Shown here in pieces: positions 1 to 64,000 of a stretch of DNA of 64,000 nucleotides (the stretch's first letter is position 1; every line of letters begins with the position of its first letter). Origin of the DNA: Plicaturopsis crispa FD-325 SS-3 (taxonomy: Eukaryota; Basidiomycota; Agaricomycetes; Amylocorticiales; Amylocorticiaceae); assembly GCA_000827205.1 (NCBI GenBank), contig KN832555.1, positions 3,250,696-3,314,695 of the forward strand. Reading direction: 5' to 3'. The position numbers and the translations under genes are program-made. The notes under the pieces were generated by a model. The model saw nothing but the letters and a program-made list of their open reading frames with translations. It was not told where the DNA came from and ran no database searches.

Positions 1-222
1 AGCCAATGAAACCCCGGAAATATGAGCAGAATCGTGTCTGTGCAACGTCTGACATGCGTCTGGTAAGTGTCGTATAAGACCAACATCGTATGGCCTTGGT
101 CTGGAGCTCGTCTTGTAGACGTCTGATTGAAAAGTGGATCTGCAAGGACAGACGGCTTTGTCTTAGCGTCTTAGGTGTCTTAAACGTCTGACACGCTCTT
201 ATAAGACGCTTCCAGATAATTG
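1..222. repeat. Degenerate GTCT-rich repeat, left edge
   Basis: This stretch is unusually rich in GTCT/AGAC words. A unit with GTCTGACA near 48 and TATAAGAC near 73 recurs in altered form near 186 and 201, about 137 bp away. It encodes nothing convincing and is directly followed by the AATTG duplication of the terminal-repeat element. It may be the end of another repeat that continues outside the window; no family can be named. Confidence 0.35.
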
Positions 223-399
223 TGTTGGATATCGCCTTGAAGGTTTCCTTAGATGACACAGCAAGGGCCAGAGGGAACACGATATAATCAGGTAGAGAAC
301 AGTACAACGAGCGCGCTGGCACGACACTGTGCGCTTTCCGATCTCCGATCCGGATTCCCACGGTCACCTTCACCACCCGATGCTCCAAATATCCCTACA
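223..399. repeat. Left terminal repeat of the element
   Basis: 177 bp, TG...CA, apparently identical to 1316-1492 (offset 1093 bp). Preceded by the AATTG target duplication. Confidence 0.85.
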
Positions 400-1315
400 C
401 ACCCCCTGGAGCATCGCGTCCGACACACATGCAACCCTTGCCCCAAGCACCCCCTTGCTCACCAAATCCTCCGTGCCTCGCACCCCCTCACTCAGTCCAT
501 CCTTCCATCCTCTGCGATCCTGCAGGCAACCTGCGGACGACCCATGAGTCCAAGGCCATGCACAGCCCACCACGCGCATATCGCGCGTGACCAAGCCGGC
601 AGGCGATCCGTTGTGCCGATCCTGCTCACCGCCCAACCCATCCGCTCCATTCCAATCCAGCACCCGGGGCACTGCCCAGACATCTCGTCGAGCCAATACG
701 GCCGATCCGACGTCAATGGTCTGTCCGTCGCGGCCGAACCAACCCGCTCCGCGCTCCTGCGCCAATCCATTCCATCCGACGAGCGATACCACCAGGTACG
801 CGCACCAGGTCATGCCGTGCCTCCATAGAGGGCTTTCCGTCGCCTCCGAGAGGGAATAGCAACCGTAGTCGCAGCCCGCATCAGTCCTGATGGCTGACGG
901 CGAAATCCAGTGCTCCAGAGCGCGTTCAGAGCTGTTGACACTTGCCCCCGCGTACGGGCGGTCAGAGGTGTTTCAGTTAACGGCCCCAGCACGGCTCCCG
1001 TCCCCACCCAGAACTCCGATACTTCCCACTCTTCCCGCCGCTGTACGTCGGTGCAGCCAATCTCCTCTCCTCACCCCCTAAACGAAATTCCTCCAAACGA
1101 GTGCTGTCGCGATGTCGAAGGTCGATGGGTAATGGGGTTCGTCCAGTGGCTAGCGGTGCCGTCACAACCAGTGAGGTCTTACGAGTGCTCGTCGATCCGT
1201 ACGAGGCTTTGAACGTTCAGGATCCCAGCCAGATCACCAGATCAGATAACAGATCAAGCAGATCGAGTAAGCAGCCAGAGTGCAGGATGCCCCCCTGCAC
1301 CGGTGGACCTGATTA

Positions 1316-1492
1316 TGTTGGATATCGCCTTGAAGGTTTCCTTAGATGACACAGCAAGGGCCAGAGGGAACACGATATAATCAGGTAGAGAACAGTACAA
1401 CGAGCGCGCTGGCACGACACTGTGCGCTTTCCGATCTCCGATCCGGATTCCCACGGTCACCTTCACCACCCGATGCTCCAAATATCCCTACA
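1316..1492. repeat. Right terminal repeat of the element
   Basis: Second copy of the 177 bp terminal repeat, followed by AATTG at 1493-1497. The minus-strand F-box reading frame runs into this repeat and ends inside it at 1381. Confidence 0.85.
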
Positions 1493-2106
1493 AATTGGAC
1501 TTTTGCTGATGTGCCCCCACTATCGTATTCGAACGTCTCGAGGTCGGATGCGAAGGTAGGAGAGATGCTAGAATGGATGGCATCACTAGACTGGATGTAT
1601 GTGAGGTGCGAAGGTTTCCGTCCCAGTGAGTGGAGTATGTTGATGGAGGTGTGGTCAACGATGACGGACAGCGGAACCGATTGTGCCAGGGAGACCCATC
1701 GCGAAGTCCATTCAATGTCATCGCGTTGGTTGAGTAACCAGTCTCGGCGAGATATGTGTATGGTCGACCACAGGGTGGGCATTGAGAATGCAACATCTCT
1801 CCAAAAATGGCAGATATTGCAGAACACGAGAGGCGCGGACCTGGGGTGCGGGCTGTGGAATAGGGAGAAGTCGTCCGGGAGGCACAAGGAAAATATCTCC
1901 CCTAGTATCTCAACGGGCATGAGGTTTATCAGGCAGGCTTGTTGCCCAGCTAAATGAACCATCCCTTGTATAAGTTGGTTGAGCCTAGATCCCATATACC
2001 TGAGGGGTGGCGCTGCAGCTTCCGAATGGTTCATCGCGACTGAGGAGTACTTGAGAGAAAAAACGATAAGTGTTGGTGTCGTCGTATTAGAGTGAGTCGC
2101 ATTCAC
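1493..2106 (-). pseudogene. F-box protein gene, truncated by the terminal-repeat element
   Basis: The minus-strand frame encodes about 200 residues with an F-box near residues 58-105 (core LMPVEILGEIF, then a CNICHFWRDVA helix). It is clearly paralogous to the neighbour at 2555-3961 (LPIEILGEIF, CDVCHLWRDVA). F-box proteins of this agaricomycete family pair an N-terminal F-box, which docks to Skp1 in an SCF ubiquitin ligase, with a leucine-rich substrate-binding tail. Here the frame enters the inserted element at 1492 and gains about 37 unrelated residues before a stop at 1381, so most of the tail found in the 468-residue paralogue is missing. Sequence left of the element (1-222) does not continue the homology, so the loss may exceed a simple insertion. 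The start at 2106 is the first in-frame Met and is uncertain. Confidence 0.7.
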
Positions 2107-2554
2107 CTGCTGTTGTCACACGCTAGCAATAATGAAGATATTTTCTGTGCAGTGGCTCCTGCAAGAAAAGCAAGACAAAGGTATGTAGGTTGAGGAGCAA
2201 TGTCAGAATAAATATGAAGGGCAGTGCCGCGGAGCTTGCTATATTAGGTTCCGAGTCATTCATCCTCATAGCGCTCAGATAATATCTCGAAGTAAGCCTC
2301 GAGACTCGTTGCCTGAAAGATAGTCTGCCATTGAGAATGGTATATGTCCCGCATATCAAAAGCACATGCATATATCTGAAGGTTGTTTGTGGGTGAGTGC
2401 CTGTGAGCGCTGAACTACGGGTTGGCCGCCCTCAAGCTCAAGGCTTTAATTCACATCCGAGTCCTGGTTGCCTGGTTATCAAGTGAGGCGCGGGCATGAT
2501 CAAGCAGAGGGTACGTACCAAGGCTACCCATGCCTCGGGGTTGAGTTTGACACC
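2107..2554. other. Spacer between the two F-box genes
   Basis: Upstream region of the broken F-box gene and downstream of the intact one. A minus-strand open frame at 2123-2371 has no family resemblance and I do not call it. Nothing else was seen. Confidence 0.5.
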
Positions 2555-3961
2555 CTACTTCGGGATGTACTGAACTGACAGCTGGCCATCGTCCAGAAGC
2601 TGTTCAAGCCGCCACAAATCCTGGTTGTTGTGCCCTTCATCTGATCCGCGAATTCGTAATTCGACCATTTTAAACGGCCCAGACGGAGCATAGAAGCGTG
2701 ATTGCACCATGTCCGCGAGAACACCGTCGGTCGACTCAATGCCACATTCAAGTGACAAGGAAGTGAGGCGGTCGAACGTGACTGCGTCCGCAACGTTCCT
2801 GTCATCATGCGTCAAGAGGCACCACAGCCTGTCGGTGACTACCAATTGCGGGAGTACGGAACCCTCGGCGTATGGGTTGACGATTTTCAGTGTACACAGT
2901 GAGTGCCTGATCAATTGAAGACATTGGACTAGTTCGGCCTCCGTAGCAGACGGCAATGAGAGAGTGAGATGCGTGAGCGGGGGTCGTGAGCGCGCGAAAA
3001 GTGAGAACAATGCCGGCATGGGCATGATGGGCACCATCGCCGTCTGGTGCGGTAATGCGCATTTGATCTTGAGAGTGCGAAGGGCGGGCAGCGTCAAGGC
3101 ATCCAGCAGGTAAATGAACGAAGGCGTATCGGCATCGACGGTGAGTACTAGCGACGTCAGCGCATGTCCCGTGAATGCACGGAATGACCACGATGGCACC
3201 GACCGCGCCGACAGCTCTAGCTGAACACTCTGCAAGTTCTGGGAGCAGGAAAAGAAATCCGTGACGAATGCGGTGGTCACCGGGGCAGCGATACACACAT
3301 GCTCTAGCTGGCTCCACGGGGCATCTAGAATCCAATCATCCCGTTCGTGCCGCCGCAGTCCAGCTGCGGCTCCGGCTAGGTTCCATACCGATATCGAGGC
3401 GCCAGGACTGAGGTTCTGTGCATGATATTGCAGAGTCTCGACACCAGAGGCAGCCGAGGCAGAGATCGCTCGAGCGAAATCGAAATCGAAATCGAAGGGC
3501 AAGAGGAGCGCAAGGTACGAGGCATTGCGGCGCAACCAGGGAAGCAGAGGGGGAAGACTGTCCACGATGACGGATTTCACGTCCCAAACAGAACGGTGCC
3601 AGCCCGAACTAAAAGCGTCGCCGGACGGGTCCTCGACGGGGAGCTGGGTCAACTGGACGCAGGACCATAAAGCTGGTAGCGATAATGCAACATCTCTCCA
3701 AAGATGGCAGACATCACAGAGGACTAGCGGTGCATGCCTAAGGGGAGGCGTAATGGAATGATAGTCGCATTGACCCCACTGGCACCAGTGAAAGATTTCT
3801 CCTAGTATCTCAATCGGAAGGGTGCTTATCGGACAAGCTTGGGATCCAGCGGTATGGATATCGATGATCTCGTCTGAGGCCGAGGTTTGACCATGCCCAG
3901 GACCGGTGTACTGAGCCGGTACATGGCCAAAGCCTCTGGGCGCTACTGTCAGCCCGTCCAT
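2555..3961 (-). CDS. F-box protein (SCF substrate receptor), 468 aa
   Basis: A single open frame without need of introns. An F-box lies at about residues 42-90 (STLPIEILGEIF, then APLVLCDVCHLWRDVALSLP), the form common in the very large F-box families of mushrooms. The remaining residues are rich in leucine and have the irregular spacing of degenerate leucine-rich repeats, for example around LVLTVDADTPSF and LKIKCALPHQ. By family, the F-box binds Skp1 and the C-terminal part would select a ubiquitination target; the target cannot be predicted. It lies next to a truncated paralogue at 1493-2106, which suggests tandem duplication. The start at 3961 is the first Met; about 40 low-complexity residues precede the F-box, so a later start is possible. 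Confidence 0.75.
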   Translation of the reverse strand: MDGLTVAPRGFGHVPAQYTGPGHGQTSASDEIIDIHTAGSQACPISTLPIEILGEIFHWCQWGQCDYHSITPPLRHAPLVLCDVCHLWRDVALSLPALWSCVQLTQLPVEDPSGDAFSSGWHRSVWDVKSVIVDSLPPLLPWLRRNASYLALLLPFDFDFDFARAISASAASGVETLQYHAQNLSPGASISVWNLAGAAAGLRRHERDDWILDAPWSQLEHVCIAAPVTTAFVTDFFSCSQNLQSVQLELSARSVPSWSFRAFTGHALTSLVLTVDADTPSFIYLLDALTLPALRTLKIKCALPHQTAMVPIMPMPALFSLFARSRPPLTHLTLSLPSATEAELVQCLQLIRHSLCTLKIVNPYAEGSVLPQLVVTDRLWCLLTHDDRNVADAVTFDRLTSLSLECGIESTDGVLADMVQSRFYAPSGPFKMVELRIRGSDEGHNNQDLWRLEQLLDDGQLSVQYIPK

Positions 3962-4487
3962 CTTAGATATGTGTGAAAACTAGGTGCAAAACAAAGGAAG
4001 TGGATGGTGATTAGTCTGGTCAAATAATTGAGCTAAATCGCACTCACCCAATCTGATGGTATGGCGAGACTACTGTCTTGGGGAGAAGAAAGGTAGAAGA
4101 GGCGAACGTCAGAATAAATACTTTCCCGTCGAACCTATGGCAGTGTTGCACAAGCAAAAAGGACCGCCTGGTCCAAACCTAATTACTAACCGAGCGCTAG
4201 ACGCCCATGCCCAGTTTCAGTTGCAAATCGCGGAGCAAGCAGAGAAGCACGCTCGAATGGGAAAACATCATTTATCAAACCTGAAGTGTACAGTATGTTT
4301 CATTCTCTTGGAACATAAGAATCCAAATATCATCGTCGGTAAGCGGCAAAGGAGAAAGGGCATTGCATGTGTATCGATCGGTCCGTGCAGCATCCACCCG
4401 TCTCTAAGCCGATTTTGCACAATCTAGTCGTCTTGCTAGCGGGGTTAGCCTGGAAGGCTGCTGGAAGTAGAACGGCACGTACTTACC
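3962..4487. other. Spacer with an uncertain open frame
   Basis: Contains the upstream region of the F-box gene and the probable 3' UTR of the PP2A subunit gene. A plus-strand frame at 4056-4427 (123 codons) has no recognised family. A strong minus-strand splice donor overlaps the stop of the PP2A gene (see findings), so part of this stretch may be a spliced 3' UTR. Confidence 0.4.
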
Positions 4488-6722
4488 TCATGCGGCTACG
4501 CCTGCGGCCTGCAGTGCACGCGTCCCAAAGTACCGCACGTCCGCGTCAGAGTCGTTCTTTTGCTGCTCGAGCACGGGCACGATCCGCGTCTGGATAAGCT
4601 CGCGGCCCTCGGGGTCACTCCCAAACGTCGCCGCCAGGACTTCGAGGGATTTCGCAACGTTGAAGCGTATGTTCGGGATCGGGTCTGCTGCGAGATGCAG
4701 GAGGGGATCGATGATCTCGCTGCGGATGATCTCGACATTAAGCGATGGTGCGATGGTCTGTTATCGGATCATTTGTTAGTAAATCATATGTGCCTGATTT
4801 GGGGGAACGGTCGACACATACAGTGATAGCCTGCACTGTTGTCATCCTGTACAGGTAGTTGGGGTGCTGGCCCATCCCCATGACCTTCGGCACTATCGCG
4901 ACCTTGGCCCAGTCCTGGCCGAAGACCTCCGTCAATTTCTTCAAGTTCACGGTGGCGGCTTCCCGGATGCTGAAGACGGTGTCGCCGAGCCACGACATGC
5001 AGAGGTTGCCAAGTTGCTCGTCGAAGAATGGCTTTCCGAGCTGGTTGGCGAGCAGGGGGATGTACTCGATGATAGCCTGCCGCACGCGCCACGATTTATC
5101 CTCCGCAAGCTCGACAATGGCAGGAAGAAGGCTTTCGGCGAGGTGCTCAATTCCAATGACTACGAACAAACAGCTTAGAAAGGATAGATATACTGGCAGT
5201 TGCAAGATACGCACCTTCGTTGACGGTCTCAAGTTTGCTGATTATGTTCAGCCGTACCTCGGGGAATTCATCTTTCAGAAGGTGCAAGAACAGGGGAAGG
5301 AGATGCTCGATGGTGGACTCTTTTCCGAGAAGCGGGGCCAGGCCGCTGATCTGGTTGGCAAGAGCCGCACGAACATGCTGGGAGGTGTCTTGCGACAGAT
5401 CGCGTACACATGGCACGATACGGGCGAGAATAACCTCCTTGTCGAGCATTTTCGCAAAGCCTTCACAACCAAGCCCGTTTAGGGAACCCATATGACAAAA
5501 AAAGAGACAACAAGCGTACCTGGGATTTGACCAGACGCAGCCGTCCGCACTTCCGCCTCATTATCTTTGAGCAGTTGCACGTACTGACCGATTAGCTCCT
5601 CCCTCACGAGTTCTAAGCCAACGGCCTCCGCGAGCTGGGAATACGACATTTAGCTCAATTAAGTGAGACCTCATAGGCGCAACACTTACCTCGTTGAAAT
5701 GATTAGCCGCCATATACCTTACCCTCCAGCTCTTATCCCCGATGCTATGCCGAATCTGCTTGAGCAACTGGTCTTTCACCTCAGCGGGTGACAGCTGTTT
5801 TGCGATCACAATGAGGTCCTCCACAGTCAACAGGCGCACGGAGTCCTGATCATCGGACTGTAGCCTGCGGTATATTGGCAGACCGTCTGAGAGAATGTGT
5901 TGCTTGGAAAGATTCTTAAGGAGGGGCTGCAATGCCGGACAAGAAGGTGTTAGCGTCGGGTCACGTAAGAGAGCAAAACGCCACACGCACGCCCAACCAT
6001 TTTGCCGCCGCCCGTCGAACCATTGGCGTGTCGTCAGATCCAAGCGCCGCGAATCCCTTCCGCAGCTCGTCTTGGATAGCGGGTGAGACCTTGGGGTAGG
6101 CGGGAGGGTATAGTGCTGCAGACGAGGTGCGCGAGGTGAACCATTCGCCTTGAGATAGGCGCTTCAACAGCGGTATGTAGAACTCCTCGATTTGAGCTTG
6201 CGAGAGGACGCCAGCAATCTTGGCAATAGATTCTGCGGCCTGTCACGCGCGGTCAATTATTGAGAACAAATGTCGCGACTCGTGCGCAGTGGCAAAGACC
6301 GCAGGAGTAGATATCATCGCCCAAAGCGTACCTTGTCTCTGACCAACGTCTCCTCAACTGCACAAAGGTTCTCCAAGGCCCCCAACAGGACATGCGCATA
6401 TTGGGCACCGCCAATATATTCATGGAAGTCTCGGCCAAGCTCCTCCGCCAACGCGAGCAGAACTTCGTCTTCATCGTCTACAGAGTCTTGGAGGAACGGA
6501 ATGAGTTCGTCGCGCGCGCGATCGGGGCCAAGGGCGAGCGCAATAGTGGGTATGCTGTGAATCGCGTTCAGGCGTAATTGAACGTCCTCCGACCGAAGCT
6601 CATCCATGAGGATGGCAATCGGTGCGATCTAGACAGCGGCAGTCGTCGGATATTAATGGACCTAATCAGCTGTGAGCCTGAGCGAACGCGCTGACCTCGT
6701 CGTTTGGAATTCCTGGATCCAT
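4488..6722 (-). CDS. TPD3: Protein phosphatase 2A scaffold subunit A (PR65/TPD3)
   Basis: Eight exons on the minus strand: 6696-6722, 6332-6628, 5991-6239, 5690-5926, 5520-5634, 5215-5460, 4822-5159, 4488-4757, giving 592 residues (human PR65 has 589). The protein is a solenoid of HEAT repeats. Clear PR65 landmarks are [74 protein letters not shown] and [13 protein letters not shown]. The scaffold bridges the PP2A catalytic C subunit and a regulatory B subunit and so sets phosphatase specificity in mitosis, stress and nutrient signalling. The start is fixed by a 27 nt first exon (MDPGIPNDE) spliced to [12 protein letters not shown]. All joins keep frame. The stop codon is directly followed by a consensus splice donor. 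The identity is sure; the first two exons are inferred from frame and splice signals. Confidence 0.95.
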
Positions 6723-7222
6723 CGTGTGCTGCTGATACGAGAGAGCTCAGGTCAGAAAGCAAGACTGAATCGGCGGGCGTTGACGAGCACGAACAGATCT
6801 TTTCGAGGTACTTTAAAGGACTTTCGGAGCCAGATGGAAGTAGTAAAGCAGGAGTATGATGAGGACTTTGAGGCGGGAATGAACTTTGAAGAGAGCGTTG
6901 AATACAAGATCTAAAGTCGACAGCTGGTCGACAGTCCGTCGAATTCGAAACTGATGACTTTGTTTGGCAATTCTCTCGCCACATCGCAAGTCTTGCTCTC
7001 TCCTGGCCACGACGACGACGGCGACGTTCTCTGCACAGCTGCTCTTTATTTTATTTCATTGTACCTCTGAAACTATCGCTGGTATGCCTTATCAATGAAC
7101 GATCTTGCTTAAGCGCCTGCTACTACTGACGTTATTCGAGCTGAAAGCCAGGAAAGTCAACGGCATCTCCATAACCTGCTTGCCTTTCCTACTTGCCTTT
7201 CGAAATTCTACGTGCGTTTCTA
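6723..7222. promoter_or_regulatory. Promoter-side region of TPD3
   Basis: About 500 bp upstream of TPD3 and left of the MITE. No gene is supported; open frames at 6672-7010 overlap the TPD3 5' end and are shadows. T-rich blocks (7044-7060) are present. No clear TATA was identified. Confidence 0.4.
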
Positions 7223-7474
7223 AGATAGACCTCATCCATAAACAGTTGCATCACGTGACCTGACCCTAATCGCCTATAACACTTTCGTTTGGCGGAAATA
7301 AAAAAATCTGTCGCAGGGCTGGGACCGATATTACATTCCCCGTCGAGCCCTGCGAGCGAATTTTGCGAAAATTACTTAGCGAGTAAGTTATAAGAGAATT
7401 AGGGTTAGAAATCGGTCAGCCACCGCCCGCCAAAAAGGTCACGTGATGCAACTGTGTATGGATGAGGCCTATCT
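7223..7474. mobile_element. MITE with 38 bp terminal inverted repeats and TA target duplication
   Basis: The left arm, 7223-7260, starts AGATAGACCTCATCC; the right arm is its reverse complement at 7437-7474 with two mismatches. Both ends are bordered by TA (7221-7222 and 7475-7476), the target duplication of Tc1/mariner-class transposases. The 252 bp element encodes nothing. Inside is a second inverted repeat, CGCAGGGCT/AGCCCTGCG. Each arm carries a CACGTG box (7252-7257 and 7440-7445), and telomere-like CCCTAA (7264) and TTAGGGTTAG (7399) occur in the interior. It lies between the divergent TPD3 and 7814 genes and so may contribute regulatory sites to both. Confidence 0.7.
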
Positions 7475-7573
7475 TATCAGTGTGAGTGCTTTCATTCCGC
7501 CCTGTAATGCACTGAACCGAGCTGGCAGCGAACCAGAACGAACCGACTAGGCACCTGAGCATTGATTTTGAAC

Positions 7574-7669
7574 CACGTGACGGGCGCGACTGTGCCGAGT
7601 TGTTTTGAAAAGCGCGGGGACCAATGGGAAGCCGCGACTTGAACCTCCGCCGGGCGCGTCGTATAAGAG
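7574..7669 (+). promoter_or_regulatory. Core promoter of the 7814 secreted-protein gene
   Basis: CACGTG at 7574-7579, CCAAT at 7621-7625 and TATAAGAG at 7662-7669 precede a long pyrimidine-rich leader (7680-7810) that ends at the ATG at 7814. This order is typical of strongly expressed basidiomycete genes. Confidence 0.55.
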
Positions 7670-7813
7670 TTGCCGTCCGCTGCCGTTCACCGCTTTCTTT
7701 TCAACCGCCATCTACTCCCCCCGCGTCCTCTTCATTTTTCTCCGTTTCAGCGCAAGTCGCCTCCGTTCTTTATTTAATATCGCCCCACGCTCCTTCGTTC
7801 AAGTCACACAGCA

Positions 7814-8754
7814 ATGCCGTCCGCAACACGCACCCTACTCATCGCAGTTCACGCCGTCGCCTTTTCCGCCCTCGTCGTCTCGCCATTCGCGACCACAAGC
7901 GCCCTCGCGTCCCCCGCCGGACTCCCGATGCCTATCAGGGTCACCGCGCGCGCCGTTCTTACCCGCGAGGCAAACGACTCTTCTCGTAAAAGCATGAGGA
8001 TCAAGCACGCTGTCTCGCACAACCACACCGCGCCTGTTCGGATCCCTTCGCACCCCCGGAACGTCGCTGTCGCTGCTGCAAGGCCCACAACTGCCACGGC
8101 CAAGCACCGTCGTAACTCTCAGGGTAACTCTCAGGTCCAGAGCAACGTCAACGCTTTCAACGACTACTACACCAAGGCGAGGACGCACTCGAGCAACCTA
8201 AGTAAGTACCCTCGGTACATCACCCGTCCGTGGAGCTCATTCTTGTACCCCACAGAAAACTTGGCGTCCCAGTCTGCCAATGTCGGAGGCGACGATAAAG
8301 ACTTCCAGCAGAAGGCCGCCACCGAGATGACTGGCTTCCAGACGAACTTCTTGGGCTTCCAAAACCTGCTCGGCACCGTCAGCAGCGGAGACAAGGGCCT
8401 CGCGAACTACGACCGCAGCGACTTGCTAGAGACGCAGATCAAAGGACTAATCAATGCCAACAAAGACGTTCTCAGCGCGACGACCGCCCTTGTATACAAC
8501 ATTCCTGTCCTCGGCCCCATCCTCGGTCCGAGTAAGTCCAGGTCGTCTTGATGTGTTACATTTTCTCTCGCTGATCAGCCGCGCCAACAGTTGTATACGA
8601 GATCAAGTGCATCGTGGACGACTTGCTCGACATCACGGAGGACGTCACCGACGGCCTACTCAACGCGCTCACCCCCCTCCTCCAGCCGCTCCTCGGCCAG
8701 GCCGACCTGGTGGGCTGCGGAACAGGCCTCGACGTTTTCGGTGTCTGCCTCTAA
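7814..8754 (+). CDS. Orphan secreted protein, about 275 aa
   Basis: Three exons: 7814-8201, 8256-8531, 8591-8754. The N-terminus has a hydrophobic stretch (ALVVSPFATTSALA) that fits a signal peptide or anchor, then a basic, Ser/Ala/His-rich region to about residue 105. A helical domain follows (SNVNAFNDYYTKARTHSSNL onward), rich in Asn, Gln and Leu, ending in a hydrophobic Leu/Pro run (LLNALTPLLQPLLGQ) and a short tail with two Cys (GCGTGLDVFGVCL). Another Cys lies in EIKCIVDD. I do not recognise a named family; it resembles small secreted proteins found only in mushrooms. The promoter has CCAAT and TATA boxes and a pyrimidine leader, which suggests high expression. Introns are 54 and 59 nt. 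The model is firm; the function is unknown. Confidence 0.75.
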
Positions 8755-9329
8755 ATGACGCTTGTGCGGGCTCTGCTTGTAGATGCGCCCTGTAAATGAT
8801 TGTGTTACTGTACACGGACACGGACACGGCTACCTATGGCACATGTACCACCACCGGACTACTGTTTTGTGCAGGCCGCATTACTTATTACAAGGTGTAT
8901 CAATACTATGGACTTGTTTTGTATCTTTTATTGTCCTCCGTTCTCTATGAATGACGCACACGCTATCGGTTCATTTGGTGCGAGAGAGTTCAGAAAACAG
9001 CACCTAGGACCTGAGATCGGCGACTGCGCGCAAGCTGTGAGCCTGTCGAGGCTTTGTCGCAGCCATTGTCCTTCACGCATCCACACGTCGGAAGGAAACA
9101 GATGTGTGTATTGCAGCGAAAGAGATAAGATTAAGCTGAATAGGCGAAACGGCGGTAAGTACAGAATATTCGGCGCTAGGCGACATGCACAAGTCACGCA
9201 CGTCAAATGATATAGCTTGGAGATGCGATAAGTATGTGAACGTGAACGGTCGAAAATGATACAGAAAGCGTAGTGCGCGAGTTCCACGGTCCAACGAAAA
9301 CAAGTGTAGACAGCAGCGTAAAGCCCCTC
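8755..9329. other. Spacer between convergent genes
   Basis: 3' regions of the 7814 gene (plus) and the DUF4870-like gene (minus). Several open frames on both strands (8800-9287) lack family resemblance. No RNA gene was seen. Confidence 0.4.
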
Positions 9330-10131
9330 TCATTCCTCCTGGACCCACTCCTCTGCGATAGGCCCTATCTTGGGCAGTTGGTACCGCGCGAGACCGTTCT
9401 TGTTCGCATCTCGATGTGCGTGGAAGCTGATGCAGGGTAGTGGCATTAGCATCTGCGGGAAAAGAGAGGACGGAAAGACGTACGCCATGTACCATGCGGG
9501 GAGGAAGACAAGGATGGTGAATAGTGTGCGTATCCACTGCGGGAAGCTCAGTAATGACACTAATATTCGTATGACGACGATGGGCGTTGTGAGCAGGGCA
9601 GACTGGTAGGCTGGCCGTGCATAAGTCAGTGACAATACATACAACTGAAGGAAAAAAACGGACCGTGAAACCTGACGAAATCATTTTTCGTCTCGATTAT
9701 CAAAACCGCAAGTGCTATACTAATATATCAGTCCTGCCCAGTGCTAATTGTCCGTACCTACTCACCAGTGACTGGTCCCAGCACATACGCCCACGCTGCC
9801 AACATATCTACCCGCATCCCGTATCGTGTTTCCCACTGATTTATCTGCCCCTCTGCTTCCTCGGCGGCTCCCAGGCCCCCATACTGCGACGTATCGAATG
9901 TGGGTATCCCCCCGGACTGGTATGACGTGTCTATGGCCTGCGCGGACGGTGCGGATACAGGGAACCACGGCCGGATTTTCGAAGGCGCCTTGGTGCTCGT
10001 GGACGCGTACGCGGGGTCGTCTGGGGGAGGTGTCTGTTTGCAAGTGCCCACGGTCATTGCACATCCGGTGTCTCGTCAAGCAGGGTGCTCACATAGGGGG
10101 CAAACGTGTTGGCGAAATGCGACGAGCTCAT
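9330..10131 (-). CDS. Tic20/DUF4870-like multi-pass membrane protein
   Basis: Four exons: 10093-10131, 9766-10033, 9664-9714, 9330-9610, giving 212 residues. The N-terminal 80 residues are polar and disordered. Three or so hydrophobic segments follow: DMLAAWAYVLGPVTALAVLI, then the ETKNDFVRFHAYQSALLTTP signature, then LFTILVFLPAWYMAYVF. The [DE]xxxVRFHAxQSxL motif is typical of the Tic20-like DUF4870/UPF0132 membrane family, whose molecular role in fungi is unsettled. A 51 nt exon encodes the signature and was recovered from its splice sites. The start at 10131 uses a 59 nt intron that joins MSSSHFANTFAPY to TPPPDDPAY; an alternative is Met at 10057. It shares a 232 bp divergent promoter with RPS24. 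Confidence 0.82.
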
Positions 10132-10363
10132 TGCGAAATCCTGTAGATGGCCGTCGGTGCTGAGTGTTTCCTGCGCTGCGCAGCGAGAGTGCCAGGCTAT
10201 GAGCCAATATGTGTTAGACTGTGAAAGAGCGACCAGGGCGGTTGTGGCGCGAACCGGGAATTGCCGGCGCGTCGACCGTGGCCCGATTCCGAAACCAACA
10301 GCTTCAAGCAAGGGCCTCCTACTCGGCGTCAAGGTAAACAAAACTACTGCTGCTCCACTGACC
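10132..10363. promoter_or_regulatory. Divergent promoter, DUF4870-like gene and RPS24
   Basis: A 232 bp gap separates opposed start codons at 10131 (minus) and 10364 (plus). Both genes must draw their core promoters from here. Confidence 0.6.
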
Positions 10364-11036
10364 ATGGTGAGTCTTTCTGTCCGTATGCTGCTGGATGCGT
10401 CCTGGATGGAATCGTGCGGTCGAACGGAGGAATTTGGGCGAGGGACGGGGTGGATGGCATAGGCACGGTTTGGATGGACCATCTTTGCTGATGCACACTT
10501 TTTACCCGTCTTGCAGGCCGACAGCTCCGCCCCCATTACGCTGCGCACGCGCAAATTCATCACGAACCGTCTCCTCGCCCGCCGCCAATTCGTCCTCGAT
10601 GTCCTCCACCCATCCCGCGCGAACGTCTCCAAGACGGAGCTCTCGGAGAAGCTTGCGGCGATCTACAAGGCGGACAAGGCGCGCGTAGTCACCTTTGGCT
10701 TCCGGACACATTTTGGTGGTGGACGGAGCACGGGTTTCGCATTGATCTACGATGATGAGGCGTCGCAGAGGAAGTTCGAGCCCAAATACCGCCTGGTTCG
10801 GGTGAGTCGGTCGGTCTTGCTTCGTGTGATCTTGCATTGAACTCGGATCCTGTAGTCCGGTCTCGAGAAAAAAGTCGACAAGCCATCCCGCAAGCTACGG
10901 AAGGAGCGCAAGAACCGTGGCAAGAAGGTCGGTTACCCCGCTCGTCTGCTTACGGCCGTTTTTCTGACATTGCCTCGTATGACAGCTCCGGGGCACGAAA
11001 AAGGTCAAGGCAAACGAAGCACCCAAGAAGAAGTAG
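10364..11036 (+). CDS. RPS24: 40S ribosomal protein S24 (eS24)
   Basis: Four exons: 10364-10366, 10517-10801, 10856-10927, 10986-11036, giving 136 residues, normal for eS24. The first exon is only the ATG; a 150 nt intron separates it from [20 protein letters not shown], a known habit of ribosomal-protein genes. Family landmarks are [39 protein letters not shown] and the basic tail [13 protein letters not shown] ending KANEAPKKK. eS24 is a small-subunit protein required for pre-rRNA processing. The long first intron near the start is a usual place for expression control in such genes. The identity is certain. Confidence 0.97.
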
Positions 11037-11341
11037 GGGTTGGACTCGTTGTCGGATTTTCTTTGGTCTCTTGGATTCGCTATCCTGCCATACAGAAAAA
11101 ATCATCTGCGGAGCTGTATCTATGGCTTATGCCTTCCTTTCCCCTCCTACCCCATGAATATCATGCGTATGCAGAGTCCCATCCAGCTCCGACACTGTAA
11201 GCGCCGCCCGCCATGGCCCTTGTTTCTCGATGCACTGGTATTATGAGGATGCCGCAAGGTACATAGGGTATATTGTGGTTTTACGATATTGGAGGCGACG
11301 AGACAACCAGAAGAAAACAACACACTCGTCTGCAAGAGCGA

Positions 11342-12932
11342 TCAGAACCCAGATTTCTTGTGGATGATATCCGGATCTTCTTGGTACTCCTCTGCAGAGA
11401 CCCACATCTATCAGAGAAAACGTCAGGACGGTGAGCTACGGCGGTAAAATAGGTATGCAAACCTTCTTGAACGTGTTAAGACCTGCAAGAATCGAACCGC
11501 CGATCCAAGTGGAATATTTGCGCTCAGGCGGCGCGTATATCTTGATTTTGACATCCTTCAATGCCAATTTCTTGGTCTCGTTGAGTAGGCGATCACCGAA
11601 ACCTAGCAGATAAGATGTCAGTGCTAGTCATTCATGGCCCTTGACGATAAACGTACCGCGACATAATGTACTGCCTCCACTGAGAACAATATTCGAGAAT
11701 AGACTTTTCCGGAGATCGAGGTCGACACGGTTGATCGAGTCCACAACTACCTGGTGCACGCCAGCATATTCCTGCCCGATTATTTCAGGGTTGAACAGGA
11801 TCTCGGGTGCACGGAACCGCTCGGCACCAAGCTAGCAGAGGTGTCAGCGCATCATTTGTGGTCGGTCGCGAACAAATCACCTGTACGACATTTCCGTCCG
11901 GCAGTCTGAACTCTTCTGTCCGACCCATTGTATCCTTTTCCTCTTTTTGCGGGTTCAAAGCGATGTAGCAGCATTTCTCCTTGATGGTCCGGACGACCTC
12001 TCGTTCTGCTGTCGTGTGTAAGTGGTGCCCAGATTTGCGAAGGAGTAGTTGCAGATGATCCGTCACGTCCCTGCAGGACGCGTATTAGGAGCGAACGGGT
12101 ATGCAGTAACTAAGATATCGTACCTCCCTGCAACATCGACCCGGCGGATTGCGTGAGGCATTGAGAATCCTTCGAACACCGGAACTGCATGTGTGACACC
12201 GTCGCCCGAGTCAAGCACAATTCCTGTTGTCCGTCCTGACGAATATCTAGCGCAAATCATGAGCAGCGGTTATTTATCTACGGTGCAAATAGGCTTACAG
12301 TGATAATACTGCCTGCACGGAGGTGAAGAGTGCTGGGACATTGAACGTATCGAAAAATATTTGAGCCGCAACGTCCCGATTACTTCGAGGATTCAGTGGC
12401 GCCTCAGTCAGTAATACAGGATGCTACACCGATTCATCGTCATTAGTCAAATATCACTAGAGAATATACGAGCACACCAACGCACCTCTTCACTCAATGT
12501 GCCGAGCTCCTCAGCATAAATCCAGCTCCATATACGCTCCATGTCGTCCCAGTCTGTGACGATACCGTGTTCCATGGGATATTTGATCTTGAGCAAGCCT
12601 CTGAACTCTTGCGCTTTCCGGCCGATGAACACATCGCCCTCCAGCGCGCCAGCCATGACGCGTATATGTTTTGGTCGACCAACGCTATCCGTCACTGTCA
12701 GCGCGCATGGACGCGTTTCCGGTGGATAGGCAGACGTACAAAGACGGGAAGAAACATTTCGGATGGTCCTGTCCTGCAAATCCAGCCTTGATAGTGCCCG
12801 AGCCCTGATAAACGGTCCCCGGCGGTCAGATTCACAAGTTTAGGTTCATGCGTAATAAGCGAGCAAGAGTAGACAGACATTGTCGATAACAACCGGCTGG
12901 TTCGTGAGGACATCGTCAAATTCGGCAGACAT
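11342..12932 (-). CDS. ARP1: Actin-related protein 1 (centractin) of dynactin
   Basis: Nine exons: 12879-12932, 12740-12804, 12486-12684, 12299-12423, 12124-12246, 11881-12070, 11657-11831, 11463-11602, 11342-11407, giving 378 residues. Actin-fold motifs are intact: the phosphate loop [26 protein letters not shown], the [18 protein letters not shown] segment, the second phosphate loop [17 protein letters not shown], and [17 protein letters not shown]. The sequence follows centractin rather than actin ([17 protein letters not shown]). Arp1 polymerises into the short filament at the core of dynactin, which links cytoplasmic dynein to nuclei and vesicles and is essential for nuclear distribution in hyphae. 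All joins keep frame. It is divergent from the gene at 13161 across 228 bp. Confidence 0.96.
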
Positions 12933-13160
12933 GCTGGCCCGTGTTGGCTATAGTTCTCGACCAGAAGTCTGCAGAAAAGCTGAAAGTGTGGACGGTCCAA
13001 AGAGAAATACGCAAGAAAACGCAGGACGGGACGGTGGCGGACTGCAAGTCTTGATTTGACGCGTCGCGCAGCACTTCAACGTCCCGCCTCTATCCTCCGC
13101 CCACCACCACCGCTGCTTTGCTCTGGTCAGCGCCGCCATCGCTGCTAGTCAATCTATCGC

Positions 13161-13990
13161 ATGGCGTCTCGATACGGGCTCTGGACGCTCACGGTGCTCT
13201 TCTGGCTATCTGCATACGTTGTAAGCTTCCAATAGGGCGCCCGTTGTCCAAACCGACCTCGCTCATGGCTCTCTACTACAGCTGTCTGTAAACGGTATCT
13301 TGAATAAATGGGAGGCAACCAATTTCTGCAAATGTGCGTGTTACTTCGCCCGCTGAGTGGTCCTTGGACTGACCCTATGGGCATCTCAGGCATATGCTTC
13401 CAATCGAATTATTCTATCCTGCATCTGGAAATCCCAGACAATCCCTCTAAACCGTGTCTATCGTGTACAAAGCAGTGGTGCCTAAACCAGAACCTGCTTA
13501 TCTGCGCGGGCGCGTCCCTAGGTGACACTGACCCCGACACGGCAACTGGGAAAGAGGGCGATGTGGAGGCGCGGTGCTTCCGTAAGTACTGCCGTACCAC
13601 TGTCCTGCAGGATCCATCGAGGTGGAAACTCACAACACCCTTAACCTCTAGAACGGGATTCGCCCCGAGACCAACTTGTGGTCACCCTCTTTCTGTTGAC
13701 AGTGTTTGGCTTGTTGCTGGGGGCAGGCATAAAGCATCGGATGGTGAAAGCCGGACTCCCGTTGGACGCCAGTCTTCTGCCGTGGAATACAGGGCACAAA
13801 TGGTGGAAGGCTAGTTGCGGTTCATAGCAAATCATTAGAGTTTTGTTTGTATTGACTGTTCTTCTAGGCTTTGCTACCCGGCAGGGATCCTGAGAGCTTT
13901 GGACTTAGCGATCAGCGTCGAGGTCGTTCATATGAGGGCGCCAGAGGACAGGGAGAGTATGTCGCCGTTTCTGGTTCTCCAGTACCATAG
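13161..13990 (+). CDS. Conserved fungal one-pass membrane protein with Cys-rich lumenal domain
   Basis: Five exons: 13161-13220, 13282-13333, 13390-13581, 13652-13809, 13868-13990, giving 194 residues. There is an N-terminal signal or anchor (YGLWTLTVLFWLSAYVLSV), then a lumenal part with eight Cys (FCKCICFQ, PCLSCTKQWCLNQNLLIC, RCFQ), a conserved RDSPRDQ stretch, a membrane helix (LVVTLFLLTVFGLLLGAGI) and a polar cytoplasmic tail. I believe this layout is shared by uncharacterised fungal proteins but cannot name the family. The last intron has no GT donor: GC-AG (GCTAGT...CTAG, 13810-13867) is the only join that keeps the downstream 41 codons open. An alternative GT at 13814 would give a different tail. 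The function is unknown. Confidence 0.72.
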
Positions 13991-14254
13991 GGAGCCGGCC
14001 CGTGTGTACGCTGTATATTTATTTTTTCTTGGGACTGGCCCGATGTGCACAACGGTGTCTACATATAAAGATTGAAGAGAAAGCTATTGGGAGAAATAGC
14101 CTGAACAAATTGTCAATAAATCTGCTTAGAATTCGTTTGAATTCGTTTGACCATACTCATATGCTATAGACGATCATGTCATAATACCTTCAGGGACCAT
14201 GCATATGCGTGGCACTGGAAGTTATAGTTGTCTAGATTCCTACGCAGCACCTCC

Positions 14255-14685
14255 ATGGGCTCCCTCTGTTCGAAATCCAATACACTTTCAGGTGGGCACA
14301 CCGTCCTAGGCAGCTCATCTACGGCTGCTGGGGGACAAGGACAGCAAATTGGCGGCCATTCTGATCGCCCAGACCCGCGCGTTGCAGCTGCAGAAGCTGC
14401 TGAGCGAAGACTACAGGCGGTACGATAGACCCCTTTCTTCCCTTCAACACACTCCTGATTGCTTAACTGGACCCTCTATCTCTTCCGCCGCAGGCACAAT
14501 CACGGGGAACCTCTGCGTCAAACCCAAACCGGGGGCAACTCGCTGCGAAAGTCGAGAAGGCTAAAACCGCGAAGCCAGGCCCCCCAGAAGAAAGAGAAGA
14601 GCGGCTCGTGGTATGTGCATGCCCATCGAATACCTTAGTATGCGTTTCACCTAACCACGCATGGCCTGGTTCGCAGTGGGATTGA
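14255..14685 (+). CDS. SVIP-like small p97/Cdc48-interacting protein, 96 aa
   Basis: Three exons: 14255-14419, 14494-14610, 14677-14685. The N-terminus MGSLCSKS has Gly2 and Ser6, as needed for N-myristoylation, with a Cys at position 5 as a palmitoylation candidate. At about residues 44-56 lies RVAAAEAAERRLQA, which fits the VCP-interacting motif (VIM, a helix with AAxRR) of animal SVIP, followed by an SRGTSASNPNRGQLA segment and a charged end (ERLVWD). Animal SVIP is a myristoylated ER/lysosome-membrane adaptor that binds the N-domain of p97 and inhibits gp78-linked ERAD. By analogy this protein would tether Cdc48 to membranes. Size, architecture and motif agree; a direct test is lacking. 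The in-frame Met at 14228 was rejected because it would bury the myristoylation glycine. Confidence 0.72.
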
Positions 14686-15382
14686 TCGTAGATATGTGAA
14701 GCGGGGCGGTACAGTCGGGAAGGTCTTCTGTCTCATGGGATGCCTTTGGCACGCTACATACTTTTTGGGCGCGGGACCCTCTGATCGGTCGTGAGTGACC
14801 AGGATAGCACTCTTTGGTTGGATATTTGCTCATGCCTTCTATCCACAGGCTGCAGGCCTCGTTGTGGGCACGTTAACGCGGTATTTGTGGTGCAACACGC
14901 TTAAATATTCCGATGGAGATGGAGGAGCTCAGGGCGCCCTTGCACTTATCAGCGGCGACCCACGAGGGCTTGCGCTGGGCTTTCTAACTGCCAGACGGTG
15001 GTACGTCGGTGTTCAAAAGTCAGCCTCGCAATGTGCGTGCGTGCACGTCGCCTGACCCGTAAGATCGCGGCGGAGACCTTTTGTGATTTGAGCATATGAA
15101 CGCTTCTCCTCCACCTGTCTCGCAGCGTGTTTTAGCTACCGTACTAGTGTGCATCGTGTAGGCAGAGTATTTTCAGTCGAGAATTTATTTCTATCTTGCA
15201 CAAAATCCTGTATATTTTGCTGAGGCACACGTGGGAGCCGGATTTGCCAGCGAACATCCGAGTGCGCCGGATAGGAACGCGAAAACACATTTTGTCTCCG
15301 TCTTTCCACCATCAGATCGTCAACAAACTGACATATCTCAGGCAGGAAATCCTGTAGGGATCAACTTGTGTATACCACATGC
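14686..15382. other. Intergenic, SVIP-like to GPI2
   Basis: About 700 bp. Plus-strand open frames at 14795-15055 and 15231-15473 overlap no family and show no splice logic of their own, though an upstream exon of GPI2 here cannot be excluded. No RNA gene was seen. Confidence 0.4.
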
Positions 15383-16559
15383 ATGGGCCCCAATGAATGG
15401 GAAAAGGTTCTGTGGAAAAAACAGGACTTCCCCGACAACTACATACCTCGGGACTCTTTTCTTTCTGCCTTGAAGAAGAACCGTAAGCAGATGACTCCGA
15501 AAGTATCATATAGCAATTGCAACAAGATACTGACCAGTCGTGTCTAGCCAATTTTAAACCATATACATACGGTCAACTGGTCATTGCCTCGTGTGCGATA
15601 ACGCAACACCTGGCGACAATTTATATCTTCCTGGCCGTCTTCCTGCGGCTCAAGGCGCGTACTTTGGACCCCCGAATACTGGTCTGGATATCCATAGGAT
15701 GCTTCGTCGTCGGATATACTGCCTGGGAACTCCTTGACCGTTCACCCGGGGACCGACGAGCCAACCGTATGTCGCCTCCCCGTTGACCCGCAATGCTATG
15801 CAATGATATTCATGCCTCATGCGCACGGCTACACAGGTGCCAAGACGTTGAAGTCATCAATACTTGTGTTCCTCGCGTTGATGTCTTTGTCCCCTGTGCT
15901 GAAGACTTTAACGGCTGCAACGTCTTCAGATTCCATATGGGCTCTCTCAGCTTGCCTGTTTGTCCTCAATGCTTTGCTAGCAGACTACAATACCGTGCAG
16001 CTGAACGGCAAGATACGCGAGCGGTGCATACATATCCTTTCTACGCTCTCTGTCGTTGCTCAATAAAACTTCTTACCCTAGGCTGACGTCGGTTCTCTCC
16101 ATAAATGCTGCTATATCGTCCTCGGTGGTGCTTGCTTCACGGCTCCGTGACGACCTCGCCGTCTTCGCGCTCATTCTATTTGCGGTGCAGACTTTCACGC
16201 TGTTCCCTATGCTCCGACATCGTCTACAGGTACGTACACCTCCCGTTTCTCTGATACTGTCATCTCATTGCTTCTTTTCTCACCAGGCAACGCCGACGGT
16301 GCTCCAGGCTATCTTGACCGTGTTTCTTTCTACCCTATCTGTTCTCCTCACGGCGCCGCTGTCAAGAACCGCCAGCCATCTACATGCCGCCTCTCTGTCT
16401 ACGGTCACATTTATCGCGCCAGCTGTTCTCGTATGGGCTCAGAAGCATAAAAAGTGCGTAGCCGTGTCGATAATCCATATCTTCAGTGCTCATGCCTCTT
16501 CCACGGTCCACAGTGAGATCAGAGGGCCATGGGACGTTGCCACCCCAAAGGTCAATTGA
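15383..16559 (+). CDS. GPI2: GPI2/PIG-C, subunit of GPI-GlcNAc transferase
   Basis: Six exons: 15383-15482, 15548-15766, 15837-16023, 16082-16229, 16287-16453, 16514-16559, giving 288 residues (human PIG-C 297). Landmarks are EWEKVLWKKQDFPDNYIPRD, FKPYTYGQLVIASCAITQHL, SPVLKTLTAATSSDSIWALS, LTSVLSINAAISSSVVLASRL, FTLFPMLRHRLQ and the terminal NEIRGPWDVATPKVN. It is a polytopic ER protein of the complex that transfers GlcNAc from UDP-GlcNAc to phosphatidylinositol, the first step of GPI-anchor synthesis. The start at 15383 gives MGPNEWEKV; since other fungi have longer N-termini, an upstream exon is possible. Introns are 57-70 nt. The identity is certain. Confidence 0.95.
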
Positions 16560-18279
16560 GTGATAGCTATGCACTACCCAGCGTCAAGTCAGCGGCCATG
16601 ATAGATCGTGAAGCTTGTTTCCTAGCCGTATAGCCGGACGCTACCACGGACTTACGATGGCGAGTGCCTCACCTTCTATTGCGTAAAAATCTAGCTGACA
16701 CTACATTCAGGACCAGGGAGCTGGTCAAATTGGAGACTCCGAGCTGTAATGAAGTCGACGTGGAAGGCCGCTACCTCCGTAGATGAGTCGCTGTTCTATC
16801 CGCACATCTCTTCGTCTTTCTTGACGGTCGAATGATATTCTGTCCTTCTGCGGAACATCGATATCGACGACAGTGTGGGTATGCGACTGCCTCCTGTATT
16901 CTGCTTCTTTGCCTCCCCGACTTCATAGAAGGTCGTGGCCAAGGTCGCGGAGATAATCGTGCTCGGCAAAGTCGCCGACCACGCTGGACGCTGTGGCCGC
17001 GCGCAGTGCACCTGGTCTGTGCGCTGTCCGTGGAAATGACTGCGATCTCCGCGATCAAGCAACACGCCTTTCATTTGGATAAGATTTGCCTTCCAGGCAT
17101 TTTGAGTACATCGTATGCACGCTGGTGATTGGATCATTCTACATCTCCTGAGACCGCCGCGGTGCTGGATGTATCATCGACACTTGCCTTTCAGAGAAGT
17201 GCCTTCTTGTCTGCTGGGGGTTCTCAACACCTTTGACAAATGCCGTGGCGATTGTCTGGCTTAACATGTAAGTAAGTTTAAAATCTTGTCTTCCAGTGTC
17301 TTCGAGTGCTGTCTTATCGATGAATCAGAGCAACTTCTCCTGTATGAATGTCTGGAAGATCATGTTCGCTGGCATTTGCTTCCCCGCAGATATGACACAC
17401 AGCCGTAATGGTAGGGTCGCTATAAAATAATCCGATCAACCAAGGAGATCATGGGTGAGTCCTGTAACTTTGTAGATATCTCGAGGCTCGGGCTGATGTC
17501 TGCGTATCTACAGCTTAGGATGGCAGGGGAAGAGGATGGTCAATCCTGCACCTGATGATGTCCGTGATATCGAATATATCCCACCCTGCTCTGTCGGGAA
17601 GAATCATCCGTGTGAATCAGTTCATTTCGTGCATACTATTATCCGCCAGCGCCTACGAACGTGGGGGGGCATTATTCGAGGTCGGACTACACGTCTATTC
17701 CGTGTGTTCTGGGTATCTGCTCGCCTCCTCAACAGCAGACCCTGTGGTTGGCAAAGGGCTGCCCGCTGGAACCACCGCTGTTCGGTCATGCGAATTACTG
17801 AGCGCCGCACGAAGGACCTCAACATCACGGAATTTTTGTGGGCTCACTATCAGTCGGCCGAGTATGGTGAGGTTTATTAAAAAACGGAGTACACCGAAGA
17901 CCACAGCCTGCCAGCCTGTGGCAGGTGACTAAAGTGATTCCCTTTGTTTCTCGATGGGTCAATTAATGGCCACGGGCGCTCTGCCGATGGCCGCGATGAT
18001 ATCTCCCCCGGTCGCGACATCATCCCCGCCCCCGACGACACCGCGATCATGGTACTGGTGCTTAGGCGCTCTCAAGAAAGGGTTTTTGAAGGTTGGGATT
18101 ATATTACAGTAGCAATAGCGGGACAAAGTATATAACAAATCTTGGTAGGTATAAGTAACGTTTTGTGTGTCTACAATGTCAGTAAAGTGATAGCGTTGTG
18201 AGAGCAGCATAATGTTGGTAGTACAGGCCTTCCCCTCCAAAGACACCTCCAAATATGGTCTAATTAACAATTTCCACCG
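16560..18279. other. 1.7 kb without a supportable gene
   Basis: Plus-strand open frames (16832-17128, 17536-17880, 17555-17932) and minus-strand frames (16771-17137, 17695-17904) cannot be joined into a known protein. Splice-like signals occur (for example GTAAGTAAG at 17271), so a diverged or decayed gene is possible. A 7 bp perfect hairpin lies at 17907-17925. I assign nothing. Confidence 0.4.
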
Positions 18280-19886
18280 TCACGTTTGCATGTCGTCTCC
18301 GGTATCGTCTTGCAGCCGAGGCCGCTTCGTTCCTGCGTGGACGCCGACGCCCATCCCGATACCCCGCGCCTCCAGGACCTCCATAGCCGCGCGCGAGGCC
18401 CCGTCAGATGATTTTTTCGTGCGGGCTCGTGTTCTTCGTAGGGCGCCGAACGCTTGCGCCTTTATGACGGCGAGCGTGCCAGATATAGGGGGCGTGCCGG
18501 GGGAGGGCGATCGTGAAGTGGGTGATGCGGCGGTCGGAGCGGCGACCGTAGAAGTACTGCCGCCGCGCTTCGAGCGCAGCCGAGGCTGTGCGTAGGAGGA
18601 CTCCCCTTCGCTACTTCCAGCCCGGTCATTATGGGAGTGGTGATCGTTGTTCGGAAAATGCGGTATTGCGGGGAGGAGGGGGCGCTCTGGGCCGGAGTTT
18701 GTCCGCCGTGCGCCGAGCCGATAGCGAAGGCTGTCGCTACCGGAGCCGGGCATAGAGATGTCGGCTGTGCCGCCGTGCAGAGTCACCTCCGCAGCGTGTG
18801 CATTGGATTGGCGGCGGTAGTCATAGTCTGAGCGGTCCTGAACGGAGCCCTCGGGAAATGAAAATTGAAAGGGGGACGTCAAAGCCGCCGACGTGGAAGA
18901 GGATGGTGGGGTAGAGGTAGACGGAGACATGGATCGACTGGTGGGAAATACGTAGGGTGCCGTCTCGAGATTGTTCATCTGCGCCTTTTGGTCCTCGACG
19001 GGAAATCGATTGACATAATTCATGTCGGGCGACGTGAGGGTGGGCGACTCCACGAAATTGGGTGAATGGGTAGAGGTACTGCTCCCGGGAGCGCCAGATT
19101 CGTTGCCGGACGAGGCGGTCTGCACAATCGTCTGGGGCCAAGGCCCGTCACGGCTGGATCCCTGCATTCCGTATGGATATGGACCATATTTCTGACTCCG
19201 ATGGCCACCCAAATGCGCAGACGCTTCGCCGGACATCTGCTCGGCGTCGCCACCAGCGTACCCAACCGACGAGGAGTGGCTCGAGTAGCCATGGCTGGAC
19301 CCGGTCGCATAAGGGCCGGCCAGGGACGAGTCGTCGGGGCGGTATATGCCATCGCCGTTATAAGGAGTCGAATGCGATGGGCCTAAATGTGGGTTTAAGG
19401 AGTTGGTTTGGGAGTGATGGGATGGAGAGAAGGACGACGGCAGGGGAGGTAGATCGTCGGACTCTGGTCCATGACCTGATTTTCTTGCCTGCCACATCGC
19501 CCTCCAAAATTTTTCGCGCTCCCGGAAGTCGTGCTTGAGGCGCGCATTCTCCTGCTTGAGCTCTGAGGACTCGGTACGCGCCTCCCGGCATGAATCCTGG
19601 AGCTGTAATACGACAGACTCGAGGCTGGTGACTATAAAATGGGGGTTCGGTATGAGCTGCTGAGAGCGTATTCGACCTTCGTCGAGAACATGACCGAACC
19701 TGTTTCCTCGAGAGTCGCGATATAGTTCGCTCGCCGGGCCCTGAAAGCAGCCTGGGCGTCGGCGTTCTTCTTCTTCCTGAGAGCGACGTCGGACATACGC
19801 GTGCTGTTGCTGGTAGACTCCTCTGCGCCGTTCGATTGAGAAATATGGTCGGGTGGCGAGAGCGAAGGATCAATTTTGTTGGGCAT
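18280..19886 (-). CDS. bZIP transcription factor, 512 aa
   Basis: Two exons: 19700-19886 and 18280-19631, joined across a 68 nt intron that splits the leucine zipper. The basic region (RKKKNADAQAAFRARRANYI, about residues 38-57) has the NxxAQxxFR signature of the fungal Yap1/Pap1 group. The zipper that follows has heptad hydrophobics (LEETVTSLESVVLQLQ, then SSELKQENARLKHDF). The remaining 400 residues are Ser/Pro/Gly-rich and disordered, as in activation regions, with a basic patch near the C-terminus. No Cys-rich redox domain like that of Yap1 is visible, so the family membership rests on the DNA-contact motif only. A nuclear DNA-binding regulator is certain; its targets are unknown. Confidence 0.88.
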
Positions 19887-20471
19887 AAGACAAGGGGGAA
19901 GGAATATTGGGTGGGAGCAGACCTAAGGGGTTCGAAAGGTTTAAAATGGCAGGGCAAAAAAGAATTCGATGTCAGGGCACGAGGGAAATTGGTCCGCGGC
20001 ACTTTCCAATTTGCCAAAGTTTGGCTCAATTTAGGTTCATTTCTTCACAAAATAATATATTGTTTCCCCTCCGAATTCACCCCGGCCTGAAACCTGCTGT
20101 GTGCGTTGCGGACGACAATGTGACAAGCGAATAGGATGCGATGCCAGACGCCTGTGTTTCAGTGCCATGGCCGGCGGTAGGCACGGATATCCGCGCGCGC
20201 TGATAAACAAACAAATTAACGGTCCTCGAGGATGGCCTCGCGCGCGCTTGTTTGTATGACCCCATCTTCTTTCGTTTTCTCACCGCAAAGGCCGTGATCC
20301 ACGAAGAACCGTAATTTCCACATCCAAACTGAGCTAGATGCTAGGAAAAGCCACCTCTCAGCCTCATCTAATCACCTGGACCGCGTCGGGGTCCACCTAC
20401 GAGCACAAACTATGTCCTGCTGTCAGCAACGAGGTGGCAGCGGACCGATATCTGTTATTTACCTCTCGGCG
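19887..20471. other. Promoter of the bZIP gene and 3' side of APC4
   Basis: About 585 bp. AT-rich blocks near 20040-20075 and AAACAAACAAATT near 20207 are seen. Open frames here are short and unconvincing. No RNA gene was seen. Confidence 0.4.
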
Positions 20472-23400
20472 CTATACATCCTCCCCGTCCGCGTCTAGGT
20501 CGTCGTCTTCACCTTCCCCGTCGCCGTCCCCTTCCAGATCAAGCACCTCCATCGTGCTTCCTTCCAGAACGCAGGCCACCCGCCTGCCTGCTCGTCCGTT
20601 CACCGCCAAGGATACCTCCGCTGACCTGCAAGTGATCAATTCGCGGGCACGCGTGATCGGAACGCGCACCGATGGGAGCTAGCATGGCAAGCAAGGCACG
20701 CTCAGTCAGAAGAGCAATTCGGCAGCGACACGCTGGAAATGGTTGAACCCACATGTCCAGCTTTCCATCCCTCTAATGCGCTCAACATCAGATCTTCCCG
20801 AGTGCGCGTGTTTACGTACACGTCGGGCTGCAACTCCTGATACCCTAAATCGTTGTAAGTGGCTGTCGCGGCAAACGTTGATTCTACAAACCTCGATCGC
20901 GATCAGTGGGGAAATCATACGTGCTGTGTGATTATTGCCAGCGCACCGTGTTCGCCGCCCGTCTTGTACACGATGACGACACTCTCATCGTCGAAGAAGT
21001 CCATCTCCAGCAGCTCGAAATCAACCGATTGATTTTCTTCTCCTTCGGTGGTAAGGCGGCACTCAAGCATGGCGATGCCGATCTGTGGATTCGAAGCCTG
21101 GCCGCCGTATTGCATTCGGGCCATGCACACTAAAATCCGGTACGTCGGTCAAGATCTCCCTCTTGTACTCGAAAAAGCCGACTCACACAGGGACCGATGG
21201 CCTGACGGCGAATGCATTGCAAGGTATTGGAAAAACTTGCTGGGCTAGAAGACGATATCACCGCCCGGACTTTATTAAACCACATTGAGGACTCACGTCG
21301 TTCGGGTCGCCATTAATTCGTTCCCGAATGACCAACGGGCCCTCCATGGAGCGAGAAGCAGGCCTTGCGTCTGACGCCTGGGTTATCACGGAGCCTGGTG
21401 CTGACGAGACGACGGCCGATCGAGCGGCGGCGCCTGATGCGCAGGCGAATACTCGCTGACAGCGCGTTGCCAGCTCTTGCATTAACGCATCAAGGTTTCG
21501 GTCGAGATGAGAGAGGTCTCTCTGTTTCACATTCTGAAATGTGCCGATTGAAGGTGAGCATATCTCCGATAAGTCATAAAGGGACCTACAGCTCGCCACG
21601 CCGTTTGTGCAGGATCGTTCGCTTCATTCCGAGCGCGTAGCAGGACTGCCGCTAAATCCCGCTTGCCCCCTGGAACGCCCAAGTCTTGCGGTGTGAATTT
21701 GGGGACCGGGCCCATAAACCACTTATCGATCGCGCTGACCACGAGACCAGACATGAAATAGTTGTTGACTTCTGGTATATCATGTCGTGGGGTCGCCTGT
21801 CCCTCGCCGGATGGGTTGGCAACGACTGAGTATGCAGTGTTCATTTAGAAGCTCGATGTGATCGCCATCGATAAGCGACATACCGTATCGTAGCCACAAA
21901 ATGAACTCCTTGAAGCGAGACAGTTCTTGACGCGCTACTGCCGCGAGCCATCCTGAGATGACTATTGCTCGGCCAGCTAAGTCGAGGCAGGATTTAATTT
22001 CGTCAGGTGCAAGTTGGAACAGCGCGTATTGAGGCCTGAGAATATTGAGTAGGTGCGGTGTTGGTGTTTAGCATGTTGCTTGAGAACCTACAGCTGTGAC
22101 CACCCCAAGACTTCCTCGAGGATGAGATGAAGACGTTGGCAGGCGGGCGCGACTCGTCGTTCAGAGAAGTCTCGCAACTTCACGAAGGCCTCTGTCACGG
22201 TGGACTCCCATTTTTGAATACCCTGCAGTCGCCATTAGAAGCATACCCTCGGAAATGAAGATTGTAGCTACCCTTTCGCCTAGATTTTCCCCGCTGCCCA
22301 AGACATCCAGAATCGAGTCAGACGCGCGGCCTGTCACAAGGTAGCAAGTGAGGTCCGCGATCGGGTTGGGGTCCTCCTCTATTTAATAGTTTAGATAGGG
22401 CGGGGATAAGAAATAACGCCTGATCCAAACTACTCACGGCCGAAGTTATCCCGCTGCCTAGTTTCGATTTCTTGAATCCATTTGGGACCGATCTCTCGAG
22501 CGCCGGTGTAGGTATCTGAGCCAAACCATACAGAGCGCATCTCCTTGACGACACGCATGGTGTACCAAGCAAGGTCTCGGGCGGTAGATGAGACCTTGGC
22601 TAAATCACGAGCTTTCCTTTCGCCCAGTAGTGGAAGTTGGACAACAAGTGGCCGTAAATCCGTCGCCGTCGTATCTTCTGCGCGAAGTTGTGGGTGCGCA
22701 AAGAACGCTGACTTCTTCTGGTCTTTAGATAGGGAAGATATCACGACTTGGGAGCCAACGTGAACGGATCCGAGAGGAAAGCTTCCGTCAAGAAAGCAAT
22801 GCATATGACCCAGGTCATCGGTGACAGTCAAAATGCTGTCGACGTTAGAGTCGTCCACATCGTTCACTACGCCGCCGCGACCGAGATGCTGACCAGTTTG
22901 TATGGGGGCACTGATCGATGCGGAGATTGGGTCGGACCCCAGCGTTGGCCAAGAGCTCACAACGTCTGGTAGCGTCGATTTAGATACTGAGTGCGTTTGC
23001 GACCCTTGAAAGGCGAAGATGTCCGTCGCACTTGTAGAGGCATCAGTTTCACGAGTCAACTCAAAAAGTAAGCATACGCATACGTTACTTTATGCGCATC
23101 TTCCTGTAAATGGTCCAGAAGCGGCAAAGTTTTTAAGATAGAATGCGCAGTGCCTGTCTGGATATCACATTGCAACGGTTACGTCGAGAGCGTACTATGC
23201 TTGATGCGTATAATCCAACTTACAATTACACCGTTACGTTTGAAGATGTCAGGAATGGCTCCATTATTGTCGTCCGCATCCTGTCGAAACCACCACGCGC
23301 CCGTAATGCGCCATGGTCGAGTCTGGAGGTCCGATGACGCGTTCACAGTTAGTGACCGTTCTTCGCGTCCGTCCTGAACAGAATGAATAGTGATTCTCGG

Positions 23401-23722
23401 TGGGTCGTGAGCTACGGCAATACTTTGCCCTGAATGACAGTTCCGCTAATGAGACGGGCAAGCTAATGCGAGAAGGATGCTACTCACCGTCAGGACTCCA
23501 CGCTACTCCGACAATCTCCACGCTTTTGGTCGAGCTGGATCCGACGTCGACGTCCCATTTCTTCGACCCCTGCATTTTCCACAGGCTCATTCTATCCTTG
23601 CTGCCCACGCGAGAGATGAGAACGACAAGGTCTTTGTCGGGACAGCACGCAGATGCGAGCAGCCGACATGTCGATGGCAGCTGAAGTGTTGCCAACAAAG
23701 CAAATGCATTGGTGTTTTCCAT
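20472..23722 (-). CDS. APC4: Anaphase-promoting complex subunit 4
   Basis: Thirteen exons: 23488-23722, 23224-23429, 23084-23157, 22438-23030, 22272-22378, 22092-22222, 21884-22035, 21590-21825, 21297-21533, 21187-21244, 20921-21129, 20753-20836, 20472-20678, giving 842 residues. The N-terminal WD40-like domain starts ATLQLPSTCRLLASACCPDK and includes EIVGVAWSPDGQSIAVAHDP and IPDIFKRNG. The APC4 helical domain follows (DPNPIADLTCYLVTGRASDS, RRVAPACQRLHLILEEVLGW, EVNNYFMSGLVVSAIDKWF). A C-terminal VNGRAGRRVACVLEG strand leads into an acidic tail. Apc4 sits in the platform of the APC/C ubiquitin ligase that triggers anaphase. Every join keeps frame and restores a family motif. The exon 3 donor is the GTATGC at 23083; the nearer GTAACG would break the frame. 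Confidence 0.93.
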
Positions 23723-24066
23723 GACAAGTGAGCAGGTACTCTGTCAACGGAGGACGACGAGTCTCGTTCGGAGATGCCAATGGTATGCTTCAGGTTTTTA
23801 CAACAGCGAAAATGTGAGAAAGTCTTCAGACCATCGGATAGTATAAACAAAGTATAGGACCAAGGTCGGTGCCCGAGCTTCAGTGCAGATGGAAAGCGGA
23901 AGAACGCGTCCAAGTTTCGGACGCGTCGTTTATGAGCCGACTCGCCGACTGGTTTACGTGCACGGTTCGGGTCACTTGCCCATCGACTGGTGTTCCCCGT
24001 CCAACAAAGCAAGTTGAAAGAAACAAAAGATACAGCAGCTATCGATATAATGAACGGCTAAATATC
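23723..24066. other. Spacer between DRS1 3' end and APC4 5' end
   Basis: About 340 bp holding the APC4 promoter and DRS1 3' UTR. Small open frames only. Confidence 0.4.
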
Positions 24067-26887
24067 CTACTTCCCCTTATGCTTCCCTCCTTTCTTCTTC
24101 CCCATCCCGCCAATCGCGTCTCCTTTCTTCGCCCGTACACCCTCGCCCCGACCGGGCTTTTGCTTCTGCCCAAGATCCCGCTCAAACGCACCGCCAGTGC
24201 GGGAGGTGACCTTTTTGCGCGACTTTTTGTCCTTCCCCTTGGGTGGTCGTTTTTCTGGGATACCAATCTTTTGTGGGCGGGCTGCCTTCTTCGCGGAGCG
24301 GATGGACGCTGTGAGGGCGCGGCTGTCGCCCATCTCCTCGTCCTCCTGCATCGCGAGCTTCCGCCGCTTGGCCTTGCGGGAAAGGCCGGCGAATTTATCT
24401 CGCTTAGGCTGTAGCAGAGAGTATGTTTAATAACTTCGACAGCAGGTAGACGAAAAGAACTTACTTTTGGCGCTTCTTCCTCTTTCTTCGCCTTGCCTTT
24501 GGCAGACGAATCGAATCCGGCTTCATATTGCGACTTGCTGAGAGCTGTTGTGATATTTTAGATTTCAGTACAATCTAAACGGTGGGTTAATCCGTCAGCA
24601 CTGACCTTCTGCATTGGTCTTTTCTTTCCCAGTCTGGAACCATGTCCGCGCAGGCCTCGAGTAGATCTCGTCCTTGTGCTCGATGATGTTCTGGCCCTTT
24701 TTGAGCTCCATCTCAGCCGTGCGGAGCTAAAGAAGACGAAGACAAAAATATGATTCAGTCGTCAACCTCAAAGCGCGATAGAACAAGATAACCGACCTGC
24801 TTTTCCTCCTTCTCCTCGACGAGGATAGCGGACACCTCGCTCTTCAGCTCTTCGAGCTTGTCGACCCATTTTGAGAGGGCCTCCGCTGGCACGACGCGAT
24901 GCCGAATCTGGTCTTGGCCAGATCCGTGCTTGATTGCTGCTTTTAACATTTTACGGTCGGCTTCACCAACAAGGGTCACAGAGCTGAAGATAACGATGCC
25001 AGTTAGACAGGGAAGTGCATGATTGATAGGAGATAGTTGACTGCGCACCGTCCTTTCATTCCAGCACGAGCCGTTCGGCCAACTCGATGAAGATATTGGG
25101 CCAATTGACCGGGCATATCGTAGTTAATGACAGTCTCGATTCCTTTGATATCGAGACCACGCGAGGCGAGATCAGTCGCCATTAAATAATCTACCGATCC
25201 GTCACGGAATAACTGAAGTGCTTTCAAACGCTAAAAGCGCAGTGTACGCGGTCAGTGCCGCCCTCGTCAACATATACGCACTGTGCACGTACCTGTTCTT
25301 GTGATAAATCACCGTGCAGCTCCTCACACTTCATACCCAGCAGACTGAACACGATCCGCATCTGATGTGCGAGCTTCTTACTGCGGAGGAAGACGATGAC
25401 GTTCGTCCTGAATGTCCGTTTGCATAGAGCCACGAGAAGCGCCGACCGCTCTGCCTCCTTGCCCGCGCGCACGCGAACGAACTCCTGTATCAGCCCCCGC
25501 GCGGTGCTGCGCTTGGGGTCGACGAATATCCGCACGGGTTTGTTCAGGGACATCCGGACGAGCTCGTCGACGGAGTCGGTCATTGTCGCGGAGAAGAGCA
25601 TGGTTTGCCGCGACGTGGGGCAGGATTTGACGATTTCTGTCAGTTCGTCGGCGAAACCGTCGGAAAGCATTCGGTCGGCCTCGTCAAGGACGAGGATGTC
25701 GAGAGTGTCGAGAGTGAATGAGGGCGAATTTCGGATGTGGTCGATGAGACGGCCAGGGGTGGCAATCAAGACGTCTGGACGGCTACGAAGAGCGACCTCT
25801 TGGGACTTTACGGAGAGACCACCTGTTACACAGTGCCTGTCAGGATTTGGAATCAAACGGGGAACTTTTTCAAGTACGCACCAACGATGAGACAAAATCG
25901 GATATCAGTGTGAGCAGCGAGCTTCGTTCCAACTTCGAAACATTGAACGGCCAGCTCTCGTGTGGGTACTAGCACAAGACAGCGAGTTGCCGCCGCCTTT
26001 TTACCCTTGTCCCGGTATAACAGACGTTCGAGCATGGGTATCGTGAATGCAGCTGTCTTTCCTGAACCCGTGACGGCGCCTCCGACAACGTCCTTGCCAA
26101 GGAGCGCGACCGGTATGGTGGCTGCCTGGATAGGCGTAGGTTTAAGGAAGCCGAGTGTTGTGACAGCTTTGAGAATCGGCCGGGAGAGGTTCATGGTCAG
26201 GAAAGATGAGTGTGCCTCCGATGGCGCAACATCACTGTCGAAAAATGCAGCTTTGCGGTCTTTTTCGACCTGCGTTTCAGGCTCTGTGTCGTCGGATGAA
26301 GAAGAGCCTGCGTCCGACATGTCCTCGTCGTCGTCCTCATCCCCGGAGTCGTTGTGAGGCTTTTCGTGAGTATCATCGTCTTCATCGGATGTCGCAAGAG
26401 GGTCATCCCCGCCGTCGTTGCTGCCTTCTGCAACTTCTGCAAAGCCGTCCTCCTCCTCCTCACTTTGTTCCTCCGACTCATCATCCGCCAAGCTCTCATC
26501 ACCCTCGTCTTCCTCATCCTCGTCCTCGTCACTGCCGCTCTCGTCAACTTCACTCCCATTCCGCTTCCGTTTTAATGTGTGCGAATTTAATCTTCGTCTT
26601 GCGATAATATCGTCAACGGATATAGGTTCCTGGTACAATTCAGTCGTACGTTCTACGCAAGTACAAACATGACGCACCGGTTTCGACCCTTTCTTCACAA
26701 GGTCATGTAAGCCATTTTCTGCCTCTAGTATATCAGCGTAGGGGTCTCCAGAGACGTCGAAACTGAAGTCGGGGTTAAGATGCGCATCCTCGGCGTCCTG
26801 GACTTTGCCAGACTTTGCGGTGGTTTTTTTGGGGGGCACCTCATCGTCGTCCGAATCCAAAGTCATGATAAAATCATCGGGAGCCAT
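24067..26887 (-). CDS. DRS1: DEAD-box RNA helicase DRS1 (DDX27), ribosome biogenesis
   Basis: Eight exons: 26678-26887, 25882-26629, 25293-25822, 25049-25230, 24797-24983, 24606-24726, 24465-24544, 24067-24408, giving 799 residues. The N-terminus holds a long acidic Asp/Glu/Ser tract (about residues 110-205). Helicase motifs are Q ([15 protein letters not shown]), I ([11 protein letters not shown]), Ia (PTRELAVQ), GG, Ib (TPGRLIDH), II (VLDEADRM), III (SATMT), IV, V ([11 protein letters not shown]) and VI ([10 protein letters not shown]). The C-terminal tail is basic and coiled. Drs1 acts in the nucleolus on 60S pre-ribosomes. The 48 nt stretch 26630-26677 has good splice ends and joins [16 protein letters not shown], but being a multiple of three it also reads through. 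DRS1 and FunK1-1 are divergent. Confidence 0.95.
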
Positions 26888-27378
26888 TTCAGCACGACAA
26901 GACGTGGTAAGGAGAAGCTTTAGGTGCCAATGGATAGTAGGACTCGGAGGACAGTCTCAGCAAAGTTTCAGCCACTCGATCGTGTTGCGACAAAATTAAT
27001 AGAATATTTTATTCAGTGACCAGTAAAATAGTACACGTGACTACTTTTTCCAGTGCGACGCGTCGGTGGCAAGCGACGCTTTTCTCTTTCCTGGGTTAGA
27101 CGGTCCATTTTTTAATGAAATGAGACTCAAATGTGTGCGGCAAGGTAGAATATATCCTCGGCGTTCATGCTCTTAGTAGCGGGAGCGTATGTTCGAGCTT
27201 CAAGGACTCGGAGGAACGCTTTGGTGGCATGAATCACGTGTAGCATGCCACCAAAGCGTTCCTCCGCCTTGAGCCATTGTCTGAACGCGCCCGAACCGTC
27301 TGTCCATTGTCTGTTCCGAATAAATATAAGCACTCACGCGTCGCCTTTCCCCGTGAAGTCTCCCCGAATGTTGACACC
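26888..27378. promoter_or_regulatory. Divergent promoter of DRS1 and FunK1-1
   Basis: A 491 bp region between opposed starts at 26887 and 27379. It holds the perfect inverted repeat at 27210-27265 with CACGTG in its loop, and a TATA-like TAAATATAAG at 27321-27330, about 50 bp before the kinase ATG. Confidence 0.55.
27210..27265. repeat. Perfect 22 bp inverted repeat with 12 nt loop
   Basis: Arms 27210-27231 and 27244-27265 are exact reverse complements, starting GGAGGAACGCTTTGG. The loop 27232-27243 contains TCACGTG. Imperfect pairing (TCAAGG/CCTTGA) extends the arms outwards. It could form a cruciform or, if transcribed, a stable hairpin. Confidence 0.85.
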
Positions 27379-29998
27379 ATGTCCAAACGCTCGATCGACG
27401 AACTGGCACCTGCGGAGCCTAGTGCACTGCCTACGACTCCCAGCCCAAAGAGAAAAAGACCCAAGCCCACGCCTCAAGACCCACCTGGGGAACAGAGCGA
27501 CGGAGCGACGCTAGACGAAGCCACGGAGCCCAATCCCAGCCCCATGAGAAAGAGGTCCAAGGCGAGCTCGAACGACGCACCTAGCTCGATCCCAAAAGCA
27601 AACGAGAATCGTCGTGAGCTTGATGATGAGATGCGAGGGACCTGGGTGGGACCTATGCCTGTTCACGAGTTCCTCGAGAACTTCATGCCCGCTGCCGAAA
27701 CACCGCGCCCATTCCACAGCCGTGCAGAATGGAAGGCGCTATGGTCCGCGGTTCCTATCGGGAGGAAACCAGAGTGGAAGATGTACCAGTCGATCGTAAG
27801 CGTCGACCTTCACGTCCTTCGGCGCATCTTGAAAGCTGACACTGTAGTATTTTCACTGTGATTAGATCGACGCGATTGAGAAGAGCGGACTGTCCCCACA
27901 CCTGAAACTCGTCAACACGTCGAACAAGCACGACCGTCTGTCGGAGGAAGGCCACCGAATCCGACCGGATCTGACATGGTACAGGCGCAATCTGCTCGCG
28001 AGTCTTGGGGACAGTCTCCAATGGGGACACAGCTCTGGATATGTTGAGGTCAAGCCCAGCTACCACGGCGATCCTGTCGACGACCTGTGCGACCCAGCAC
28101 CTCGCGAGCCTGAGGCAGGCCAACATGGTGAATCGACGGGGCCTCAACCTCATCGGCCGGAGTCTACTCCTAGCAACAGAACGAAGCCATTCACGCCCCA
28201 AACAGATATCAGCATAAGCGAAAGAGGCCAAATGATAGCATACAATACCGAACTGTGCGATTACCAGCATCGCAACTTCGCGTTTTCACTCCTGTTCATG
28301 GGAACATTCATCAGACTCTTCCGGTGGGACCGTGCTGGAGTTATCGTGTCGCAGATATTTGACTACCAAGACGATCCTAACTTCCTGGGGGAGTACCTGT
28401 GGCGATTCAACCACATGACGGATTCTCAGCTTGGCCTCGATGGCACCGTTCGCAACGCAGACAACAAGGAAAAATTACTCGCCAAAACACATCTGGGCCC
28501 TCATATCTTCGACCGTAGCTGCCCTATTTTCCACATCGACGGTCCGGAAAGCAAATGTTTCTTGGTCTGGGAACCTATTATGCGGCCGCTTTCGCCTCTC
28601 GGTCGGGCCACTCGTGCATATGTCGCGTTCGAAATCGCTACGGGGAAGGTCGTGTTCCTCAAAGACGTGTGGCGAGTTGATCACCAGCAGTGGCCCACGG
28701 AAGGATTCATACTCGACCGGCTCAACGCGAAGGGTGTTCGAAATATCCCCAAGGTAGAGACGCACGGAGACGTAGACCCAGGCTCGCTCGGAGTGACCCA
28801 GTCGGACAAGTTCGCTAGGAAGGCATGGTGTCTCGGTGATGTGGCGGGTATCATACCACGCAAGCACTATCGTTTGGTGACAGCGTTTGCTGGTGTTCGT
28901 TTGCGGCACTTCAGAACGGGGAAGGAGTTGTTGACGGCTGTGTATCACGCGATGATTGGCGAGTTTTCCTACGCTTCCGCTTAAGCGTACACCTCTCATA
29001 CATTGCCTTATTTTATATAGCCCATGAAGATGCGCTCAAGCACTGTCAAATCTTACATCGGGATATCAATGCCAACAATATTCTCATACGCTGGGATGAG
29101 AAGAACGAGGCCCGTGGCACTCTCGTTGACTGGGAGTTTGCCAGGACACCCGAAGAGCTTCGGGTCGCTCGCTTAGACCACACCTCACGGTTTCCTCGTT
29201 CGGTGCGGCGGTCTTGCATTCTTTCTTGCTGTTTGGATCGATGGCCTGGCTTATTTTGCCTCTGCTATCTAGGGAAACTGGCAGTTTTTATCCGTTCTCG
29301 TCCTCAACTTCGGCAAGGCGCATGGTCCAAAAGGTGACTTTGAATCATTTGTTCATGTGGTCATGCACCTAGGAATGCGCTACCTGAGACATAACTGCGA
29401 GACCAACATTCTTACGGTGTTCAAAAATCTCTACGACTCCACCCTCGAGGAGGAAGGCAAAACCGTTGGCGGAACCGGCAAGCAGGACATGTTCCTATTC
29501 AACAGACATATCGGAGAGGGCTTCAAATTCAACCTACCTGGAGCGAGACCTCATCCCTTGACAAAATTCGTGGATATCGCGTTCGACATCGTGAAGACCT
29601 GGCTCGTACCTGTCCTTTTCCCCCACGTTGCCGAGGTCCCGTCGAAGGCTCCTACGAGTGCTCTGACTGAGGCCATCGCCTCGCTTCTGAGCAACGAAGA
29701 CTGGCCGCAGGACGACAAAGTCAGCGATCAGCTTAAGGCGGCGCGCGAACGTACGAGGCCAGTCCCACCTCGCCACGTCACGCCGGCTAGGGCCCGGTTT
29801 AGCTCTGGAGGGGATTGTGACGAAACTCGCGACGACGGCTATGCTAGCTATGGGACTCGAGAACTCGAGAACAGTGTTCGACATGGATCCGGGCAGGGAG
29901 CGAGTGGCAGCTCCAAGCAGATGTTCAGCCAACTAGACTCTGTAAAGGAGGCAGACGAGTACTCTGCGGGCAGCGACTCGGAGGACTCGGAGGCATAG
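27379..29998 (+). CDS. FunK1-family protein kinase, copy 1 (805 aa)
   Basis: Four exons: 27379-27795, 27866-28958, 29021-29202, 29273-29998. About 100 N-terminal residues are low-complexity and rich in Lys/Arg/Pro (SPKRKRPKPTP). The FunK1 region follows: RPDLTWYRR, YVEVKPS, HRNFAFSLLFMGTFIRLFRWDRAG, GRATRAYVAF, VVFLKDVWR (candidate ATP-site Lys), the catalytic loop HRDINANN near residue 516, and LVDWEFAR in place of the DFG segment. FunK1 is a fungal-specific kinase-like family expanded in mushrooms; substrates are unknown. The tail is Ser/Glu/Asp-rich. The second intron (28959-29020) starts with GC; the same junction in copy 2 uses GT. The first Met at 27277 would add 34 residues from the promoter, so 27379 was chosen. 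Confidence 0.85.
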
Positions 29999-30699
29999 CA
30001 CCCGCTGACTCAAGGTCATGTTCACGAGCTTCCAATACCTGACAGTCGATCCAGTGCTTCATCTCTGGGCAAGTATGCGTTCACTTTCCTTTGTTTTTGG
30101 CTCCGTCATTATGCCGTTCTCTCTATCTGTTATACACCATTATGCCTATCACTTATGTACCTACCCTATGTATCTATGAATGTATGCAATGCCGCTTCTC
30201 ACTGTGTCAGCACTCGTCGAATCTTGTCCTGCAAAGTCTGCGGCCGGCATCGTGTGTAGTAGAGGTGCACGGCGCACGCCGTGTTTACGACGCGTGTGGG
30301 AACCGCGCGCACCACCCACTGCGCATGAAACTTTAAAGGAAGTATGAACATTTTGACCTACTACCAAGTTGGACGTTGAACTTCCGCTGGACTCTGACAG
30401 AGCTTGGGCTACTGACTCGGATATCTACACTAGGTGCTGACGGCGCAGTAGCCAGACATTCAGCGTTCCGAAACCGGCCGCACTTCAACATATCAACGTT
30501 ATCAACATTGACAACAAAGGCGGCGGCGCGTTTGCCGGTCCGCTGTTTGCCGTTGGTTCGCCGTGGCCCTTTGTTCCACGGAAGTTGACGCCGTAGCATC
30601 CGAATACAGTGACATCAAGCGGGCGCACGATTCTTGCTTCATCTTTCCAACCACATCCTCTTGCACGAAGGACTCCAACCCACCCATCAGCATATATCA
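29999..30699. other. Spacer between the two FunK1 genes
   Basis: About 700 bp with the 3' UTR of copy 1 and the promoter of copy 2. A short palindrome CACGGCG-CA-CGCCGTG lies near 30268. No gene or RNA was identified. Confidence 0.4.
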
Positions 30700-32878
30700 A
30701 TGTCGCACAAACGCCCTTTATCCTCCTCGTCCTCCGCCTCATCCTCATCCTCATCCTTGGGAATGTCGAGAAAGCGCCAAAAGACCGACACTTCACCCTC
30801 GAACTCTTCGTCATACGCGTCGTCCTCGTCTTCGAACTACTGCAGAGGCGTGCCTATGCCAGAACAGCACAGAAAGGATTATCTCTCCCTTGAGCGGGAG
30901 ATGCACGATCGCTTCCTTGGCTTCATCGAGCCACCAGTCTTCCTCGCAGAGTTTCTCCCTGAAAACGCAGTACCCTGTCCGTATGATGTCAAGCGAAGTT
31001 GGAAATTGGTAGCTGCCGCCCATTCGGGCGCATACAACTGCTCAGATCTTGTGAGTTGATTTGCCTCCTCGTAGTTTCTCTCTTGACGATCGCCGCCACG
31101 ACAGGCCCACGATATCTCCAAGTCTGGTGTCTGTCCCAGTCTAGATGCTGTCGACACGCACTGTATTCGCTCGATGCCAGACATCACCATGGCTCCTCCC
31201 GGTTCCACCATCACCGTCGATTCACGGTGGGGCGCTGTCGAAATGTGGCTTGTTCTGCTCAAAAATATCAAAATGGATCCGTTCGAAGAGTTCACCGACC
31301 CCGACGCGAAACCATCTTCCAAGGTCGAAAAGGCAGCTATACTCCGAGGCGAGCTAGTCGCGTTCGCTACAGACATTCTATCATTTCAAAATCGCCATTT
31401 CATGTTCTCTGTCCTTGTCATGGGCAAATATGCGCGCTTCATACGTTGGGATCGTGCTGGTGCAATCGTATCCGCTCGCTTCGACTACGCCAATGATCCG
31501 GACGGTTTCTTCGCCGATTTCATGTGGCGGTTCAGCCACATGTCACCGGAGCAACGGGGCCGTGACACCACCGTTCAACCTGCCACGCCAGAGGAAGTCG
31601 AATTGGCGAAGCGGGGACTCAAGGACTTCGCCGACGACTCGATTCCTATTCTCAAAATCCGCCACAGCCGCGACGGGAAGACCGCCGATTTCCTGGTCTG
31701 GAAGCCACTGGACTCGCCCTGCTCCCTGCTCGGTCGCGGGACACGCGCATACGCTGCGCTAGATCTTCAGAACGACAATCAACTTGTGTTCTTGAAGGAC
31801 GTCTGGCGGCCTGACCACCGCGATTGGCCCTCTGAGGGCTCCATTCTCCGGAAATTGCAGGTGGCACGTGTCCGCCATATCCCTGAACTATTATACGAGG
31901 GCGACGTCGACAGCATATATGCTCGAACACGAACGCAATCGTATGCCCGCAAGTATCGGAAGAATGGTTTCACGATCGTCGCACATGTCCTGGTACATTA
32001 CCGCCTGGTTACTTCGTTCGATGGCCTCCCTCTCTCCCACTTCAGGAACTCCAAGGAGATGGTGACAGCCGTCTACCATGCGCTGCTTGGTGAGTGCCTC
32101 CTACTGTACCCTCCGACGCACGGCTGACCTGGATATGCATAGCCCATCAGGATGCCGCAGAGATATGCGATGTCTTACATCGGGATATCAGTGACAACAA
32201 TATATTGATCAGACGAACCGACACCGGCGAGGTCCATGGTACGCTTATCGACTGGGAATTTGCGCGAAAGCGAAAAGCTCTAAGGGCTGCCTCCAAATCG
32301 GGCGCTCCTCGCTACCCCCGAGTGGTGAGCCGTTGTTTTACACCGCTATTGCCTGCGTGCTCTGACGCCGCATCTAGGGTACATGGCAGTTCATGTCGTG
32401 TCTTTTGCTCGGTGACCCCGACAAAGTCCACGGGATAGAAGACGACATGGAGTCATTTATACACGTCCTCATGCACCATGGTCTACGCTATTTCGAGCAC
32501 AACTACGCTGGCAACCTTCGTAGTGCCTTCCAGCAAATCTACAACCACGCGTACCACTCATGTGGGGCAGTCCTGGGCGGAGACGCGAAGATGAACCTGC
32601 TCATGTACAGGGCGTTCGTTGGACATCATTTCGCGTTCACGTCGTTCGGCCCAGACGAGCATCCGTTAACAAGAATTGTTACCGCTGCAATGAACGGCAT
32701 GCGGGACCGCCTTCTGCGATTTTCTTATGCGGCCTACTGTCCGGGCAAACCGTGTCTGCTAGTGGAAAACGACCACGAATTCGAATCACGCGACCTGTCG
32801 GACTTGCTGCTGTCCGCTTTGGACAAGGGCGTCTGGCCCGAGGACGACAAAGTGGGCGATCAACTAAACTTGTGGTGA
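30700..32878 (+). CDS. FunK1-family protein kinase, copy 2 (672 aa)
   Basis: Four exons: 30700-31050, 31105-32089, 32143-32324, 32378-32878. A Ser-rich basic N-terminus (MSHKRPLSSSS) leads into the same core as copy 1: ILSFQNRHFMFSVLVMGKYA, FIRWDRAGAIVSARFDY, GRGTRAYAAL, LVFLKDVWRPDHRDWPSEG, catalytic loop HRDISDNN near residue 458, and LIDWEFAR, followed by GTWQFMS and an FIHVLMHHGLRYFEHN helix. All three intron positions and phases match copy 1, and exon 3 is 182 nt in both, so the pair arose by tandem duplication. The acidic C-terminal extension of copy 1 is missing here; it ends at DDKVGDQLNLW. Kinase activity is inferred from the retained HRD and Asp residues only. Confidence 0.88.
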
Positions 32879-33254
32879 ATACCATCACCCACATCATTTC
32901 GCGCGGCCATCATCTCGCGGGGCTTGTTCTTTGGTAGACGCCGCAGTTCAGTCTCCTCGCGTTTTTTTTCTTTTTTCAAATGTATCTGCATGCACAGTAT
33001 TCGTTCTCTGTCTTGTATTAATCACGCTGGAGTCTTCAATAAAACCTGACATGCACCACAATTGCAATGAAGCGCCAAAGGTCCGTTATATTGTGCGCAG
33101 TTCGTGAGCGTCGTGAGCGTAAGATGGTGGTTGTGAGTACATATATGCATTCGACAGGCGCCGTCTAGGTAAGTCAAGTAAATAAGCGAGCTGCCAGTGG
33201 CAAATGTCCCAGGTAATTATCCTTCAATAAGTAGTGCGCATCGACCCAGCAAGT
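32879..33254. other. Spacer between convergent FunK1-2 and GH16 genes
   Basis: About 375 bp of 3' flanks. A T-rich block at 32960-32977 and AATAAA at 33038-33043 could be 3'-processing signals of the plus-strand kinase gene. Nothing else was seen. Confidence 0.45.
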
Positions 33255-34989
33255 CTATAAAATGCCAGCAAGCATCAACCCTGCGAGGACCGCGAGGCAT
33301 GAGAAGATTCCCGCAAACTCGTGAGCGAGCAGGCGCGGGGCACCAGAGACAGTGCCTGTGAGCGTGGTCTTTTTGTACGTCTTGAGCCAGTTTATACTCC
33401 AAGATGCGTTCTGCAAGATCGTCGGCTTAGAGATGTGCCATAAGTGTACTGTGGGCAAAAGGCGTACCACAAAATTCGCGGGGTCCATCAGCTGGTTGGC
33501 GCATGTGCCCGGGCAGCCTGACGTAGCATACGAGTTGCCTGCCCAGTCTCCGCAGAAGGTTATATCTTGTTGGGTGAAAACGTCAGGGGTGTTCTGCGAT
33601 ATATATATCTGTCGCCGAAGACGTACCAAAGATGATTGAGTGGTTGACAAAAAACTTCAGCGGGTCGCAGCCACTTGGGTCAAGTTGGGCGTCCGGCACA
33701 CCCCAGCCAGACGGGTCGGGCGAGCCCTGGACGATGTCGGAAGGGATAGCAGCACGGTAGAACGAATCTGCGTGTGATCGCTCGGTGAGAAAACCGCGCA
33801 CTTCAATAGGCGATGAGACTTACACACTGCAATTCCCTCCTCGTCCCATTTCATGGCGAAAACACCGCCGCCTTGCGAGTCAAAGTACGGTCCGTACGAG
33901 GCTCTGCTCCATTCTGTGATCCCGCAGCCTGCGTTCCCTGGGGCGTTCCCGTCGCAATTTGTGTTATTCGCGCCGTTCGTTTGCTGCCGTTCTGCTATGA
34001 GTACCCTGATGAATCTGATGAATCGCAGCGACTTACGACGACAGTCCCAGTAAAGCTAGCGTTGGGGTTGAGCTCGCAGCCTTCGGTCGATATTGAGTCA
34101 AGTGGACACGAGACGAGAGTAGTGTCTCACCTGAGCCAGTATGCCACGTTATTTGGTTATGCTCGTTGTCGTGAACACCTTCGATGATATCTATTTCGCC
34201 GGTCTGGGGCCAGGCCCCACCGCCTACCGTCCAGAAAGCGGGCCATACACCTTGAAGACACCGTCAGGCACAAAAAATCATGACGGGGCACTTTGAGCAT
34301 ACCGCAGCCCCACGGTGCTTGATTGAGATCGAGGATGAACAGTCCGGTGTTGTACTGCTTCGTACTCGAGATGCGAACGCTACGGCGACGCGTCAGACGG
34401 TCCCTCATATGTATGTATATCTGCGTACCTTGATCTGTTCACGCCGAGAGGCAATGTCGATGTGTCGTCGGCTTTCATGATGACTGTCCCGTCATCCTTG
34501 ATAGAAACTAAGCCCTGGTTCCAGGCATCCGCTTGGTCAAGAAATCTGATCATATCATAGGCGTTAGCCTCAGAAAAAAAATGTTTAGGAAATCAATTTA
34601 CTTGACGGTTCCACTGCAATAGCTTTGTGAGCATAATATCAATATGTGGAACAATAAAGTAAACGCACTGTGTAGGATCGGTGTCGCCAAAGAATCCGAA
34701 ACCGCTGGAGTGATTGCACATGAGCACGCACGTCCGTCTCCGTTCGCAGAAATGCCACTCACTCGAAAAACGTGGATCCCTGGTACGTGTCGTCTATAGC
34801 CCAGATAAAACTGCTGCCATTCGCATTTGTCTCCAGCTGTCCCCCCGTCGAGCGCGAGCGCGGAAGTAGCGAGGACAGACCTGCTCGGATATTCCACGAA
34901 TCGTACGACAGCCCGGGTAGCGCAGATGTCCGGCGCACGGTCGTTAATGCAAGCAAATAGAGCAGTGATAGCGGGAGTCGGTGCAGCAT
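33255..34989 (-). CDS. Secreted GH16 beta-glucanase, 395 aa
   Basis: Eleven exons: 34763-34989, 34669-34704, 34602-34613, 34429-34545, 34303-34379, 34131-34250, 34037-34080, 33824-33983, 33627-33767, 33468-33565, 33255-33410. A signal peptide ([19 protein letters not shown]) precedes the GH16 fold. The catalytic ExDxxE motif is GEIDIIEGV, nucleophile and acid/base both present, in context [15 protein letters not shown]. Other landmarks are [35 protein letters not shown] and [12 protein letters not shown]. Fungal members of this subgroup cut beta-1,3(1,4)- or 1,6-branched glucans at the wall. The C-terminus ends in a hydrophobic run ([18 protein letters not shown]), which suggests a GPI anchor or membrane tether. 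A 12 nt exon (34602-34613) completes HGTV. Confidence 0.93.
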
Positions 34990-35337
34990 GATTGTAGATT
35001 CTAGCGACGCCTGCAGACGCGTGTAGCTTTATAGAATCGGCTGGGCGCCTTGAGGAATCGTGAGTCGTAAAATCGGGGTTCGTCAAAGTCGTGTACAAGA
35101 GGCGATGCAATGGTTTGAAGAAAACGAGGCAGACACGCCCACGGCAGTCTAAAAAAGAGGCAGTCGCGACTGACCGGAGGAAAAGTCAACCGTGCTCGCG
35201 CGCGCGTGATGCTGCAGGCAGATCACAGGTTTTTTTTGTCTCCGTTCGCGTGTCTATCGCGTGGATTTAGATACACCGACAGAATACAAAGTTCAGGACC
35301 AAGTACACTGGGTAATGTAAGTACTACACAATACCGG
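34990..35337. other. Promoter of the GH16 gene and 3' side of the SurE gene
   Basis: About 350 bp. A CG-alternating run (TGCTCGCGCGCGCGTGATG) lies near 35190. No gene was seen. Confidence 0.4.
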
Positions 35338-36730
35338 TTACAACTTCAACTTCAGGACCTTGTAGTCCGCGTCGTCCCCGAACAACAGCCTGTCGTCGCC
35401 CAGCGGCTCTGCGAAGCTCGCTCGCAGCGGCGTGATACTGACGAAGCCCTTGTGCATCGCCCAGCCATCGGAGCCGACAGGAATGCTGGAGAGCGAGGGC
35501 GTGATGAGGCTGCCTATGTCGGGGGAGAACTTGAAGTGCAAGTGGCCGCCGGGCGTGTGCGAGCCGCCCGCGGGGGCACTGTCGCGGTCGGCATTGGGCG
35601 CATCGGGGCCCGGAGCAGGCACGTCGTCCTGCGCCTCGGGCAGGGGCACGGCCTTGAACAGGCGGCCGTACGAGTTGCGCCATATGCGCGTCCAGCAGAT
35701 CTCGAGGCCGTCGTCGCTCAGGAGGCCGCGGACCATGGGGATGTTGAGGTTGTAGAGGTCGACGTCGCCGCCGCGCAGGCCGCCGTCGTCCTTGCCCCAG
35801 TTGGCCCAGAGGTGGCGGATGATACGGGACGCGAGGAGGTGGGCGGGCTCGAAGAGCTCTGGCGGGGTCGGGTGCAGGACGGTGCCGTAGGAGACGGCGA
35901 TGGAGCGCACGCCCGAGAGCGAGGAGGAGAGTGCGGCGCCGATGGTGCCCGAGGACAGGGCGAAGGCCGCTGTGGGACGGTGTGTCAGGCGAGCAAAAAC
36001 AGAGGGGCGTCTCACTGGTACAGACAAGATGTGTTACGGCCGAGATTTGGGCCAGAGATCTGGGGGCGGAACGTTAATGTTAGCGCAAAGGCACGCGATG
36101 GGGGGCCTCACCAAAAGATCGATTTCTCCGAGGTACAGGTTGTGGAGCCCAACGTTCGCACACGTCGCGGGGGTCTACATGGGGTGATTTTAGACGCAAA
36201 GTTTGCGGGTGCCGTACGTGGGTGGACTCACACCATCAAGGAGTATCCACTCGGCGACTTCGCCCTCCCGGAGAGGTCTCGAAGTAGGACTTGTTTCCCC
36301 TTTGCCATCTGTGTAATTCTCCAGCATGTGAAGGGGATCAGACGGGGTGGAATAGGCGTACCTGCACCGCTGGGGTAGTAGTAGCGCCCTGTGATCGCGT
36401 CCGTAATCTGGTATGCCTTGCCTGGGCGGATCGTGAGCGAGCGCTGCGCAGGTGCGATCGCTCATGGCGACTCACCGATCCAGGATTTCTGGGAGCTGGG
36501 GACCACGGCCTTGACATCCCATCCTGATCAAAGCAGTGAGCTGTTTGTTGTTTGCATCTAGGACAAGATGGCTACCGAGGTCGTCTGTGAGGTGACGAAA
36601 AAGGCCGTAAATGTACGGAGAATCTGGCCCAGGAGGCCCGTCGTCGTTCTGCGATAAACTGTAAGTGAAATTGCGTTCTTTCTCGACTGGCACATACCGT
36701 CAACAGGACTCTGAGTTTCTTGTCTGCCAT
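35338..36730 (-). CDS. SurE-like 5'/3'-nucleotidase (survival protein SurE family), 339 aa
   Basis: Eight exons: 36698-36730, 36576-36648, 36476-36523, 36362-36421, 36232-36308, 36112-36174, 36026-36059, 35338-35969. The N-terminus RVLLTNDDGPPGPDSPYIYG carries the metal-binding NDD of SurE phosphatases. Further conserved parts are WDVKAVVPSSQKSWIGKAY, GTPATCANVGLHNLY, SGPNLGRNTSSAFALSSGTI (metal and substrate loop) and SIAVSYG. SurE enzymes are metal-dependent acid phosphatases that remove phosphate from nucleoside monophosphates. The yeast relative Pby1 is fused to a tubulin-tyrosine-ligase domain; here only the SurE domain is present. Splicing of the first 11-residue exon reconstitutes LLT-NDD. 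It is divergent from the RasGEF across 295 bp. Confidence 0.92.
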
Positions 36731-37025
36731 GTCGAGAACTGCGGGAAATGGAATCAATCAAAAGTCAGGGCCAAGAGTAGCCGGCGGCGTCTACTTGTTA
36801 CGATATTTGTTGTAACTTGTATTTGGGCAGATTTGTGTCTTCTTGTCCAACTTGATTTTTCGCAGTTTTCCCCTCTCTATCCTTTACTTATTCTACATAT
36901 CTCATCGGGCTCGCCTTTTACTCTCGACCGCCCTGCTCAAAGGCGCTGGCAGTATCGGACGGACGCCCCCTTATTTACGCAGTCGAATTGCCCCAGCCAG
37001 CTCTGCGGTAAACGGCTTAGCCACC
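36731..37025. promoter_or_regulatory. Divergent promoter, SurE and RasGEF genes
   Basis: A 295 bp pyrimidine-rich gap between opposed start codons at 36730 and 37026. No obvious TATA on either strand. Confidence 0.5.
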
Positions 37026-40000
37026 ATGACTCTCACGTCCTCCAGCTCCTTACCCTCCATACGCCCTCTTTCGCCCGTGCAGGGGCCCGACGCAGAAAAA
37101 TCGGCTCTATCCCCGCACCAGGCTCTCCAGCGCAAGGCCGACTCTCTGTCGTCGCTCCGACAGCAGTCTATCTTGTCGGCAACTTCGAGGGAGTCATTCG
37201 CGACAGCATACGAGTCTTCTCCTCTTGCGACGCCAGCGCCTTCCGACGAACCATTTCCCTCCGCTTCGACAGAAACGGGCCTCGAGCCGCCCCACTCCCT
37301 GCGAAAATCTATATCTGTCGACTCTTTCGTGGACTACGGAAGGGAACTGGCTCCGAAGGGCAGTACACGCCCGAACAGAGTTAACACTGGCACAGCGCTC
37401 GCACCTCCCCAAGGCCTCGTACACCACCATACGTCAAGCTTCCCACAGGAACCCGATATCACCGTAAGCTCGTTAACGAGAGCTCGTGGTCTCAGCGTCA
37501 GCACTGCGGCTGAGTCCGTAGGGGACGAATATGACTCCGAGCGCGAGGCCGATACCCAGCCCCTTGCCTCTCTGTCTTCACATCCAGGACAACTTGTACT
37601 TCCTACGCGGATGCCTGCTTTGAGCAACACTTCGAGTATGAGCAGTATTGGGAGTGCGCCTAGCCCGATAAGCCCCCGCGACGACGCCCACCGCCTGCAT
37701 TCGCCAACTTCCTTACAGACTCTTGGGAGGCGCGGAACAACTAGCTCCCTCACAGTTGCGACGGGCAGAGCGCGTAGCGGGAGCCTAGGGTTGAACCTTG
37801 CACCCCGAGAAAGAAGAAACACATACATGACTCAAGCGACATCGGTGGGTTTCATATGGTATGCAGAGATACATGAAACTTATCATTAATCTAGTACGAC
37901 AAAACGCCTCCGCTTGAGGTTACCCTAATCGTAGTTGGCATGAGCGGCTGTGGGAAATCTACGGTTATTCGGAAAGGTCTCAAGCCCTACCGTTTATCTG
38001 ATACCACCACTTTCTCTGTACCTGTAAAGGGATCACCGTCTTCATTAAACTGTACGTGCTCCTCAGTCTTTCTTAGGCCGTCCACTGAAAGCATCGTAGA
38101 TGACCGGCGAGTGGGTAGAATACCACATACGTCGAAGACGCGCGACGATATACTCCAGGTCATTGAAGTGGATTCCGCGGCGCTAGATTCTCCGCCAACG
38201 AGTCCTGTTTGGCCGGATTCAGCGCCAAAAATCGATGGCGTGGTGATATGTTACGATGCTTCGAACCCATCGTCATTTACTCCTGTGGAAGAACTCATTC
38301 GTAAGGTCCTTTGACTACTCTTTGAATCACAGAGCTTATTTCGGCTCATTGTAGAGCGATTTCGGGCTCCGGGCCTCCCATTGATGGTCCTTGCATGCAA
38401 ATCCGACTTAACAAAGGCCGTCGATCCTCAGGTAGCCACTGGAGTACTGCACCAGTACGACGTTGGACTCGTAGAGGTCACAGCTGGACTAGAAGAGGGA
38501 AAGGCAAAGATGAGACGCTCGTTCGACTGGCTGCTCCGGTCCATATTTCGCGAACCTGGTACGTCTATTCAGTGCAATTGTACATCACATAGCTCTTATA
38601 TGCGGTTTCAGAACACGAAGGCCGTGGCCAATACCGAAATCCTGCGTCGCCCGACTATCTTCATAATCCTCTACCGTGGGAGGTGTCGCGATCTGCAGGC
38701 GCAACACCTACTGCTATGTCGTCGATGGCGTCCATGAAGACGGTCGCGGAGGCCCAAGCCGCCCATGACATCTTGTCACGTGGTGCCCCATCACCGCCTC
38801 TCGTTGCCACCCCGCGTTCTCCCACTTCACCTTCACGCGCGCGCTCGACAAGTGATTTGCTCTCGGAACACGAACGGTCGCGGCAAATGGAGAAGCAACT
38901 GGATCAAGATCCACGCACTTTGACGAACCTTGGGAAGGCTGCTACCGCCAGCACCGTCTCGCTACACGACCAGCCTTCAGGTGTGAGTGGCATGATGGAC
39001 AGTATCGGAGAAGACACGGAAGAGAAGAAGGATGCTCGGAAGAAGGATCCGTGAGTCTTGGTCCCCGTCTTTTAATGAAGTCTCCCATTAACTGTGACCA
39101 GTCGACCGTCTCAATGGGCAACACTCGAGGAACTGCTGGACAAACTCATATTCCTGGCTGTCAGCGGCGACGGTAGGTTCCGCGTTGCTACGGTGTTGCT
39201 TCTTTGCTCATCCATGACTACTCAGATCCTGCGTACATCACCCATTTCCTATTGACCTACCGTAGATTCGCAAGCCCTCGGAGTGTCCTACTGGCCATGA
39301 CCAAGCGGATGCGTCAGCTAGACAACCCCTCTGGAGACCCCATGTTCGCATGTTTTGCGCAAATGAGGTACGCCTGCGGATATGTCGCATTCGTCACGCG
39401 TCTAAATTTAGCGCCCACAGGATATGCGCCCTCTTGGAGACGTGGATCCGTGACTACGAGTGGGATTTTGCTGTCCGTGGCACGGCCGGTGCCTTGAGTG
39501 CTCTCGTCAAATCCATCATCGGCAAGACGTACCTTCTACACTACGGCTGCGACTTCCTGCCGTTCCTCGAGAAACTGCCAAGTCTAATCGACAAAGACGC
39601 ATCATGGGCAATGAAAGTCGAAGACGTCATGGAAGAGACCGACGAATCATACAGCCCTTACGACGAAGACGAAGATATCGTACCAGGGAAACCCGAATCC
39701 ATTGCCTCGACGGAGGGCGTGCAGGAGAGACACCAGTCGGTGCCTGCGAGCGCTAGGGAGCGCAAACAGAGCTTGCCTATAACTGCGAAGTCTCTCGTGA
39801 CACAAAACCACACACCAACCATTGCATCGGGCCAATCCGGGGATTCGCAAGAATCCTCGCCCAAACAGCTCCTTAAAGATCTCTTGAAACTCTCCCAAGA
39901 TGTACAAAACACGGATTCGACCGAAATTGCACAAGAGATAACTCGCATGGAAATACAAATGTTCCTGGACATAGAGGTACGCTGCTCAATTACGCAAACG

Positions 40001-40975
40001 TAGGATCGAAGTTAACGTGAAACCATTGTAGCCTAGGCATTGGCTTGCTTATACCCTTGCCCCCGGAAAGAAAGAGGCGGACTCAGATCCGATCTCTCGG
40101 TTCAACAGTGTCTCTAACCATATCGGTGACTGGTACGCTGTCCTCTGTTTCTGTCACGCTCAGGTACAAGGAAATTAATATTCATGCCCAGGGTCGTATC
40201 CTTAGTTCTATGCCATGACAAACCGCGGGCGCGAGCGCGTCAAGTCGAGAAACTAGTGGATATCGCCTCGAAGCTGCGCTCCCTCAACAACTACTCTGCG
40301 CTCCGTGCGTTTGTTGCCGGCATAAACAATGCAACCTACGCGGGCGACCCGACGATGGAGCATTTCATGAACAAGGCCCCGGATGCGTGGAAGGTTTTCC
40401 AATCTTGGGACCTTCTGTTGCAACACAAGGGTTCCCATCGTGCTTATCGCATGGCACTGCGGAGTACGAAGGGCGCCTGTATACCTGCATTGTACGTCGA
40501 CGTTATACCATGCATCACTGTCGTGCTGACCTCTGTACAGGGAAGTGCATATGTCCGACCTCATTCGAGCTCATGAGGGCAATCCTGACACGAACCCTAC
40601 CGATCCTACCAAGATCCACTGGGGAAAGTACAACATGATCGGCAGGTTCATCCACGGCACTACTGTGTGCCAAGCCCAGGCTCGGAATGCGTCCGATTAC
40701 AACTTCCCCGAGCGACGTCACATCCGTGACTTGCTTCTGAGGGAGTGCATCATGGACCGCGAGGTATGCGCTTTACACTCTTGCGTGTACGCATTGTATC
40801 TGACACGTTCCACCCCCTCTTTCAGATGCAAACGTCTCGTATCACGCCCCCTACGGACATGGCGGACGACTATCGACCGCCTATGCCCACTATGCCCCGT
40901 ACATCCTCACGCGATGTCACCATCGGCCAAGGCGGTCGAGATCCACCCATGTTGCGTAAGATATTGCGTTGGTAA
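37026..40975 (+). CDS. Ras guanine-nucleotide exchange factor with built-in small-GTPase-like domain
   Basis: Eleven exons: 37026-37844, 37895-38300, 38355-38558, 38612-39050, 39102-39172, 39226-39367, 39421-39976, 40032-40132, 40192-40491, 40541-40763, 40826-40975, giving 1136 residues. Residues 1-273 are Ser/Pro-rich. At about 282-460 lies a small-GTPase-like domain: P-loop VGMSGCGKST, VICYDASNPSSF and LACKSDL (G4 with Cys for Asn); no DxxG motif was found. A linker follows, then RasGEF-N (LEELLDKLIFLAVSGD, YITHFLLTYRRFASP, near 630-720) and the CDC25 catalytic domain (PISRFNSVSNHIGDWVVSLV, LNNYSALRAFVAGINNATY, PALEVHMSDLIRAHEG, near 865-1090). The CDC25 part loads Ras-type GTPases with GTP. 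The ATG has a strong context, CCACCATG. Confidence 0.92.
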
Positions 40976-42109
40976 ATCCCCGTGTTCGTCTTACCAGGAC
41001 CATGTACCGGAAACCATTGTATTCTCATCTCTCCTCCGTTTCGGCTATTCGTTTTTGTTATTACCTATCCATCTTCATATTGGGATACCCCACCGCACAT
41101 ATTGTCATTTTCCTCGCTTCTCTTTACGCTAACGCTATCGCTCGTTTTCTGTACCCGTTTGTGCTGATCACTGAATTCATTCGATTGCAACCGATTCTTT
41201 CTACAGTTAACCAGCTTTGCGTTGTCAGGATCAAGGCCTCAAGCACTCAAGCACTCAAGCAAGACTCAAGCCACGGCGTCCAAGAACAAGGCTGTTTAAA
41301 CTACAAGACTGCTCCCAACCTGCGTTATCAAACCCTTCGCAGTGGTCGATATGATTCCCCCCTCGATTGCTCCCCTCTCCTCGCCTCAAAGTACGAACCT
41401 CAAGATTTCCGCAACGATTGCTCTGTTCCCGCCAAGCGACCGAGTCGCTGCTTTCTACTCGACTTCAATCCCTCAACTTGAAACTATGTACGGTTTACCG
41501 TCTCGGCGTTTTGTGACTACTGAATTTAGAACATGAGACACTCTGCATCGCCCCGTCTCCGTCTCCGAGTCCCGCGCCTGTCGACGTTCAATCAGCAAGC
41601 ACATCCACACCTTCAGGCAATACGAAGCAAATCCTCCCTCGGTGGACTATGTCCTTCGCTTGTACTTAGTGCTGTTGGAACGCGCGTCAAATTATGTATA
41701 CATATTGAAATATTCTTAGGCAATGACTGTTCGTCGTGCGCGGGTCACCGTTCACCGACCGGCGACAGCTACCGTTATACTACAGTACTCCGTCATGATG
41801 CAGGTACAAACATGTAGCCATGCACTTAAGCAATGTATAACTGCTGCTTTATGATAACACCCAACGAATAGCAAATGTCATCTCATGCCAAGGCCCTCTC
41901 GCGCACTGACGCGTTGTACATCTCGCAGTCTGCTCGACATGCTTCAAAGCCCAAGCCCCCACCCAAGTCAACTGTGTTCGGCACTTCTCAGAAGTGTGTA
42001 GAGCACCCTTGTAACAAGAGACCATCCCAGAATCCATTTGCTGCGCATTTCTTCCGTGTCGAGTGACAGGAATGACGCGCGCAGCAAAGAAGAAAAGAGA
42101 GATCCCCCG
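40976..42109. other. Spacer between RasGEF and the U2 gene
   Basis: About 1.1 kb, mostly 3' flank of the RasGEF. Three tandem CTCAAGCA units lie at 41238-41261. Open frames at 40969-41481, 41533-41817 and 41875-42066 resemble no family. Nothing else was seen. Confidence 0.4.
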
Positions 42110-42352
42110 ACGACACAAGCCAGTAGTGCAGCGGCAAGGTCATCACGTCCCCGTCGTGCAAGCAGAGGACAGGGAGCAAGGGCGGCAAAAATAAGATAAC
42201 CAAGAATGGAGGCGGTGCCTCCATAATAGTGGTTAAACTGCGAGAAAGAAAGGTAAGTAAAACGATCGCTGGAGGGCTCGAACCCGCGCCTAATGGCTCA
42301 CCTATTAAGAACAGATACTACACTTGATCTAAGCCAAAAGGCCAGAGTGGTA
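42110..42352 (-). ncRNA. U2 spliceosomal snRNA gene, interrupted by an intron
   Basis: On the minus strand the near-universal U2 5' domain GGCCTTTTGGCTTAGATCAA is followed by GTGTAGTATCTGTTCTTA, which holds the branch-site-pairing GTAGTA. The first part, 42302-42352, ends TTAATAG. A GTGAGC...CGCAG intron of 64 nt follows (42238-42301), and the second part starts TTTAACCACTATTA at 42237. Joined, TAATAG-TTTAACCA-CTATTA forms U2 stem-loop IIa. Next come the IIb-like hairpin TGGAGGC-ACC-GCCTCCA (inside a TAACCA/TGGTTA stem) and an Sm-like TTATTTTTG near 42190. A GCTGCACTACT loop fits stem-loop IV near 42130. The mature RNA would be about 180 nt. Both ends are estimated: the 5' end by alignment to known U2, the 3' end from the last stem. 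Confidence 0.88.
42238..42301 (-). other. mRNA-type GT-AG intron inside the U2 snRNA
   Basis: 64 nt. The donor is AG|GTGAGC and the acceptor is CTTTCTCGCAG after a pyrimidine tract. CTTAC, fitting the fungal branch consensus CTNAY, lies about 18 nt before the acceptor. Its removal restores the U2 IIa stem exactly. Confidence 0.85.
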
Positions 42353-42379
42353 AGGAGCCCAGGAAGATCCAGGGAAGCC

Positions 42380-42386
42380 TTTTATA
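42380..42386 (-). promoter_or_regulatory. TATA box of the U2 gene
   Basis: TATAAAA on the minus strand, about 30 bp upstream of the estimated U2 5' end at 42352. Confidence 0.7.
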
Positions 42387-42972
42387 CGACGCGGAAGATG
42401 CACGGACCAATTTTTCTGTTTGTTCCTGGTTTTGATGGAGCGTGGAGCGTCGCGCCGCTCCAAGATCTGGTAGGCGGGTGTACGCACACGATGAGCAGAT
42501 GTACCAAGAAATTCGAAGCGAAACGATGGGGTAGCGGAGGAGCTACAGCAGTTTTGCCGACGCCGCAAATGAAGATACGCGAGCGTCGACCCGATTGGGA
42601 CGACTCATTTCGTAGGCGTTGTTTGGTTTTGTTTATTTCAGACGCCGCCAGGCCTTTTCAGCGGCCAGCCACACTTGCCAACCTCCTCGACGCCTCAGTG
42701 ACCGACTGCGGTTGCTTGTATTAGCAGACAGACTTTGTGCAGCTCGTATACAGCATTCGTTGTGGACGAGCTGAGCACTCAAGTTACTGGGAGGAAGGAC
42801 CATCACTGCAGCACGCATGCAGACCACGATATTCAAACGATAGCAAACTCCTCTTTTGGGTGCAAGTATGCATACGTACATAACTGGGCATGTGGGGGGA
42901 CAACATGAGGGGTAATGCAGAAGGAAGAAAACAGAACAAGCATGAATCGTAAACCCAAAACCAGCGAACCGC
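42387..42972. other. Spacer upstream of U2, downstream of RPL15
   Basis: About 590 bp. Open frames at 42293-42724 (plus) and 42633-43064 (minus) overlap U2 or RPL15 and look like shadows. Distal U2 promoter elements may lie here but none was recognised. Confidence 0.4.
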
Positions 42973-43809
42973 TCATCGGTAGCGACGCAGGCTGAGGGTG
43001 TTGTGCTTCTTCCAGGTCGACCGTGCGGGGTTGTGGTTGTGGCGGTGACCCTTGCCGAGTCCACGGTTCTGTAGAGATCACAGGTGAGTACAAGATCGAT
43101 ACAATAGAGAAAGAAAAACGTACCTGCTTGCCGATGGACGTGAGGCCACGGGCCTCGCGGCGCTTGTGCACGGGGTTTGCGATCCAGTTAATCCGGGCAT
43201 CGCGACGAATCTGAGGCCAGGCCATGAGCAATGCACGAGACCGAAAAAAAAGATCGGGCAACATACAGCTTTGTGGTTGGGGTCGACAAGGATGACCTCG
43301 TAGTACTTGTACACACCGTCCTGGTTTACCCAGTAGGAGTTCAAGACCCGCAAGTTACCGCAGCGCTTGCCCACACGCTCCTCGGCGGTGCTCCTGAGCC
43401 CACGCTGGAACTTGAGGTGGTTGACACCCTGGCGGACGGGCTTACCGAAGGTCGCACCTAAAAATTCGCTGTGGTTAACGAATGCAAACGGCCAGCGCGA
43501 ATCGCAAAAACGCACCCTTGGGGACGGCCTTCTTGCGGTTACCGCGGCGGACACGGACGCGGTAGACGACGTAGCCCTGCTTGGCCTTGTAGCCGAGACG
43601 GCGGGCCTTGTCGGGGCGCGAGGGGCGGGACGCACGGTGGATGACGTTCAATTGGCGGTATTCCCAGCATCTGTAAACCCACGGGATGAGAAAAACGATG
43701 CAAATCGCTGAGGAGAAACTGCTGCAACGCACCGAACGCGGAGGAGGAAACGGAGGACATCGGACTGCTTCTTCTTGTACAGCTCACCGATGTATTTGTA
43801 TGCGCCCAT
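42973..43809 (-). CDS. RPL15: 60S ribosomal protein L15 (eL15)
   Basis: Five exons: 43733-43809, 43516-43670, 43267-43457, 43124-43210, 42973-43068, giving 201 residues (yeast and human 204). Landmarks are [99 protein letters not shown] and the basic tail [20 protein letters not shown] ending RRYR. eL15 binds 25S rRNA in the core of the large subunit near the exit tunnel. The five-exon layout with introns of 55-62 nt is ordinary. The identity is certain. Confidence 0.97.
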
Positions 43810-44167
43810 GGCTGCTGGAAAAACGGGAACAGCGTCAATCTAAAGCGTAACGTCGAAGCTGGAATGCGCCAGAAATGCAGCGGTTGCTCACCTCTTGACG
43901 GGTCTTGATATTGGCGAGTGCTAGCCTCAAATCTCGTTGTTGATGATGCTGGTGTCCTCGGAATAAGGTTTGCCAAATTTCAAGGTCCGACGGAAAACGC
44001 CGACTCCTTTCGCGAATTAGCCCCTATTTACTACTGCAGCAACTTTACCCCAGTCGCGATTGGAGTCAAGACAGAGTATGATATCGTATCGCAAACGCAT
44101 AAATATCGTTTGAAATCTAGTGGTACATACAGTTGACGAACGAGAATCTTCGACTGAATATTATCTA
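43810..44167. other. Promoter of RPL15
   Basis: About 360 bp between the RPL15 start and the stop of the MFSD1-like gene. A pyrimidine run on the minus strand precedes RPL15. No gene was seen. Confidence 0.45.
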
Positions 44168-46360
44168 TCAGGAAGTCCCGCCCTGCCGCTCCTTCTTCGA
44201 CCGCAGACGCACCCACGCCGTCGTCATAAACAGCACCCACGCAAATGCCACCAGCGCCGCACACAGCACCGCAAACACCTTCCCCCGCCGGATCTTCCGC
44301 GTCACCCGGTTTGCGCTCGCTGGAGGCACCGCGCGCCGGTCGGGAGACACAGACGCGTGCCGGGAGCCAGGGGCAGACAAATTCGAGCTGGCATGCCGGA
44401 TGGGCTTCGGGGGCTCCGAGTCCGAGTCGGGCTCGCTGACGTCGCCGGCAAATTCGGCGACGGCGGCGGCGGCGAGGATACGCGCACGCCGCCGCTCGAG
44501 GAAGTGCAGCGCCTGGATTACGGCGAATTGGAGGACGTTGAGGACGAGCCAGGCGTTGATGAGGTATTGGATTGCCGTGCGGTCGCCTAGGGGTGAGGAT
44601 GGGTTCTCTTTGTTCTTCGTGTCCAGTGCGAGGCCTGCAAGGGTCTGGAAGATCGTCGAGCCCGTTTGCTCTAACTGGATGTGCATGGGGGTGTCAGTAG
44701 AGAGGGGGTGTTAGCAGGGGAGGGATACGCACGCTCTTGTGGGCACCGAGTGTGGTCGATATGTACTTGTGGGACACGAGTTGTGGAACAATGACAACAA
44801 GGAGCACTACGGGATGTTAGCGACTGGAGTATGGTTAGGTGAAGATTCTGCTCACAAGGTGAGAAGCCGTGACCGATGGCAAACGATACGATGGCTGGGA
44901 TCGGCGTGTGCGTCCAGGACACAGGCAGGGCGAGCCATATATAACACAACATGGTGAGGGCCGACGAAAGCATAAACAGGCGTATGACGATTGCATGCCG
45001 CTGTAGACGGTCAACGATAACGCCGATCTGAAAGCCCAATGCAATGTGAGTTTTGGACAAGGAGGATATAGAGATGTCCCTACAAAAGGGTATAGGAAGA
45101 CGCTGCCGGCTAGTAGGTACGAAGCGTTTCGTGAGGCATCTCTCTCGGTCTCTCCGTACCGGCGCTCGATGATGTTTCTGTACTGGGTGTGAGCGTAATA
45201 AAACGGTGGCAGTGGAGAAGACATACGCGGAGAGGTGTGTAAATGGAGACCATAATGCTCCACAGAGAACGTTGAGGCCAATATATCTTCATATAGCCGA
45301 GTTAGTGATGCTCTCAAGCCTAGCTGTAGGAAGAGACATACGCCCAAAACACATCCCCAAGCTTCAAGGTGTCCTTCAAAGACACCTTGCGCTTCTCTGC
45401 GACTTTCTGGAGCGCTTCCGCCTCTGAGAAGCTGACCCGACGCCGTGCTTCATCCTGGAAATCTACCGCCTCCAGCTCCGCGCCGGACTCATCAATCAGC
45501 CACTTGGACACCACGATATAGATGAGGTTAACAACAACGGAGAGCCCCGCGAGGCCGGTCGCAGCATAAAACGGCGCATGGGGGCCAAAGTGCTGGCTGA
45601 GGGGGAAGGAGGTGCGCGCGGAGATGAAGGATGCGCCTTTCCCGGCGACAAGGCCGAGCGCCATGGACACGCCTAAGCCATGCGACCGGAAGAAGCGCAC
45701 GATAATGGTTTCTTGGACTACAGCCAGCGGGCTCACGCCGAGCCCGAAGACGAACATGCCGAATGCCATGAAACGGACGCTGCCGGTGAGGTCGCCGAAG
45801 AGCAGGAGGGCCTGGCCTGGGCAGGGTGGGTGTGTATGGTGAGCGTGGGATACGTGGGAGTGGTACTGGGGGAGCTTACCCAGGAATATGACCCCCGTTG
45901 CGAGTATGCTGGTGTATGTGGTGCCGAGCCTGCTTGCCATGAGGCCGCCGACTAGCGGCGTCCAGGTGCTGTTCAGGCTGAACGCGGCGATGAGGAGACT
46001 GAACTCGGTATTGTCCGTGCCCATTTCCTTGGATATTCGAGACTTGAGTGGTCCCAGGATATAAGATGCACTGGTGATTGACATTAGTTGGGGCGGAATG
46101 ACGTTGGGGAGGAGCGGAGCTCACTAGTGACTGCCGACACTGAGAGAGCATGCACATAGGAGGGCGACGGCTCTGACTACGAATGCTCTCCCAGCTGGCA
46201 CCCGGGTAACATGTTCACGCTCGAAGCTCTGCGATACGTCGATGTTTCCCTCGTCCTCGTCCTCATCCTCGCCCTCGTGCAGGTCGTGGTAGTCGCTGGC
46301 GTAGGACGACCTGAGGAGAGGTGTCTGGCTGGTTTGACGAGAGGTACGGCCGAGAGACAT
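44168..46360 (-). CDS. MFS transporter, MFSD1-like, 602 aa
   Basis: Eight exons: 46125-46360, 45880-46070, 45342-45816, 45227-45286, 45084-45177, 44856-45027, 44733-44806, 44168-44674. A polar acidic N-terminus (YHDLHEGEDEDEDEGNID) is followed by about 11-12 membrane helices. Motifs of this clade are SHYASYILGPLKSRI, NSTWTPLVGGLMASRLGTTY, FGMFVFGLGVSPLAVVQETI, GKGASFISARTSFPLS, a large central loop with charged residues, LVDRLQRH-type IGVIVDRLQRH, and LEQTGSTIFQTLAGL. Vertebrate MFSD1 exports dipeptides from lysosomes; the fungal substrate is unknown. The C-terminal tail adds a Ser/Arg-rich region and a last helix (VFAVLCAALVAFAWVLFMTT). The exon 5 acceptor was chosen as CAGTACAG to keep frame. 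A vacuolar location is inferred. Confidence 0.87.
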
Positions 46361-47592
46361 TGGGGGTATATATGCAATGAAAGCGAACGCTCTACTGGAA
46401 CTGGATGTTGAAGGAGGAGGAGGACATGAAAGTAGAGAACAGGAGGAGAACGGTAAGTAAAAGTCAGGAGATTTATCAGATAAACGGTCTCCATCTGGTT
46501 CCGGTTCCGTCTAAATTACAAGTTCTCGACTCTCGGCCGACGCCTTTGCAGACTGTTTTACACCACTTCACAATGTTCACATCGTTCTACAGCCCGTCTG
46601 AGCCCGCCATGTTCTGGACAGCAACTAGCAACTCCTCTGGTTCAATTTTCTTCTCGTACAGCGAGGCAAGACATGGCGATGTGCAGCCGTTGGGAGCAGA
46701 GAACGGTGCACGTCGGCGCCACTAATTGTTTACGATCATCGCGGGAGCCTTCGCCGATACACGCCTACAGCAGCAAGGACTCCAATATCTCTCAAAGGGT
46801 TATGCTCTGCTAGCGAGGGAGTAGAGGGGCCCCGCGATTCACCCGCAGTCCGAGAAGTTGTTGCAGCACAAGGGATCGGGGGCCGCGCCTGCAGGTGCAG
46901 GTGGGATTGCTGGTCTACTCAAGTCTCACCCTATCTACGTCGATAATGACTCAAATCAAAAGACCTGGTGGATCACCTTGCCTGGGGGTATCTACCAAGC
47001 ACAGACATCGACTACTTTGGCATGCTCAGCCGGGGTGCTCTGTGGATAGGTCGTGTGCCCTCACGAGCCATGAGGTTAGCGAGGAGTCGAGGACTTATGT
47101 AGATATGCATCTAATCGTTAACGCGCTCACCATGATGGCTACTGGGACTTGTCAACGAATCTCGGCTGCAAGGAAGGATGATGTGCTGTTCACGAACAGC
47201 ATAGGGCAGTGCTATGTCAGAGCTAGGATGAGTATGAACTGTGCCAGAACACACATATGATGAACGTCGACAATGAATATATGCATTGGGCGAACAGACC
47301 GGTGATAAAGCAGATGCTACAGTAGATAATGTCAATGCAGAGCTCGCTAAACCTTCAACAGCGTCTTACAGCTGTAAGTATAGCTTGAGACGTTCACTCG
47401 GAGGTTACACGGAGATAATTCATGAATAAATTTGTCAACATGGTTCACGATGCCGACGGCGCGTGGATTATCTTGGCGCCCAAACCGGCCGTCAAAGTCT
47501 GTCCACGACCGTCGCAGGCATGGCAAGGCTCTTGCACACAACTTATACCTGCTATTCTACTCTCGTCGACTGTACCATAACATACCGCCGCC
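46361..47592. other. 1.2 kb intergenic region between divergent genes
   Basis: Lies between the MFSD1-like gene (minus) and the lipase gene (plus). Open frames at 46405-46725, 46858-47260 and 47111-47335 have no family resemblance. A perfect 14 bp palindrome CTTACAGCTGTAAG sits at 47365-47378. No RNA gene was seen. Confidence 0.4.
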
Positions 47593-48823
47593 ATGTCCCT
47601 AAGATTCAAACGGCGGGCGAGCACCGAGACGCCAGAGGCCAAACACATGTACGCCTCCGAACGCCTCATGAACTTCCGTTTCATCGCAAAGTGTTTTGCA
47701 ACGCACGCCGCCCGACCACTCACCCCTGCGGAACTCGTCGACCCCGCCCTCGAGCAGGCCCTCGGCGAGGTTGGCCAGTTCGCAGAGGTCTCCTACGCCG
47801 CTGCCCTCTCCCGCGTCCTCCGCCTCGAGTTCGTCTTCCAAAACCTCCCCATGCTCCTCCAGCCCGACTGGCCCCTCGAGGGCTACGACGCTCTCGCAGA
47901 GCTCCAACTTGTCGCATCGTTCCGCGGGCGCACGGGTGACGTCCCAGGCTACGTCGCCTACCGCGCAAAGTCCAAGGAGCTCGTCCTCGGCATCGCGGGC
48001 ACGTCCTCCCTCACACAAGCCTGGTACGACGTCCGCGCGCTCATGCACCCGCACCGCGCTGGAAAAGGATGCAAGGTCCACACCGGCTTTTGGAAGCTGC
48101 ACAAGGGCTTGAGAGCGCTCGAGGTCGACGCCCTCAAGCAGGGCCTCGCGGCACACGACGTCCAGCGGGTGATCCTCACCGGCCATAGTCTCGGCGGCGC
48201 GCTGTCCTATCTCCTCGCGGTCGACATCCTGCGCGATCCAGATATTCTGCCCGCTGGAATTCCCGTCACCGTCGCTGTATTCGGCGCCCCTCGGTGCGGC
48301 AACTCGAAACTCGTCGACTGGTGGGAGAAGGCCGTGGGCACTTACCGGCAGACATACGGAGACGAAGCTTTCCAGGAGTACTCCGTCAAGGCGTTTAACG
48401 ACGGTGCGTTTCCTCCCCTCCACTCTTGTCATTGCTAAACTATCACCCCCAGGCGTCCCCGCGATCCCGCCCACAAACATGGGCTACCGGCACTTCGCGA
48501 AGCGGCCGCTCTACTTCGTGTACGGCCGCCTGTACCGCATCCCGGAGGCGGACCACGAGCACGCGCTCTTCGCCGTGCAGGACGCGGACGAGGCGCGGCG
48601 CATGACCGCGTACCCGCGCGGCGGGCACAACTACTACGGTGGGCGCGACCTCGAGCGCTTCGAGCGCCGCATGGCGTGGCTCGAGGAGCTCAAGACTGGC
48701 GGGGACCCAAAGTGGGCGGAGAGGTACGTGCGGCGCGTGGAGAAGAGGGAGCGCGGGTGGATGAGCAAGATGAAAGATAAGGTACAAGAGAAGGAGAAGG
48801 ATATTTCGGAGGCTCTCCATTAG
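47593..48823 (+). CDS. Class 3 lipase-like alpha/beta hydrolase, 393 aa
   Basis: Two exons: 47593-48403 and 48453-48823, joined by a 49 nt intron. The nucleophile elbow GHSLGGALSYLLA carries the catalytic Ser near residue 200. VLGIAGTSSLTQAWYDV is the oxyanion region of the class 3 (Rml-type) lipase fold, FGAPRCGNSKLVDWW contains the conserved FGxPRxGN, and the DHEHALF/GGHNYYGG region at the C-terminus supplies candidate catalytic His. No signal peptide is seen, so an intracellular enzyme on acylglycerols or phospholipids is likely. The C-terminal 60 residues are charged and helical (KMKDKVQEKEKD). The 293-codon open frame on the opposite strand is a GC-rich shadow. Confidence 0.9.
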
Positions 48824-49042
48824 ACCCACCGTCCGTTCGTTTGTTCGTAGATTACATTGCTTTGCATTTACTGTAGCCATCTAATTTATCATCGGTCTGT
48901 TGTCGGACTATGCGCACAATACATATAATCATTGTCGACGTTCATCGTATGCGTGTCTCGAGCTGGTGGAATATCTCCGGAATATCTCCGTGCCACCGTC
49001 TCGGAGTCTTGAACGCGTCACCGTAAGTACTTAAGTACCCCC

Positions 49043-50046
49043 ATGTTTCGCTCGACCCTCCATATTCAGCGCCTCGTACGAACTCAGAGCCTGCGTTTCT
49101 CACTTGCTCCCCGCCGCCATGTACTTCGGACCCCGTTCTCGACATCCGCTCCCAGTTTGAACAAACCCGCGAATTCCCGCAAAGGCCCGCCGCCGCGGTG
49201 CCCGCAATGTGACGCACCGCTGCCATCACCGCTCCCGGCGTGCCCCAAATGCGCGTTCATAGCGGTTCCACGCACCGCTACATACCACTCGCTGTTTGAC
49301 CTGCCGTACGAGCCTAATCCGTTTGTGGTCGACGCGGCACGGCTCAAGGCGCAGTTTCATGTCGCGCAGCGGGTGTGCCATCCGGACGTCTGGGCGGGCA
49401 AGGTGCGTGTGCAATCCTTCTTCAGAGGTGATGTATTTGCTGAAAGGGGTACTATACAGGGAAAGCAAGATGCATCGAGCGAGCTATCTACGTATGTGAA
49501 CGAAGCATACCAGACGCTCTTGGACCCGTTCAGGCGCGCCGAGTATCTGCTGCGACTGCACGACATCGAAGTCTCGGAGACAGACCAAGTAGAGGATATG
49601 GACCTGCTCATGAGCATCATGGAGGCGCGCGAGGAGATCGAGACGGCTGGCCCAGATGATGCCGCCCTCGTACAGGACGTTGCGAGAAAGAACCAAGGTG
49701 AGTGCTAGCACTTTTCCAAGATACGCCCGAGTGTTATTGCGCGCACACATCTTCGGACACCAGTTGAGGCGGCGCCCTGACGAATTACTGGAGCGTTCGT
49801 CCAGTCCAGTCCGCGGCCTTGGCCATGGCATTTGGACGCATGCGGCTGTACCGGAGCCATACCTTCACGCGTGTGCTAACCAATCTTGACACAGAACAAA
49901 TCGACAAATTGTGCGCAACCATCGAGAGATTAGTGGGCGAGGAAGATTGGGTCGGCGTGAAGGACGCGACCGTGCGGCTGAAGTACTTGCAAAGTATTCA
50001 AACGGCCGCCAGGAAGTGGCCCACCATCGAGAACGACGAGCACTGA
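49043..50046 (+). CDS. JAC1: Mitochondrial Fe-S co-chaperone HscB/Jac1
   Basis: Three exons: 49043-49402, 49460-49697, 49895-50046, giving 249 residues. The basic N-terminus (RLVRTQSLRFSLAPRRHVLR) looks like a mitochondrial presequence. A four-Cys knot follows (RCPQCDAPLPSPLPACPKC), as in human HSCB but absent from yeast Jac1. The J-domain is YHSLFDLPYEPNPFVVD...HVAQRVCHPDVW, with the HPD that stimulates Hsp70 ATPase. The C-terminal HSCB domain is a three-helix bundle (YQTLLDPFRRAEYLLRLHDI, then MEAREEIE). It delivers Isu-bound iron-sulfur clusters to the mitochondrial Hsp70. The last intron is 197 nt, long for this region, but no extra exon was needed. Confidence 0.94.
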
Positions 50047-50272
50047 GCACTGCTCTACATACCCGTACTCATTCCTGTCTGCCTTGGATATTTTTTTTCA
50101 ATAAAATGAAGATAAGTAACAAAGTTGTAATGAAGTCACTGAACAATCACATGAGCTCATGAGAATGATCAAACGTTCCTGCACGATGGCACGACGGCAT
50201 GAAACGCTTTGAAGTAAAATGTTGTATTTCACCTCTTAGCTATCACCGTCGCTGCCAGCGTCGCCGCCGCTA

Positions 50273-52134
50273 ATGCGTTCAACGTCGCCGTCGTTCCCCT
50301 CGGACCCAACACACCCACTCCAGGTCGCAGCACGCACCTATGCGCTGGCTCTCTCGCTTTCCCTAGGTCCATCTCTCATCCCCTTCGTCCCCTCGCTCCT
50401 CTTGAACAGACCGGCACCGCCACGCAAGCTGTCACATATCCTCAGACGCGAACTATCCCCGACAGGCTTCGCGTTCGCTCTCCTAGTTGCCGCGGGAGGT
50501 GGGGCGGCACTGCAGTATGTGTGGGAGACGCTAGCGGAACGCGGTGTGGAATTGCCATGGGACTCGCCTGGCACGTTCACACCAGCGCCATCGCGCGCAC
50601 GTACGCCCGAACCCAGTGACGGAGAATCCAAGGCACCCAACGGCGCCTACGAAATCGCATACGAAAAGATAAAAACATGGATGGACGGCCTGAAGCCCGT
50701 GCACCGCGCCTTCATCTCGAATGGCATCAGCTCCTCCTTCGCGTTCTACCTCCTCCAGGCCGGCCGTCGGCGGCCCTGGAACGCTGCCGCCCCCAGAGAC
50801 TCGCCGACGCTCGACCTCACGCTCCTGCTGCTCGTGCGCGCGATCGACATGACCGTGCAGGCCATCGTGCTGCGGCGCACGGCCAAGCCCGACGCGGCGG
50901 AGCGCGAGCGTCTGCGGCACCGGCGCACACTCACCACGCGCATCGACGCGTTTGTCTTCTGGGCATCCAGCGCACGCATCATGTGGTGCTTTTTCTACCA
51001 GCCGGAACGGTGAGTATGCCATGTTGCCCTTCGCCGTAGCCCATGTCTGACGAACGGCCGCGCTGCAGCCTCCCCAAATCGTACGTGAAGTGGATAACGA
51101 ACCTCGCTATGGTCGACCCGCGGCTGCTGCGGGCCCTGCGTGCTATCCGGGAGGGCGACTTCTCGTATGTCCGCGGGACATCCGTCCCACCGGACCTGCT
51201 AACATCGTATGCGGCGGAACTTGGCTTCCCGCGCACATGGGGCGATCCAGCAGTACTCCCCGCGTACAGTGGGAGTGCTGCGACCAAGGTTTGGGAAAGG
51301 ATTGGTGTTGAAGGCCGCGCGGGGGTGGGTGGGCTGCCTTGTGAACTCGTGCATGGCGGGCTAGGACGAAAAGTCGGCCTCGGGGATGGCTGCTACACAA
51401 ATGCGGGCGTCAGGGCTGGCTTCGGGTTTCTCGAGGCTATCGCGCTTTATCTGCCCGTAAGTCATTTTTATCGCTTCTTCGAAATAATCCGAGTTTACAC
51501 ATATGCGTAGGTGCACTTCATCCCCATTCTCCTCACGCGGCCCCGCGCCTTTCTCCGTCCGCATACGCTCGTTCGCCCACTGCTCGGTGCCGTCCGCAGC
51601 GCGTCCTTCCTCTCATCGTTCCTCCTCCTCATCTGGTCCACACTCTGCACCGGCCGCACCTTCCTTCCGGCCCTCCTCCCCTCCATCCCGCACGACTTCT
51701 GGGACGGCCCGCACGGCGCCGTCCTCGCAGCGTGCATCGCGTGCGGCGCGAGCATATGGGCGGAGGACGGGCGGCGCCGCGGCGAGGTTGCGCTGTACGT
51801 GCTCCCTCGCGCCGTGCGCGCGTGCCTACCGCGCGGGTGGGGGAAGGAGGGCGGCAGGGGCGAACGGGTCACGTTCGTGCTAGCCCTGGCGGCGCTGTTG
51901 ACGGGCGCGCGGCATCGTCCGGATGCGCTGAGGGGGCTGGCGCGGTGGACGGGCGCGTTTATCATGAGAGGCCCAGATGCCGGGTTTTGGCGGAAGGGCA
52001 GGGAGGGGACGCCGGGGCCGGGCCCCAGGCGGGTGGACCCCCTTGGTGCTCCCGGGGATTCGGAGATTGGCAGCACTGCCAGTGGAGTGCAGACGCCGCG
52101 GGATATCCGACAGACGCCTACGCCGCCTCCGTGA
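50273..52134 (+). CDS. TMEM135-like integral membrane protein, 582 aa
   Basis: Three exons: 50273-51009, 51069-51456, 51511-52134. Several hydrophobic segments are visible (ALALSLSLGPSLIPFVPSLL, GFAFALLVAAGGGAALQYVW, FISNGISSSFAFYLLQA, SASFLSSFLLLIWSTLC, GAVLAACIACGASIWAED). The middle motif RLPKSYVKWITNLAMVDPRL followed by ALRAIREGDFSYVRGT is shared by fungal relatives of animal TMEM135, an organelle membrane protein linked to peroxisomes and lipid storage. The assignment rests on this motif and topology, so the family is likely and the function unknown. The C-terminus is Gly/Pro-rich and probably disordered. The open frame opposite the last exon (51495-52349) is a shadow. Confidence 0.7.
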
Positions 52135-52603
52135 GGGACAACTACCAAAACGATATTCTGGATCTTGGACAATATCCCACTTTTATAGTAAGCACACACA
52201 CGATAGTTAAGATATACCTGGTGGCCACAGCTACTCACCGACACCTTTCTGGTACTGTATGTGTACAATGTACGCCTCCAGTCACAAGTCCTACAATTGA
52301 TTAATACATATACCAATCTACGTGGCACAGAACATTTGCTTTGACTCAAAGCACAAAGCCTTTGAGTCTTGAGTGATCAAACATCAATCCTTGTGTATTA
52401 TGAGCGGTATTGTGTCCACATGCAATGCTAAGTAAACCGGGAGACCAGTCCATGCATAGAGTTTCGTCCAGCATCTCGTGAGTACCGTATTATGTCGTAG
52501 TTATAATCGTTAATCGTCCGCCCCGAGCACTTACACCGCCCGACACAGGATGAAGCTATTGCTTTTAACTTGCGTATGTCCGTTCGTTCGTCCGTGGCAT
52601 GGC
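52135..52603. other. Spacer between convergent genes with a hairpin
   Basis: About 470 bp of 3' flanks of the TMEM135-like and DHA1 genes. GACTCAAAG (52343-52351) and CTTTGAGTC (52360-52368) form a perfect 9 bp inverted repeat with an 8 nt loop. No gene was seen. Confidence 0.5.
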
Positions 52604-55043
52604 TCACACCGCCTGTTCCCCGGTAGGATTCTTCTCCTCGCCCGCGGCCTCGCGCTCCTTCTGCGCCACGGCGTGCTGCTGCTCCGCGAGGCGATGCGAC
52701 GCCCCGCTGTAGTGGCTGCGTTTCCGGATGCGCTCGCCGAAGTGCCAGAAGAGCCAGGGCGAAGGGCAGCCAAGTGCGATGGCCAGTGCCGCGAGGATCG
52801 TGTCGCCCTTCCCGTAGCCGAGAGCTTTGTACATGGCGGGCGCGAAAAGCGGGAAGCCGAATCCGGCGAGGGCGCGGAGGAAACTGACGGCGGCAAGGGC
52901 TAGGGGTGTTTTTGTCAATCGCTGTACCTTACTGGCTACATAGTGAATGCAGAGCACGTACCCGAGGCGGCGTGTAATGTGAACGTGTCGATAACGTATG
53001 TCTGGATAGCTTGGAAATTCAGGATGACCCCGGCACCAATGAGCGCCATGCCCTATAAAGCGAGGGTTAGAACATTGCACCATACGTTTGAAGTACAAAG
53101 TGTGCACTCACAATGTCAGGGACGATCCAGTGTACATTGGCTCGAGCACCCCATCCTATTCCCGGTCAATAACGGTATCGACATGCTACGGAAGTCACTC
53201 ACCGAGAATGAAGAGACCGGCTGGGAGGAATATGGAGCCGGGTACCATAGGCGCTGCGAATGTAACTTAGCGACGATTACCGAATGGGCGATATTTGCGG
53301 ATGAACTCACGCAGTCGGAATTCAGGCTTCCCTTTTCCGCCGTTGCGCTTTGTGAGGCGCTTGTAAATAGCGTCGAGAGCCCGCGCATTGATTTGCGAGG
53401 CTCCAGTGAGTCCGACACCTAGGGCGATATAATGGAGTCCTTTGGGGCAGTAACAACATGGTGTCAATGGCTAGTACGGTGTGAAACAAGGTAGTAGAGG
53501 CATACCTGCAATTCCGGGCCGCTCTTTGTAAACTCCTTCGTATATTCCCGGAACTGTGGTCAAAACGACTGGAGGATGCATGTCAGTGGCGCGAAGGCAG
53601 AAAAGAGCAGGTAGACGTACGATACATAAGCCCTGTTTGAGCCATAAACGATTGAATGGGTGTCAATACAAGTAGCGTGACCATGCTACGTACCATATCT
53701 GTAAGTGATGAGCGAGTGAGTAAAGTTACAGATGCAGGTCAGCGTGCGTCACGTACATGAATGCCATGTATACACCGAGCAGTTGCACGATGAGTTCGCG
53801 GTAGAAAAGGACGAAAGGTCTTGTTAACGACTTCGCGAATATTGCTTTCCAACTGCATGCCGTCGGTTGTAAATTGAGTGTGCTTTGCGGATAATGATTG
53901 TGGCTTACTGGAAGTCATCACGACCTTGAAATGGCGTGTGTACGCGCGACGAGTCCGATTTATCTATGCCCATGCTTTTCCGTATCTGCTGCGCTTTGCG
54001 TTCCAGCAGCGTAGGAGCAAACGCTACGCCGAATTGGACGTAAGTGTTTTACTCTCCAAAAGTCGTTTCAAATTCCTAACTTACTTTCTTTGAGGAAAAC
54101 CAGACCTGCACATTGTATCGCACCGTCAACTATACTCGTTGCCCAGTACTGCATTGCATAAGTTAGAAAATGCACGGTGAAACTTTAGGAATTCAAAGTC
54201 ACTTACGACCCAGCGCCAAGTTGATTTTTCAGCAATCCATGCACCGCACACGGGGCCAATAACAGGGCCGAGCAGGGGCGCGAGAGAGTATAGAGCAATT
54301 GCTTTTCCACGCTCTTCAGTACGCCAACAATCACCGAGAACAGCACCTCCGACCTGTCCAAAGATTGTCAGTGTTGCACGGAGGTATAAACAAGCTTCAA
54401 TCTTACCGCTAATGGCGCGCTGCCGCCGAGCCCAGCCAAAAATCGGAATGCAATGAGTTGACCTTTGCTTTGGGAGGCTCCGCATGCAATGTTAAAAACT
54501 GTAGTAACGCGATGAGTCTGACGTGCATAAGATAGAGGGGGAAGATGTCACTAACTCAGATACCACAAATTTGCTCCTTGAATTACTCTGTGTTTTGATT
54601 AGCGAAAGGGGGGCGGAGAAACTGCGGGAAACTAGCTCCGCACCTGGAACGTCCATAGATCTCACTTAAGGGCCCCAGGAAAAGCGGACCGAAGGCGTAA
54701 CCTAACACAAACACGCTGGTCGACATGGCCAAAATGGCCTCGTTTGTGATTCCGAACTGGTGGCCAATTTGGGCCGCCGCAGGGGCGACCATGGACGAGG
54801 ATACGGGGGAGATGAAAGTGAACGCAGACACGATTAGCGTGGCGGACCACTTGCGCTTGTAAGTCCAACTACTCCTGCATTAGCGGCGTCCTAGTCTTGA
54901 GTTCAAATTCGTGCGTACTTCTTTGGATTCATTGGGTCGTGTGGTCCATCCCAGTCTACAAGAATCCGCCCGCTGTCCTCCGTGACCGTCTCCGCGGGCG
55001 ATACGGTGCCATTGTTGTTGTCTGGTGGATTAGACTTTGACAT
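52604..55043 (-). CDS. MFS drug:H+ antiporter (DHA1 family), 528 aa
   Basis: Sixteen exons: 54919-55043, 54644-54868, 54556-54587, 54407-54498, 54207-54353, 54085-54148, 53909-54023, 53757-53852, 53694-53698, 53621-53632, 53506-53568, 53311-53439, 53203-53253, 53112-53155, 52962-53052, 52604-52899. DHA1 landmarks: DWDGPHDPMNP, NWTYKRKWSATLIVSAFTF, LGYAFGPLFLGPLSEIYGRS (motif A region), FRFLAGLGGSAPLA, GDCWRTEERGKAIALYSLAP and LLGPVIGPVCGAWIAE (motif C), HWIVPDIGMALIGAGVILNF, and SFLRALAGFGFPLFAPAMY. This clade (Tpo1/Flu1/cycloheximide-resistance type) exports drugs or polyamines at the plasma membrane. Exons of 5 and 12 nt are needed to make MAFIYGLMYLVLTT. Confidence 0.92.
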
Positions 55044-55096
55044 AGTCTGTGGGTACTGACAGAAAGTTGCGCGGTCCAGCTTGGGTCCAGCTTGGG

Positions 55097-55104
55097 TTTA
55101 TAAA
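55097..55104 (-). promoter_or_regulatory. TATA-like element of the DHA1 gene
   Basis: TTTATAAA, reading TATAAA on the minus strand, about 55 bp before the ATG at 55043. Two direct copies of TCCAGCTTGGG lie beside it (55074-55096). Confidence 0.5.
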
Positions 55105-55486
55105 GGTAGTCGGAGCCCGTGTCCGTGGTCGGAAGAGCATGACATGTCTCTAGATCGTCATCTCATGGCTTCAAGAGAACTGGTCATTTTTAGCGAGATA
55201 ATTTTAAGACAAAGCATGCGCCCCTGCGGAGTTGACACGGAGATGTTGCGGATATGAAGCGGATGCAATTCTTGGTGTATGCGGACTCGGAGAGCGGCTC
55301 CGGAGGACAAATGGGAAACGTGAAACTTCAAAGTCGAAACCGATACATACTTGAAGCAGGTAAGTACCTGGTAGTGTTCGTCAGCCCGCCGAGAGCACTG
55401 CCCAGGCACTGCCTGTCCGATCCAGCAAATATTGTCTTTGCTAGAGATTGCGAGACAACGTCGCGACATTTTGGTGAAGGATATGA
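55105..55486. other. Spacer between DPH7 3' end and DHA1 promoter
   Basis: About 380 bp. Open frames at 55158-55529 and 55254-55514 are not supported by any family. Nothing else was seen. Confidence 0.4.
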
Positions 55487-56947
55487 TCAAGCGTCCCATA
55501 GATGCATTGCATGATCGTAAAACGAACAACTGCCTACCAATGACTTGCCTGTCTCATCGGGGCTAAACGACCAATCAGCCCCATATGCAAGCGACGCATG
55601 CTCGTCAAACCGTTTCACCACCACTCCTTCCCCACTCGCGCCCTTGCCCCAGTCGTAGTCTTTGCCACCGTCGGAACCCACGTCGAAATGGACGACCTTG
55701 AACCCGTCGTGCATGCACGCAACAAGGACATCACCTTTTCGGGACGCGTGCGGATGCCATTTGGTGCGCCAGACGCCTCCTCCGACGGGTGTGCTAGAGA
55801 GTGGACGGTGCATGGCGCGCGCGTCAAACAACCGGACATTGGCATCGTAGCTGCAGGTAGAATAGCGTGAATATTTAGAAGAATCGGATGGGCGGGACGA
55901 AAGACCTTCCGACCACCAGCAAGTGCTCGATGTGTGGATGTGACTGGATGGTAGTTATTCCAGCATCGAACCTATGAGATGGTGTATTTCCGGATAGTCA
56001 GTGTATCAGAATAAACCACATACTGGGAAACAAAGTCACAGACAGCCTCACCGTTTGTTTACAAATGTAGGCGAATCGAACCCTTGACGTACATCCCAGC
56101 CTTTGAGCTTCATGTCGTCCCCGCCTGAGTACACAATGTTTTGGTCCCAATAATTCCACGCTGCGATCCACGGCTCGTAGTCGTGTGCATGCCACCTATC
56201 TGTTACACGCAATTCGTCATCGTGAGGCTTGAGGAGACACAGCTCTCCGTTGGACAGGGAAACTATCAAAGATCCGGAGGAAGAAGACGGCTGCAACCTG
56301 TTCGACCAGTCGAGCGAGAGGCAGAGGGTCGTTGAGGATGCAATCGCAATCGATTGAACAGGTTTGAGTATTTTCTGCAGTAGGAGCAGTTTCTCTCGTG
56401 AATCGGCGGCGAGGATGGCGTACGACCCTTGGGAATGGTAGACTGACTTGTTCCAGCTGCCACTCGTGCAGGCTAATATTTCCCTCGGAGTCGGCAATTC
56501 CCAGCAATGCGTTCGCTGATGGCGATCTATGGCACCTACACAGTACGAGATATATATCAAACATGTCCTCCGTTGCCTGTCTCTGTGCTCACCATTTCAT
56601 ATCTGGTACAGCAGGCAACGGTATTTCTTGTAGCTGCTGACTTGGACAGACGGAGCCGTCAGTACGGATACAGTCCGTCGAAATAATTGCTTAAGCACTC
56701 ACAATTCGCATTTGGATCTATCGGTAATTTGGAAGACCAGGCATTTCCCTCGACGCTTCTGTATGCGCGGAGGGAGAGCCTCAAGCTCCTCGTCGCCGTC
56801 TTCATCGACGTCAACATTTTTTGGACTCGAAGGAGTAGGTTCGTCAAGGTGATACGTTCCACATACGAAGATGTCTTCCGCTCCCGGGTGCGGGCAAAAT
56901 TCAAGACAATCTGCGGGCCAGATTGTGTCAAATTTGGATGCTGGCAT
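55487..56947 (-). CDS. DPH7: DPH7 (WDR85/RRT2), diphthine methyltransferase
   Basis: Six exons: 56703-56947, 56593-56640, 56448-56535, 56052-56374, 55906-55971, 55487-55850, giving 377 residues. WD40 repeats form the whole protein. Landmarks are DCLEFCPHPGAEDIFVCGTY, LSLDWSNRLQPSSSSGSLIV, HDYEPWIAAWNYWDQNIVYS with GGDDMKLKGWD, VGSYDANVRLFDARAM, GGGVWRTKWHP and SLVGSCSFYDHAMHLWDA. The enzyme demethylates diphthine methyl ester on elongation factor 2, the step before the final amidation that gives diphthamide. The 73 nt intron before exon 4 (56375-56447) is required to switch into the frame of KILKPVQSIAIAS; without it the frame does not meet the WD motif. Met 56947 starts MPASKFDTIW; an earlier exon is not excluded. 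Confidence 0.92.
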
Positions 56948-57373
56948 CCTCGGTACCAGTTTTACAGCGACGTCTATTGAAAACGTTCAGGAAACCGCGG
57001 GATTAATAGATGTTCGGTGCGATGCACTGAAACTTACGCAGAGTGAAGCTAGTGAAGGTCAACAACTGCTGTAACTAAGTACTTGTCTGAACGACGTTGA
57101 TCGGCATTGAGCCACGTGGCAAGTGAGCTACTCTATGTCCCTAGATCAAGCGGCGCCATGGGGGCTGTCTAGGGTCAGAAAAAACAATACGGGAGGTACC
57201 TGGTACCAGCTACAGACCGCTAGCAAGCTGACATCCCCCGTTGATAGAATGTACAGATCCATGTGATTAGCGACAGTCCTACTAAGCAAGCAACGTCTTT
57301 ACAATGTCGTACACCCGCGTAATATCCATGAAATAGAGAGGATGCGTTAAACCGGCCCAAGCACTCAGCAATG
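56948..57373. other. Promoter of DPH7 and 3' side of AP-2 alpha
   Basis: About 425 bp. No open frame of interest and no RNA gene. Confidence 0.45.
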
Positions 57374-60300
57374 CTACGACCCAGCCTTGAGCGGTGACTG
57401 TACCAGTCGTTGGACTTCTGCGGCTACGGCCTCCGACGTACTCCGCACTGTCAATCGACATAGCTGATTGAACATATAGTCGTCAGTCCAAAACCCAAAC
57501 GTTCGACGATGGAACGGACGTACTTTCGCTTCCTTGTTCGGTTCCAGTCGCAGTAAGCACCCCACCTTGCCCTCAGTAGACATGTGGAGCACGCCCGCGG
57601 CAACGATATTATTTGGGTTGGGGTCAATGTCGTCCAAGACACCGAGTTTGTGCCCGGAGACCACGTTGCGGTTCTTCGTAAGATCCAATTGCCCGCCCGC
57701 CGTTAACTCAATCGGGAACACATTCTGAGCCTCTCGTGGAGGGCCTCCAATGAGTTTCCAGCGCTCGAAGAAGTCGGCCTGACCGAGTTTCACGTGCTCG
57801 AAGAACTTTGTGACGACGACGGGTAACCGAACGGCGATGCTTTGGTGAGAGCCGGCCAAGAATGATACGTTCAGTATTGGCGGCGTGGTGAACATCTTCT
57901 TGCACTCGACGTGCAGTAGTTGCTGAGTCTGTGTCCGGGGCGCGATTTTACTCGGGGGTAATTTCGCAAAGGTGACGGATAATGCGTCAGGATCGTGGAC
58001 GTGCAAAGTCGTAGTGAATGATGTCAAGGGGGCGTCAACCTTGTTGCCGATGTAGACCGCTACCTGCCCAATATGACCCTGGTATCGCGACTTGATGCCG
58101 ATCTGGATTTGGATATCTTCGTACAGCACGCCTTCGGGAGTGTACGTGAGTTTGTCGAACCAACGGTCTACCGTAGGGCCGACGGTGAGGCGGGGAATGT
58201 TCTCGGCTACCGGAGAGGTTGTATGTGCGGCGTCCGAGAGCGTATTTGAGGAATCGGGGTTTCCTGCTATACTGAGACCTGCAAGAGAGCCCATAATGTC
58301 TTCTGGGCCTCCGTTCGCAGTCACCCCAGTCCCGTTGGTTTCGACCTTCGAGGACTTCCGCCTTGCGGGATCGCGATCGAGATTCGCCTCTTTCCCACCG
58401 TGGACCCAAGTCCTCTTGTCTTCGGTATCCCCTGCCTTCCGATTGAGGCGTCCGAGTAGCGCGCTAGCACGAGGCGGGAAGGGAGGCATTTCCTCGCACA
58501 CGTTTTGTAACGTCTCATCATCGTCCGGGCGAGAGGCGAGTGCGTAGAATTCGCAGGCTCGTTGCTGAAGCTCTGCATCTAGCACATGGCGGTACCGCTC
58601 GAAGATGTTGAGCAGTTGGGGTTTGATCTCCGGGAAAACGTTGACCCATTTGATGTAGGTCGAGAGCAGGAGTGCACGGGTAGATGCGACACAGAATTGA
58701 GATTTGGAGTGGAGGATTTGGAATTGTTCGACAGGGCTGTACCCCGGGTCGTTGGCAATAAGATGGCCATATTCACCAAGAATGTAACCTGAAACAGGCG
58801 TAAGCCAAGCTGTCAGTGGACGAGTATGACATGCTTTACCTCCAACCTTGACAAGACTTTCGTGCGTCGAGGGGGCCTTCAAGTGCTCCACAATCACTTT
58901 TGCGGCGTACGCTTGTAGGTCCTCGGTGTTCGTAATGATCTGGACAACACGGTACCAGACCTCGTCGCCCACATGATCACCAGCGGCGCTCATGAGCTGC
59001 AGGATGGTGTCGACATACCACTTATACGAGCTGGCATATTTCTCCGTCAAAATTGCGATTTTCAGCACCATCTCCTCCCGTAGCGCGTAGTCGGCTATCC
59101 GCAGATACCGCAGGAGCTCCCCGACGATAACCTCGGAGTTATCTACGTCGCACATGCTGTAGAGGAGATCGAGCGCACGCCGGCGGACTGATATGTCTTT
59201 ATCGCGGAGAGACAATATAATTGTGCTCTGGTGCTTCTTGATTGGCTCTAGAGAGTTTGCACGAGCGGCTAGGTGCGCCATCGTATCCAATCCTAGATAC
59301 CGCACGTTCGTCTCCTTCGACGAGATAAAGCGCGCAAGAAGGACGGCAGCAGTGCTGACGAGAGGGGAGCTGGCGTCGATGTGGATAGCAAGGCCTATAG
59401 CCTCGAACAAAACGGCATGCTGGGCATTATTATGCTGCACGTTTCGCGAGGGTTCTGCACTGTTGTTCATGGTAGTGTGTAGAACCTGGTACAGCGCCTT
59501 CTGAATAGTGGGGTCGTCTGCGAGATGGTGAGTGGGAGTTGCAATACAAATAGTGTGGGCAGACAGACCTGAGGGGGGATAGTATTGTAGGAGTCGTAAT
59601 AGTTTGACTTGTAACCAGGGCGTAGGCACTTTGTAGTACGCATAAGTCGCTGCATATTCGTGGTCAATTACGAGCTACAAGTCGATCAGCAACAATTCAA
59701 CGGGGAAAAGAAGACTGTCCTTACACGGTATAATCGGTCGACAGCTTTAGTGTAGCACACAGCGAATGCGTCAAGATGATCCTGGGCTAGCGCCATGACC
59801 AGACTTGTCACACAGATTACCACACCCTAATGAGAGTTATGCCGGTGCACAATGTATTTTTATTGCAGCAGACTTACTAGATCCGTATCATCCATGATGG
59901 CCACTATCCGCAATGCCCATTCTGCGGCAGGAATGACGTCGGGATGTTTACGATATAGCCTGAGCAAGGTCAGGGCTGCCTTCTTCTTCACAAAACTCTG
60001 GGAAGTCCTAGTCAACGAGTCAGAAGTTCGGTCTCCCCCACAGAGTGTAAGAGCTAGGTAAATGACACGCACGGTGAGATGAGTAAGCGGTGGACGTCCT
60101 CCGACAGTGCTTCTGCCATCTCGCTCCCTCCTACATTGGCAATGGCGTGCAGGGCTAAGCAGTTGTCAATCTCATTATTTGCGTCGAGGTCTTTGCGGAT
60201 AGAATTGACCACGAGACGTAGGAAATCCGAGTTCTCGTGCATGAGCAGAGTGACGGCTAAATATCCCTGAGACGTGCATCTTATTGAGTACCACTCGATG

Positions 60301-60752
60301 GGCTATGCATGATCGTACTCACAATCTGTTTCTCGCTATATTTCTGGCTTGATATCAAATTGACGGCCTCCATGTGTCCAACGTCGACTTTATACCCCAG
60401 AATATAAGTGAATATAATCTTCGAGACATATCTTTGGAAGAAATCGAAGGTCAGTAGCGGCTTTGGGGACGAAATAATGAACACACTTCTTCTTCTGATA
60501 GCCATCCAGGTTTCCGTCTGTCCGCGCATGTCAATACCATCGAGGACGCGCCTCATGAATGTCCGGTCACACCTTTGAATTTCTTTCGTATGTTCGCCAT
60601 CTCCTTGTTTATCCGCTTCTCCTCGAGTTCGCGGACTCTGGCTCCACGGATGTCCGCAATGAACTGTTGAACGCGACGTTGTATGAAGAGCCATTCCGCT
60701 GAAGGCGAGCTTTGCAACGCACCTGCGTCAATCCGCGCATACTGGTCGCCAT
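57374..60752 (-). CDS. APL3: AP-2 clathrin adaptor, alpha subunit (APL3)
   Basis: Eleven exons: 60723-60752, 60573-60663, 60487-60517, 60323-60431, 60073-60266, 59878-60007, 59725-59826, 59569-59674, 58840-59517, 57524-58788, 57374-57463, giving 941 residues. The start [20 protein letters not shown] and [17 protein letters not shown] are typical of alpha-adaptin. The trunk solenoid has [40 protein letters not shown] and [12 protein letters not shown] hinge is followed by the ear (LKLP-type [53 protein letters not shown]). AP-2 links clathrin to PI(4,5)P2 and cargo at the plasma membrane in endocytosis. Introns at 59518-59568 (51 nt) and 57464-57523 (60 nt) are multiples of three and stay open if retained. 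Confidence 0.95.
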
Positions 60753-61145
60753 GATGGGCAAGTGCGCGTCCGCAGAGGGTTACAGCCAAAGACGTTGTAT
60801 GTTGTCGTAAGGCAGAAGCAGCCAGTGCACAAGGCCAGTTAGTAGTAAAGTCGCCGTCGCCGTCGAGGACCGGAGTCAGTGCTTAGAACGTCGGACGACG
60901 GCAGTGGGCGTCGGTATATCCAATAATTGTCCACGTGCGCGCGTGGATGGTGGCGCAGAATTGACACTGACAGCCGCAGACTCAAAACCTTCGAGGCCAA
61001 CGCTGCTTGTCAGAATTTAGAAGAGTCGAGAGTACTACGATTTATTGATTATAAGTACAGTATTGAAGTCGATATGGATAAAATGAAGATGTAAGTAAGT
61101 GCTCTATGTAGCCCGGCCAATCGCCATAAAAGAAAATGTCCACAT
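60753..61145. promoter_or_regulatory. Promoter of AP-2 alpha and 3' flank of the DExH helicase
   Basis: About 390 bp. CCGTCGCCGTCGAGG-like GC repeats lie near 60853. No gene was seen. Confidence 0.4.
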
Positions 61146-64000
61146 CTACCACCCTCCTCCGTCGCGGAGCCCAGGAGGTCTATAACTTCGCGAGAGTTGA
61201 CTAGGGGTACCCGGTCTCGAGTTGTAAGTCGATCCGGCGTTATGAGGAGTGGAGCGACCAGAGGGAAGGCGAAGCATCTGGAATGCAGGGGAGTCGAATG
61301 GCGTCGCCGGCCGTGAGTTGGCACGCGATTGAGACTGTAGCCTCTCCTCGCTATAGCGGTTCAGAATCCGCACCACGTCCCGCGTCATCAGGTCCAAGTC
61401 ATTGACCTCGGTTTGCGACAGGGAGTAATCCTTCCGTGTGTCTCCCTCGTCCTCCCACTCCTCCTCCCGAGGCAAGATGGGCAGTTGTGACCGGAATCGG
61501 TGCCGACGACCCATAGTGATGCCCTCGAACACCCGCAGCATGCACGACTCCATCAACACTTTGAGTCGCTGGATGTCATCCAAGGCATCGATGTTTCCAC
61601 CGATAGGCAGCCAACCATCGCATTCCAGTCCCTTCTCAACGACTTCGATCTTGAAGGCGCCGAACAGAACATAGGTCATGGGGTCTAGCCGTGTCGTCGT
61701 GACGAGGAACATTTGCGCATTGGTTTGACCGGAGGAGATATTTTGTCTTTTCTCTGAGAACGCGAATATCTGTTTCTCCATTTCAGGACCGCCCGCACTG
61801 ATTTCCTTCTTGGTGTGGTTGACACTGGAAGGATGCATGAAGGTCATCTGTAGGGAGTAGACAATGAGCGCGGATCATATGTAAAATCATTTGGACTGAC
61901 CTTGTCGCGAGCAGTGCGGAAGAACTTGTCGCCAGTTCTAATGGCAAACTTCGGCTGGGTGGCGATCGCAATGAGGGCAGCCAGCAAGGGTAACGAGTCT
62001 CCGTTCGCGTTGAGAGCAGGAGGAACAACCAGGTCGCGGGATCTGGTCTGCGCAGACCCGACATTCCCACCGGCCGACACATCGATGACACCAGCATTAT
62101 ACAACGACTGGAGTAGTTGCGTTTTAATCTTGGCGATCATCAACATAGTCGGTTTAGACAGAAAGTTATCGTTCAAAAAACGGTTGGCCTGAACGTATTG
62201 GCCACTGGACTGCATGGGGTACCACTCGTTATAAGCGCGAAGAGATGCGAGCGCGTCAGAGCGGAACTCCTGTGGTGACCAGGAGTGCTTGACCTTCATA
62301 GCTTCTAGTTTGACGGCTGCGGGCGCCAAGAATGGGTCCCGATTCGTCAGGATCGCAGCCAGGGTTAAGGCCTGGTCAAGGCAACGGAAGAAGCTGCCGT
62401 AGAGTACTAGCCGTCCCATTTGCGGTTCCACAGGCAGCTGGAGGAGAACACGGCCAAGAGACGTTAGGTCCTTGTTGTGATCAAGAGCTCCAACTTGCTG
62501 GAGATCCTCCATCGCTATCGAGACACGAAGAGGGTCGGGGGGTTCGATGGTAGCAGCCAGGACATCTTCGACGGCCATGCCAGGGAAGTTGAGCGATTTG
62601 ACGTGCATGATAGTGTTGCTAAGATCGACACGTTTCATCTCAACGGTCTGGTACGGATGCAGCGTGTCCGCGCGATTGCGTCCCAAGATGCCGTAGTATT
62701 CACCAGATCGGTGACGCCCTGCACGTCCAGCACGCTGATTCAGGTTGGAGGAGCCAACCCACGCGGATACAAGGGCAGACATGTGCTTCTCGGGGTCGTA
62801 CTGCTGCTCCTTGATCTTCCCTGTGTCTACGACGTATACGACATCAGGAATGGTGATAGACGTCTCAGCGATGTTCGTCGCAAGGATGATGCGCCGTACG
62901 CCCGCCGGAGGGGGCTCGAACACCACCTGCTGCTCGGCTAGGGGAATAGACGAGTGCAAGAGGTGAATAGTGTATTTGCTTGTGTCCGTAAAGTTCACAC
63001 CGAGGGGACGAGACGTGTCCACTAATGTGCGTTGAAGAGCCATGATTTCCTCCCATCCGGGTAAGAACACAAGAACATGGCCCGAGTCTGTCTTTTGGAG
63101 GACGTGCGCTATGGTGAGGCCAATCAAAGGATGGGGAAGTTCGAGGTCGTTTTGGAGGGTCTCAGATGAAGAGTGATGCGCGCCCATGTGTCTGCCGACG
63201 AGCTGGGCTGCGACAGATGGTCCGAGTTCGTTCTGGACGTATTTGATCACAGGATCTTGTGCGAATACCCAGCGAGTCGACGGTTCGCGTGCTAATTGAC
63301 CGACATAGTCGTCCATGAAGTGTTTTGTGACGGGGAACGACCGTCCAGGAATCTCAGTGACTCCGGCAGGCTTTCCCTGCTCGTCAGGGAAATACTTCTG
63401 GAATAGTGTCGGATCAATGGTAGCACTCATGAGCACGACCTTGAGAGGATTCCCGCGTTTCCGTCGGTCGGCGAGCAAGCGCTTGAGGACAACAAGCAAA
63501 AGATCGGTATCCAAGTCACGCTCGTGCACTTCGTCGACGACGACATGCGTGACGTCCTCGAGATCTCTGAATCCTCCGGTAGGACCGTCGGAAAGCGCTG
63601 TCTGCATTCGTTTGAGGAAGATACCGGTAGTGCAGAAAGTGATCGACCCATGCTCCTCGGGGAGCTTGGAATCGAACCGCACTTGGTACCCAACTGCCCC
63701 TTGGCCCACTATCTCTCCTCGCTCCTTGGCGACACGATCGGCAACACTCATGGCAGCAATCCGGCGAGGCTGCGTACACACCACGTTGCATTTCGCGCCT
63801 TCCCCGCGAGCAATGTAGTCGTCAAGGATCATCTGCGGTATCTGTGTCGTTTTCCCAGATCCGGTGGCTGCCAAGCAGATGGATACCTCGTTGTCGCGTA
63901 TGTGGTTCATGAGAGGTTCCGATTTGCTGTAGACAGGAAGCGAGGCTCGGGTTTCACGCATTTTCGCGAGCTTGGGGTCCTCCAAGTACTTCTTGTGCCG
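61146..64000 (-). CDS. DExH-box (DHX36/DHX57-type) RNA helicase, 5' end outside the window
   Basis: Two exons are visible: 61901-64000, still open at the window edge in frame HKKYLEDPK, and 61146-61847. That gives about 933 residues, lacking the N-terminus. Motifs are I (AATGSGKTTQIPQMIL), Ia (CTQPRRIAAMSVADRVA), II (DEVH in VVVDEVHERDLDTD), III (LMSATIDP), V (ATNIAETSITIPDVVYVVDT) and VI (LNQRAGRAGR). They are followed by the HA2/ratchet region (FPGMAVEDVLAATIEPPDPL) and the C-terminal OB-fold (TYVLFGAFKIEVVEKGLECD). The DEVH box and layout fit DHX36/DHX57/YLR419W-like helicases that unwind structured RNA, not the splicing DEAH group. The tail after the OB-fold is Ser/Arg-rich. Confidence 0.9.

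Follow-up and report, generated by a model that had tools for sequence, protein, structure and literature searches.

The U2 Locus and Its Neighbours

The window, by which we mean the whole stretch of 64,000 nt that was analysed, carries on its minus strand a gene for the spliceosomal RNA U2. Positions 42353-42101 (-) match the Rfam family RF00004 with a score of 94.7 bits (E 1.1e-17), the gathering score being 46, and the model is covered from end to end, positions 1-192 of 192; no other Rfam match in the window reaches its gathering score. The gene extends from about 42351 to 42101 (-), the homology placing the 5' end of the RNA at either 42351 or 42348. Its full-length match is broken by one insert only, which agrees with an initial annotation of this DNA that described a minus-strand U2 interrupted by 64 nt. 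Without the insert the joined RNA is 187 nt long. The match GTGTAGTATCTG at 42323 (-) marks the branch-recognition region, exon 1 ends in TCTTAATAG, and exon 2 begins with TTTAACCACTATTA. The elements of the locus are collected in Table 1.

Table 1. Elements of the U2 gene and the adjacent RPL15 gene, in window positions.
Feature	Position	Strand	Basis or remark
RPL15 (eL15) gene, five inferred introns of 55-77 nt	42973..43891	-	Pfam PF00827, PDB matches, spliced 201-aa reading
TATAAAA box	42380..42386	-	35-38 nt upstream of the likely U2 5' end; from sequence, putative role
U2 exon 1: stem I, GTAGTA, IIa 5' arm	42302..42351	-	RF00004 alignment and sequence
Branch-site recognition sequence GTAGTA, exon 1	42321-42316	-	intact
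Stem IIa 5' arm TAATAG, exon 1	42307-42302	-	
64-nt GT-AG intron, GTGAGC...CGCAG	42238..42301	-	insert against U2 model, splice signals, register check
Putative B box GGTTCGAGCCC, match to Pol III consensus, inside intron	42274..42284	-	pattern search
Branch motif CTTAC, branch A at 42254	42253..42257	-	branch A 16 nt before intron end
U2 exon 2: IIa loop, IIa 3' arm, IIb, Sm-type site, stem-loops III and IV	42101..42237	-	RF00004 alignment
IIa loop TTTAACCA, exon 2	42237-42230	-	
IIa 3' arm CTATTA, exon 2	42229-42224	-	
Stem IIc, TAACCA (42235-42230) with TGGTTA (42202-42197), both arms in exon 2	42197..42235	-	pair table, compensatory changes
Sm-type site ATTTTTG, exon 2	42192-42186	-	intact

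The next gene upstream, about 620 nt away and on the same strand, is RPL15, whose spliced reading runs from start to stop. Other reading frames in the window match the C-terminal part of GPI2 (16005-16556, +), a DEAD-box helicase (25227-26956, -), a class 3 lipase (47581-48435, +), the C-terminal domain of HscB (49013-49705, +) and the alpha subunit of the AP-2 complex (57374-59671, -; best PDB match 6owt_A, E 2.4e-154). Two more, at 27866-28981 (+) and 31087-32124 (+), match the Pfam fungal protein kinase family PF17667, a family that is expanded in mushroom-forming fungi. The initial annotation had spoken of a "mushroom-type" genome; in this analysis, these two reading frames are the one basis for that wording.

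The Insert as a Probable GT-AG Intron

The insert has the layout GTGAGC...CTTAC...CTTTCTCGCAG, with a pyrimidine stretch ahead of the terminal CGCAG, and the boundaries first proposed for it, 42301 to 42238, turned out to be exact. It had been described as lying inside stem-loop IIa. The location is right, but the stem itself is uncut, as the insert falls exactly between the TAATAG arm and the loop that follows. In a chance test, 1,000,000 random 64-mers from the window were placed at the same junction and every equivalent register was counted: GT...AG occurred in 6,751 of them and GTRNGY...YAG in 240, while CTNAY, as a branch motif lying 10-40 nt before the end, was present in addition in 74.

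A register check asked the same of the joined product. When 12,741 removals of 30 to 130 nt were scored by the number of IIa pairs (of 6) and of U2 consensus identities (of 23), all six IIa pairs were obtained in 24, and at least 16 of the 23 identities as well in just three. These three are equivalent registers of a single product, one of them being GT-AG. When only the scorable GT-AG removals in this size range are considered (n = 6), a single one restores the six pairs. Two removals, offset by one or two bases, gain one identity over the GT-AG product (17 of 23) but keep only five of the six IIa pairs. That joining restores the IIa hairpin TAATAG/CTATTA, as had been claimed, is thus borne out by six of six pairs in the joined RNA.

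The introns of RPL15 can serve as a yardstick, albeit one taken from a single gene. Four of them interrupt the coding sequence and measure 55-62 nt; the fifth, in the 5' leader, is 77 nt long and is proposed from its motifs only. Their donors are GTGAGC (leader), GTGCGT (two introns), GTATGT and GTACGT, and CTNAY is found 14-16 nt before the end in three of the five and is absent in the other two. The U2 insert falls within the range of these introns, and the GTGAGC donor is common to both genes.

Taken by itself, the insert is about as stable as its shuffles (z 0.27). Pairing between its 5' splice site and its branch region (-9.0 kcal/mol) is the strongest among the four introns compared, but it was rejected as a special feature because the window has 740 13-mers with CTNAY, of which 118 pair with this donor equally well or better. 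The branch-recognition sequence of this U2 pairs only weakly with the branch site of its own gene (-3.3 kcal/mol).

Comparison with Other U2 RNAs

A scan of GTDB genome contigs with a 23-base U2 core gave four stretches, L001 to L004, from three contigs. The contigs stand in bacterial assemblies, one under the name Trichormus and one under Deltaproteobacteria; because of their other RNA genes, with U1 in two of the three and 5S rRNA together with histone 3' elements in one, we regard them as stray eukaryotic DNA. L003 and L004 come from a single contig, where they may show the same gene twice, the U2 of L004 being truncated. A fifth core match, L003 770-792 (-), was excluded from the pair table as below the gathering score: the surrounding U2 fragment, L003 694-826 (-), has kept the 23-base core and little else, and scores 20 bits against the gathering score of 46. 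The same core gave no match in the viral contigs scanned, and the U2 locus, compared in distant mode with plasmids and with phages, had no match in either set.

An insert at the place of the intron is absent from the U2s of L001, L002 and L003 and from the truncated one of L004. All six pairs of stem IIa are standard, both in the joined RNA of the window and in the four comparison stretches, and its loop is 8 nt long in the three full comparison U2s as well as in the truncated one. For stem IIc the count of pairs is 6 in the window, 7 in L001 and 8 in L003, while L002 forms 8 of 9. In the third and fourth pairs of IIa both sides differ between the window and the comparison U2s, and in IIc the pairs U-A, A-U and U-A of L001 and L003 correspond to C-G, C-G and A-U in the window. 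Compensatory changes of this sort speak for selection on the gene, although they rest on a few distant sequences, L001 to L003, which are eukaryotic strays in bacterial assemblies, no fungal relative having been found.

Folding of the Precursor and of the Joined RNA

The insert had been taken for a spliceosomal intron of U2, and its sequence speaks well for that reading. The added statement that the unspliced RNA cannot form IIa went too far: the precursor contains both arms, which are paired by the covariance model in spite of the intervening insert. What stands of it is that the folding energies strongly disfavour such pairing. With IIa forced, the unspliced 5' part is predicted at -35.6 kcal/mol against -45.1 kcal/mol when free, a cost of 9.5 kcal/mol, compared with -24.4 against -28.3 kcal/mol, or a cost of 3.9 kcal/mol, for the joined 5' part. 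In the unspliced 5' part the predicted pair probability is 0.83-0.93 for IIc and 0 for IIa; joining brings IIc in the 5' part to 0.91-0.98, and IIa in the joined RNA to about 0.007.

It is worth pointing out that minimum-energy folding does not serve as proof of IIa, as it fails for the joined RNA too. Since it picks no IIa even there, the case for this stem rests on comparison and not on energy. According to PMC8516221, IIa and IIc are mutually exclusive, IIa being stabilised by SF3B1 and SF3B2 and IIc being adopted once SF3a/b leave, and the protein-free human U2 is also found in IIc. Because the human RNA behaves in this way, the IIc preference of the joined RNA is not odd. In the present gene exon 2 contains the whole of the rival stem IIc, so that the precursor can form it, a possibility missed in the initial annotation, whereas the 5' arm of IIa lies in exon 1; the precursor is therefore predicted to sit in IIc. 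From this layout and the folding energies together, splicing may be the step that licenses the RNA for SF3b.

A Putative B Box in the Intron

The intron also contains GGTTCGAGCCC, a putative B box that matches the consensus of Pol III genes. The motif is also given as GGTTCGANNCC. Depending on strictness, the forms of this pattern are expected 0.0008-0.015 times per intron, the upper figure being that of the loosest form, GWTCRANNC. Counted along the precursor, the match stands at +68; it is preceded by an A-box-like TGGCTTAG at +16, and the gene is closely followed by TTTT at +256. L001 and L002 carry TGGCTAAG at the A-box-like place, so TGGCTTAG is best regarded as ordinary U2 sequence. A relic of a tRNA gene in the intron was considered and rejected: ARAGORN finds no tRNA gene in the window, and around the gene, between 41500 and 43500, there is no match to the tRNA family up to E 10.

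Weighing the Explanations

The gene, its insert, the splice signals and the covarying structure that joining restores are all present at this locus, and they are best explained, with high probability, by a working U2 gene with a single ordinary GT-AG spliceosomal intron in its precursor, placed where the IIa 5' arm meets the loop. A U2 that keeps the 64 nt in its mature form, as an enlarged IIa loop, would make use of the fact that both arms exist and could pair across the insert. Nevertheless, it would leave an exact donor, branch motif and acceptor at the homology boundary to a chance of 74 in 1,000,000, it would have to bear the higher folding cost of IIa in the unspliced RNA, its insert is no stabler than shuffled sequence, and the loop would depart from the 8 nt seen in every comparison U2; we consider it hardly credible. 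The gene could instead be a dead or silent copy, with another gene supplying the U2 of the cell. U2 is commonly multicopy in other eukaryotes, and the decayed 20-bit fragment in L003 tells us that U2 relics do occur. The present gene, however, matches the model over its full length with the branch-recognition sequence and the Sm-type site intact, has compensatory changes in both IIa and IIc, is preceded by a normally spaced TATA box, and possesses splice signals for which an inert insert would have no use. This makes the silent copy very unlikely.

A further question is which polymerase reads the gene. The B-box match could be functional, with TFIIIC and perhaps RNA polymerase III acting on the U2 gene in the way proposed for the U6 intron of fission yeast. 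The order of the elements would suit such a reading, from the TATA box upstream through TGGCTTAG and GGTTCGAGCCC to the T run past the 3' end, and a B-box match has been reported in the U6 introns of Schizosaccharomyces, as the title that PMC10484740 cites for Frendewey et al. 1990 indicates. On the other hand, the A-box-like stretch belongs to normal U2, the B-box motif was noticed after the fact with the looser forms expected 0.015 times per intron, and TTTTT occurs at +161 within the gene, at the Sm site and before the RNA end. A run of five T should end Pol III transcription early. We therefore regard a working intron B box as unlikely, and Pol II as the likely polymerase of this U2 gene. 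A combined version, with TFIIIC (perhaps Pol III) brought to the gene by the B box and with splicing turned by the place of the intron into a licensing switch that acts on an IIc-only precursor, is very unlikely; if it were true, the output of U2 would depend on U2 activity at two levels, promoter and folding.

Returning to the spliceosomal intron in a working gene, we infer the following course of events. RNA polymerase II would most likely read the gene from the upstream TATA-type start, and an existing spliceosome, itself containing U2, would remove the 64 nt by way of the GTGAGC donor, the CTTAC branch and the CGCAG acceptor. The joined RNA of 187 nt could then take the normal U2 fold, and splicing would at the same time be the step that gives the RNA access to the IIa form held by SF3b. 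As the intron is of the spliceosomal type, new U2 would need old U2. This dependence would hold equally for the U2 of Rhodotorula hasegawae and the U6 of fission yeast, and although it seems real in logic, it should not be paradoxical, as cells inherit U2.

Comparison with Known Introns in Small RNA Genes

An intron in U2 would create a loop in which U2 is needed for making U2. Introns in the genes of spliceosomal RNAs also bear on the question of intron gain, by reverse splicing into RNAs that reside in the spliceosome. Should relatives turn out to share the present intron, one could tell from its age and position whether U2 was hit repeatedly, and its place exactly between the halves of the IIa/IIc switch makes the barring of an unspliced snRNA from SF3b a testable idea.

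The closest known case is that of R. hasegawae, a basidiomycete with an mRNA-type intron in its U2 gene, as the initial annotation had noted; it is on record as Takahashi et al. 1993 in the reference list of PMC2586383, and the species is now placed in Erythrobasidium, Pucciniomycotina (PMC10876860). The intron described here is a further, rare case of this known kind, and in the open-licence literature we found no U2 intron besides the one of R. hasegawae. It stands 14 nt past GTAGTA, at the boundary of the IIa arm and loop. The R. hasegawae intron is said to be about 60 nt long and to follow immediately downstream of the branch-site recognition region, and its position thus seems to be a different one.

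Two other small RNAs offer useful parallels. The U6 gene of Schizosaccharomyces pombe, which likewise codes for a spliceosomal RNA, is also interrupted by an intron of the mRNA type, and the title cited in PMC10484740 places a B-box match inside it. U6 in that yeast is a product of Pol III, whereas U2 is normally a Pol II transcript of the Sm class, and the gene here has five T at its Sm site. The U3 snoRNA of fungi is again a structured small RNA with GT-AG introns near its 5' end, and these are reported broadly across Basidiomycota with a mean distance of 15 nt between branch and end (PMC5832005). U3 introns come without self-dependence because U3 is not part of the spliceosome. Compared with all of these, two features of the present gene are new: a B-box match within a U2 intron, and an intron that parts the 5' arm of IIa from a complete IIc, so that the unspliced RNA is predicted to be in the IIc form.
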